Below, one piece after another: positions 1 to 64,000 of a DNA stretch of 64,000 bases (positions are counted from its first letter, which is position 1; every line of letters begins with the position of its first letter). Origin of the DNA: Cloeon dipterum. Taxonomy: Eukaryota; Arthropoda; Insecta; Ephemeroptera; Baetidae. The DNA lies in contig NC_088789.1 of the NCBI RefSeq assembly GCF_949628265.1, positions 17,042,886-17,106,885 of the forward strand, read 5' to 3'. The position numbers were made by a program, and so were the translations under genes. Under the pieces are notes generated by a model, which was given only the letters and a program-made list of their open reading frames with translations, had not been told where the DNA came from and did not search any database.

Positions 1-2964
1 TCAAAACTTGAGCAGGAGTAAGTGTATACATTAGCACTGAACACCTTATAATGACGAGGGCGAGCTCCCAATAGGACGGAAAATCAAATCAAGTGTTCGA
101 GCGAGTTTGCAAAGCCTTGATTCAACGTTTGCTAAGCACGAGAGCGAATTCATCCTTGATCGAATTGCGTAGTCTCGACGCAAACGTAGACACGATCGCT
201 CGTTGGGGACGGGGCCGTTCTTGCGCTCGCTCCTTATTCGATCTCCAAATTTCATTATTCAGCACCAAAGCAGCAAAAGTTGGGAATTATCGTGCCGACT
301 GGGGGAGGCCGTCAATTGCCCCTTAAGCCCCTTAAGGGCAACGGCACAGAAACCGCTCTGGAAAATAGCACCGGCTAATTGACGGCGCGCGTTGTGTTTA
401 TTGTCAGCCAGTATTAGCGCACGGATTAATTGCACTTGCTGCATTTGAAAAGCCGACAATGCGCTGTCATTAGTCTCCTCCGTCCAAGGAGATTAGTTGA
501 TCTTTTATTCTAATTTTCCAGAGCAATTAAGCACTTACACATGATAGTCAATAAGTTAACAAAAAATAAATAAATAGCTCTAAAATTTATGACTGCTTTG
601 TACAGACATCAAAATTGATACAAACCACAATCAAAGTCAAGATTAAACTATTTTTCTCTAAAAATTGATAATGCATATATATGAAGCATGTTTTCGCGGA
701 TGCTACTTGTTGACGACCTCGATGAGCGCGGCAACACTACAATTCTTCTCAACGTGCGATCTAACCAACAGCAGAGGCAAATTTTCCTCTTTATTCGGAG
801 AGCAGAGCGTGCTCGCAAATAACATATTAAGAATTTTGAACCTATTTTCTCGGCAATTGCCAGCTTACTTTAGGATTCCTCGCAATCTCCGTCGCTCGCC
901 AATTCGAGCCATCTTAAGTTTTGAACTTCGGCGATCTTCTTTCCGCTACGACAGGTCTCCTCGACCTGGATCTGGGATCATCTCTTATGGCGCTCTTTAA
1001 TGATTTCAATCAAATAATTCTTTCACAGCAATATGGGTGAAGGTAATGCTATGAATTGTCAGTTGTTACGCCAGATAAAACTAAAGTTACAGAATATTTT
1101 TTTAATGTGTAGCTACTTTCAAAAGAATTTCAAATTTATAGCCCAAGAGATATTTTGGCACATCAGGGTGTTTCCTAAAGGGTTAAAATACATATATTTT
1201 GAAAGCTCTTGTCGAGGGACGGGTGGTGATTTCTTTTGAAATCTTGTTCTTCGCCTCTGACGAAACTCTCCTCCAACATTTTATAAGCACAAAATTTCAT
1301 ATTATTTTCGACGCTGTTTCAAAGAGAGAGAAACTGCTTCCTTTTATCACAATAAATCTAGAACGTCAAAATTCCGTGTACCCACTTTTTCCCTATCAAA
1401 AGAATTAAAAGGGAAAAGTAGCATGAAACATTTTCCTATGACTTTGAATCTGTAAAAAATGTATACAAAATTTTACTTTGTGTAGAGTTAATATCAGGAC
1501 GGATAGCTATTAGTGGACATTTTTATTTGCTATCATGTTGTTTGTATTTGCTAATTTTGCTGCGCGGATGTGTAGGTCAGAGCTGCTCTACAGAGCAGCT
1601 AAGTAAAGGTCACTTTGAAAATTAATCGATATTTTCCTTTATCAACGCTGATTGGTAGAAAGAGTTTGATCGTATATAATTTGTAACTTACATTTGCAGG
1701 AAAACTAATATGCTTTGAATTGAAGATTACGAGAGAGAAATTTTACTCCGCTGGAAAATCTCATTAGCTGAGAATAGCAGAGACGTGCCGATTTCTAGCT
1801 CTGCGTGCAGCGTGTTGGCTTTCACAAAGCAGCAAAGCTGTGATGTTCGAATTTCACCGAATCGGTGTTAATCCACGCTTTTTAGCTAATTAAGTGGGTT
1901 TTGATTGTCAAAGCAGCGCCTGGGTCATAATTCTGGGATTTCTTGGGCTGAAAGTTGCCATGGCAGCATTTCATGATTGTATATGGAACCAGTGGCAGAT
2001 GGTTCCAAAATGACAATATCACTTGTTTCACCTGCCGTTCGCTTTGCCAAAAGTAATTAAAATTCAGCAGGAAGTATGCGTGGACTTTACCAGGAACTTA
2101 AATTACCAGGAACAGGTGTGTGCAGTGCACCTTCCCGGCAATATGGCTGTTTTCAAATTCTTAATAAAGGGGGAGAGAGGAAATTCAGTAAAAGCCGTGG
2201 CGGTGAATACGTTTTAATTGACGTGCCGTTTCTACAGGTTTCCAACTTTTAATTAAATCATCTCGCGCAAATCGTTTGATGAGAAAATCGATGGTCGCGC
2301 GCGCGGGCACCCTTTGTGTGCTAAACAAGAGCTGTTTTTGCTATGTGCGACTTAGTCATCATAAGAAGCAGCAGCAGCGGTGGTGCCGCCGACAGCGTAA
2401 TCAGATATGACATAATTGAGAGCTTTGCTAATTAAGAAGAAAAAAGCCCGGAAAAGTGAGAGAAAAAGGCGGTGTGTTGCGTAGCTCCACGCAAAACAGA
2501 AACTCGAGCGTAGTGCGGGCGTGCAATTAATGCGCGAAAAGTCTCGTTTGCAGCCGCTCTAAATTATGAATGCACACTTCTAAGGTGACCTGGTCGCCGA
2601 GGAAACCGAAAGCGTCTTCAAACGAAACTCAGAGCACAAGTTTTAATAACTGTTTCAGGCAGGTACTAATGTTTAACCCCGAAGTTGCGGAGTTCCGGAA
2701 ATGGTTAAAAATGGAGTGCCCGTAAAAATTATGCTTGAATTCGTCCTTTGTCGGTAAAATTGGCGCTTCGCTCAACAAACACTCAAATTTTAATTGTTGA
2801 AATGGTTGCAGCCCTTTTCTTGCAACAAGGAAAATTGAGCTTCGTTTGTTGAGCAATGCGCAATTTACCGGCAACAGGACGAAATGTGGATTTTTTCATA
2901 GCATACACTATGTGACATAAAAAATCACGATCCTATTTTATTTCACAACAAAAGATTCCTCAAA

Positions 2965-3060
2965 ACGTTGAATGCACCGTTGGACAGTTCTCGACGAGAG
3001 GAATCGAAATAATTACATATGTCAAGAAAATATTGTCAAACGTTGTAAATTTCGGACATT
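2965..3060 (+). repeat. Dispersed repeat family A, partial copy
   Basis: A short diverged copy containing the family core, a GTTGGA..G.TC..CGACGAG.GGAATCGAAAT pattern. It is closest to the reverse-strand copy near 60.4 kb, with which it shares the variant around the CGACGAGAGGAATCGAAAT core and a following TCAAGAAAAT. The edges are approximate. Confidence 0.45.
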
Positions 3061-3194
3061 TGAATTTAACTTTTGCAAGGACTTGATTATTGTACATTGT
3101 AAAGCAAATTGTTATTTGAATAACAATCTCAATAATATGCGATGACCAAATTAGAACTAAAGAGAGTAAAGCTCTCCTTAATTAGAACCGAGTA

Positions 3195-3385
3195 ACAAGT
3201 CGAATTTCAGAATTTACCAAATTTCTCGAAATAAAGGTTTTGTCAATGATTTTTTTCACTTGATTTCTATTCCCCTCGTCGCGATCTATCCAATGATGTA
3301 CGAATTAAGAGGTAAATCCCCTTCTGGCGAAATAAATCGTGATTTTCAATAGAAAGATAGTGCTTACCGCTTTATTAGGACGCGA
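3195..3385 (-). repeat. Dispersed repeat family A, copy
   Basis: Reverse-strand copy of the approximately 200-bp family also seen near 11.9, 25.6, 27.5, 56.5 and 60.7 kb. Shared blocks in order are the TCGAGAAATTTGG end, TCATTGAC, GATAGATCGCGACGAGGGG and AATCACGATTTATTTC. No protein is encoded. Edges are approximate. Confidence 0.6.
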
Positions 3386-3724
3386 TTTTTTTCTAAAAAT
3401 TTAAACAATTTGTAAATTTAAAAATTTTCCTAATTTTCACAGAGAATTAATGCAGAGATACTTTTCCTCAGAATTATTCAAGACATATCAACTTTAAGTA
3501 TTTAACAATGTTTCCAATTCCACAAACAGCATTTTTTTCGGGGTAGACTGCCGTGTCACAATTGAGTCGGCGACCAGCGCTTGCTTCCTTTTATTTCCTG
3601 TCGTGGCGACGGCTTTTCCATTTCCGAGCTCAGTTTTTGATGAGGCCAGAAATTGATACGTGTGTGACACATGAATAGCGGCTAATTAACCGCGGGGGCG
3701 CTCGCGTCCCTTGTCACCCACCGG

Positions 3725-3740
3725 GTGTGTGTGTGTGTGT
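3725..3740. repeat. (GT)8 microsatellite
   Basis: Uninterrupted GT dinucleotide run followed by an imperfect ATGTGAG tail. Confidence 0.9.
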
Positions 3741-5926
3741 ATGTGAGAACCTCAGGCGACAAGACGCTCTCTGGGTATTGCTGCCACGCCGCCGAGCAAA
3801 ACAATGTCTCGACGACTTGACGCGAACAACAAACAGATGTGTGTCGGTCGACAGTGCAGGAGCAGCTTTCAACAGCACGTCTTTTTCAAACTTTTGAAAA
3901 GCCAAATGTTTGCCAAGTCGGCCCGGCGCCTCGCACAAAAGGCTCTTTCTCGCGCGGATCAGCTCCAAGATTTCCATTTGTGACTAATTTTTCCGCTCGC
4001 TTTCGCACCGCGCAAAACTAGACTTTCAAAACTCACTCCCTTTACGGAAATTAAAATTGCCTTTTTCCATTACTGCGCTTTCCGCAAAATTGAAGCTCAA
4101 ACTTTTCCCGCGAGAAAAATTTCGTAATACAAAAATGCTTCCCACTCGAGAGCAACACGAAAAGAAACTATTTTCCAATTTTTGCATCATTTTTATGTCC
4201 TCTTCTTTGCCATAAAACAAAGCTTTATATGAAGCAACCAATTTTGCTAGGTATTTTGAAAGTTTCATCAGTGGCGAAACGTATATAAAGTAAGTGATGT
4301 AAAACCTTAAGCGGAGCAAAAAATTTATTTAACGTAAAGAACTGTTGAACTCCGTTGTTCGCGCTCAGCATGCCGTCATATGTGTTTTCCCTCTCGCGAA
4401 TAAAGTAGGTTCCTGCAGCTGTGCTGGCAGCGAAAAGAATCTTTTTCCGCTCAATGAGAAAGAAAAGAAATATCAAATTCCAAGTTTGTACTCGCGGAGA
4501 TTTCTGCCTCCTTCTGGAACAGAAAATCGACACGATGTTCCTGTGCATATTGGTGAACGTGCTCGTCGGGCATAATACGATTATTTAATGTGCTATAAAC
4601 TTCTGCAAGTGGTGAGTTTTATGGCGTCATTTTTCTTTGAGGGGTTCCCTCAGATTAGAGCTTTCGGTCTCTCCATATAAATTTCATCGACGGAGGTAGT
4701 TCGCTGTAAATACAGTTAGGGCCTGTTTGGATGCTTATAAACCCACGCCCGCATAACCCCTCAGCCGCATTCCACAGCTCCAAGTTGCTGGGGGTCAAAC
4801 ATTTATTCAGGCGTAATCTCTGTACCTGATGTTGGCATTCAAACAAAGCCCGAGGAAGACTATCTTCTGTGTTGGAACGTAATTTATTGTTTTTGACATT
4901 TTCTCTTTGACGGGCAATTAAACGCATTGAGAAAGGAGAAAATAAAATAGCGTTTCCACGCTATTTAATGATTATATGGTCTGCAATTTTTCATTATTTT
5001 ATTTTTAGCAGTTAAGGTGGTATAGAGATGTTGGAGCAGTTTTTTTTACTGAAAAATACGGCAGTTTTTCCGGAAATTAGACTAAAATTTGGGAACAGTT
5101 AAAAATGACTAGAATATTTTCATTATTTTTTGGCAAGAGTTTTTTTTTAAATTTATATGTGTAACAGCATAAGCATTGGAACGCCGGAGCGGTGGATACT
5201 TTTTACTAATTAAATAGTAAGCATCGTGACAGACGTGGGTAAATGTCATAAGCTTTGTAGAGCTAACTACCAATTAATTTTTAGGTGTGGGTGTATTTAA
5301 TCAAATATACAAACCCACTTTTTGACAATATTTAATTATCCCCATTCCTTTGAAATAATTCTCCTGGCGCTTTTTATATCCCTCTAACGAGCATTAACGT
5401 CACACATGAATATCGCAAGAAGTGTCTTGCCGCTCATTCCACGTAAAAAAGAAATTGGCGGCAAGAGGATTGGAAAAAGAATCGACGGAAAGGAGCTTAT
5501 CTGGACCCGGGATTATCAACTCCGGAGCCTTCTTGCACTGCGATATTGGAGGAGAAAGGGGACTTGATCAAAATTGAGAAAAGGAGGATCACCACCGTGT
5601 GTCATTGTGCTGGCGGGCGAAAAGTGAAAAATCGCACAGCGCCCGAAAACAAGATTTGCTATTAGGGGCGGGCGCATAAATTTTGACCCATCTCCGATCA
5701 CACTCAACAATATCACTCACGCGGCGGAGTCACTCGACACTTCTCTGTGCCATCCAACGCGCCGGGCCTTCCATTTCTTTTTTACGCTTACACCTCTTTT
5801 TCTTGCTCCTCGCGCGCGTCCCCCGCCGTCTTTCTCAACAGCTGAATCAATATTTATGCAGAAAGCAAGGCAATTTCAGCAAACCACTCACAAGTCCGAG
5901 AAAATAAAATGAATGAACTTACTTAC

Positions 5927-6184
5927 CCAAGTTTGCTGCGTTCTCCGAAATTTTATTGGCAGATAAATCTCGGGCGCAGGTTCAAGCGGGGGAGCGGAAC
6001 ACAACTCTCTGTATTCTATTATATAGGCTTGGGCAAAATAGAGAATTTCGCAGGGCAAACGCGCGTTATCTGCACACAGGACCTTTAAGCAGTCTGGATC
6101 AACGCAGACGAGTTCCTTTCCTTTGAATAACATCAAAACATGGCTTATTTCGATCCACCGCCCGCTACTAAATCCCACAGACAT
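5927..6184 (-). CDS. Candidate coding exon of an unrecognised gene
   Basis: A frame of 86 codons opens with ATG at 6184 and runs to a consensus splice donor (TTGG followed by GTAAGTAAG at 5926). A TAG that could serve as a splice acceptor lies 15 bases upstream of the ATG. The predicted peptide has a cysteine-containing stretch (VCVDPDCLKVLC) and a proline-rich part near the donor. I do not recognise the family. No partner exon with matching phase could be identified between 1 and 5.9 kb, so this may be a chance open frame with a good donor. Confidence 0.2.
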
Positions 6185-8204
6185 AAATGCAAATCTCTCC
6201 TAGCAAACTTGCCAACGGAATGATCTTATTACGTGTGTAATTCTTCTTTTCCAGTGCTTCACAAACAGTTAGTGTGCAGAGCAGCGGAATGATTTTAAAT
6301 CGAATTCCAAAACTTGTGCCAACAGCCGGCTGGTTTGCTGAAATTCAAATATACTATTTTGGACATTCTCGTTTTTAAAATTTTTGCTGTGGATGTGGTT
6401 GGGAACCTCGAAAAATACGAGTAGATTGGTGCTCGGGTTTTACATTTTTAGCTGTTTGATGTTGAGATTGGGCAGTAACAATATTTGAAAAAAAAGTTGT
6501 GAAAAGGTTTTTTGGCCTCCTCGATGTATAGCAAGCTTTTTATATTCTCGTATTTCTACAGAAATTTCCTCTCCCTCTGTTAAACGGAAAAATGTGCATC
6601 CCACACACTGAGAGGAGGCTGTATTTAATTTAAAATACAAATTTCCATTCTTCGTGGGGTTGAAATGGGATGGATACTCTTTGACTGCTTCAGCTGTTTC
6701 GGGGAAATCTTGACGAGTCGAACGATGTTCAGTTTTTGTAAATATGATGGTAAAGTAGCTAAGAATTGATGAAAAACGTGTTTTCTATTGGATATGGGCA
6801 TAATAAAAATTATGACTTTTCTAGAGTAGCTTCAGATTAAAAAAAATGCTCTGGATTTAAAAGTTACGAAAATCACATCAAAATAATCGAGGATAATGAC
6901 CTTAAATTTGGTTTTCATTTAATCAGACTTAAGGAGAGGAACCCTAAAGCACATAATATTTTTAAAATGCACCAACTCTTGCTTTTCATAGAAAATAATG
7001 CTACTATAAACACACTAGAACAAACATGTCATGTAGACTGATAACTTGTGTTCATTCCATAACTTTTGCTTGAAAATCCAACGACACGTGACTTTCGCTT
7101 TGATCCATAGCTAAGCACTATAAAAAGCCCCTGAAATTGGCTCAGAGTTTTTTGACACCTCTGCTACGTTGAACCAATATTGGTAACAGACAAAACTTCA
7201 CGGGGCGAGTTTTTTTTAATAATTAAAAATTGAAACCTCACCAAAACCTCATGCGATGCGACTGAGGATCGTGTTTACAAACATCCTGGCAAAGGAAACT
7301 CTAAGGATTCGGAGTTTTAGTTTATGACGAAACCATTGAATTCGTGTAGCCTTTCCTGATGTGAACCACGTACATAGGGGTGTAACTTTTTCGATTGGAC
7401 AATTATAGCAACATTTGGTGCAAAATTTACAAATTAATAAAAAAAGCAGTTTTTAAATCATCTGAGCTGAATTTTAGTTTGTAAAAACTGTCCAATAAGA
7501 CAAATCCAACGTTGAACCATTTTTTACGTTCCAGTAAGAAATTAAAAATTGCCCACCATGGTTTTTTCACTTGTGGATCAAACTTTCTTGCATCATTTTT
7601 TATTTATTTTCGGAAAATTTTGTTTATTTAATATATAAAAATAAAGTAAATTGAAAACAAATGCAGCTACGTGACCTGGCAGTCAGCTCAGGAATTGTGA
7701 AAACATTATCTTGAACCGTTGATGAGCTATTTGAAAATTTCTAGGCAAAAGGACTACTCTGGAAAATAGTAAATTACCCATAGAACGATTCGTTTCCTTG
7801 CGAGACATAAAAAATCTGTGTGAAGTTCTCTCAACTGTTATTTAACGTTATAAACAAATCTAACTTTGTCTTAAAGTAAATCACTCCCAACTCTCAATCA
7901 AGCTGTCTGTTGCACACTTTTGAGATCAATAAAATTCTGCTTTTCTCTCTCTCTCTCCAATCCGGCGTCAAATATATACGCTGTAGATTAGACGAGGCAA
8001 CCGTAAAATCTGTTCTTCTTTAGTAACTTTCGAACTAATTTGTTAAAAGGGTAATACTGGAGACATTTTACGAGCGCCTGCATTGTGACAACATAGGCTG
8101 TCGCGAGCACACGCGAGCACAACCGGTTGCATAACTCTCCCCTTTGCAGGCGCTCTGGTCGACGCACACAGACTTACTTCTTATTCTCTGCGTGTGTTTC
8201 AGAC

Positions 8205-8586
8205 ATGTACGGGCTACTCCTGGAGAACCTCTCCGAATTCATAAAGTTCGTTTACGGCGAGGATAAATGGGAGGAGATCAGGCGGCTATGCAATGTCGAG
8301 CAGCCCAGCTTCAGCGTGCACCAGGTGTACCCGGAGAGCATGGTGCCGAAACTGGCGAAAAAGGCTATGCAGGTTCGCTAAACACATATAGCCTACGTGT
8401 GACGAGAGACGAAAGGGAGAAGCTAACCGCTGGAACGAATCTTTTGTGATTGCAGGTGCTGGGCATAAGCGAGAGAGAATTCTACGACGGAATGGGTGTT
8501 TACTTTGTGCGCTTTGTCGGTCAGTACGGCTACGACAGAGTGCTCTCCGTCCTTGGCAGGCACATGCGAGACTTCTTAAACGGTGA

Positions 8587-8625
<39 letters not shown>

Positions 8626-11600
8626 TTGCTTCCGATGCCCTTCATTTGCGACGACTGCGTTTCGCTTTGCAAACTACACCGAAAGCCTTCGAGTTAACAC
8701 ACAAATTGCAACTTTCTCGGAGCGTTTCATGGTGTGACGTGGAAACCTTTGTAGTACGAGCCCTGCCACAGCAATTTCCCCTGTTCTTGGAATTTTCATT
8801 TCAAAAAAGTTCAAACCATTGAGGAGAAAATTGCATTTCTTTAATAATTTGTCGAGAATTGCACGAAATTCTACCCTCCCCTTAGAGAGAGTAATTTAGA
8901 TGGAGCAGCGCTGCCGCTGAGAATTTAATTTTGCATCTATGCAGCAAACTTTCCTCCCTATTCGGGCCCTAGTTTTGAGTTTTACGAACAATTTTCAGCG
9001 CGGCAGTTGGAATATAATAATTTACGCGCAAATTATGCGGATGTCAAACTTCTTTTTGTAACCATGGAATCTCGGAGAGCACTTTACGTGTCTCTATTAC
9101 CAGGAAAAATTTGCATAAGTGTCGGCATTAAATTAGAGCTGTTAAGTCATGTGCTGTAGAGCAATTTGTTGCCGAATTCGAGCATATACGAGAACTCAAA
9201 TTTATTCAAACAAAAATTTAGTAAATGTGTATTTCCCAACCGACGTATTTTCCACTTTTTACAGTTAATATCTTATTAATTCATTGCAACTCCGCAATTA
9301 ACCTAATTTTTTATATAAAAATAGTTTTTTGTGTTGAATAAAAAACTGCAATAATTTTCCAGATAATTGGAATTACTCCAATTTACTGTATTTTTATCTT
9401 GTATTCTTGTTGTTTGCCGTCTTAGGCATCTTTTGGCTTAAAGGTTAATTCGTTTTAGCTTCATTAAAACTCAAGTTAATCATAATTTCGTAATCTTCGA
9501 GAGGCTAATTTTCCCAGATTTTGCTTTGATTTTCCGGGGAAACAGCCTCATATTTTTCAGTCAAACGTCGTTATTTCAACACCCCTATACCATTCCAAAA
9601 ATTTACTAAAAATTGGAGAAGTGCTCTACAAAAATTAAAAACAAATCCGACGATAATATCAATTGTATCAAATACGATGGATGATAACACAGAACCGAAT
9701 AGTATTTTTGTCGAATTTTTGACGAATGAAACTGAACAAAATTTTCCGACTCCACTGCAGACGGAAGCATATAGTTTATCTGCATGTTTGAATTATTAAT
9801 GTTCTGCTTCAGGCCTAGACAATCTACACGAGTACCTCAAATTCTCGTATCCACGAATGCGCGCTCCGTCCTTCATTTGCGAGAACGAAAGCCGGCAGGG
9901 AATGACCGTCCACTATCGAAGCAAAAGAAGGGGCTTCGTTTACTACACCATGGGCCAAATAAGAGAGGTCGGATAGGCTATTAACCCGCACTTACGATCA
10001 AAATAAGGTCAAGGTTCATTGCGTCCTTCCTCTCTATCGCAGGTTTCTAGGCACTTCTACGGCAAAGAGATGCAGATCGAACTGATGAAGGAGGAAATGG
10101 TTTTCGACACACTGCACGTCACCTTTCAGCTCACGTTCGACAATCGCGCTTTCGGCGAGTCCACTCTGGTGCTCTTCAGAGACGAGAAGCACTTGCCCAG
10201 TGTCAACGCCAATCTCCTCTTCGAGATTTTCCCGTTTAGCATTGTTTTTGGCTCCGACCTCAAAGTCAAAAGCATCGGCAACTCTTTAACGCAAATCGTA
10301 CCTGAATTGATTGGCAAAAAAATCACAGATTGGTTCGACCTGGTGAGACCGTTAATAGAGTTCAGATTTACAACGGTGAGATCTTTTTAGAACAAAAAGC
10401 GGATATGAGAAAACACCCTGACGTTCCTCTTTTAGATACTGAACCGCTCTAATAATATTTTTGAACTTGTAACCGTCGAGCCGATTATGACTGAAAAAGG
10501 AATGGAGGAGAAGCAGCGACTGGAAAATGCCATGTTTTCTGAAGAGCCTGAAGACGTTAATGACAAGCACCTACACTTAAAAGGTTTTTCTTTCTTCAAG
10601 ACCAAAAATTAGATCGCTCACCTCTTGGTATGGATCTCCAGATTTCAATGAAATTTGGTGGAGAGGTTGCCCTTGTAGACCGTAAAATATTTAGCCTAAA
10701 TACCAAAATAACCTATTTTACAGATGCTGCGTGATTTTTAACAAAGCAGTACATTTCAGAGGGCTGTAACCTCTGTTGTGAGTTTTAAGTAGGTGACCTT
10801 GACCTCTGACCTTAGAAGTTGGTAAACCTGGTCAAGTTGTTGTGCTCGTCTAAAGTGGACCCAAAATTTTTCAATTTACCTCACTCACAACAGGACAATA
10901 ATTTCACCTTTGATAAAAATCAGGTGAAAATCCCAAACTTTGAGCCCTTTTGAAGCAAAAAAATTAGAGATTTTGCCCTTTGTAGGGTCCACCAAAATGC
11001 ATAGAAATCTGAAAACCCATGCCAAGAAGTGGGCCATCTTGAGAATTTTATATATATAAAAAAACTTTAAAATAATTAGGCCAAATGGTGTACATGGAGG
11101 ACTGGCAACTGATTATGTACCTGGGAACCCCTGTTATGCCTGATCTCAACAGTCTCATTTGCACCGGCTTATTTATAAACGACCTCTCGATGCACGATTT
11201 CAGCAGGTAGGTGCGTTTCCTTCTCTAATAGGACACGTCGTATTGTTGAAAGTTTCGAGGAAAAGATAAAAAAGCTACTTATTTTCCGTAGAGACCTCAT
11301 GCTCGCCGGCACGCAGCAGTCTGTGGAGCTGAAATTGGCTTTGGACCAGGAGCAGCAAAAATCAAAGAAGTTGGAGGAATCGATGAAAAAGCTGGACGAG
11401 GAGATGAGACGCACCGACGAGCTCCTCTACCAAATGATTCCAAAACAAGTGGCAGACCGTCTTCGCAAGGGCGAAAATCCGATAGACACGTGCCAGGTAA
11501 AATGTTCAACATTTTAATCTGTTCGATTCCTCACACTCTTTCCCATCTAGATATTCGACGTTGTGTCCGTACTTTTTTCTGACGTGGTCACGTTCACTGA

Positions 11601-14600
11601 AATTTGCAGCAGAATCACTCCCATGGAGGTGGTCTCAATGCTCAACGCTATGTACTCAATTTTCGACACCCTGACAGAGAAGAACGGGGTTTATAAGGTA
11701 CGTGAGTTGATATTAAAGGGCATTGACGTAGAAAACTATTGTAAATTAGGCAAAAAATAAATAACTGAAAATCAGAATGCCACGCATAAGGACAAGAGTG
11801 GTCAGTATATCACGACGTGATCAGATAAGCTTATAAAAAGTTGTTTAAAACCCTATCTTGGCCCAAAATACTCTAAAAAGTTGGAACGAGTTTAAATTTT
11901 CCCAGGTTGCATGAGGAAATCGATCGATTTATTTCATTAGGGAAAGAAATTTACCATACATAACTTACACACTGTTGAATAGATCGCGACCAAAGGACTC
12001 GAAGTCAAGAAAAAATTCAATGAAAATCCGTTAATATTATTGAGAAATTTGGCAAAATTTTAAATTTAACTGTTGCTTAGTCGTACTTTGATTATTTCAC
12101 ACAGAACAGAGATCAATAATTGTTGCTGAATTCCACAAACAATAGAATTCAATGAGCCACTTGCAAGAGCTAAGAGATCCTCTTCAAAGGATGGTAAAGA
12201 TATAAGAATATACACCTCCTGTTGCCCTGATTTTGGTCCTGGTCGATTGTTTGGTAAAAAAACAGGGTAAAAAAGGAGAACTGTCAGCTCAACAATCGCT
12301 GTAGCTGTCGGCGCATCCTTATCTTAACTTTGCTGCCCGAGGCGGTATTGACGTCACGTTGCACACATACAGCGGCCGCTCTCTTTGTCTAACGCATCGA
12401 CATATTCAAAAAATTCCATCAGAACAGATACAATTTTTTGACGTCAAAGCCCTTGAAAAAATCGGCTACATTGTTTATTAATTTTTGTCATTCAGGTTGA
12501 AACAATAGGCGACGCTTATATGGTTGTGTCAGGTGCGCCGGAAAAGAACCCCAAACACGCAGAGCTGGTTTGCAATATGGCGCTAGACATGGTGGACGCA
12601 ATCACCGACCTGAAGGATCCATCAACCGGTAATTTGAATTTTGCTCTTTCCTTTGCAAGCCGAACTGAAAAAGGCAATCAATCTTGCCGTATTGATCTAT
12701 GGCCTCATTCCGCAATTTTTCATTCTGCGTTGCACGGCCGTGATGTGATATTACAAAAAGAACATCAATCATCCCTAAAAAATCTTAAGGATATTTACAT
12801 CCAGAAATTCTTAGTGTTTTACAACGGAAACTTTCTGGCATTAACCGAGTAGAGAGAGAGCTATTCATTTTTAGTTGCAATTTGGCAGCACTTGGTCAAT
12901 TTACTCGAGGCCATAGAAAAATTAATGTAGCAGCGGGCCGCCGCGCTTAACTCGTTTGATGGTCTTTTTATTTTTGCCCGAATTCTAGCCTGATAACGTG
13001 GCCCGCGACTTTAGTAAGGTTTGAAATAAAGATTGTTGGCATGGGTCCTCAGGTTTGGACGAAATTTGCTGGAGGAGGCCTTTGTCGCAACCTAAAATAA
13101 CGGGCCAAATTTCATAAAAGCGGGGATAAAAGTTAATTACTTTTAAAAGGCGATTTTTTTCAGAAAATAATAAAATTTGCCTTGTTCTCAATTTGACGCC
13201 AAACAACTGGCCTATGGTGACCAACTTCGTAGGTCAAATATTACAGTCACTAAAATCAGTTTGAATTATTCAAAAATTTATAGCATACCCTAATAATATA
13301 AAATTTCGAAAATCCAAAATAGCCTCTACATGTGGTACGAACCTATTAAAAAATGGGTTACAGTATGCATATTTATCCTTTTTGAGGAAATCGATGTCAA
13401 AGTTGAGAAAACGTGTTTAATATAGTGCATCCTAAATATCAAGTTTTTTAAAATTTGACTATAATTTTCTGAAAATTGCAACTTTTTTGGTGTCAAATGT
13501 AGAACTTATTATTTTTCTTAACAATTTCTATAATCTCCCCCAATCCAGGTAAAAGTTAATATATGCACTGAAAAAAAAACCTTTTATAAAAACAGCACAC
13601 TTTTAACCTTTGGCAATATTTGAAATTTTGGCCTAATATTTTGGGGCGCGATTTAGAACTACTAGAACAGCACCCCCAGCAAATTTCATCCAAATCTGAG
13701 AGCTCATGCCAACGGAGAGTGTAGGACAATGCTTAAATCAAACCCCCTAACGATTTTGTTCGTCCGATGTGCAGGGAGCCACTTGCAGATTAGGGTAGGT
13801 GTGCATTCCGGGGCCGTCGTTGCCGGAATCGTGGGACTCAAAATGCCGAGGTACTGTTTGTTTGGTGACTCTGTGAATACAGGTGAGTTTTCCGGCTTGT
13901 AATTCATGCTAACGCTCGTTAACTAACTCTGCTGCCGCACGAAAGCGTCGAGAATGGAATCCACGAGCTCCGCGATGAAAATCCACATATCGCAGGGCAC
14001 AAAGGACTTACTTCCTGATATATATAAAACCGAGAAGCGCGGCATGATTACGGTCAAAGGGAAAGGTATTTCTTAATACTTTCCACGACAGCGCACGCAA
14101 TTTGTAGAAATGACATTTCCCAGGCGATATGAAGACCTACTGGCTCGAGAGCAAAGAGGGTAGGCTGCCGTTGGAGCACGACGAGACCACCGTGATACTC
14201 GTCAACACCAGGGCACAAATGTCGCCGACTCCAGTCGATCGCGGATATTCGCCGGTCACCCACGCCGACGTCGTCAACAAATCAGCCAATAATTCGCCCG
14301 CAAAGTCTTCATTGCGAAAAGGTAAAAAGGACGTAAGAATACAACGATGATATTTCGGCCAAATCATTTTCTTTCTATTTTTGGAATGAAAGTGCTTTTC
14401 TTTACGGTTGAGTTTTCAAACTCAAAGGATTATGCCCGTAGCAAACACTATGAGCGATTTATTTCCTACTTCTTTAATCTCGCAGTGCGTAAAAGCTATT
14501 TTTTTAAGAGAGAATATTTGTTTTGCTAAAAAAAACGATTCTAAAAGTAATCTCTTGGCGCACTGAGCCGAAACAGAAAGAGTTGAGTCTTCTGTACACT

Positions 14601-17585
14601 TTCTAAAGATGCTTCTTACACAGGGAAATTTGGCCACAGTGCTGTAGTCGAATTTCATTTTGCGAGAAAATGCGACTCATGAAACCTGAGATTTAGTTGA
14701 CATATTTTGGTAAAGCAGGCCTTAGAAAAATATTTTTAACCAAATCTTAGCCTCTCAGAATTACAACTGCGCACTACTCGACTCGAATTCATGTCCCATG
14801 TATGATGTACTGAAGTAATTTTGCCCTTAGACTATTCTGGCAATCTAGGGAAGGTTGAGACTAGTCTAGTGATGTGCGGTTCTTGACAATAAAACAAATT
14901 ACAAATAGAAGCTAAGATTTGGGCGTGTAAAAGCAACAAATTAGTAGTTTTTGTTATTTAATAAAAAAAAATAAGACAAAACACCATTCCAGATTTCGAT
15001 CCACCTGTACTTAATTTTTTACGCTCATTTTTTGGCAACATCAAAATAATTTTTAATAAACCATTTTTAAATTTAAGTTCCATTTTCAATATTGAATTTT
15101 GGTAACCTTGACCTTTGACCTACAAATTTGAGATCCCAAGGAAAGTTGTTCCACTTGATGAGACAAGTTCAACGGTGTCCGAATTTATATTATAAGACCA
15201 ATTTGAACCGATTTCAAGAAAGCTCTAAAATTCCACAACTCGAAATTCAAGTCATGCCCGTGAAACCCGCAAAATGTGGTAAAGTCTGGGATTTCCCAAT
15301 TGTAATATCGGTCAAATAAGGCTTAGTTTCAGTAAAAAAAATCATCAAGACCACTGCCAGAATTATGTACTTTTCGTTAACATAGGGTCGCTATTTGCGA
15401 ATGATTTTAAACTACACTTGAAACCAGATTCGTTGGCCGCGCCTGTTGCTCCTCCGACTATTGTCACGCCGAACGTGATCATCCCCGTCGACGCAGAAAA
15501 AGTGCAGAGCAGGAGACCGAGCAGTGTGTTCAAAGACCCCATAGAAGTTGGTCTCTCGGTCAAGTTGCCGCCAGGATCTCCGGGAGGGTCTCCACCGCAG
15601 TCACCACCAATTCCAGTTGGAGTGCCTCTCAATCGGGTGAGCTGCCTAATGAGTTTTGATTGAACGTTTGCCCGAAACCCCACTGATCGCCGCAACACAT
15701 TTTGGGGAAGTCATTCAAGTGAGAACATTGTCAACACTCTTTTCTTTGCAATCAAAGCATTAACTATGAAGAAAGAAACCACAAATTGATAACGACAACG
15801 AGGATTAGTGAAAAGATAAAAATAACTTTTATATAAAACAATTTATGGCCATGACTCTTTTGATAATCGCACCTTTCAATCTGAAAATTATATGGTGTTT
15901 TTGCTACCAATCGACAGTGTTTGATTAAAGATGAAAATTTGCTAAAGGAATGTATCACCAGATCCACACCTCTCTAATTAAATAGTTAATTTTTTCAAAT
16001 TCCACACTATCATTATCTCTTGAAAATCAATCGGATTTCAAGAAACGTCACATTTTTTAAAATGTGCTCACTATCTGTGAGACGAATTAAATGATGTGCC
16101 AGTTGCATACTTTGGCAAAAGTTTATGATATTTTTCAGAGCCTTTTAGCTTTTAGAGCCGTAAAGTCTCCATCATTCAAGATATGAACGTAGCGCGCATA
16201 ACTTGAAACCCGCCAATAACGAATAAATTTCCTTTCGCAAATTTCTATCTCGTGACAGTAAAAATCCCGGAAATAGGTTATTGAATGGATGTCTTAAACT
16301 AGGAAAATTAGTATCTTACAAGATAATTTAAAATAGACCTCAAATAATTAAAAAAAATTGTTAAGGCCGGAATTTTATTTTCTACTGTGCTGCTTTAAGG
16401 TTATAGAGATTATTTTTATTGCCCCATTTGAGCAATAAAGTTTTCAATGCCACTTGTTTCACATTTTGATTTTCTCAATTTATTTCGTCTGATTGAATAA
16501 TCCACCTAGGTTTAGGGGAAACAGGAAACATTTTTCAATAAATCATTCATTTTCTGTTCAATTTCGGTAAAACGGATAACCACGATTTTTTTCTAAAAAT
16601 TTTCCCCGTCGATTTGTAATTGGCTCTGAATTTTTTCCAATACCTGACGATTGAGTAAAAACTGCACGAATCCAGAGGGCTAATAATAATCCTCTTTTTT
16701 TAGGTTGAACATTTTTTGCAGTTGCCAAAAAAATATTTAAGCTTCCTCGGTGTATTAATTTCTGCTGAAATTTCCTGCTCGTCTAGTTTTTGCAGTAGTT
16801 TGCATCCCTAATTCATGAGCTGGAATGGAATATGAGATTCAATTACTTTTGATTATAAATTTCCATAAATTAATTTCACATCGACGTCTATTCAAATATA
16901 CAATACGTAGTTTTAGAAACCATGCTGATTTGAAGTTATTGCATGAAAATTTATTGCCAAACTCTAATTAAAACTCATCAATTAGGACAGCACCCAGTGG
17001 CCTATAATAGTTGAACAGGAAATTTCTGTAGTAAAATGGAAAAATATATACCGCTAATTGCATACCAAGGAAGCTGCATTTGATTGAAACCGAAACTTTG
17101 AAGTAGCTCTGGAATTCCATTTTTGACTTTGCCAATCGATTCTTCAGGGTAGAATTAAATCCGCAATTGATTCACTCTACCAATCAAAATAAAACATAGG
17201 CAATGACGAAAAGATCAGGAAATAACAATATCAAAAAATCAAGAAAAAATGCAGCGATCAGAGGGTTTTGGGCAGTTTGAATCGAGGCCGACACCGGGGC
17301 CTATTGACTGTTCAGAGGTATTTGTAGATGAAAGTAGAGAGCGAGGCGCGGCCGCTGGCGTCGCCCGAGTGGACGCAGGTGTGGGACAACGCGCACAAGC
17401 GCAACAAGGCCAAGCGGCGGCAGATGGCCTCGACGGCCACTTCAGAGGTGAGCGTGCGGCACGCCGACCGGCCGGCAGCGCGGACGAGCGCCGGACAGTC
17501 AACCACGTGCCACCACTGCCAGCACCACTGCTGCGGCGGCGCCGGCAAGCAGCGCGTCACCAGCAACACGTGCCAGCTGCTCTAA
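8205..17585 (+). CDS. Gyc88E: Atypical soluble guanylyl cyclase, Gyc-88E / beta-3 type (14 coding exons)
   Basis: Makes cGMP from GTP; family members in flies and moths are NO-insensitive or weakly sensitive, haem-containing and linked to oxygen sensing. Exons: 8205-8372, 8456-8582, 9813-9967, 10043-10375, 10436-10583, 11080-11206, 11292-11496, 11551-11697, 12496-12628, 13775-13882, 13946-14065, 14124-14321, 15386-15636, 17328-17585. All phases match, giving 825 residues. The H-NOX domain (about 1-180) carries the haem-ligand His104 in LDNLHEYL and the Y133-x-S-x-R137 motif. The HNOBA domain and a coiled coil (about 360-405) follow. The cyclase domain holds metal-binding Asp432 (LFSD) and Asp476 (ETIGDAY), plus Cys542, Asn549 and Arg553, matching the beta-subunit substrate set. 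A proline-rich tail precedes a basic Cys-rich segment ending CQLL. The start is the usual H-NOX beginning MYGLLLENL. The last-exon join (acceptor TTTGTAG) is the least certain. Confidence 0.9.
8584..8625. repeat. GT/GA compound microsatellite at a 5' splice site
   Basis: A GT run passes into a GA run (8599-8625). It begins directly inside the donor sequence of guanylyl cyclase intron 2, whose GT is at 8583-8584. Confidence 0.9.
10620..10705 (+). repeat. Dispersed repeat family B, copy
   Basis: Intronic. Shares the block order GGYATGGATCTC.AGATTT..GAAATTTG.TGGAG..GTTGCCCT.GTAGA with copies near 13.03 kb (same strand) and 13.63 and 57.1 kb (reverse). Non-coding, edges approximate. Confidence 0.5.
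10785..10990 (+). repeat. Dispersed repeat family C (TGACCTTGACC type)
   Basis: Begins with GTGACCTTGACCTCTGACC and resembles the intronic block starting near 15.1 kb (ACCTTGACCTTTGACC). Both lie in introns of the guanylyl cyclase gene. A short related motif, GTGACCTTGTCCTTTGACC, is at about 47.5 kb. Similarity beyond the leading motif is weak, so the length is uncertain. Confidence 0.35.
11930..12065 (+). repeat. Dispersed repeat family A, copy
   Basis: Intronic copy with the blocks ACACTGTTGAATAGATCGCG, a GAAGTCAAG element and a GAGAAATTTGGCAAAAT end, in the same order as the copies near 25.6, 27.5 and 56.5 kb. Confidence 0.5.
13025..13110 (+). repeat. Dispersed repeat family B, copy
   Basis: Contains TTGGCATGGGTCCTCAGGTT followed by TGGACGAAATTTGCTGGAGG. 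An oppositely oriented copy lies about 600 bp away at 13.63 kb in the same intron. Confidence 0.5.
13625..13715 (-). repeat. Dispersed repeat family B, copy
   Basis: Reverse-strand copy; its complement carries TTGGCATGAGCTCTCAGATT followed by TGGATGAAATTTGCTGGGGG. It forms a loose inverted pair with the copy at 13.03 kb and resembles the copy near 57.1 kb. Confidence 0.5.
15100..15310 (+). repeat. Dispersed repeat family C (TGACCTTGACC type)
   Basis: Intronic block opening with AACCTTGACCTTTGACC, the motif that also opens the 10.79-kb block. Non-coding; the right edge is a guess. Confidence 0.3.
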
Positions 17586-18831
17586 GCCTGAGAATCCCAA
17601 ATTAAATTAGCAGAACACCGCAGGACCACAGACGTACGACTCCTCCGGCTTTTGAAGGGAAATAACAGAGATGCTTTTCAATAATTCCAAAAAAATGCTC
17701 CTCGAGTAGGACGGTTTGCACTATTGCGGAGCAACTACACCAAAGAAGGAACAATATATACATAATATAGCTACTGTTTCATTCTGGTTTCTAACGATGC
17801 GTGCGATGCGTGAATATATTTATTTGGCATTTTGATATTAGACGAAATGTCACGTGTTGGACGACGAAATTGGCATGAGGTCGAGCAAAATTAAAGAAAT
17901 TGACACCAGTAATCATTAATTTCTAGAAGATATCATCATAAATATTTGGCGACAAAATAAATTAAGTTTTGCAGGACAACTGTGGAAAATTTTACTAACA
18001 TGAAATAAAACCACTCTAAAATGTTCACATACGTCATAGATGGGACAATTGAAATTCACAATTTTTTAAAATTCTAAAATACCGAACTCACTTCAAAAAT
18101 TTTAGTTGGAAACCAAAATTAGCAGTTTGACCTTGATCTAGGAAATCAAATTTGATGTTAATTCGATCGGGCTTGGCAAGAGGAATCCAAAGCACAATAT
18201 TTTGTCAAAGTACCTTCATGACGCAATCTGCTAGAAGCAATGACTTATTTCTAGTATAATTTTCGATGGGTTTGCTTGACAGCATGCCAATTTTGTCCTG
18301 CGACCCGTGACATTTCGTCATTATTCAATGGTGATATGGTTAATCTAAAAAATGGGCTGCATTTTCGCAGTTGGGAAATTCACGATGTAAGGTCCAATTA
18401 GGGAACAAAAATTATTTGACTTTCAATTTTTTCATAACAGGGGCTACCCTTTGGAAAATTAAATCCAATTATTGCAATTATATTGAATTCTCTACCTCAT
18501 TTGAAACTGTTATTACTTTATTGAGAAAAATGTGCAAATATTGTTTAAGAGTTAAGTTTTCCATTCCCTTGGTTGATTTCAGCACAAGGCGTGTAAATTG
18601 TTTGTTGTAAATTTTAGTGTTACGTATTATATACACTGTTGATATTGAAAACTGTAATATAGCTGAGAGTTGTTCACCAGAAAAAATAAGTTTGTAGTCA
18701 AGTGACGGTGTTGTTGTGAATCAACTTATTTTTAAAATAAAACTGTGTTAATTGTTTCATTTGTGTTGTCTGAATTAAATCATACAACTAAGTGGTATGG
18801 TCTGTATTCAATATGGTCTATTTTATTTTCA

Positions 18832-18837
18832 ATAATA
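18832..18837 (-). terminator. Candidate poly(A) signal of clathrin light chain
   Basis: Reads AATAAA on the minus strand about 150 bases downstream of the clathrin light chain stop codon, a plausible 3'UTR length. Confidence 0.4.
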
Positions 18838-18986
18838 GCGAAATGACAACAAAATCAATATATATTCCTGGCCTAAACATATACAAGGAATGTGTTATGA
18901 AAAAGCTGCAGGGTTTTTTCCCTGGTGATATAACACTTGAGAATAAATATATTTTTCATTCTAATCACTGGATCGGAAGAGAAGAC

Positions 18987-21900
18987 TTAGCTTTTGGTGA
19001 CGGGCAAGGGCGTCTGCTTGAGCTGCAGAATGATGGAGCGCATGCGGGTCACATCCTTGGAGCCCTTGCTAGACTTGGGGTTGAAATCACACAGCTTGGC
19101 AATTCGCTCCCACTCAGTTCCAGGCTCGATTTCATCGGTTGAGGCGACAAACTGCTTCTCGGCATTCCTGAAAGTTGCGCTGACTTAAGACTTTGCTCTC
19201 CTGGCTTAATGAGTCGGAAAACACAAGCAGTGAGTGCAAATCTTCAAAGTTTTGCGTCTTCTAAATACCGACAATCTAAGTTACCTACATTACAACACAC
19301 ATAAAAAGAAAGCGGACGTTTACTTACACTGCTGACTCCCTGAGAGAGCATTTGAGTAATAGAATTATCGATTTGTTAATTTTTTAATCAAGTTCCATCA
19401 ACAAAAATTTGCATTGGTGCATTTTTAAATATTCTCTATCCCCAAACCTGAAGGACAAAACATTACTGAAGGTTGCAAGTAAAAAGTGGAGTTGGAGCAA
19501 CAAGAGTAGGGATTTACGTAAGCCTAGTTACGAAGTTTAATGCGAGTTCTTGAGCTTTAATGGATTATTTCGTCCAGCATGTTTACATGAAGTGTGATTG
19601 CAATTCTAGACAAATAGAGAGGATGTATATTCTCCCTTCAAAATGGTAATAATTGTTGCTACAAGATAATACAAGTAAAGATTTAAAACTCTGATGATTG
19701 GGATAGATGACTTGGCTATGCAATTTCTAGCGATCGTTTCCAACGCCATTAAAAATATCATAAAAAGTGTTTCTAATTTTGCACCTTAAATGTCCTTCAA
19801 GGATTAATTTTTGTGTTAAAATAAAAGAAATTGTTTCTAAAAAAATGCATAAAAGCGAAAGCGAAGTTGTTTAAGGTAATGCAAATAGTGGCATAATGTA
19901 GGTAATACGTGTAAACACATTTTATTCCGACCCAAAGACCTTATCCATTCCTTATTATATAATCCAGTTATCAACTGTTCTGATTGTCATTGATTGATTT
20001 AAATGACTGCGGTTTAATAATTATTTTTGGTGAAATCTTGATTTCCTTCCCAAGCAGTCGGTTTATTTTCGATGTAATGAAAGATTTAGACGTAGAAAAC
20101 AAAGTATTTTCTGACCTATAATGATTTTTCATCCTCTAAATAAGTCATGAGCTTGAAAGAAGTAATTATGAAACTCATAATACGAAAATAATTGAATTTT
20201 TCGACGTTTGAGTTTTCGGAGGCTTATCAGGCCTAACTATTGAATTTGTGAAATATCCAACAAGTTCAGAGGTATCACCAGGGGAAAATCTTTGTTTTGA
20301 AGGAGTTTGCGAGTTATGAAGCTTTAAAGGAATTTATCAAGTGAAATCATTGAAATTCGAATTGTTAAGTAAGTTTTAGTTTAATCAAGGTGATATTGTG
20401 TAAGTAGACTCTTCTTGACAAGACAAAACGATCGGTGGATCACTTTTTACTTTTTGGAGAAGTCCCTTGATTTTAGACTTGTTTTGGGCTAATGGTGTGA
20501 GATCATTTAGCTCTATTTTTTGTCCATAAAAATCAAAAATATTTTTAATTCACTTTATTTTAATTTTATCATTTAACGTAATATTTAAGTAATAAATATG
20601 ACGCAATAAATAAGCCATGACTTATCATCGTCTTTAAGAATATTAATGTGAAGTAAGATATAAATTCCATCATTTTCTCAAAATCCAAAAAAATAGCTCA
20701 AATCGTCGAAACAAATAATTTACACCACCATAATACATCATGTCAGGAAGGGCTACATGGATTTAATTAGTTCACAAAAAACTAAAACGTCGAATCCTAA
20801 GAGTTTCCTTGTTAGAATGACCATTCAAACCAGGCCCTACTTAATTGGTTCCAAAATATCAATTAAAAAAGATAACTTAATGGTCATAATTAATCCCAAA
20901 CCTAATGATGCCATTTACAACTTTCAAGAGCCCTTTAGTTTGTCCTATTTTCTTTAAAATGTAAATCTCCCGCCCTAAAAAAAGAGAAAAAGAGGTTACC
21001 TGTTGGATGCCTTGGTTTTGGTCTTGGCTTCATTGTGATTTTTGTACCACTCGTCCAACTCCTCCTTGGCCTGCAGGCGCAGCTTTTCAATCGCCTCAGC
21101 CTCGGCCGCGTCTAATTATGACCAGTGTGAGTTCAAGGAGAGCGAAATATCGATGTCAAACTGCTCACCTTTTTCCTCGAGACGCTGCTTCTGCTCCTCG
21201 CGCCACTTGCGAATCTTCTCAGGTTCCTCTTTCATCACCTTGGGAGCAGAAGATACTGCTGGCTCTGAAATTCGAGCACCAAGTTCAAGGTTCATAATCT
21301 GCTGGGTGACCCTTTAGAAGATGTTAGTTATACCTTCATATGCATCGTTAGTATCATCATTTTGAGTCTGGAGCTCAGATTCTGAGAAAACAAAGCAAGT
21401 GTTTGTTACAAGTAAAGCAACGATTATTTATTTTGCTAGAGAAGCAGGTTATTTTGCAAGCAGCCAGGTGAAATGCACGTTCATTCTTTGGAAAAAGCCA
21501 CATTCTAATTGGAATGAGGGTGCAGGTGAGGATTTCTGCTTTTGGCGGAGTGGCAAGGACACAACGAACACCACAGTCGCTGTACTCACCAAAATAATCG
21601 AGTTCATTGGAGTTTTCAACAAACTCAAAGCTTTCCTCGTTTGGTGCAGTGTTTTCTTTGGGTGTCTCTACCTCCCATTCGTTTGTTCGAGGAAGGTCTG
21701 CATGCAAAATTATCAAAAGGCATTCCCAAGGTACCAAAAGAGACGAGAGAAAAAATTTAACTCTCATAACTAATTGTGTACTTAAATCAGATGATGCTTA
21801 AATTTATTTTGTGCCTTCTATATACAATTGTACCTTAAATTTTACAGCTCTCAACTGACTCAACAAAACATGCGTTAAAATATTAAATTCATTCATCAAA

Positions 21901-22144
21901 AAAGAAGGAAAAGAGAAATAAAGAAATATAGCAACTGCATGAGTCTATAGTTTTATATAATACATGAAGAGTTTTTATCTAATAATAATTGTAACATACC
22001 TTCAATCACAGGGTCGGCTGCTGCAGCGATTGGCTCAATTTCATCTTCGAGTCCAGCCAACTGGCCCTGTTCTCTGGCCAGGAACTCAGCTGCGGGATCA
22101 ACCTCAGTTGATCCACCAAAATCGTCATCACCAAAAGCATCCAT
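18987..22144 (-). CDS. Clc: Clathrin light chain (6 exons)
   Basis: Binds clathrin heavy chain hubs and regulates triskelion assembly on coated vesicles in the cytosol. Exons from the 5' end: 22144-22000, 21697-21590, 21381-21334, 21264-21169, 21111-21000, 19167-18987, giving 229 residues, normal for the family. The N-terminus has the characteristic DPAAEFLAREQGQLAGLED block. The middle is an acidic linker, followed by the charged heavy-chain-binding helix (KIRKWREEQKQRLEE, then EKLRLQAKEELDEWY). The C-terminus is the conserved EWERIAKLCDFNPKSSK and TRMRSIILQLKQTPL. The first four introns are all phase 1, so exons 2, 3 and 4 (36, 16 and 32 codons) can each be skipped without a frameshift. Intron 5 is 1.8 kb. 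Confidence 0.95.
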
Positions 22145-22944
22145 GATAATCTGAATTTAATGTAAAAATCATCAATTAAATCAGAATGATAGCAGATTTT
22201 GATTAAATGAACTCTGTTCAGTCAGACTTTAATAAGCAATTTAAATTAAATTTAAGTGTTTTCTTAACATTTTCTTGTTTTACCCTTTGTTAACCTTTTA
22301 TGTTAATTGATTTATAACTACTATTAGAACAGTTTAGGTAATAATAACGGAACTGTTCAAAATGGAGCATGGGTGGTTTCATGATCATGTAGCACAAGAA
22401 GAAACAAGTTCGATTTTGACTAACAATAAAGTACCGCTTTTAGTTTCAAGTATCACTAAATCGATCATCTCCCTAGAAGATTTGTATAAAATATACTAGA
22501 GAGTTATCCACGTCAATTCCTTCATGTACATTTTAAACACAAAACTTAGTTCCTATTCATTTACTGAAGAAGAAACTTCGTTCAAAGAATAACAAATGAG
22601 TGGCAAACAACAAGTTATGTAGTGCATTTATTCCTCTTAACCCATTTATCCCAGCCATCTCCCGTTTTCATCTCTATTTTATCAGAGCAAATAAGAAGAC
22701 GGCTAGGATGACAGGTGAGGCAATGAGCAATTTAGGGTCCCTGGATTCTGAATTTTTTTACAACTTATCAGATTAAGGTTGGGTTTGGGGGCAGATCATG
22801 TTTGATTTGAAACTGACAAATTAGACTACAAGTAGTGAAATTTTGGAAAGGAGGAAATCGAAGCTTAAATATCAGATAAAGTTTGCATGAGAACATTGGT
22901 GTAGGGGTTGGCGAAATATCTTTAAAATAATAAAAAAATCATAC

Positions 22945-23134
22945 CCGATGACGAAGACACAAAATCTGTCAATGAGCGGAAAATAAACTCCCAGTCCTCC
23001 TGCAACGCCCACTTTAACTTTAAGTCAAGTACTTCAAGGTACCTTGCACAGATGGCGCTGAAAACCTGATATGGTTTAAAGACCGCGGGCTCTTTTGTGT
23101 CGCAAGATGTTGTACTTTGTTCATCAAAATCCAC
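22945..23134 (-). CDS. Possible orphan exon between the PARP-like and clathrin light chain genes
   Basis: An open frame of about 63 codons on the minus strand, protein-like in composition (for example YLEVLDLKLKWALQEDWEF), ends at a plausible donor (CATCGG followed by GTATGA). It has no ATG of its own (the first codon shown is GTG) and an in-frame TAA lies just upstream, so it would need an upstream exon ending in phase 1 or an A supplied across a splice. It ends in phase 1, as does clathrin light chain exon 1. I recognise no family. It could be a chance frame or 5' untranslated sequence. Confidence 0.15.
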
Positions 23135-23606
23135 TTCACGGCATTATTTAAGAGTCTAGGACTCTTTAATCTGAATGTAGAAGAGACAGAGCAGTGATGA
23201 AAATGTGATTAGTTTAGTAATTAACTTTCTGATTAGTCTGGAGTATGGGTGTGGATATATTTCAGTTTTAAATGTAAAACAAGAATACACAACAAAATCG
23301 CATTGATTTTAGGGGCAGTTATATAGCGTTTTGTTTTAATAAGATGATTTTTGTTCATTTCACACTTCTTTAGGATTGTATCAGAGAAGTTTAAACGGGG
23401 AAATCATAACGACAGAAAGTTACATTTTATTTTAAATCACGTTTATTGTCTTTCGAATTTTTGTGATAACAAAAAATCTGAATTTAATTATTAATGAACA
23501 CAGTATCATCAAAATCTTTCGGAAAATTTGACAATGTACTTTCAAGGCCTGGAATGAATGTTTCCATATAATAAGTTGCTTAAATCCTCAAAGCGGCGCT
23601 GGACAC

Positions 23607-25092
23607 TCATATCGAAATTTTGTACTCAATCATGTAGCTAGGGAAAGCCTATAGAGGAGACATTAAAAATAAAGAAATGCCTTCAGTTGTTCACATTACC
23701 TGGTAATTGTTGTAAATCACATACTCTGGGTATTTGAGGAAATTGGGGGCAGGGTAGCCGACAACGCTATGGCAGCCCTGAGGAGGGCGCAGAATTCCGT
23801 TCATTGGCGTGTAAGCTCTGAAATTTCTCCCCAAAGTGACCTTGCACACAAGCATCTTTCTTTTGCAGAGCGTGCAGTGGACACATCTGTGGAGTTTGCA
23901 GGCACCACTGCCCCCAGCCTCGAAGGTGTACTGGTTGCACTTAGAAGACACATCAGAAAAATAAATTCCTAAAAACATTATTATGGTCGGAAAATGTTCC
24001 AGAAATACAAAATTAATTTATTAATGGTGATTGGTGTGATGAGACCAAAGATAATGGGTTATTTTTTACGTTCCTAAAAAACAGCTACAATCGCACAATG
24101 GTTAGTTCTGGACTTGGTAAGTTTTTAATAATTGATCCTAGAGCAGAAAAACTTAATATAACCTGAAAACTGAAAAAATGCCAAATATTTTCATTTTCAG
24201 AAAATTTTATTGGAACAATTTTTATTTCTATAGCATGAATGTATGTTAGGCTCTGGAAAATATTTATGAAAATAATTTTTTTATTTTTGACAAAAATGAA
24301 ACTAAATGATCTAACAGTCAGCTCTAAAAGTTTGAAAATGATATATCAAAGAGTTAATGAGCAATTAGTAAATTTCTCTGCTAAAGTTAAAAAATTAGTT
24401 ACTTTTCCGGAACCCAATCGATCGATTTGTCTTATAAAGTACTGTCTACCCGTCAAGAATTTGCAAACTCCGTCAAAACTCATTGGATACTACAATATGA
24501 CATCAATAAAACTAATACATTGCTGATCATTATTCCTAAAATTTTTCTCTTGTTTGTTGGAGAGCAACTGATAAATATTTTGATCCTCATCTTTTGGCCA
24601 TAAAGAATTAATCATCAAATGGCCCACATGAAACCAGCTTTGATTCAAATTAATCCGAGCATCCATTTACCTTTGCCAAACATGCTTAGCTCATTGGAGT
24701 ACTTGACGTTGAACCCATTCCGAACAATGACGTCTGCATGACAGGTGCCATGGAAAAGTCTGATCTCCGGCACAAGTTGGCCTCTTGGAAAATCTCGAGC
24801 GACCTCGCTCCGCCTTGCAGTGTACTTTGACCACAGAAAAGAATTCTTCACCTGGTAAATCTGAACAAAATTATAAATCAATAAGCACTCTGCAATCACC
24901 AATTCTCTCATTTACCTTGACAATGTGGTACTTTGAAACTTTGACGCCATTGTGGATAGCGATGGAGTTGTGCATTTTATCGTAAATCCATTGATAGGCT
25001 TCATTGTTGTAGTCGATCTCATCCAGTCGAAAGCCACGCACCCAGGGCTGCGATGCCGCGTGTTGAACCACCCGCCTGTTGTGGTAATCCAT
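23607..25092 (-). CDS. Stand-alone tankyrase-like ADP-ribosyltransferase (PARP catalytic domain only, 4 exons)
   Basis: Predicted to transfer ADP-ribose from NAD+ to proteins. Exons from the 5' end: 25092-24916, 24860-24671, 23968-23700, 23648-23607, with phases 0, 1, 0 and 225 residues in all. The catalytic triad is complete: His96 in RLFHGT, Tyr125 in FGKGIYFSD and Glu204 in YPEYVIYNN, the H-Y-E form of chain-forming PARPs. Between them is C146-x2-H149-x4-C154-x2-C157, the zinc-binding CHCC insertion known from tankyrases, and the C-terminal strand AFPSYMIEY follows. No ankyrin repeats or SAM domain are encoded in the exons found. A splice acceptor lies 13 bases upstream of the chosen ATG, so more 5' exons, coding or not, are possible. 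Intron 2 is about 700 bp. Ancestry from a tankyrase duplication is inference. Confidence 0.85.
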
Positions 25093-25479
25093 TTCAAAAA
25101 GCTAATTGCACCTGTAATATAATAAATTAGAGAGGCTTTTGCGAATTTATGCCATGTACAATGTTCCGCCGAGCAAATAGAAGCGAATTTGAGAAATAAT
25201 TTTGTTTTGTAACATCAAATTATATTTATGAACACACTCCATTTAATTCTGTTGTCAGCAATAGGAGATTGGAAAAGTGGTATTAAAACAAAACGATCGC
25301 AATTTAATTGAAAATTTATTAGCACTAATAAATTTTTAATTAATGCACTTGAATATTTCCCTCCTAGAATTTTTTAATCAAAGATCTGAAAGTGGACATA
25401 TTATGTATTGCTACATTAACTCTAGTTTATACCTTGCTCTGAAAATTAGGAAAGAGCTCAAATTCACCCCCAGATTGCC

Positions 25480-25695
25480 ATTTAAATTTCAGTTAAAATA
25501 GGCTCCAAAGTGTGCATGTAAATTAAGCACTGTCTCATAGCAAAATCACGATTTAATTTGTTAAGGGGGGAATTCAACTCAATTAATCGCACACACCCGT
25601 TAGATATGCAGGTCGCGAGGGGAGGAGTCGAAATCAAGAGATAATTTTAATGACAATAGCACCGTTTAATTTTTCGAGCAATTTGGCAATATCTG
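25480..25695 (+). repeat. Dispersed repeat family A, near full-length copy
   Basis: Shares with the 27.4- and 56.5-kb copies, in order: GCTCCAAAGTGTGCATG, CACTGTCTC, AAAATCACGATTTAATTTG, GGGGAATTCAACTC, GGTCGCGAGGGGAG, GTCGAAATCAAG and AATTTTTCGAGCAATTTGG. These copies help define the family consensus. Confidence 0.6.
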
Positions 25696-25872
25696 AAATA
25701 AAAATTTTACTCAGTCCTCATTTGATTAATTTCAATCCACTTTCGGTCATCCCTAATTCCGCTTCAAATTAAAAACTTAAAATAATTAGGAATAGATGTA
25801 TGGAAAAGTCAGTTTTCGCCACCCCTACTTTTCAATGGGATTTTCAAAGAACTGGCGAGATAATATACACAC

Positions 25873-25875
<3 letters not shown>

Positions 25876-25916
<41 letters not shown>
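25876..25916. repeat. (TA)n microsatellite
   Basis: About 41 bases of uninterrupted TA repeat in the region upstream of the PARP-like gene. Confidence 0.95.
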
Positions 25917-25919
<3 letters not shown>

Positions 25920-26307
25920 ACCCAGCAGAAACTTAAACTTTACCATAATACATATTTCAAAATAGATAGAAGTTAATAGTGAGGAGAATCACACAATGCA
26001 ATACAAAAATAATAATTGTAAATTAAGCAGTTAGCACCTGGTTAGCACACTGTACATTCAAAGGCCAATAATAATTATTTTGGTTGACAAGGTTTCATGG
26101 TTCGTAGTTCAGAAGGCGTTTTCCTTAGGGCAGTATTGAACCACTGACCAATCCGTCAAACACAAATCTAATCATTCTAGCATGCTGGAAAAATGCATTG
26201 CTCTTGCTGTTATGTCGTAATGTCGTATAGTTATATATGTAGCAGCAGGAATAATAAATTCATGTTAAACAATGCATGTATGTATGCAATGTCTGGAATG
26301 TCCCTGA

Positions 26308-26375
26308 TCTCACATCAGCTCATCAGTAATGTGAGATGTGAGATACATAATAATAAAAATGTATCATTATTATGT
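26308..26375. repeat. Cluster of short inverted repeats
   Basis: TCTCACAT at 26308-26315 pairs with ATGTGAGA at 26329-26336. Just downstream, CATAATAAT and ATTATTATG flank a short spacer, with GATACAT/ATGTATC overlapping. These are simple hairpins in AT-rich DNA; no function is claimed. Confidence 0.5.
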
Positions 26376-26649
26376 GCATTGAAGATCGCAATAAATTTAA
26401 AAATAAATATAATTTAAAGAAGAAACTAACCAGATCGAACAACCGAACCACTCAAACCAGGCAATGATTATACTCGCAGTCTCACTAAATCTACTCCGTT
26501 TCGTTTGTTGTTTTGCCTTGCATTATAATATCGCACTTTTGACTTAGACAAACTCACTCGAAGCTTGAAGACAAACATGTCATCGTTCTCGACAAGTTGA
26601 TGCGGAAAATAAACCGAGAAAGCTAATAACTGATGTTTCAGTGAAAGCT

Positions 26650-26900
26650 ATAAACAAACAGAAGCAGTGAAGGGGATGGAGAGCGGTAGGTACCGGGGGA
26701 CCCCGGGCGGAGTTGTAACGCTGCGTGTTTCTGTGTTGCTTTTGCGGCTTGGCCAGCTTGCAACTCGCAGCTCATTGCCAGTAAAACAGAGAGCAGACGA
26801 TCAGAGCGAGAGCGGAGCAGAGAGTCGTGATAATCGGTAGCCGGGAGAGGAGTTTCGCGCTTGTTACTTGTTTGGGTTGGTTTACTTTGCTTTCATTTGG
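26650..26900. promoter_or_regulatory. GC-richer block, candidate 5' region of the PARP-like gene
   Basis: Base composition rises well above the AT-rich surroundings, with several GAG/GCG-rich stretches. It lies about 1.6 kb upstream of the PARP-like start codon, which follows a splice acceptor, so a non-coding first exon and promoter could be here. No TATA box or open frame supports this directly. Confidence 0.25.
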
Positions 26901-27374
26901 AATAAGTGGCTGACAAAAGATCAATGCTCCTCAAAACAACCGCAAGTGAATAAAAGCCAGAGGAACAGGAAAGAAGCATGCCTCGACTATTTTGGTGGTT
27001 GTTACGTAACTTCTTGATATTACGCGGATGAAATTTGCATTATTTATGGGGGACTCTCGTTTTCAGATCACTCACACACTTCTCGATCTATTGGAAACAT
27101 GGAATTAAACAATGTTAATGCCCTAACCTAGCGTAGAGTGCGAGTCTTCCATACCTGAAACAGACAAAACAAACGCTTTAAAAACTATTATTATATAATT
27201 CATTTTCCTTATACCTTTCTACAAATATATAATATGGAACGTGGATATATTCAGTCCTGATTTACTGTAAAAAATAATATGAAGTGAAATATATTACACT
27301 GGGAAATAATTTCTGCCTTCAATTGCCTCTCAAAAAATTGGGAGAGAGGTAAAATTTAACCTGGTGTTACCATT

Positions 27375-27560
27375 AAATTTCTGAAAAATAGCCCCAAAGT
27401 TTGCATGCTAGTAAAACGGTGATCACTATCTCCCTATTGTAAACGATGTATTTCGTCAGGAGGGTTACTTTGCTCATAATTCACACACCATTGGATAGAT
27501 CGCGACGTGGGGAATAAAATAAAGCGAAAAATCATTGACGAATAACCCATTAATTTTTCG
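27375..27560 (+). repeat. Dispersed repeat family A, copy
   Basis: Begins like the 25.48-kb copy (CCCCAAAGTTTGCATGCTA) and continues with CTATCTCCCTATTG, ACACCATTGGATAGATCGCG, AAAAATCATTGACGA and TAATTTTTCGAA. Confidence 0.6.
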
Positions 27561-27974
27561 AATACTTTGGTACATTAAAAATATGATAGTTGCATGCAAG
27601 TTGAGATCTGCTAATCGCAGTCAACAAATTAATTTTAATTATTGCCCTGCATCAGTCTTACTTTAAATGTCTCTATGTAAACGCCATATAGTGATAATTT
27701 TTAATTTTACAACAAACAATGCATCAAAGCAAAAATTAAGCCCCGCATGAAAGCCGCAATGCAAAAAAACTCCGAGGTAAATTGTTGAAGTTAAGCTGAA
27801 AAAATCTTTGAAAGTCTAACAATAAGCTCTTCAGCGTGGCTTTTGCATGACCGCACTGCAATGCGAGCCATTTGTGTGGGTTGCGAAACAAGCCGTCTTT
27901 TTGTTGCGATGAACACCATGTTTGTGATTTGGCTTCCCTTGATGAACGTCTAAAATTACAACCAAAGTACACAT

Positions 27975-28024
27975 ATTCTCATGTAGCGAGAGCACATTAC
28001 AAAAGTATTCTCATGTAGCGAGAG
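27975..28024 (+). repeat. Two-copy direct repeat, 32-bp period
   Basis: ATTCTCATGTAGCGAGAG occurs at 27975 and again, identically, at 28007, separated by 14 unrelated bases. Confidence 0.9.
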
Positions 28025-28489
28025 TATCAGTTTTGCTGAAGTAGTATTGTGCTATATTACATAGTATTTTCAACTCGCCCACACGCTGAAAGTGACGGGT
28101 CCGTTAAGTTCGTTTCATAGAAAATGAAAAACAATGCAATGGGGAAATATCGACGTTCGAATTATGGCAGCGTAACTCATCAATTTAATTGTTCCCTTTG
28201 AACGTAGAACATTATCAAATAAAGTGCCACATAAATTTTAATAATCATTTTATGATATTAATGTATAATTCTATTTTCCTTTACGAACTCATTTGAATCC
28301 AACAAATTGAATGATAAATGATAATGAAATATTGATTTTTATTGAAAATGTTTAAGGAAAACAATGGGATAGAGGCAAGAGACAAGTCGCCAAACGTGTT
28401 TTTGCTCCCAGATATAATCCATGTTAAATGCCTAGGGAAAATCTCTTGCCATTATTCTGCTATACCGAGATGAGCGGAAACCCGATTTT

Positions 28490-28830
28490 TTGGTCTCTTG
28501 AATTGCAAATGAAGAGTCATCTATCGATTTATAATTACGAAAAAACATTATTTAAACCGATTTACTCGCGAATTCTGTTCGAGATCTCCTCAACGCTGAT
28601 TGGCTGACTTATCGCGCATGCCACCAGCTCATAAACGTTAGCAATGCAGGTCATACTAGTTGAAAATCAGGCAGGAGCTGCAGACATAATATGCGTTAAT
28701 TTGTGTTAGCTTATCAGCGTCGAGGATTTTTCGAGCAGATTCTTTGCTGCTTTCTCCGATTTGCGCCTCTTCATTCGCAATTAAATCGGTATAAATCCAC
28801 TTTAAGCGACTTTTTTATAGTCCGCGCTTG
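28490..28830 (+). repeat. Foldback-type repeat family D, diverged copy
   Basis: Parallels the element at 50.3-50.65 kb block for block: a GAAGAGTC..TCTATCGAT left end, CTCAACGCTGATTGGCTGAC, GGAGCTGC, CTTATCAGCGTCGAGGAT, a TTTCTCCGATTTGCG block, then ATAAATCCACTTT. The right terminal inverted repeat is not recognisable, so this copy seems truncated or diverged there. Confidence 0.6.
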
Positions 28831-30519
28831 TCCCTCTTTGAAGAGACAAACATGAATGACTGAATGAAGTCACTAAAATAGAGATATTTGTAATGTAAGG
28901 AAAAAAGATGGGACTTAATTCATTATTCAAAATGTTTTAGATGGTTAAAAACAGAAATCCTCTCAAGAGCTTTAACTGATATATTGCTTAAGAGAAAGCC
29001 ACCAAATAATTCTCTCTGAGTAGTCCTCAGCCCTTTACGAAATAAATAAAGTTAACTCTAAATAAATGCAAATTGTATGCTGATGCTACATCTTTTAAAT
29101 TGCTTTTTTGAATGGATGGAATATTCTGCTGGTGAATTTTTGAAAGAAAAGGCAAGGAGGCACAACTGCTGTGCAAGACAATTTTGCACTTCAATTTCTA
29201 AATTTTCCTCGCATCATCCAGATCCAGAGCAAAAAATTAGCCATATATGGGCGTTATTATTTTTAAATTTGAAAAAGCGTTGTTTTATGCAACCTGCTCG
29301 TCGCTGGCGTGGAGCACATTGCAGCATGTCAACGAGCAGGCGCTTTTTTAACTAGAGTGTATTTCCTAAACAAGATTTATATTATGTACATGTATTTTAA
29401 ACAACAAAAACGGGATGGTATTGCATTGCAATTCATTATTTATTCCGACTTCCTGAAAAAAGAACCAAAAAATCCTGGCCAAAATGGTTCTCCCGATTTC
29501 CATTTTTTACTGTAAATTTTATTACTTTTACTATTCAACAATATTCTCTGCGAATTTCTTTTACGTTTTTTTCAACTATAAATTTTTATAATGTTATTTT
29601 TCCCTCCTAAAATACAGGTTGAACTTCAATGAAAGTTAATTTTCTTTTCATAAATTTTCATAGTAAAATTTAAGCTTTGTTCATTTGATGGTAATGCAAG
29701 TAATATTTTAAAAAGCTAAGTTAAGATTGTAATTTTTAACAGAAAGCGATTAACTTATGCTAAAAATAATCACAGTGCGTGTTCTCTTTTTTTTCGCGCG
29801 TGTTGGTAAAAAACAGAAAGCATGGAAAAATTGTTTTAAATATTTTTTTTTTGAGGTTCTTGAATTTTGCAAAATTTGCCTTTAAAAATAACTTTCTTGA
29901 TCTCAAGACAAACACGCAAGATTTTCCGAAATAAAAATTTTAGTAGCAAAAAACGTGGTATCTGGGCTAAAATGATATCACAAAAAACATCTAAATCGAC
30001 TCAGAAACCGTATAACAAGCAATTCTACACGGGTGGTCGAAACTTTATTTTTGAAGCAGCGTAAAATCGTTAAACCAGCAACAATTTTCTTATGTTTGTC
30101 TAGCGTGTTGTCTTTTTAATGAAAAATTCAGGCCAAAAATTTGAATTCTAGTTGTTATTTTTAAAAGAGGGTTAATCTGAATAAATTGATACTTTAATAC
30201 GCATCATTCATTCAGAAGTAAACAAGAACAAGCTGCATCAAACTATGTCAAAGGCAAAAAAACTAAAACGAGTAACCTCACTGATTCTGTTGCTCAATAG
30301 AGAAACTTTTTGCAATCTCCTATGTACTGTATGGAACTTGTTGTTGATAAATAGCCAACTAAAACGTTTACCGACGAGAGGGATTGATAGCCACTATGAT
30401 TGCTTTTCCCTGAACCAATTTCATTTATAAGTCATAAGAGGCCGCAACTTTTCACTTAAAAATTATCTGATCAAACCTTGCTTGTTTGTCCATTGAGCCA
30501 AAAAGACCCAAATAAAACA

Positions 30520-30640
30520 AAAGTGCGCATGCCGACGCGCACCGCCTACCCTTTCCGCGTTTGAGCGATCGCACCCGTCGCATTCGCAAAGCGTCTGCCA
30601 GTGGAGAATGACGTTGGTTAGCGATGTCAGTGTTCAGAAT
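30520..30640 (+). promoter_or_regulatory. CpG-rich block upstream of the GPCR
   Basis: A locally GC- and CpG-rich stretch ends about 60 bases before the GPCR start codon within AT-rich surroundings. Its position suits a promoter or first untranslated exon. No defined core promoter element was found. Confidence 0.3.
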
Positions 30641-30695
30641 TCGATGACGCGTGCTTTTTTCCCTTCTGGATTGAGTTAAATAAGAATAAGCCGCG

Positions 30696-33600
30696 ATGTC
30701 AACGACTAAAGATCATCCCGACGTGTCCCTGTGCGACCGCCTGATCGACTTTTTTGACCTGCTGCACATCTACTTCATACCGAGCATCGTGCTCGTTGGT
30801 GTGTTTTGCAACATGCTCAACCTGGTTGTCTTCAAGAGCACGTACCTGAGGAGGCGCAGCTCCAGTTACTACCTGGCAGCGCTGTCCCTGTCGGACGCCT
30901 GCTTCCTCGTCACCCTCGGCCTCATCTGGGTCGGTGACACCTTCGAGGTCGACACCTTCAACAAAAACGGCTGGTGCCAGAGTGTAGTTTACCTGAGCAC
31001 CACGTCCAGCTTCCTCAGCGTCTGGCTGACCGTCGGCTTCACCGCCGAGCGATTCGTTGCCGTCCGCTATCCGCTGCTGAAATCGCACATTTGCACCGTG
31101 GCCAAGGCGAAGGTAAAACTTTTATCTGGTGCGATGGACAAAAGATCAAAGCTATTTTTAGCTAGCGATAAAGTTTTCAAAGGGAAAACTTTGTGAATAA
31201 TTTTCCCGCGTACGTTTAATTAAAATGCTACGCATCAAAGGTTAATCAGCAGTTTATGGGAAAACTCAAGAGAAATTTACAGTGGCGGAGCATCTCGAAA
31301 AAGAAAGACTATAGAATTAGAGCAGGGATGTCATTTTCTTAGCTGAGATATCATCTTGAAAATTTCTCCGTCCAACCTACGTTTTGACCATAAACCACTT
31401 CTTAATTTACAAAAAAATCGCTCGCCTTAGGTCAAGAACCATAGTAGCGACCTTTTTCAAGTTATTCAATTTTTATTTTGTGATAGCCCCTTCCAGTATT
31501 TTCGGTTTGTGGCCAAAATGTAGCTCAAGAAAATCTGCACAAGTACACTAAGTTTCAGTAGCCGCGAACTAATATGGCACTCGCAAAAGTGCTCAAAGCG
31601 TAAGCTAATTTGAAATAAATTACTCTCCTGCAAAATTCAGCAGAATTTTTAATTTTTATCAAAGGGCCATAAAGTAATTTTTTATTGCGATAGTTAAGTG
31701 GCAATCTTCGTTTGAAGTTTTAAAACCGGCTCAATATGCCGCTTTGCCTTGCATATGTGACCCATAAATTGAAAATATGCCTAACGCGCGTTAATAAAAT
31801 CAAATTTTCCTTGTCCAATTTACTTGTATCATACTAAAGAGTAACCAAATTGGACCATATAAGGTCAATTCCTACCTTCAGGGTCCAACCCTGACGTGAC
31901 TGTAAGTAACAGAACACGAAAATTGTCCTAAATCATTGAGTTTGGTGTCATTACATTAGGTTTGGATCTTGTGTAGTTCAAATTTAGTTCCATAAATGTC
32001 AAAAGTTATCCTAGACTAAATATAGCGAAATTTTGGAAGACTTTTTAAATCGCTTTGTAGCTTATGTATTCATGGTTGATGGTTAGAACCCATCTATGAT
32101 GGTTTAATATCATCATTTTAACTTAAACCTCTCAAATCAAACAATGGAAACGCTCCTTTTCCCGTACTTCAAACTTTTAATTTCCATACATCATGGCAAT
32201 TAGGCGAATTGTGTTACTAAAAAAATTTACACGCCAAAAATTCGCCCTTTACCTCCCAACTTCACCTGTAACTGCCCCGTAGGGGTTGATTATAGGTATT
32301 TACAAAAAGAGAAGGGATTGAACAAACAAGGATTTTTTTATTCTGAATACAACCCACAGCGATTAAAAGGGCCAACACATCTATTTTATTTAAAATGGGT
32401 ACTCTCGATAATTGTCATCGAAAAATCTCGTTTCTCATTTACAGTGAAATTCACTTTTTTTGTACACCCTTTTCACAAAAGGAAAATAATTTTGAAAAGC
32501 ATTTTATGCATCCTTGCTCCATTTTAATTGTTTGGTTTTAACTACTGGAAAAACACCTCACAATATCAAAAGTAATTAGTTTATAAAACGTTGCCGTCCG
32601 GAACTGAAATAGGCCTCGAAATAAAAATTCAAATCATTTGATTCAGATGGTTGTTCTCGGCTTGGTTCTCGTCTCTTTGCTGCTCAACTCGTACGGAATA
32701 TTCACGGCCGGAGTGGTGCGCCGCAGCAACGGACTGGAGTCGTGCGACGTGAAGCCACACTTTCGGGACGTCTTGAAGGTGATCACGGTGGCCGACAGCG
32801 TGATGACTCTGATCATCCCGTCTGTGCTCATTGGTGTGATGAACACGGTCATTCTGCACTGTCTCATTAAATTCCGCAACCAGTTCAAACTTGGCGTTGT
32901 TGAGAATGACGAATCATCGCCCTCAAATAGTATTCCCATGGTACGTTGATTTTAAAGTGTACGTATTACAAAACAAAATTTTCTTTTAAATTGGAGGGTT
33001 TAATTAATAAGATTCAATTTCAAATGATTTCAGGCAAATCTGCAAGGGACTTCTCGTCCTCAAAATTTGACCTCTAACACCGCAGATAATTTGCGTCACA
33101 CGTCAACCAATCTTTCTGGACCGCCAAAAGGTAGGTGGTTATCAAGTTTCTTTCTGGTGTCGTATATATCATAAAAATATATAATAAGCAAGGCAAGCGC
33201 ACGCGAAAATTAGATATTTGTTACCGTCAGCGTTAATATACGCATAATGCTAGGCTGATCGCGGATTTTAGGGGGCAGCCAGTCAGAGGCGTCCGCCAAT
33301 TTAAAGTCAGTATTGAGTAATGAGAACTACTTTAAACTTTAGGAAGCGAAATACTTCAAATATAATTTTGTAAGTTTTTGAAGAAAGCAGAATATAGAGC
33401 ATGAAAAATCTAATTTAAAAAATATCAATGATCGAGCGGTATCCAAATCTTAGAGTTTTTATATTATATAATATATAGTCTCTCTCAAGAAATTGTATTA
33501 ATCAAAAGTGGTCTAATCGCTGGTGTTCCTAGGCAACACGCGGGGCATATCAATGTGCCAACATGAAAACATGAATGTACATTTCTGACAGCTCATTAAG

Positions 33601-34778
33601 CATCAGTCTCTGCCCAAGATTCACAGCCTGCTCCTGATTAGTGCAGTAGCCTACCATGAATAATTTGTCATCCTCAGTAGAATCGCTTTCATTCATTAGG
33701 TATCATCTGTTGTTTTGTTTATAATAAAAATCAAATTAACGGACACACAATTATTTTTGGACAAACTCCATTTCTGTCCTCAAATAAAATCCTTTCAAAC
33801 TATTTCCATTCATTCGGACAATTTCCGATTCGTTCCGAAAAGTTCCGGATAACCCTTTTCAGACGATTTCTTTCCGGACAAAGTACGTGCTCCCAATCAA
33901 AGAAAGGTTTTGTCTTAACCTATCAAGTAAGTAACACTTTACTTGTGTATACTAAAGGATGGTGGAGATTAGGATCCGACAATCCTGTAATATAAGTCTT
34001 ATTGGGCAAGAGGATTTTTGGCCCATATTCGGATCCCAATCTCTAATATCCTTCTATGTATACTCAATTTAGTGTTGCAACACTTTCCTTGTTCAATTTG
34101 ATTTTAAACACGGACGAGTATCATACTCGTTGAATGAAATTTTATACTTTGATCGGTTTATATTGTGCAATTTCACTTGAGCTCTTGTCATGCTGTGCGC
34201 TTTTTGTTGTGTAGTTAGAAACTATTCGCATTCACACGTCTCTTTGCTCTCGCTGAATTTGATGATGTGTATATTACGCTCTGTCACAGACTGTCAGAAT
34301 CTGGTTCGTCCCTCGCCTCACAGCATTTTGGTAACGAAAACGCAGAGAAGTGTGACAAAAATGTTGCTACTCACCTCAACCATCTTTCTCGTTTTCAATA
34401 TGCCAAGGTAAGCTCGTTCAGTTCAACACCTAATTTCAAAATAAAAGACTGCAAAACGTATGTACATGTTTCCCCGATTCCCAATTCTTTTTATGCAAAG
34501 ATCGAAAGTTTAAAAACCGTTATTTCCATTCGTGTTTTTCCAGCTATGTCATTAGGCTGTACATTTTCCTGTTTTATTCCATCTGGGAGGCGGCGGCGCC
34601 ATCAAATCTCTGGTGCGTACAGCAATTTTGCATGCTGCTCTTTTACACTAACTTCAGCATTAACTTTTTGCTCTATTCATTTTACGGCGCTACATTTCGG
34701 CGTTGTTTAATTCAGCTCTTGCGACGGAAATTGCGATGTCGATGTAATCGCAAGTGCGTAAAAAACCGAGCTTTTTAG
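30696..34778 (+). CDS. Rhodopsin-class (class A) G-protein-coupled receptor, probably for a neuropeptide (5 exons)
   Basis: Exons 30696-31112, 32647-32940, 33034-33130, 34290-34407 and 34544-34778 join in phase to 386 residues. Exon 1 encodes TM1 (FIPSIVLVGVFCNMLNLVVF, with the conserved Asn), TM2 (LAALSLSDACFLV, with the LSD Asp) and TM3, whose end reads AERFVAVRYP in place of DRY. Exon 2 gives TM4, extracellular loop 2 with its Cys, and TM5. Exon 3 is a 32-codon polar insert in intracellular loop 3. Exon 4 starts TM6 and exon 5 gives the rest of TM6 and TM7, where NPxxY is replaced by INFLLY. The tail is short, Arg- and Cys-rich (RCRCNRKC) and could be palmitoylated. General character suits peptide receptors of the FMRFamide/CNMamide/TRH-like kind; I cannot name the ligand. 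Intron 1 (1.5 kb) is full of repeats. Confidence 0.85.
31509..31897 (+). repeat. Dispersed repeat family E, copy interrupted by an extra block
   Basis: Lies in GPCR intron 1. It starts with GTGGCCAAAATGTAGC (31509-31524), continues with GTGGCAATCTTCGTTTGAAG and ends with CCTTCAGGGTCCAACCCTG (from 31875). The same blocks appear in reverse order and strand at 47.21-47.45 kb. This copy is about 150 bp longer, largely accounted for by the block at 31570-31690. Confidence 0.65.
31570..31690 (+). repeat. Repeat G, copy 1 (GPCR intron 1)
   Basis: About 120 bases highly similar to 34787-34900: TAATATGGCACTCG, AAAGTGCTC.AAGCGTAAGC, CTCCTGCAAAATTC, then TTTTTAATTTTTATCAAAGG. Absent from the family E copy at 47 kb, so it may be an insertion within E. 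Confidence 0.75.
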
Positions 34779-34786
34779 GTAATAAC

Positions 34787-34900
34787 TAATATGGCACTCG
34801 AAAAAGTGCTCGAAGCGTAAGCAAATTTGTTTGAAATTACCCTCCTGCAAAATTCGGTAGAGTTTTTAATTTTTATCAAAGGACCATAAAATAAGTTTTT
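34787..34900 (+). repeat. Repeat G, copy 2 (just after the GPCR stop codon)
   Basis: Direct repeat of the block in intron 1 of the same gene, beginning nine bases after the GPCR stop codon, so it would form the start of the 3'UTR. Confidence 0.75.
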
Positions 34901-36200
34901 AGCACATTAGAAACTTCTCAACATGTATTTTTATTTCCATAAAACGTTGGTTTAGATGAAAATTCTTGATTTCAAGGATTTACTTGCATCATGGAGAATA
35001 TTGTGCCCTTCATTTTTTTTCTTCCAGAGAGGATCTCCTCTCCCAGCCTCTTCTTCTCTAGACAAACCACCCCGAAAAAGCAATCATACAATAAATAGAA
35101 CGTAATACTATAATGGAATGAGTTTTTGTTATTATATGATTGTTCGTTTTGTCTTATGAAGTAGAGAGCTTTGGTAGCACACCGGAACTATTGTCACAAG
35201 CACAAAATAAAGGACGGGCGTACATTGCCTTCAGGAAAAAGTCCGCAGATATCAATTTTCCGACTGCGGTGAAAGACACTTCACCACTAGCTTTCTTTTC
35301 CATTGGAGGAACTCTACTTCTCCTATGTTGTAACTTTTCCACATCTTTATATCTATAATGTACTAATACAGGGAGCCAAATGGAGTAAATAATTTAATCA
35401 GCAAACTTGACGTTCTTCATTCAGTGTATCAAATAAATTTTGTAATTATCAACGCCAAAACGCAGGATTGATAATAAAAATCCGTTTGTTACGTTGAAAC
35501 GCTTTTTCACCAACCCAATGCGGAGAATAATGAATATAGAGGTCTCGGCAGCGTAATTTTTGGCGGCGGCTCGCTGAACTGGCTGCATCTGAATTTTGGG
35601 CCGGCAACAGAACATAATAGCCGGCGGCTGGCGTGGCCCTTCAAAAAAAGAAGTTTGACAAGTGCTTGACCGTCCAAAGGTCGATTTTTTCTCCGGCATT
35701 TTTTTATTTTTTTTGACAGGCGGCTGGTGCAGCTTAGCCACATTCACGGCATTTGGATGCTGACCACATGACATTAGCCGGCTGGCTGATTGTGAGACCT
35801 CTCAGAGTGATTTCTGATAACCCTGTTATTGAATAAGGAAAACATTCCTGAAAGCGCTCTTGTATAAGAAAGATGTCTAACTGTTATGCTATCTCTTTGT
35901 AACCAAAAATCGTAATGAACGGATCTCACAAAAAGTGTAAAAAAAAACAAACGGCCAATGTGTTCCAACTATCGGAAGGTTGAGAAATGAATAAATATTG
36001 ACAAAGCAGGAGTGTTAGCAGCAAAAAGTTTTACTAATTGGACGCAGCTGAAATAAAAAGTGTTACTTCTTATTGTTAGTGGTTGATTACATTACGTGGA
36101 TCAATAAAATGGAGGTTATTTTTGTGTCGTATCTTGTAAATTTATAAGTGGGGTGTTTATGAATAAAAAGAATCTGTTTCTCAAATAAATTGGTATTTTT
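34900..36200. other. Intergenic region between GPCR and rRNA methyltransferase 3
   Basis: Probably holds the GPCR 3'UTR and the 3'UTR of the convergent methyltransferase gene. Open frames here lack recognisable domains and splice partners. An AATAAA-type poly(A) motif near 35.09 kb is a candidate GPCR 3' end. Confidence 0.4.
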
Positions 36201-36228
36201 TAATCTCATCCACATTAGTTATTGTCAT

Positions 36229-39200
36229 CTACACAGCACTATGCGATATTTGCCTACGAATTTCATACACGAGCACGGCAACGGCTGTGCCTACGTTAAG
36301 ACTTTCTACCCCACACGCTAATGGAATACGAATTCTGGTTGCCTTGGCAATGTCAGTGGCGCGCGCACTGAGTCCGTGAGTTTCGCCACCCACGACCAAC
36401 ACAATAGGACCGCTCGCGACACTGAACGAAACGTCTGTGTAATCTCGGGGACCTTTGGCCAAGAATTCTCTATGGTCGGCAAGGTACAGGGAAGCGTTTT
36501 CTGAAGTGATCAAGGTTCCAAGTTCGTCCCAGCTAGGTTGTTGAATGACCGGAACACGGAAAACAGATCCCATGCTCGCTCGCACCACTTTAGGGTCCCA
36601 AATATTCACGCAACCTGTTGGCAAAATTGTATATAGATTACTATCACATGAAGTCACATTACTATGGAGTCACATGTCCGCTTTGAATTATATTTAGCTT
36701 TGAACCAATAGGGGAAAATTTACGGATGACCAAATTCAATCCCTTTGGTGTATTGACATATTCGTCTTGGTAAGCAAAACGCTGCTAGTCGTCACTGTGT
36801 GGGCGCGCTTACACGTTTCGCCTATTAACGCCCACAAGAGCCCTTAATTTGCAACTCGTTTGGTGGCACGGTGGCAAATAATCGCTCTTTCGCAATGCTA
36901 AATCGCATATTTCTTGGTATACAAGGAAGGCGGAAAAGTAAATTTAAAATATGGAAGTTTAGCCTGAATATCAGTCGAGCATTATTCATACCTAGCTGGA
37001 GCCACCGCAAATCTTAGATAAACACCCGCGTTAAGCGGCTTGCGAACTGAGTAATGCTAATTAAGTTGTTACAGGCTACCCACGCACTAAATATGCAGAT
37101 GACCTCGATTAATTCAAAGCAAACAATTTTTTTTAATAGCAAACTGCCAGCGCAATTAAGTGGCATGATGAGTTTTAGTTTCCAGCAAGTCAATCAAAAG
37201 CAGAAAGGAACAAACAGAGATACAAAATGAATGTGGCACAAGGTCTCAACGCTTCAAACAAGAGGTGCAAAAGGTGGTAATTAACTTTTAAAGAGCCTTA
37301 TACATTCAGCTACTATTTCAAAAACAAATATATAAATAAATACTATGACGGTCATTTTTAAATTCTTGAGCTCTTAAATCTGACAAAAAATCATTTTTAT
37401 TTTTAAACTGAATACTTAATAGGTATGTACTGGACATATTTTTTTTTGGAAAACCTTAAAAATACATTTAAAAATCCAATTTTTATTCAATCGCGATGAT
37501 TTTTGGTCCGTCATTTTGAATCACTGAAAAAACACTTAATTTTTACATTGAGGTCACTCCTGGACAAAAAAGTTACACCAAAAACTTAAAAATATTGAAA
37601 TTTGAAAAAATGTTGCGATTTTTATTTATGTAAATTTTCCATTATATATTCATTCATATTTTCTGAAATAAAATACTACATAAATTAAAAAAAAAAATCG
37701 ATGAAAGGTCAAAATTTCAATTGATTTGTCTTGACAAGGAAATTCTGCATACCAAATTTCACAACGACTGGATAAAATTTGCCGATTTTTTTTAAAATAA
37801 TTATCATGGAAATCGCCGCATAGGACTCCATACCCAGATTTGCATCCATAGCTCAAATTTCGTGCTATGGATAGAAACTTTTTATTTTCTTTTATTATGA
37901 AAGTTTACATGTCTGATGCCAAAAATATACTTCATATTTCGGGAGTTATATGGGGTTAAGGCTTAAAATGTTTCTTTTTGGGGAAAAACAAAAAATAATT
38001 ATTATTTCTTCAAATGCCGTTTTTTGGTAAAGAGTACAAATTATGCGATTATGTCACTATTTAAAAAAGGTTACCCACATAAAATTAATATCTTGACTGT
38101 AATTTTTACTGTCAATGGAACAAAAAAGCAACCCACCATTAGAATCCCACACATAAGAGCTTCAGGTTAAAAACTGTTTAATATTTTGAGCCAGCAGATC
38201 TGCCCATACCTACCCACACAGAAAAAAGGCGATTATACTGTATAAATAGTTTTTTTTATATTTTCTCTGAAATCTGAATTGACTTTACAAAGTATTTTTC
38301 AATTTTTTTTCTAAGAACTTAAATCCATATGTACAAAGATCAATCTGACTTTTTCCATGTAAAAAAACTAAGCGTAAAACCTTTCAGGCCATCAAATAAG
38401 CGCAAAGCATATTGACTTATTTTTAAAATGCATTATTTCTCCAAAACCAGAAAAATCGAAAGTTAAATAAGGATTTTAGCTGAAAATTCACGTAAAATGT
38501 CAATTTTTCTGATTTTCCCGAACTTGACAACACATACAACGCCTTCTGTTATACATTTCAGGAAAACCACGCCGCCAACTCTAAATTTCCGCGATTTACG
38601 CCCTCTTACAGTGGCAGCTGCAGGTAAACGTGTTTTTTCCGATAAAAAATTGCAACATTCTCAGAAAATTAGGTCAAAATTTTACCAACGGTTAATTCGT
38701 AGAAATCAATCATTTGGCTTTTAAGTTGCAAAGAAACACACGGCTATTCCACTTATGATATAAATATAAGCATCAATTATAATAATACAATGTGCCAGAT
38801 AAATAAAATGCTGGACTTTTAAGCCCAATTTTAAAATTTAAACCGACTACTCTCCTCGGATATAATTATTATTTATTTTGTGCTAGAAATAAGACTCATC
38901 AAAATTATCAACTATTTTAAGATTTAGGGAAAACCCTATTATTACCATTCTACATTCAGTGTTTTAAAACATAGTGGAAATATTGTTATTTAACTTTTAA
39001 TATTGTGAAAATGACTGAGCCTACCTTTCGTCGTGATGACTTGGTTGCATCCAACAGCAGCTGCTACCCTGAGAATAGCTCCCATATTTCCAGGGTCACG
39101 CACTTGATCACAAACCAAATTCAGAGGGAGGATGTCTTCACTCCTATCTTCCCCAGGTTTCAAAGACTTCAGCATTTGAGATTTTGGCTGACTGAAAATC

Positions 39201-39890
39201 CCTGTAGCGAAGTTAAAATAAAATAATTTTGAATTAAATTTCTTTTAAATAATTTCTACCGGTTATCCCAGGACAAGTAGTCAAGGTAGACCAAATCTTC
39301 AGATTTGAGTACGGAACCTTGTAGCACCTGGTTAGACTACTTTCTGGAAGCTGGATCCCTCGAATTGTGTCTTTTTGGCTAAAGAAAATACTTTCGAATT
39401 TTATCCCAGCATGAATGGCATCCTCGATTAAACGCCTTCCCTCGACAGCAATGAATTTCTTGTTAGTTTTCGAACTCTTAATATTCATCGTTTTCTGCAT
39501 CGCAACACTAAAATTAATTCAAGTCATGAATTATGTATGTATGTTAACAAAAAATCAACCTATCTACCTCAAAGTTTTGTCAGCGTCTGTTAGCCTCTGA
39601 AAGGGAGGAAGACCTTCATTCGCTTCTTGCGATAGGAGTTGCTGCTCTTTTTTGCTCTCGATCTCACGAATCACTTCCTCTTTGCTCAGTTCAATTACAG
39701 GTGCTTCACATTCATCGATGGGGGCAGTAACTGGCGCTCCGACGGCAATTTGTTCATGTTTTCTATTTTCAATGAACTCGACTGGGAGCCGTGGGGTGCG
39801 ATTTCCTCTTGCAGGGCACACAACACTACAGTGGAATCCCCGAAGAGCAAATTTCGTCGACAGACGAAGGCAATGAACGAGTGTGGCCAT
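36229..39890 (-). CDS. Mrm3: Mitochondrial rRNA 2'-O-methyltransferase 3 (SpoU/TrmH family, 4 exons)
   Basis: Uses S-adenosylmethionine to methylate a ribose in mitochondrial large-subunit rRNA; in humans MRM3 modifies G1370 of 16S rRNA. Exons from the 5' end: 39890-39568, 39507-39260, 39201-39025, 36614-36229, phases 2, 1, 1, giving 377 residues. The N-terminus lacks acidic residues and is rich in Arg, Ser and hydrophobics, as expected for a mitochondrial targeting sequence. Exon 2 has the SpoU substrate-binding start (FIAVEGRRLIEDAI). Exon 3 has SPOUT motif 1 (NLVCDQVRDPGNMGAILR with the catalytic Asn and Arg). Exon 4 has motif 2 (VLVVGGETHGLS) and motif 3 (IPLACGVESLNVGTAVAVL). All key motifs are present. 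Intron 3 is 2.4 kb with no gene seen inside. The gene is divergent from CRIPT, about 1.2 kb apart. Confidence 0.92.
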
Positions 39891-41055
39891 TTCTTTTTAG
39901 CGTTTTCGTGGCTCTCCTCAGAATATTAGCACTAAAAAAATACATGAATTGTTTTTTATGTGAAATCCAAATGAATAATATAATTTATTATTCTAGAAAT
40001 AGATACATATATACATGCACACAAATGCAAAAATTGCCAGCTAAATGACTGTCCAAATATTATATGACGTATTTTATAATCTATTGTACACAACTTGTTT
40101 AAAACAAATTGATTGATTGATTGACATGAAAAAACTTGCTGGCAAAATATATTGTGTAAACAAAAATTACACGTAAATCGTTGTATCTATTTTGGTAAAG
40201 TTACAGTTTCTGCCGGGCTACACTACACATCTTGCCAATAAATTTCTTACGAGAATCCCACATAAAAGTATGGGTGGCGAGAACTGTAATTTTAACATAT
40301 TATTTAAGGACAATAATCAAATGAGTAATATTATGTCTGTATATACCATTCAAACCTTTTCAATTATGTACTATGATATATGTTGCAGTGTTCCTATTCT
40401 AGACCCGGCCCTGACCATGTGGGTTGTTATTTTGTAAACAGAGCGCCAAGCAGCAAGATAGGACAATAAAACTGATTGTGAGTGAAACCAAGCGAATGCA
40501 CCATTTTATTTTTACGTTTGGGGAAAACGCGCCCACTCCACGGGCCTTGTAAACGATTGTGACGTCCATAAAAAAGGATAAAGGGATGCGTCATAATTTT
40601 TATTAAATGGCTTACCTGCAAGCCCTTTGTGGCAATCAGTAGATGCAGAGCGCTCGCACTGCCATCTTATCAACTCATAATGAACTAACAGCTGACGCCC
40701 ACTGCTCTACGAAAGGAAACATCACATCATTGTCCGAAGTGTCTGGCCAACTAGTGTGAGCTTTATCGATATCGTCTAACAAAAAGATCACGCACACTCC
40801 TTTGCTGTGGCAATATTTGAGTGACTTTCCCGGCTTTTCCAAGTCCTTTCACGGCTTTGCAAGGTGTGTATGATATTTATCATGAAACTTTAATGCTCGA
40901 TATCCCTTTTTAATTTTGCGAGCGCCGCATCGCTTACATTTTAATCATAAACGTTCCTCCATTTTAAATCTGTATGCAATGCTTTTACGCTTAAGTCGAT
41001 AGTGAATTTGAATGCTCTTTTCCTTCAGGATTGATTAGCTGAATTTATCCTCATC

Positions 41056-41461
41056 ATGGTTTGCGCTAAGTGCGAAGCGAAGGTCGGCAAGGTCATCACG
41101 CCCGACCCTTGGAAGACAGGAGCGAGGAACACCACCGAAGGCGGCGGCCGAAAAATCAACGAGAATAAAGCTCTGTCTTCCAGGGCACGTTCCAACCCCT
41201 ACGGCGGCACTAAGTTCGAGAAATGTAGGATCTGCAGGTCGAAAATTCATCAGCAGGGAGCGTATTATTGCCAGGTATGACGCTTTTTGAAACACGTGTG
41301 GACGAAGTGATAATTTATTTTCGTTTATTAATGTGTGTATAACTATATAATGTTAAATTTTATTTTCATTGTTTCAGTCATGTGCCTACAAAAAGGGCAT
41401 CTGCGCGATGTGCGGAAAGAAAATCATCGACACCAAAAACTATAAGCAGTCAGCGGTGTAA
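41056..41461 (+). CDS. Cript: CRIPT, cysteine-rich PDZ-binding protein (2 exons)
   Basis: Small zinc-binding protein; in vertebrates its C-terminus binds PDZ3 of PSD-95 and it has a role in the minor spliceosome. Exons 41056-41274 and 41378-41461 join in phase 0 to 100 residues, almost the same as human CRIPT (101). It starts MVCAKCEAKVGKVITPDPWK and carries the expected Cys pairs: CAKC, CRICRSK, then YYCQ/SC across the splice and CAMCGKK. The end, TKNYKQSAV, keeps the class I PDZ ligand form S/T-x-V. The gene is convergent with the PDZ-domain membrane protein gene, whose stop codon is about 520 bases away. Confidence 0.95.
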
Positions 41462-41824
41462 GATGGTGGTTCTTCTGCTCGTTTGGCAAGGCGCTTGCTA
41501 AGAATTTTCGGCGATCAAACAAATAGCAGTAATCCACCAACGTGGGACACCTCGAATGCAGAAGTCAAGGTGGACTTCACTACTAAATCCAAACCGTTGA
41601 ACTTGAAAGACTTTGGTGCTGCTGATTGATGCGGTGCAGAAGTTCATGACTGTGCTATGAAGATAGCCATCCACACCCAGACACCTGCTCAAGGCTGATG
41701 AAGTGGTCGCAGTGGGGCTCTCTGGAATCGAGAATCTGAGATGCAAGACTCCTTTGAGATGGCGCTGCGGTGACTCATGTAAATAGATTATCAGATTTCT
41801 TACTAAAATATATTGTGATCTCTG

Positions 41825-41830
41825 AATAAA
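41825..41830 (+). terminator. Candidate poly(A) signal of CRIPT
   Basis: AATAAA about 360 bases after the CRIPT stop codon, the first clear canonical signal on this strand. Confidence 0.5.
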
Positions 41831-41978
41831 ATTAGTGTCATTTTGTATAATATAATTATAATTATTCTGGCGTTTGATTAATACACAAAAAAATAAATTA
41901 TTTACAAATATTATAAGCCGTCGCAGGGCTTGAGCAAAATTTGTCTCACAAATCAACAATTAAGATGGAAGAGCACGG

Positions 41979-44900
41979 TTATTTTGATTGAAATTCCTTG
42001 TGGTTCGTTTCGTGATTCACAACCGGGGGGATGATTTCGTTTTTACTGTTCTCGTCTGAGGTCGGCGGTTCGAGGAAAACCCACTGCTCAAACGTGTTGA
42101 ACTGGTTGTCGGCCGTCTTGAGGTAGCTCGAGTGCGACATCATGATGTCGTCCAGCTCAGCGGCCGAAATCTGCATCACCTCCTTCTCCAGGTTGACCGG
42201 AGTGACGGTCACGTTGGTCGCCATCACCTGGACGTCAGTGTCGGATTCAAACTTTTCGTTGTCGTCGGCCTCCCCGTCGTGGTGGTTGTTGGTGAACGGC
42301 GCCTCGTCTGGCGGATCCCTCGACTGGACGACAAGGAGGCTGCCGCCGCTGGTGCCGTGTCTGATGGTGGTGGACGAGGGGAAGTCGATGGCGTTGTCGC
42401 CCATAGACAGCACCTGGATCTCGGTGACGTGCTGCACTGTGGGGGAGGCTGTGCTAACGAAGGTGACCGTCGGCGGAGGGGACGTGGGCGGGCTGGGTGG
42501 CGCGGCGGGCGCGTCGTCAGGCGTGATGTAGGTGATGCTGGCCGGACCGGACGACTCCTCATCCACGGCGATCACCGTCTTCAGCTCATGCTGCTTCTCG
42601 ATGCTAAGGGCCTCCTCCAGGGTGCCCCACTGCGACGACTTCTTCAGCCTGCGGTTGAACGTGTCCGACGCGCCCGCTAGCACGTCCGTCACCGTCAGCG
42701 GCTCCTTGCGCTGCAGCGGCGTGTTGGTCGGCGTCAACTCGTCATCGTCCTCCTCCTCGATGCTCGTGTCCGTCATGGCCGTCTCCGAGACGACCGGCGC
42801 CACCTGCTGCTTCCGCTCCACCTCGTTCACGTCCACCATGTCCAGCGACACGGCCCTCTCCAGGGGGATGCTCATCGGCTGGTCCGTGTCGAAGCGGGAC
42901 AGGTCACCCAGGGAGGCAGCCTTTCGCTCCCTCCCCTTGCCAGGACTGGCCACCTCCGGCTGCTGCTCCTCCTTGCCGGCCTGGTGGATGGTCACCTGCG
43001 ACGACCCCAGCTCGATGGTCACCGGCTTGTCCTGCTCCGCGTCCAGGACCTCCTCGGCCTTGGACATATTCTCCTCGAATTTCAGCTGCATGTCCGAGAA
43101 CGCAGTCGCCACTGGAGGTGGCGGAGCACGCCTCTTCTTCCTGTCGTTCTCCTCGATGGAAATCTGCTGCTCGGCATCCTCCGCCGCCATCGCCGGGATT
43201 TCTTTCAGACTCTTTCTGTGGCTGACGGCCGCCTGAGCCGCCAGCCTCATCTCCTCAGGCATTTCCGTCGGGATGTTGTGCTTCTCCTGCTCGACCTTGT
43301 GCTTCATTTCGTTGACAACCTGGATCATTTTGTCCGGCACGTCCACGGCCATCTCGTGCACAACTTCCTCCTCCTCCTCCTCCTCCTCCTCCTCCTCTAT
43401 TTTCTTGTTCTGCTCGTTTTGGCTCATCTCGGTGGCTGCCTTCGGCTCCAGTTTCTGACCCAATTCACTCGTCAGATTGAAGGGCAGAACCTTGACGCCG
43501 AACTTGGCCATTTTCTCTGCCGACGTCGGCGGCTTCTTCTCGGACCCAAGAGACGTCGTTGAAGTAGTTGGCTTTTTAGACCGTTCAGGCTTCTGCATGG
43601 ACACATTTGACTTGGTTGCTGGTGCCGCTTCCCTCTCCAGCTTTGCCGTTTCTTTGCGGTCCATGGTGCTCACAACGCTTGTTGTCGATGCTGGATTTTC
43701 AGACTTTTTCAATTTGGCCTGCCGGGCACCCATGCTTGACATCCTCATCTGAAAGTAAAATCGATAGGAATGGCATTACTCTCTTTTTTGTTTGTTTGGG
43801 GCTCAAATTGTCAACCGCAATTTAATTTCTGGTTTGTTAAAAGTTTAATGCCGCAGGAAAATAAAATGCGATAAAAGTGAAGCTATTTTTCTCTCTATAT
43901 AGCATATAGTACTTATTTTTAGCGCGCGTCCATGAAATTCTTGGTACTATAACATGGCAATATATATTTTAAACATTTTAATTAGCGTATGAGCAATTTG
44001 ACCCTTTGGAGGCCATCAGGGTGACCAGGTAACACCTAATATTATGCTTAAATCTTGTTTTTTTTTGTAATTTCTCTTTTGAAAGTATTTATGTTTGTGA
44101 CTTTGATTTATTTGATCCTTAAAAAGGACATATACATTTAAATTCCGTCAAACGCAAGATTTTCCAAATGAGTGCCGTTATATTTGAAAATCGTGTAAAT
44201 CTGGCTAAAATTCTATGCCAAAAATCAGCTCAGAATTAATCTAAAATCGTCTATTTTGGGACAAAAATCGTCTATTTTGGGACAAAAATCGTCTTAAATT
44301 TACTTTAAATAATATTATACCCGTTTCCTAAAAGCAATAATTTATAAAAAAATGTTTGTATACATTTTAAAATCTCATATTTGTACTTACTTTATTGAGG
44401 TCATCAATGGATTGGCTACGGTAGAACGGATGGCACAACCTGTCAGGAGGCCCAACCGACGGCGACCTTTTGCCGCTGCCAGATTCTCTGATCGTCCTCC
44501 CATGCGGCCGCTTTTCGATTTCAAGCTGAACGTCGTAGGGCGAGGCGTAACTGAGAATCGTAAGCGCGTCCTCGAACACCATGTGCCGCAGCGATATACT
44601 GATGCTAACGATTCTGTCCCCTGATGACACAACATTTTAATTACAGACGTAAAAATATAAATAAAAAAGGCCAACCTGCTGCAATTCGTCCTGACTCAGA
44701 GGCCGGGCCGCGGTGCAGAACGTCTCGAACGTAAATTCCCTCTCGCATGTTGCCGCAAATATTAAATCCCAGCCCGGTAAAATCGTGGCCCCTGAGAGGA
44801 ACGAAATCTCGCTCTGGCTCCTAAGTAAAGAGACGTTTTTCTCATAGTAAAAACAGCGTGAGATTGAAAAAGATTAAAACTTACTCCAACAAACGAGTCG

Positions 44901-47900
44901 TCCATTGCTTTGAAGGAGTTGTGTTTCCCCTTTCCGCTGCTGCCGCCGACGAAAGCCGAGAACGGAGCCCACGCTTGCCATTTTCCTTGAACTTTTCCGC
45001 CCTTCTGAAAATTTTAGTCATTTTTTAATCGTGTAATTGAATAAAATTGACTAAAAGGGGTCGAGAGAGAAATCATAATGAATGAATCAATACAGAAATT
45101 AATTACAACTGCTCTTCTCCATGTTTGGCCATCAATATTGATCTAAATAATTCTCCAATTTACAGATTCTCTCTACTTGTGATGTATTATTAAGTACTAC
45201 CCTCATTCACTTAAATTAATGAAAAGTGTTCATTCACATTAATTAACTATATGACATATATTAAGTCGAAATTTTTTGTTGGAGGCTCTATTTTATTTCT
45301 GTTAGCCTGTTTTGGGTTGATATAAAAGATAGGTAAAATAAAATATATAAACATAAATTTATTTGATCCTTATCTCCAACAATTATTTGATGAGCATCAA
45401 GAGAGGGCAATTTAACTGGAGCCTATATGTACAGGAAAAGTACATCAATCTGGCAGGGGTCTGATATCTGAAGGTCTTGATGTAAATTTTTATTAAAAAC
45501 TAAACGCTAGTGAGAAATCCCCCAACATTGCCACATTATCGGGTTTAAGGGCACTTGAATACCGAGTTTTGAAATTTTTATCAGGGATTTTCTCAATGCC
45601 ATTTTTTTTCATTTAAAAAATTCATTAATGTCTACAAACCCTGCCTAGACATGAAGTTTTGAAGCATGAGTTTATTTTAAGTTTACCTTATTATCAGAGT
45701 TGATGTTATTTCTTTCAATTGTCGATCTACCATCTGGAACAAAATCAAGTTCTAATTATTATTTTTTAAATTTATAAGAGGAAATCTATTACGACTAGTC
45801 TAATTGGTTTTTAAAAATAAGCACACACAGAGGTAATTGTCCTTAAAGGAAGATTATTATTTTGTAATAAATTAGCCTAGATTTGATTGAAATATTTTGA
45901 GTGAGAAACTAATTTAATTGTATTTGTTTTCTGTAGAATGAAATGTAATTCAAAAATAGCTTCTGTATAATTTTATTTTTGTTCTGCTTGATCTATTTCT
46001 TTTACATTAAATTTAAGGGTTTAAGCTACCTTAAATTCAAACTAAATATATGACATTCTAACAAAGCGAGAAATTTTTATTAGCCACGTTTCATCTTCGC
46101 TACTTAAATTTCACTCATATCAATCCCCGAAACAATTCCTTCTGCCAGAGTCATTCAGGCTTTGAAAATCCGTGGCAATCTGGGCGAGCCGCGTTCTTAT
46201 CACAACCTCTCTTTGTTTTAGAGTGAATAAATTAGTACAATGACAACAGACGGCCGCAGTAAAAAATGCCATGCAACGTTTTATGAAGCAAACGCATGAG
46301 CTGCGTATTGCAGAGACCATATTTTTTGCAACAAAAGGAAACAGCAACAATGCTCGTTACGCTGCTGGGAGCTAAATGAACAATACGGCACCGACATGTG
46401 CTTTTCGCTCGCAGAGCCGCGGCGGTGCCCTTGACCCCGCTCTTTTTGTGGCCAGCGCGCGCCTCCGCCACTCGGAACACATTCCAAGCGGCGCACCCAA
46501 ATCAAATAAATTGCCAGCAGCACCGGCACTTCTTCCTTTTGGATTTAAATATATTATATTGGTTCTCCATTTCTTGACATGCAACGTTAGATTTCTTTGT
46601 TTCCTTCTCTGGTTTACTCGCTTTATCCATTCTCGGGGGAATGCCTTTTTACGGGCTCACTCAGCTAAATTGAGAGCAGTGCAGCAACTACTGGAAACAC
46701 GAGTTTCAGTAAGCTAATGAACCTGGATAATTTACATAATTGCACTTGCAGATTCAAAATGGCATTCGCATCGTTGCTGATTGGCGATGAGTAATTACCC
46801 AGACGCCATAATTACTGTCGTCCCGCTTGGAAGAATCAATTGCGAGTGATAAAATAAATCATCCCAGAATAAGTTGCAACCATAAATACATTTTGGATAA
46901 AAAATAATTCAAAAAATTATTCCCGACTTGCTAAAAATTCGGTGTCCATAGGATTTCTTGTTGGATTTCTGACTCTAAATTAAAAGAACAGTACCTCAAG
47001 AAATATTGAATCACCTCTCTTTTATACAATTATGTTCAAACTGATATTATTTTGTCTGGATATGGCAATGTATGGGGCAAAATAGCCCTGCAGAACCATA
47101 ATAAAGATTACTTTGAAACTAAATTAGATCTCCACAGGGTCGAAAACTCATTAATTGACGCCAAACCTGGTGACTTTAGGGCTGTTTTTATGTTTTTACC
47201 CTCAAGGTTACGTCAGGGTCTGACCCTGAAGGTTTTAATTCCCCTAAAAGGTTTAATATGGTTACCCCGAGAGTGCTTTAAAAATAGTACATGAAAATTT
47301 TGATTTCATCAACGTTAGATATGCACATTTTAAATCTCAAATATACACAACAAAGCGATTTCAAAATGGTTTTTCAACTTCAAACTAAGATTACGCCACC
47401 AAGAAACTGGTGTGATAGTGCAGAATTTCACGGGCTACATTTTGGCCACAAGTTAAAAAAATTAAAGGAGGCTATCGCCCTGACGAATCGAATATCCTAA
47501 AAAAAGTGACCTTGTCCTTTGACCACTGTGACTCTTTTATTAATTAAATAGTTGTTCAGGATCAAAAAGGAGGTTGGGTGTCAAACATTTTAACATGATA
47601 CCTCATCGACTCAATTAAAGGTTACGCTATTTTATTATAGGAAGTTTCTGAAATAACCAAAGCTACTCCCAGGCTTCAATCGTGGAATTTTCCCACCTTT
47701 AAGCAATACAATAGTCATAGGTAGGAGATTTAAAGTAAAATCGATAAAAAAATTCTCCTCCCATTGCAGTATAAATTCACCTGCAACTACTCCGATATTT
47801 CTAAAGAAACAATATAAAAAATGTACAGGGACAATAAATTTACAAATAAATTTAGATAAACTGCAAAAATACAAACCATTTGAAGATGTCTTTAGAGGTG

Positions 47901-49870
47901 TTTTCTTCTGGGGTGAATTGTCTTCCGTGAGGAAGCCAGGATTATCGAAGGCGTAGTGGTCGTCAGTCAGGCCTGCCTCTGGGTCATTAGTAACAAGGGT
48001 CAGCGTTTTACCTGGAGCAAAAAATACACAAAGATTTAAATACCTGTTAATTTGGCATTGTCTGTTGCAAGTGAGTTTCGATTTTTTTGATCCAATGCAA
48101 TCAGTCATAATTATTATCAACTCGGCAGCTCATAGAGTTTCATTCTTATGTATAAGACGTTTTGCAAAAACAAAAATTCAAATGATATAGAAACAGCAAT
48201 TTTTATTAATTGTTTTTATATATTGATAGGACTGCGTGAAAAATTTTGCTCAAGCACATGAATTCCAATTTTATATCTTATATAACTATAGATTTCTGCT
48301 CAAGCTATTAAAATTTATGTTCCTTAATTGTTTTGATGTTTTTAGGGAAGAACAGGAAAAGTACAAAAAGATGAAGATGTTTTTGGCATCAATATTTGTT
48401 TTACACTGCTAATTTATTTGTTCTAGAACAGTTGATATTTCTCTCACGCTCCTTAAAACCCCCACACATAACAGAAAACGTAGTACGTAAACTGACACTG
48501 AATAAACAACTCTGTTGTTGTTAAGATTGTGCACCCCAAAAGTAACTTTGGAAACCACTTCCGCGTCTCTTTGAACTTCCCCAATCAATTCTTCTGACAG
48601 CGAAAACATATATAGGCAATTAATTTGATGGTTTTGTAATAAAATTACAAAAGAACATGTGAGATAAAGGAAAAATGGATTTAAATTTTTACTCCAAATC
48701 TAAATGCTGCAATTTTGGCTAATATCGTTTTTTTCTGTCAATATTTGTTTTGCCGCGGACAGGTTTACGCTCATAAATTGCTACACAAGCTAAACTCTTT
48801 AATTTGCGTGATTGATTTGACCAAGCTCGGGAAAGGCAAGAGAAATGATGTTTTGAACAGTCACACGTGAAAACTATAAATAAAAATATTGGCTTCCCAA
48901 AGGACGTGTTTTTATTTGAATTGCTATCAAATAGGTTCCTTTGAAGTGCTTCAAAGTGAAGAGCAAACCATGGGGTGCGGTCAGACAAAAAGTTCAGTGC
49001 AAAATTGATGAAAAATTACACGGGCAGCACCACTCGGCATCGCAGACTATTAAACGGACCAGAAGAACTATCCGGCAAAAAGATTTTAATTGCATGCGCG
49101 TTTGCAAATAAACCATCCAATCATATTGATTTTAAAAATAACATTTCTACCATCACGACGACAGATGTTTTAATGCCTCGTTAATTGCCAGAAATGATTA
49201 AAAGCACTAAAACATCACAAAATCCACAAAATAATTGATTCCGAACGAGACAAGTGTTTGAATTTATTTTAGTCTCATATAGCAACTCACAATGGCAACA
49301 GAGAGGTAGTCACACATAATGATCGAATCGAAATAATGAAAGCGCAAATAAGGCGTAGTTTGTGCCAGCGCACCGCACACCCTATGGGTACACAATGCTG
49401 TAGGCGCGACGTGTGTTTTGTGAGCTGCATACACTATTTAGTTGCCTTTCGAATCGCACAGGTTGGCTGACATATTTGGCCGCTTCCCCAAAGGCGAAAA
49501 TATCTTGTCGTCGCGCGCAAATATGCATTTCCAATTAGCACCAAAGGGGGAACGCCGTTTAGCGCGCTAGCTGCGATTTCCGATGCGGCTCGTCAGTCGA
49601 TTTTTCGCCCGTGAAAACGGTGCAAGGCTTCCTGCCCAACGAGCGTAGCATTGCAACGAAAGGATCGCTCTTATCAGCGCGAGATAAGCGAACAAAACAC
49701 TGAATTCCGTGTGAGAGTGGCATAATTGTATTTTCCGTGAACGGAGCTGAAAATTTTATTTTATTTCCAGACGTGTTTATTCCAATTTGCTCTAGAGGGA
49801 AATTTAGGTAAAGTGTTGGACGCGTAGTTGTTGAATGTGTGCCTCTGATCTTTTAGTCGACGAGAGAGAT

Positions 49871-49902
<32 letters not shown>

Positions 49903-51623
49903 GAGGAAAAGAGCACACTCCATGTTCATTACTGGCAACTCGCTTTGATGCGAGGATTTGGTTTCCACAGTAACGATGTCAGCAGACTTGATCGCAATTC
50001 GTATACTAGCTGTGCTGCTCTCAAAAGACTGGTTTGTCTCTCGCGGCTAATTTTCCTGCCTATTATGATTTAAACAAATTGCGTAGCTATCAACAGTCAA
50101 GGGAATTACCGTCGTCATTAATTGTTCAACGGGCGCTTTTCGGAAAGAGAATATATACATCTTCCCCGTTGCCTAGAGACCTTTATAGAGAGAGATAACG
50201 TCGTTTTGCTTTCAGATAAAGGAAATTTATCCGTGTTAAATTCCTCTGGTAAATTGCTTGCAGTTCTGCTATTGATAAAAACTAAAACTGATTGTTTGGT
50301 GCCTACTTTCAGCTAAAGAGTCGGTCCATCGATAATCGCAGAAATTAATAAAAAGTTGGTCTAAACTAATTCGGTACATCCTTGACGTTGATTGGCTGAC
50401 GCAACGCGCATATCAGCAGCTCCTTAACCTCACCAATGCACTCAATGCAGCTCACAAGTGTTGTAAATCGCGCGGGAGCTGCTGACATGCGCGTTGCGTC
50501 AGCGAATCAGCATGGAGGATTTCCCGAGCAGGGCTTTTACTGATTTCTCCGATTTGCGTCTTATTAAATCGATTTAAATCCACTTTTAATGTGTTTCTGG
50601 AATTAAAAATCGATAGACCGTCTCTTCAGCTGCAAGTAGACACCAAACAATCGAGAGCAGATCTACGAGAGCCATTTATAATATCGTTCTTATGGTGGGA
50701 AAAAGGCGCTCAGGGACTCTTTCGAGCCCACTTGTCGCTCTTTAAAGTGTCTGCTGTTGTCATTATATTTTTTAATACAAGTTTAATATTTAAGTCATCA
50801 TCATCAATTTTCAAAGGAATTTGCTATCCTTACTATTTATGAAAGGAAAGAGATGAAATATATAATCATAGTCAAAATGCGCATTTGGGATTTCTTTTGT
50901 AAATCTTTCCTTTTCGCTACATTTTACATATAAGCCCATTAGCAAAAGCAGCTTATACAGCATTAATATCAAAACATTTTTTATTCTTTAATGATGAACT
51001 AGTTAAATTGTTATCTTCGGTCCTGAAAATATTTTCTGTCGAGAAAAATGTCTGAAAACTAAATGAGGTTCTTTTTGACCATGATGTATCGATTTTTCAT
51101 CAGTGAAACTGCGATTGACATTTAATCTAGGGCGGAAATTGCTCGTTTTACGAACACCCGGTGGAAGCGAAAGAGACGTTTTCTTCTCTCTCGCGATCGG
51201 AGATGGCTGCTGCCGCTGAGAGAATACACGTATATGTATAAGAGGCATGTAATGATTTTGTTCAAGGTAAGCCGGTCCTCGCACGCCTCTCTTTATATAA
51301 ATATGTGTTCCCGACGAGATCTCCTCCGCTCTATCCGCGCCGCATCGAAAACGAGGAAGCCCTTAGCTTGCTTTTGATCGACGCGTTTTTCTCAGAATCA
51401 ATTTTCCCCTTTTTGTCGAATAATTAAACGCACCGTCCTGTCTCCTGGTCCAATAGTACTTCCAGAAAAAGTAGGCAGCGGCGGCGAGCAACGCCAGCGC
51501 GACGACCGTGCCGACGACGGCGCCGACGATGTCGCCGCCGGTGAAGCACTCCTGCTGCTGTGCTGCGACGGCCTGCGCGGCCAGCAGCAGCAGCGGGCCC
51601 TGAGCGGCCCACGGGCGGCCCAT
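41979..51623 (-). CDS. Single-pass membrane protein with one PDZ domain and long acidic tail (7 exons)
   Basis: Exons from the 5' end: 51623-51434, 48011-47877, 45733-45687, 45004-44885, 44820-44676, 44620-44391, 43748-41979; all phases match, total 878 residues. Residues 1-21 look like a signal peptide. A tiny ectodomain (QQQECFTGGD) follows, then a transmembrane helix (about 32-54) and a basic stop-transfer WTRRQ. The cytosolic part has DHYAFDNPGF, an FxNPxF-type motif, at about residue 80-90. A PDZ domain at about 168-250 has GLGFNICGN as its carboxylate loop and RIAAGDRIVSI. Exon 7 encodes 589 residues rich in Glu, Thr and Pro, probably disordered, with an 11-Glu run. I do not recognise a named orthologue. 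A membrane scaffold or adaptor role is inference. Intron 1 is 3.4 kb; GC content in exon 1 and exon 7 is far above the surroundings. Confidence 0.85.
43366..43397. repeat. (TCC)n trinucleotide run coding poly-Glu
   Basis: In-frame triplet repeat inside the last exon of the PDZ protein gene; on the minus strand it encodes an uninterrupted run of 11 Glu. Confidence 0.9.
44169..44230 (-). repeat. Dispersed repeat family F, copy
   Basis: Its complement reads TTTTTGGCATAGAATTTTAG, then CCAGATTTACACGATTTTC and GGCACTC, matching 52.44-52.5 kb closely. It is intronic in the PDZ protein gene. Confidence 0.6.
44243..44298 (+). repeat. Short tandem repeat, 21-bp unit, 2.7 copies
   Basis: Unit AAAATCGTCTATTTTGGGAC plus A, repeated head to tail with no mismatch in the full units, then a partial third copy. 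Adjacent to the family F copy. Confidence 0.9.
46380..46520. other. GC-rich island within an intron of the PDZ protein gene
   Basis: A short stretch much richer in G and C than its neighbours, in intron 2 (45734-47876). Several overlapping frames are open because of composition. It could be an enhancer or alternative exon, but no splice-linked coding exon is evident. Confidence 0.2.
47210..47449 (-). repeat. Dispersed repeat family E, copy
   Basis: Reverse-strand counterpart of 31509-31897. The complement carries TTGTGGCCAAAATGTAGC, GTGGCGTAATCTTAGTTTG and CCTTCAGGGTCAGACCCTG in that order. It lacks the repeat G block found in the 31-kb copy. Confidence 0.65.
49861..49913. repeat. GA-rich microsatellite
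   Basis: An imperfect (GA)n run with a perfect core, in intron 1 of the PDZ protein gene. Confidence 0.9.
50290..50652 (+). mobile_element. Foldback (MITE-like) element with long terminal and internal inverted repeats
   Basis: The left end (50290-50333, GATTGTTTGGTGCCTACTTT then CAGCTAAAGAGTCGGTCC) is the near-perfect reverse complement of the right end (50609-50652). A second inverted pair lies inside: 46-base arms at 50378-50423 and 50475-50520 around a 51-base loop, with AACGCGCAT in both. There is no coding capacity, as in non-autonomous miniature elements. A diverged relative is at 28.49-28.83 kb. Target-site duplications could not be fixed. It sits in intron 1 of the PDZ protein gene. 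Confidence 0.75.
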
Positions 51624-51854
51624 CGCGTCGTCGGAGCTTTCAGCGGTCTCAGCACTCGCGCCGCATTTCCCGGCGCGCAACACTGACACTGCACTCGAAC
51701 ACGATCACTCCAGCACTGCAAGCCCAAGCTCACTCACACAGAGTAGAATTTCGTGAAAAGGGCCTGCAGCGGTCGCCGCCAACAGGTAGGCAGACTGCCA
51801 GCCCCTCAACAGGTGGACCAAGGGAGGGGATCGCAGGTATTATGTGCGTGCCTA

Positions 51855-51876
51855 CCTGCCTGCCTGCCTGCCTGCC
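51855..51876. repeat. (CTGC)n microsatellite
   Basis: Tetranucleotide repeat of about 5.5 units just upstream of the PDZ protein gene's first coding exon. Confidence 0.9.
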
Positions 51877-52399
51877 GAGAATACAGCGATTACGAAACGA
51901 AACTATGCTCTCCGCACACAACAACACACAGCCGAGAAAATATATTTTTTCCCTATACTGCATCTCCTCAATGGGAAATAAAAATAAAGTTGTGTGCTTC
52001 ACGCCTCTATATAGTGTACCATTTTTTTGTGTGCCTCCTTTGTTATCAAGGTTCCTCCTATTCTCACAAGCAAATTTTTGGCCCGCTGAATGCATTCTCT
52101 CTTTGCAGTGAAATTCGTTTTGTATTGTATCCTGGTGCGCGAGACGCGATCGTCGCGGCAGTGTCGCAGAATCCAGGCTAATGAAGCGGCGAATGCGCTG
52201 CTAATTGCGCACCAGCTTCATTGTTTTCTATTCTTATGGTGTTTTAGTTTCGAAGAAGGCTGATGGTTTTCTTCGGCTAATAATGTCCTTAATTAAACAG
52301 AGGAACATGAAAGATAATAAGACATTTTAAAAATAGAATTAAAATTTAACGTTATTTTTTCCATGCATCATTAGAGAGATTAAAAAAATCAGCTCAAGG

Positions 52400-52500
52400 A
52401 GTTTGATGGGTGGGGCTGTGAATTTTAGACGGATTTATTTGGTTTTTGACGCATAATTTTAGCCAAATTTACACGTTTTTCGATTAAAATGGCACTCCTT
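52400..52500 (+). repeat. Dispersed repeat family F, copy
   Basis: Contains GGCTGTGAATTTTAGACGGA, TTTTTGACGCATAATTTTAG and CCAAATTTACACG..TTT then GGCACTC. The second half matches 44169-44230 in reverse; the first block recurs near 58.53 kb (AGCTGTGAATTTTAGACAGA). Confidence 0.55.
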
Positions 52501-53665
52501 ATAACTCGTTAGTAAAAATTACATCTTTTTGTTTGAATTTTCTCATGTTTTGGTAGCGTTTGGTAAAACTTTCGAACCAAAATAAAAATTAACCATATTC
52601 TGGCATCTAATGAAGATATCAAATCGGATCAGACTTCATTTGAATAAGCGTTTTATGAAAAAAACAATTTTAGATGGTTTAAGTGTTTGTAAACGTCTTA
52701 AAAATGAATAATTCGAGTTCATTTGATCGTCCAATATCTAAAATTCTTAACTCTACTAATATGATTTAAATTTTCATTTTGACGAAAAAATGGCTTGTTT
52801 GTGATATTTACCAAGAAAATAAAAAAAATAACGAAAATGATATTGACTTCCAATCCACGTTTCCTAAAAAAATAATAACGAATAAAAGCTACATGCTCAT
52901 TAATTTTTCTCTCGAGTGAGCAATATTTGGAAATAGAAAATTGCTTTTAAAAATAAATCAGCCTTTTTAGCGATGAGAAAAAACCTAATCAATACCCGCA
53001 AAGCGACTCGAGGAATATGATGAAATTTTTACAATTTTCCTCATGCGCCATATTAATTTCCTCTTGGAAAAGAAATCAATGAGAGGTGCACACAAGTTAT
53101 CTGCTTACACATATATTTGGTTTCCCACAGATTCGACTTTTTGGAGCAAACATCTCATTTTTCAAGGATATTTTTTACATTGAATGGTATAGTCAGTGAA
53201 AGGTATCCTGTTGTATCACAAAAAAGTCGCATCGTGTTTTATGCTTTTGAAGAACGTTGAGATGTGATCAAAGCAAATAAAATCAAAGACATTTTTACCT
53301 TTCCTCAATTTTTCCTGGTATTTTTGTAACGTGAAATCAATTCTGATCGTGAAATTCAAACAACTTGAAAATCCGCCCACCTGTAACAGACCTTCCCTTG
53401 CCGCAACTTTACAGAATATAAAATATATGCGCACTTCATGCACAAGTACGTCTCTCAGAAGTTCATTGACTCCGGATTCAAACCTAATAGTTCCGTCTTT
53501 TGGGTGCAGGAAGGACGGCGTAGTCTATAAAAGATTAAGATGAAAGGAACCTTGCCAGGGAGCAGAAAAAAAATACTATTTGTGGTTTTCCAATTCTATT
53601 TTCCGTGAAACCCCCCAGGTGGATGGATCACTTCTCCGGCAAAAGCTGGATTTCGTCCAAAGAAG

Positions 53666-53688
53666 CACACACACACACACACACACAC
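53666..53688. repeat. (CA)n microsatellite
   Basis: Uninterrupted CA run of about 23 bases. Confidence 0.95.
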
Positions 53689-55437
53689 GTCATTATATTT
53701 ATAAGGTGGCTCGTGAACCAAGGTCGCGTTTTGGGGACCAAAGGGGAGCTAGCGAAGGAGGTTTTTCTGTTCTTTTCTCCTCGCTCTCTTGCGACGAGAA
53801 ACTCTTTTTGTGTGTCCTGTGCTGCTGCGGCCAAAGCCGCCGTGAATCAGAAAGGCTCACTCTCACGTATATTACGCACCTGACCCCCGCCGCCGCGCTT
53901 ATTTTCTCCTTCATTGAAACACGACGCGCCGTGGCAAACATTCCTCAGCGCATCATTAAGGCGCTGCCGCTGGGGCTTGTATTCTTCTTCCTTTTTAATT
54001 ACACGCCACTTGGATAACAAACTTTTTTCCCAACAGAGTGTATAAGATAATTAGAAGACACGTTTATTAGCAGATATGCCTGTGTTGCAAATTCTGTTTT
54101 TATTAATTGATCAATGAATAAAATGGTTTAAAATTAAATTTTGTGAGCAATAATTCTCACAACTTGACCAATTTTAATTTATGCTACTCTGATAGGAAAC
54201 GTGGTGTAACTAATTTAATAAAATATAATATTTTGTATTCATTTTATGACTCGTTGGTATGTGTAGAATGTAAAGCGCCAGAGGTAAAGGAGTGAATCAG
54301 AATTTATTAGCCACGACGTCGAGATTTTCTCGCTCGACGCCAGGTCGCAGCAATGCTACAGGTGGTGCTGCTGGAAATTGCGACGTTTCAATCCAGAGGG
54401 CAGATCCACCTTACCTCACAGGCGGGATATTGTATTACGGCGGAGCTAATACTCTCACACTATAACGACATTAAAAATATTTTAGCCAATTTCACAGAAT
54501 TATAAATGCCCTATATATATGCGAAACAAAAATATCTGAAAAATAATTGATAATTATTAAGATAAACACGTGAAGTGCAAAAAAATCGAATTCCTTTTTT
54601 ACTACAAATTACGATGAAGATATATGTTAAATTTTTTCTCGACGCTTGTTGCAGGTGGAGGACAACTGTCGAAATAGATAATTCCAAAGAATCTCTTTCT
54701 TCCTCTAATAACTTTTAACGCTGTTTTATTTTAATGTAAGTGATTGAGCCTTTTCATCAACACAAAAAACAAAGTTTTTGCAATACAATTCGGGTCCAGG
54801 TATGATGTTTTTTAATTGGTGTATTTTGACATTCCTTTCCCGTCGTTAGAAATTATTACTGCATAATTTATTGTTAACATTTTCTTCACCTAGAAGGATT
54901 TTTGTCGTGCGTGAAAAACAACAGATGTGCTGCACAGGTCACATAATATATATTTCTATTCTCCTTGCCCTCCTTGCACTCTATCTGGTCGATCGCTGCT
55001 CCCGCTAGCTTCTTTACAAAAAATCTCTTCCCTTATTGTGAAGGCAGTTCAAAGTTTCTTTAATGATTGTGTTCTGGGAATCTCAATTATTGGTCAGCGT
55101 GGCTCTGTGATAAATATTGGAGAAGTGGCTCTTGCTGCAAGAAAAAGTGACTCAAGCTAAATACTAATTTAGAGTTTATTTTGAAGTTTCGAGAACGTCT
55201 ATGCAGTTAGCTTATTTATTTTACAAATCTAAATGCTTAAAAATAATAAAATAACCATGGGTTGCGAGACATTTACAAAATCAATAACGCCATTTTAATG
55301 AAAATTTGCATTCTCGCTCTCGTCTTTCTGAGGTTTTCATGGCATATCTCTTTCTACTCTTAATTCCGTCTTGCATGAAATAATATTCCAACTGCTTCTA
55401 TCTTGCACTGTCATTTCTCGATATTTTTAATGATTTG

Positions 55438-55637
55438 NNNNNNNNNNNNNNNNNNNNNNNNNNNNNNNNNNNNNNNNNNNNNNNNNNNNNNNNNNNNNNN
55501 NNNNNNNNNNNNNNNNNNNNNNNNNNNNNNNNNNNNNNNNNNNNNNNNNNNNNNNNNNNNNNNNNNNNNNNNNNNNNNNNNNNNNNNNNNNNNNNNNNNN
55601 NNNNNNNNNNNNNNNNNNNNNNNNNNNNNNNNNNNNN
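55438..55637. other. Assembly gap of 200 N
   Basis: Exactly 200 unknown bases, a round number suggesting a placeholder, so the true distance may differ. No coding frame is interrupted as far as can be seen. Confidence 1.
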
Positions 55638-56469
55638 TTTTAAAATTGTTATATGAATATACAATTCAGTTAATTATGGTTAAACTTTTTAATATTTCGA
55701 ATGTACTCAAGCTTCTTTTGTGTAAAGTTACTCTCAATATAAAAGCAAAGTATGCATTTTCAGTAAGTGGTTTTAAACATGTAAAGCACTTTTTGGGTTT
55801 GATTAAAACAATAAAAACTGACATTGCTAATTAACCACATCGACGTTATATTCGATCTCACCAAGTCAAGGCTTAATTTTATGGTGGCTGGCGCGCTGAG
55901 GACAAAAAAATCTTGCGTTTTTTTCTGCGACAATTATATAAGCACTGCTTGGCAAGGAAATGTGTCAATTTCCAGCTCAAGGGTCCGGACACGCTTGCTT
56001 TATTAATGACCCAGATTGATTTTGCCAATCAGTGAGAGTGTCAAAGTGATGCGACGTCCCAAATGATCTGCATAGGTGAAAGGGCTCTCGAGGAATCACA
56101 ATGTGAGCGAATTCACACCCAAGGTAACACTTTGATGCCGTACGCGCGCGCACAAGGTTGCCCTCTGATAAATCTAGTTATTGTTTTGCCAATGCATAAT
56201 TAGCCGTGAGTTTGAATTAGAGTGAGTGCCAAGAGAACACCAATAAAAAGCAGTTTTAATGAGGAATGAATGAATTGATCCGTAAGCTACTAATTTGGGT
56301 TAATAATGTAGAATGTTATGATACGATGAAGCAATTCGTTCTCAGCCCTGGCAAGACATTTTTTATTTGGTTCAAAATAATTAAAGTAACGCTGCGCAGA
56401 AATGTCATTTTTACCTTGGCTTGAAATAATATCTAAAAATTGGGAAAAAAACTAATATTTACCGGCTTC

Positions 56470-56680
56470 CGTTTTAATTTGCGAGCCAATCAAGCGGCGA
56501 GCACGGTCTCCCTATTGCGAAATCATGATTTATTTCACCAGATTGGAAATTCAGCTCATATTCATAATTCGTACAACGTTGGAAAGATCGCAACGAGAGG
56601 TATCGCCATCAAGTGGAAAATCATCGACAGTAAACAATTCAATTTTTCGAGACATTTGGCAGAATCTGAGATTTATGTAT
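56470..56680 (+). repeat. Dispersed repeat family A, near full-length copy
   Basis: Carries the full block order: AATCAAGCGGCGAGCAC, GTCTCCCTATTGCGAAATCA, GATTTATTTC, GTTGGAAAGATCGCAACGAG, AAATCATCGACA and TTTTTCGAGACATTTGGCAG. Open frames across it are incidental. Confidence 0.65.
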
Positions 56681-57109
56681 CTGTTGCTCTCGGTCCTGGT
56701 TTTATTATTGCATATTTTTAGAGATAAACTGTTGCTGCTACATTTTATAAACAATTGACTAATTTTAAAATCTTTTATAACATTAAATTTAATGATTTTA
56801 GGCTTATAAGGAACTTAAAGTGATGGTGCAGGAACTGGTATTTTTATTAAAGTTTGGGAATAATATTTATGGAAAAATTGCTGAAAAAGCTGGCCATAAA
56901 TTAATGAATTTATTTCTAATCGTCGTTGCGAATGCTATTTTTAAAGAAACATTAATGTAATGTGTGTGTAACATTATCCACCTCATTCTATAGAGGGAAA
57001 AATATACATGAAAATGTATTTTACTTCAGCAAAAAAACCTATGAAACGAGGCCTAGAACGCACAGCTCTGACCATAAGTTAATTTAAGTTCATGCTAGTA
57101 TTCCGCCCA

Positions 57110-57185
57110 ATGTTTTAGAGTGCGATATAGAACTAATAGGGCAACACCTTCAGTAAATTTCGGCCAACAAGGTGTCCGCAATGTT
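57110..57185 (-). repeat. Dispersed repeat family B, copy
   Basis: Resembles 13625-13715 in the same orientation: GTGCGATATAGAACTAATAG, GGCAACACC, CAGTAAATTTCGG. Confidence 0.5.
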
Positions 57186-57790
57186 TATTTCAAAAAATAT
57201 ATTATTGCTTATCATGAAACACCCAAAAAATTATTATAGTTATTCCTATAGCGCTAATTTTTCTAAGCTTCTAAAAGGAAAATTAACCCGTGACTATTTA
57301 TGTAGCATCAATGACTTGAATGAGAATAAACAGCAACAATAATTAAAATGAATTGTGAAATCGATGCGATCAACACCTGCAAATCACGTGAATAGTAATT
57401 TTTCTTTAATATTCAACTTCCTTGAAAATCGGATCATTTCGAGCTGAGAACTGGTTCTTGAAGAAACGATTAAGTTGCAGAGGGGGTTGAGGGAAATAAA
57501 TCAACTCGATAAATCAGTCCTGCGAGACCAGGCTGATCTTTTCTATAGTAAGTTACGTCCTGCAACCGGTTTCGAACCCAGTATGTGATAAATTTTATTG
57601 TTGCAGTCAAGCAAGTGCACGACTTTTCACGGCCTATGATATGAATGAACCGTAGAAAAATAGTTGGCTAAATTCGCGTGAATTTGTCGCCACGCTTTCG
57701 CGGTCGGCGCGGCGGCAGGTTATGCAGAACAAAGATGGCGCTTTCCGAAGGTCTCTCTAGGAAAAGCAAGGGTCCCGCGGTCTCTTGGGG

Positions 57791-57796
57791 TATAAA
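57791..57796 (+). promoter_or_regulatory. Candidate TATA box for the upstream Punch promoter
   Basis: TATAAA within GGGGTATAAAGTAAG, 58 bases before the start codon at 57849. With the usual spacing of about 30 bases, transcription would start near 57820 and give a very short 5'UTR. Confidence 0.5.
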
Positions 57797-57848
57797 GTAA
57801 GTGCTAGTGGCCAAGTATTACTCTTTCTCCGTGTCTCTCGCTGCCAGC

Positions 57849-57963
57849 ATGAAGGATTTGGTCGTTGTCGCCGCCGCACAGCCGACCTGCAGTGCCGCGC
57901 CGACCAAAAACGGAGTCTCCAAAGCAGCGGCGACACCGACGACCGACGAGGCTGCTAAGAACG
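57849..57963 (+). CDS. Pu: GTP cyclohydrolase I (Punch), alternative first exon 1a
   Basis: Starts ATG at 57849 (MKDLVVVAAAQPTCSAAPTK) and encodes an Ala/Thr/Pro-rich 38-residue N-terminus, ending in phase 1 at a consensus donor (AACG followed by GTACGT). That phase fits the common exon at 63293, giving the join Asn-Gly-His-Glu. The catalytic domain is not in this exon. The N-terminus of this enzyme is variable and regulatory in flies, where Punch has several isoforms with different first exons. A TATA box lies just upstream. The assignment to Punch rests on strand, phase match and lack of other genes between, not on homology of the exon itself. Confidence 0.6.
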
Positions 57964-60379
57964 GTACGTCGATTGTTTATCAAGCTTAATTATGAAAGAG
58001 ATGGCAAAAAATCGTTTGGATTTATTGCGAATGAATACGTCAAAACGGGTTTGGCTGTTTGCTATTTTTTTTTTAAAGTTGAAAGGTTTCGATGCGCTGT
58101 CTTACGTGTCGTAAAACACATCCACTTCTGGTTCTCGTAATGTGACCTGCTGGCCACGTGAAGTTTCATTTCAATACTAGCCGTTCCCTGAGATAAAAAT
58201 AGCTGTGGCAAAGTGAAAGGTACCTTATATTAGTTCTATTTTTGGCTCTTTTAGCAAAAACCAGTTGGGCTATACCGGTAAATTTTTATTTTTAAATGAC
58301 ACCAATGACGTAGGAACTGTTACACATTCTGACAATTGGAGTCGTGTGCAAAAAATGTAAAAAAAACTTCTCCTTTAACCTCTAAATTATATGACCAAAA
58401 AAGAAATTAAAACTAACTAAATGCGCTTCCATTCATGAGATTAGGTGTACATTTCGTGATTTTGAAAAATTGCTAAGTGAAATATCATACAAACGTTTTT
58501 TATGAGATAGTTTTTTACGATAGCTGTGAATTTTAGACAGAGTCGACTATATTCTTCTGAGTTTTTAATCGTCTTTGGAACGAACAAATAAGCACTATTC
58601 ATGCCTCTTGAACAGCACTTATATAATTGTCTAAAATGCAGAAAATAACTATAAACGGTTTAATAGCGTGTAAATCGGTGTCCGAGTAAAGTACATAATT
58701 ATGTTTCACGTCATGAAATTTTTCTTGCAATAATGTTTGGTGGAACTTTTGAACCAAAATTATTTAATATCGGGGGTTTAGTCAAATTTATATTGTTTCC
58801 CCATGTTAAAGGCCATTCTCTTTTATGACTTGAATTGCATATCAACATTTCTCTCCGTTCTTGAATTATTTCAATTTAAATTCTTAAAGACAGTTAAATT
58901 TTTTTAAACCGTCCTCTGTTATAAGAGGCCAATAAAATTATAAAAAACAAAAACCTGTCTGCGGCTACTCTCGTGACGGCAACCGATGCAGCGTAAATTA
59001 CGATCATTTAAGCTGCAGCAGACCCTATAATTTATGAAATATGATATTTTCCAAACGCACGTACACACACACACAGCACTAACTTATATCAATGTGTTAG
59101 GGAAAGCGTCGCGGCAGCTTTTGCATAACATGGTACCTCGGCTGTTATATGTGATCACAAGCTGCGAGGCAGGGAATGTAGAGCAGCCGCGAAGGAAAAG
59201 AGTAATGTCAAAGTCGATTGCTCCTGCGCTCGTTGCACTGCCGACAGAATCCAAGGCTGCGTTCACGCGCGCGCCACAGATTCTTTTTAAATAATAATAC
59301 TAAATCTTTTTCGCGACGCGCTGCAATAACCGCAATAACGAGATAATAAGCCGTCGCCTTCGATTCCTTCGTAAGGAGCCGACAGTCGACTCACCAGCCA
59401 AAATTAAACTTTAGAAATTCCACCTTTCAAACTTAATTTTAGGCGCTGCCATATAGGGCACCATAAAAAATACGAGCTCCTGGACAGCATTCCAGGCGTA
59501 GACCGATGAACCGAGAGAGTGAATAATGCAGTTAAGGCAGTCTGCTTCGGAGACGCTGCCGAGATTCAGAGTGTAGGCAAAGGCACGAGGTCTGGAAAAG
59601 CACGTGATATTGCTGCGCTGATTAATCTCTCGCACGCATCTTGTTCGCCTTCACGTCTTAGAGGAAAGCTTTCCCCGCAGTCGTTTTTGTAAATCGTCTA
59701 AATACTTTTCGCGTCCACAATTTACAGACGAAACAAAAGTTCAATTTTTATCTGACAGCATGGGAAATAGGACAATTAAGTCCACCGGAATCCTTCAAAA
59801 CTATCGCGGGATTAAGATTAAAGCCGAGGAACTGGTTTCTGCCCAGAGAAGGTTTTTTCTTATTGCGAACCTGTTATGCGGCAGTTCTACTGGTTCAAGC
59901 TGGTGCAATTAAAGATGAATATTTAAATTACTCGCTAGTTCCATAAGAAAACTGTCGATACCATAGTACTTATAAACTGCTTATTAATCGTAAATTAACT
60001 CATATTTGCAGCATCGCAATGTTGAGTATTCTTCGTCGTGCAACAAAGTGGTAGCTGTTTCACTCACTTTGCCTTTTTAATCTGTACTTGAAGTGGATTG
60101 ATACTTGTCAGCAATTAAAAATGGATTGTGTTGACCACAATTAACAGTCGATTAGTTTGACAAAACAATGAGCAAAAATAAAATTTGGATCGAGTAAAAG
60201 TTTTAGATTTTACAAAAAAATTCGTAATATTTAAAGTTGATCGACGCAGGGCGACAATTGAAAATTATTTTAATTGTTGGATGCAATAAGCAGATGATCA
60301 ATAAATAATTTTCTCTTCAATTTGCAATAGTAAAAAAGGGCCTTGCTACAGTGATAATTCGAATTTCTCCAAACTCAAA

Positions 60380-60455
60380 AGCAATCTTGACCACATTTTC
60401 TTGACAGATTTCGATTCCTCTCGTCGAGATCTGTCCAACAGCGTATGTAACCTTT
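60380..60455 (-). repeat. Dispersed repeat family A, partial copy
   Basis: Complement holds GTTGGACAGATCTCGACGAG followed by AGGAATCGAAAT, the sub-variant also seen at 2.97-3.06 kb. Confidence 0.45.
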
Positions 60456-60639
60456 TAGGGAAACTCTTTGTTGTAAAATAAAATAAGATATCAAGTAAGG
60501 AGACGGTCCTCATCATTTGAAAAGCATGCTAACTTCACAGCCGCTTTACTAAAAAATATACAATAGGTCAATTTTGGCTTTAACTGAATCCTAAGCGGTG
60601 AGTTCATATATTTAACTAGGATTTTTCACAATTTTGTTT

Positions 60640-60790
60640 ATTTAACGGGTTGTCAATGATTTTTCGTTTGATTTCCATGCTCTCCTCGCGATCTATCCAA
60701 CGGTTTGCAAATTCGGAGTTAAAACTCGTGATTTTCAATAGGAAGACAGTGCTCGCCGCTTGATTAGCATGTGAAATTTCGAGAAAATTT
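60640..60790 (-). repeat. Dispersed repeat family A, copy
   Basis: Reverse copy with TGTCAATGATTTTTCGTTTG, CGCGATCTATCCAACGG, CTCGTGATTTTCAATAGG and GACAGTGCTCGCCGCTTGAT, near-identical in order to the copy at 3.2-3.39 kb. Confidence 0.65.
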
Positions 60791-62135
60791 TCCTTTGAGA
60801 GTAGGTATTGTAAAATCAATTAATAATATTGCAAGAACCTGAAATTACGTAACTGTTGTAATGAAGAAATTGCGTTGCAAGTATTTTTGCGTCCTGCCCA
60901 CATTGCGCAATGAAGTAAATTATTACAACATAACTACTAACAATAATAAAGTTCATGTTTTACACTGTGAGATATTTAATGAATTATTTGGTAGACACTG
61001 AAAGTGACAACAGACGTAAAAAAATATGAATGGCACCGTTCTCGTTTTTGCTTTGCCATCCAGAGTCAAAGGAAATGATTGAAGTTAAATTGGTTTATCA
61101 CCAGGGCTGAGAGTATCTCCCGGGGAGTTTCCCAAACTTACAGCGCAGTTTTTTTGCGGTATTTACCAGTTTTGTGCGGTTTTTTGCACCCCATGGTTAT
61201 ATTATTGAATAATATGGAGAGGGAATAGGTTTTTGTTTTTTGATGACTCGTGGACTTTTTGAGTTTTTAAATATTTTCAATCTAATTTTTCAAGAGCACC
61301 AAACATGCGGGAGAAACTATAGCTGCAAAAAACTTCTTATTACCCATGCCCAGAGCCCTGATTATCACAGAATTTACACTCAACGCAGTGAAATATTTTA
61401 AAGTGATTCCTGTGTGTGTGATTTTATGCTCTGTCCAGAGGAGGAGCAAATATTTTAACGGATGCTAAGAAAAATACTAAATAGAATAAGGAAAATAACA
61501 TTTTAGATTTTTTTGCAATAAACAATGTTTATTTTTAGACATTTAAAGCAAGGATAAAAATAACATCGCACAATTTTAGCATACCCATTTATATTACGGC
61601 ATCCTATTTCTGACTTTCTAAAGCTAGAAAAAAATAATGTTGATATCAAGGGAGCCTTAAATAACCTGATTTTGGCCAACTTGTGTGGCATAAGAATTTT
61701 TCATTAACGTTGTAGAGCAAGATAGGGTGCATGTTGCTGAATATAATCCTCCTCGCCAAATAAGGCAGTAAAACCTCCACAGGCTGAAAAGATTCAATTT
61801 ATTAATCCGAGGAAGAAGATGCCAAACAGTCCACGCCAGCATGCACGTGACTCGACTGCTCTCATGTCGGCTCGTCGGGAGAGAGGATGATTACGTAAAA
61901 GGTAGTCCATGGAAACCGCAAATTTATTTTTTTACGTCTACACGAGACAGTAAAAAAATACACGACAGGACGAAAAAAATCGGGACCAACAGGTTGGCTG
62001 GAAAATGCGCGAGGAAAACGGTGGCGGCGTGGCTGGTGGTGAGCCAGTTGCTTCCCAGATCAGAGGAGGGGGAGCCGCAGCAGATAAATACAAGAGGTCG
62101 AGGCCCGACAGGCCAGTCCACACGACCCGTCCACC

Positions 62136-62295
62136 ATGAGCACTTCCCACCAAAACGGCACGTCTGCACCGCAGGAGGTGGTCAAAGCACCCCGAGTGGC
62201 CGATCTTAGGACCGTTTCCTGGTCCGAGAGCCTGGACGAGAAGGAGCTGGACGTGCCCGGCACCCCCCGCGCGCCCCGCACCTCCACCACACCAG
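62136..62295 (+). CDS. Pu: GTP cyclohydrolase I (Punch), alternative first exon 1b
   Basis: Opens at ATG 62136 in a good translation context (CCACCATGAG), encodes 53 residues and ends in phase 1 at a donor (CCAG followed by GTAGC). Splicing to the common exon at 63293 gives Pro-Gly-His-Glu. The peptide includes VADLRTVSWSESLDEKELDV, a charged Ser-rich stretch that could be phosphorylated, followed by a Pro/Thr/Arg segment. This is the type of regulatory N-terminus that precedes the catalytic domain in animal GTP cyclohydrolases. It is 4.2 kb downstream of exon 1a and must use its own promoter if both are transcript starts. Confidence 0.75.
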
Positions 62296-63292
62296 GTAGC
62301 ACTTCCTGATTGTGAGACGAAGGATTGCCAGCTTCTACCACCTTGTTTTTAACTGCAGACCGTGTAAAAATATTTTCTTTGGTTAATATAGGGGGGCAAA
62401 TAGTATTTTGGATATCTTGTACTATTTTATTTTAAATTTTCATTGTTAAAATAACATGTCATCATTTTATTTATATTAAGAATTGAACATTTTGCCATCT
62501 GATATATGTTCACAAAATTATTTTATTAAAATGCCACGTTTTTGGGATTTGACAATATAATTTTATCACCAGGAGCCCTAAAACATCCAGTTCAACGTCT
62601 AGGATAAAATTTAAGTCGTTTCTTCGACTTTGAAACACACTGTTTTTTATCCTTCACGCATTAACAGTGTCAGTGTTGATTGCTTGTGAGTAAAAAGTCC
62701 ATTCACTTTGTTTTAAGAGAGGGGAGTAAACAGAGGTTAGTGAAAGAGACAAGTTATGATCTTTATGTTTAAAGAAGAAACCCTACCCTTGTGTGCATAA
62801 ACGCACGGCTGATCACGTTCTCACCTGCTTCTTTTGTAATGGTGAGACGAGACACGTGTGTATCGCGTGAAAATTATTTTGAATCTAGGTTCACGCGGGT
62901 TTAGATGACAGAGAAGTCGGTGAAAATTTATTTTCAATTTCTACGAGCTGATTGATTGATAAGTGATTCATCAGAAGCAAACACCTTATCAGTGACAATT
63001 TATCATTGTAGTGCGATGATGAAGCTTCTTCACACACGACGGAAAATCAATAAAACACTATGCTGACGCGGACACTTTTTGTCAAAATAAAACATGTGTT
63101 GCTCAACTGCACTTTATAGATGTGCGGAGAATTTCATTATTCGTGACGCATTGCTAACCTTCACCTCCCAGTGGTCATTGGTCACCGAAAGTCAATATTT
63201 ATCCGATCTCTTAAGCCATCTCTCTTTATTATGTTTCGCTTCCCGCCAGTGATGGCCGTTTGTTCGACTAATAATTTAATTAAATTCTACAG

Positions 63293-63502
63293 GCCATGAG
63301 CACTGCACTTTCCACCACGACATGGAGCTGGACCACCGGCCGCCGACCAGGGAGAGCCTCCTGCCCGACATGTCCCGCTCGTACCGCCTCCTACTGTCCA
63401 GTCTGGGCGAGGACCCTGACCGCCAGGGACTGCTGAAGACTCCGGAGCGTGCCGCCAAGGCCATGCTCTTCTTTACCAAAGGCTACGACCAGAGCCTGGA
63501 AG
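63293..63502 (+). CDS. Pu: GTP cyclohydrolase I (Punch), first common exon; gene continues past the window
   Basis: GTP cyclohydrolase I makes 7,8-dihydroneopterin triphosphate from GTP, the first and limiting step to tetrahydrobiopterin and, in insects, pterin pigments. After a TTCTACAG acceptor the exon encodes 70 residues: a linker, then the start of the catalytic domain with [40 protein letters not shown] and GYDQSLEG. It ends in phase 1 at a GTCAGT donor. This matches the N-terminal helices of the animal enzyme. The zinc-binding and active-site residues are encoded by exons outside the window. The last 500 bases of the window are intron with nothing recognised. Confidence 0.95.
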
Positions 63503-64000
63503 GTCAGTGTCCTTAACATAAAATTAATTTTATCTATTCATGACGGCTTGATAAATCGCAAGACAGGTTTCTCGCATTAGCGGGTTTTGATGGGCCATGG
63601 AAATGCTTTACAATTATTCAGGTTATTTATTTGACCCATTTCACGGATTTTAAAATGCACACGGCACCAAACATTCTACAACCGGCAGCTTTCGAAGGAG
63701 CACCTCTCATTAAAAAGCTAGTGGTTGGATTGATTTTTCTATTAAGTCGTTATTATGGTGACCGGCGAGTTTGAGGAAAGGAAAAACCTGTTTCGAAAAG
63801 GGAATTCTCGTCGGTCTCCTCTTTTTGTGTGCGACACACGAGTAGGAAATTGGTATAGTTACGCAACTGCCATGCCGTCATTCCAGCACCAGCACAACGT
63901 GACAAAACCAAAAGCGGGGGTTTACCAGGTGGAAGGAAAATTACTATCGCGCGCATCGATTCGTCGGCGAGCGAACGAGAGAACGATGGAAAATTGCACT

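Follow-up and report, generated by a model that had tools for sequence, protein, structure and literature searches.

In the analyzed DNA of Cloeon dipterum, we find a gene that in our reading encodes a functional, minimal ADP-ribosyltransferase (ART) of the tankyrase type, duplicated from the 3' catalytic exons of a tankyrase gene and belonging to a set of at least 27 short loci. We assign this reading a probability of roughly three in four. In the following, "the window" denotes the whole stretch of 64 kb that was analyzed, and all positions without a contig refer to it. The gene lies on the minus strand, where four coding exons within 25092-23607, separated by introns that are all of the type GT..AG, are spliced to a product of 225 amino acids, terminated by TGA. 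Its features are as follows:

24916..25092, minus strand: coding exon 1, residues 1-59; ATG at 25092; donor GTAAATGA
24671..24860, minus strand: coding exon 2, residues 60-122 and the first base of codon 123
23700..23968, minus strand: coding exon 3, remainder of codon 123 through residue 212; carries Y125, the zinc motif, and E204
23607..23648, minus strand: coding exon 4, residues 213-225; C-terminus KISI; stop TGA
24750..24752, minus strand: catalytic His96, HG motif
23961..23963, minus strand: catalytic Tyr125, GIYF motif
23724..23726, minus strand: catalytic Glu204, PEYVIY
23865..23900, minus strand: zinc motif CKLHRCVHCTLC, C-x2-H-x4-C-x2-C, i.e., C146, H149, C154, C157
25093..25111, minus strand: predicted end of the 5' UTR, within exon 1 and 3' of the presumed acceptor AG 25113-25112
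23426..23488, minus strand: candidate poly(A) signals AATAAA/ATTAAA 3' of the stop, found by pattern match only; first bases at 23488, 23447, and 23431, with a fourth at 23340

The protein matches the Pfam PARP domain (PF00644) with 66.1 bits against a curated cut-off of 26.7 (E 4.1e-18). Among solved structures, it is by far closest to catalytic domains of human tankyrase-2 (E about 4e-41, residues 29-223), and weaker structural relatives are PARP14 (1e-10), PARP15 (3e-7), PARP12 (1e-6), and PARP2 (5e-4). Identity of the ART domain amounts to 74/200 (37%) with the ART domain of the tankyrase from the same genome and to 73/194 (38%) with human TNKS2. Judged by similarity, zinc motif, and introns, the domain is of the tankyrase type, and by its appearance the locus looks like a real, compact tankyrase-type ART gene. 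This had been proposed in the original prediction, the exons of which are confirmed to the base. Spliced alignment of the protein to the window DNA recovered the same three introns, which is not independent evidence because the query was that same 225-aa protein.

Active site and constraint

The catalytic triad of the window protein is complete (H96-Y125-E204), and C146, H149, C154, and C157 form the CHCC zinc motif, both as originally predicted. To call the whole active site intact needs a caveat: a Cys replaces the Ser which we take to contact nicotinamide in PARPs. At this aligned position, the 27 short rows reveal Ser in 16, Ala in nine, and Cys in two cases. C5:5908k is one of the copies with Ser; those with Cys are the window gene and C4:13171k, its sister. 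Since a Cys or Ala here could weaken catalysis, full activity of the window protein is not to be taken for granted. From its sequence, the protein is predicted to be enzymatically active.

Across all 27 short rows, including those with frameshifts, H is kept in 26, Y in 27, and E in 24, giving a full triad in 24 of 27, and the zinc ligands are retained in 26 of the 27 copies. The triad is changed in three paralogs, C4:12107k (L023, L-Y-V), C1:8318k (L012, H-Y-V), and C4:18515k (L025, H-Y-K), where the last has lost its zinc site, too. These three are likely pseudoenzymes or decaying genes.

Over 197 codons, the window gene differs from its nearest paralog C4:13171k at 55 first, 46 second, and 108 third positions, a distribution that suggests purifying selection on the window gene. 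For the same pair, NG86 yields a dN of 0.31 and a saturated dS of 3.3. Eight of 11 chosen pairs show an NG86 ratio of 0.10-0.37; the other three, including the pair of window gene and tankyrase, have no computable dS.

It is unlikely, though worth considering, that the window protein is a catalytically dead pseudoenzyme which serves as a sensor of NAD+ or ADP-ribose or as a scaffold. Such a role would agree with the exchange of Ser for Cys at the presumed nicotinamide contact, common to the window gene and C4:13171k, and with the loss of triad residues in three of the 27 copies, whereas the window gene itself keeps the complete triad and each of the four zinc ligands, and its codon changes point to constraint. 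We prefer to read the window protein as an enzyme.

Origin and the family of short copies

We checked whether the genome also encodes a full-length tankyrase and found one, located at C1:22.93-22.94 Mb and thus on a different contig from the window gene. Compared with human TNKS2, its four ART pieces reach identities of 60, 80, 77, and 71%, and the aligned domain 82%. Ankyrin exons are located upstream, and SAM and the start of the ART domain share one open frame. Pfam assigned Ank to both ankyrin pieces submitted, and SAM and PARP to the joined SAM-ART piece.

Spliced alignment with human TNKS2 as query placed four introns in the ART region of this tankyrase (a slash marks the intron site): phase 0 at YNIIH/IQKV, phase 1 at FGA/G, phase 1 at TL/G, and phase 0 at GEQ/AYP. 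The window gene has three, in phase 0 at K/IYQV, phase 1 at FGK/G, and phase 0 at YQ/AFP, all of which match tankyrase introns in site and phase. Of the remaining 26 short loci, 22 were modeled with the K/I intron, 19 with the FGx/G intron, and 19 with the Q/A intron (20 with a second model), always at identical profile positions. The TL/G intron of the tankyrase occurs in none of these 26 loci and is absent from the window gene as well, which would fit either its loss from the short copies or its gain by tankyrase. The shared sites and phases argue for a duplication in which the 3' catalytic exons of tankyrase would have been copied as genomic DNA, with the break falling within the exon shared by SAM and ART. 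They support the earlier suggestion of a duplicate that lost its N-terminal part. A retrocopy origin of the window gene is rejected on account of its introns, which match those of tankyrase.

In a tree of 32 rows, the window gene pairs with C4:13171k (support 99/95), and then with C5:5908k (92/78) and C3:17958/17960k (94/94). With two tankyrases in the set and three long end branches, support at the basal fork of the tankyrase-like rows is 84/6, such that the point where tankyrase joins the short copies has no supported placement. Outgroups were three PARP places from outside the tankyrase-like set, all on C1 and on long branches, two of which are single open frames. A tree constrained to unite the C. 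dipterum tankyrase with the entire short set, to the exclusion of human TNKS2 and the outgroups, was worse by 6.1 log-likelihood units, and the AU test merely failed to reject it (p-AU 0.144).

Quite improbable, in our view, is an origin in which the window gene is left over from an ancestral zinc-bearing ART that had a single domain, was older than the ankyrins and SAM of tankyrase, and was comparable to NfTNKSL of Naegleria. A stand-alone tankyrase-like ART with zinc motif is indeed reported for Naegleria fowleri in the available part of PMC9688111, and our tree gives tankyrase no supported position relative to the short copies. On the other hand, introns shared down to the phase fit descent from a tankyrase gene, and the N-terminal start of the window protein, GFRLDEI..Y, resembles by eye the SAM-ART linker GTFLVDL..Y of the C. 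dipterum tankyrase. A very old shared ancestor would also give shared introns, and hence the intron argument is not decisive against a relic. Descent from the tankyrase gene is the origin that we favor.

As a candidate source, viruses were considered as well. A scan of viral contigs with an alignment of 12 sequences gave 86 pattern matches, among which 15 loci encode a relative at 25-32% identity. The pattern C-x2-H-x2..6-C-x2-C was found in none of the 15 viral frames through the match; as these frames also have, by eye, the look of phage PARP-type proteins, we see no support for a capture in either direction involving these viruses.

The genome (190.1 Mb, 10 contigs) was searched with five protein queries, namely the window protein, the human TNKS2 domain, and three paralogs. 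At least 27 short tankyrase-like loci were found, window gene included, with four on C1, fourteen on C3, seven on C4, and two on C5. No further short locus came from the paralog queries; the count is nevertheless a lower bound, because only the best candidates were scored. Other PARP-domain places, outside the tankyrase-like set, are located at C2:35.50, 35.89, and 4.10 Mb and at C1:33.24 Mb, some of them adjacent on C2.

Ankyrin and SAM pieces compared with the fetched stretches around the short copies revealed no matches beyond a set of repeats in L028 and two weak ones of 23 residues. The former, ankyrin-like repeats at L028:7941-9095 (best E 1.8e-5), lie on the same strand about 2.7 kb beyond, i.e., 3' of, the C4:28766k copy, and the latter (E 0.6-0.75) lie 5' of the C4:28743k and C4:28766k copies (L026, L028). 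The outgroup locus L031 gave two weak matches in the same search.

Three near-identical copies, C4:28743k, 28750k, and 28766k (L026-L028), have a modeled domain without introns and could be a retro-derived branch. The dS values of 0.04 and 0.06 in the two pairs measured indicate recent duplication. Spliced models of four of the 26 other short copies contain a frameshift, so that the family appears to both gain and lose genes, and the short copies most likely constitute a birth-and-death gene family.

That the window gene is itself a pseudogene or non-functional duplicate, or an artefact of exon calling, is very improbable: the frameshifts in 4/26 other copies do show a family in decay, but the window gene is free of frameshifts and internal stops, its splice sites are canonical, and its changes against the sister C4:13171k are concentrated at third codon positions.

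Gene boundaries and neighborhood

An in-frame TAG is located at 25104-25102, in the same exon as the ATG, four codons 5' of it and 3' of the nearest upstream acceptor. It bars the in-frame joining of upstream exons via the acceptor at 25113-25112, to which this argument is confined; judging from the sequence, an acceptor within the coding exon could be used instead. An acceptor-like TATTACAG ends 19 bases 5' of the ATG and thereby suggests a non-coding 5' exon. By tblastn (E<=1), the 64-kb window was matched by none of nine ankyrin pieces from the C. dipterum tankyrase and not by its SAM piece either, in line with the originally noted lack of ankyrin repeats and SAM. Given the TAG before the ATG and the lack of ankyrin or SAM matches in the window, the gene is almost certainly stand-alone. 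The idea that it forms the C-terminal end of a longer gene, with ankyrin and SAM exons farther upstream, is hardly credible, since the probable 5' exon implied by TATTACAG is separated from the ATG by the in-frame TAG, the ankyrin and SAM pieces are unmatched in the window, and a receptor frame on the opposite strand begins at 30690.

This frame, of the rhodopsin family (PF00001), occupies 30690-31196 on the plus strand upstream of the PARP gene. The downstream neighbor, a clathrin light chain gene (PF01086) at 21116-22156, is on the minus strand like the PARP gene. A pure TA dinucleotide repeat of 20.5 copies lies upstream at 25876-25916. Farther away, window positions 42001-44000 reveal a GC content of 0.57 and an AT skew of -0.27, compared to ranges of 0.31-0.45 for GC and -0.06 to 0.07 for the skew in the remaining 2-kb bins, and contain no tandem repeat scoring >=80. 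A run of exactly 200 N at 55438-55637 represents an assembly gap or masked stretch.

Targeting and comparison with known systems

As a tankyrase-type enzyme, the window protein would bind NAD+ in the usual PARP pocket and attach ADP-ribose to proteins. Its targets would be picked by the surface of the domain, the short N-terminus, and location instead of ankyrin repeats. Lacking SAM, it would probably not form filaments like those of tankyrase, and mono- or short-chain ADP-ribosylation is expected. From the letters of the gene we infer its transcription, its enzymatic activity, the length of its chains, and its targets, and likewise a putative role in stress or immune ADP-ribosylation.

Location could be one way in which ART-only copies find their targets. 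CaaX-like tails occur in six of the 26 other short copies (C3:7544k, 7553k, 7558k, 7562k, and 20986k, and C1:24787k), with the sequences CQIM, CTIV, CTIV, CTIS, CTIS, and CSIM (loci L015, L016, L017, L022, L011), against a background of 47 CaaX-like ends among 5840 frame ends in the window and the fetched DNA. The six tails are not independent, because four of them stem from one C3 cluster. The tail of C3:20986k was read from a longer stretch, as the shorter one ended before its stop, and at least four models (C1:8318k, C3:7518k, C4:12107k, C4:18515k) have no trustworthy last exon and hence no readable tail. The tails suggest that these six copies are prenylated, membrane-bound ARTs. In C1:24787k (L011), the CaaX-like tail is accompanied by 19 hydrophobic residues near the N-terminus (mean Kyte-Doolittle 2.3), a candidate transmembrane stretch, and C1:8326k (L013) has a C-terminal hydrophobic stretch (Kyte-Doolittle 1.6), a candidate tail anchor. 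Neither a hydrophobic stretch nor a CaaX box was found in the window protein, which ends in KISI and whose best Kyte-Doolittle value, 0.77, lies inside the domain; it is predicted to be soluble.

Taken further, and only tentatively, the lineage may have made at least 27 minimal, zinc-bearing ARTs from tankyrase catalytic exons, with soluble, CaaX-tailed, and transmembrane ends, in which location replaces target choice by ankyrins; if so, the antiviral PARP expansion of vertebrates would have a parallel that arose independently in invertebrates. With a single tankyrase next to 27 or more ART-only derivatives, the genome provides natural experiments on what the catalytic domain can do without ankyrins and SAM.

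Tankyrases share a conserved ankyrin-SAM-ART architecture and usually number one or two genes per animal, according to the available parts of PMC2964712, PMC4245714, and PMC9688111. Clade 4, which comprises TNKS1 and TNKS2, is defined by ankyrins (15-18 repeats), SAM, and the PARP domain (PMC2964712, in part). Since neither ankyrins nor SAM were found with the window gene, it is not a tankyrase by architecture. It has in common with tankyrases the ART domain, H-Y-E, and C-x2-H-x4-C-x2-C, and with the C. dipterum tankyrase three intron sites and phases; one tankyrase intron is absent. While the tankyrases of C. dipterum and human are 82% identical in this domain, the window gene reaches 37% with the former.

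NfTNKSL of Naegleria fowleri likewise is a single-domain tankyrase-like ART with zinc motif and no other domains. It belongs to an amoeba, however, and is read as a possible pre-tankyrase form; a multi-copy family is not described in the available part of the source (PMC9688111). Insect proteins with a PARP domain alone, sporadically with WWE, are reported from, e.g., Tribolium, but they fall into clade 3 with PARP7/11/12/13 and not with tankyrases, and the accessible portion of PMC4245714 leaves the zinc motif unmentioned. A stand-alone tankyrase expansion in an arthropod was not found in the open-licence literature, which is weak evidence of absence. In ticks, a "tankyrase-like" transcript is strongly lowered in infected hemocytes (PMC11789329, the available part of which does not state its architecture).

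ZAP-L (PARP13) carries a CaaX box after its ART domain, as do six of the 26 other short copies, and its farnesylation is required for antiviral activity; it differs in its RNA-binding zinc fingers and inactive PARP domain (PMC8568172, in part). The window copy is without CaaX box. Repeated birth and loss of ART genes within one lineage is also known from vertebrate PARP14 and PARP15, which have macrodomains and belong to another PARP group, and for which the portion of PMC4038475 at hand ties PARPs to host-virus conflict. In the short copies, we see no sign of diversifying selection, the ratios of the measured pairs being <0.4 over the whole domain, and a role of the short family in defense may be drawn by analogy only. 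The family offers a test of whether ADP-ribosylation genes expanded for defense in invertebrates as they did in vertebrates.
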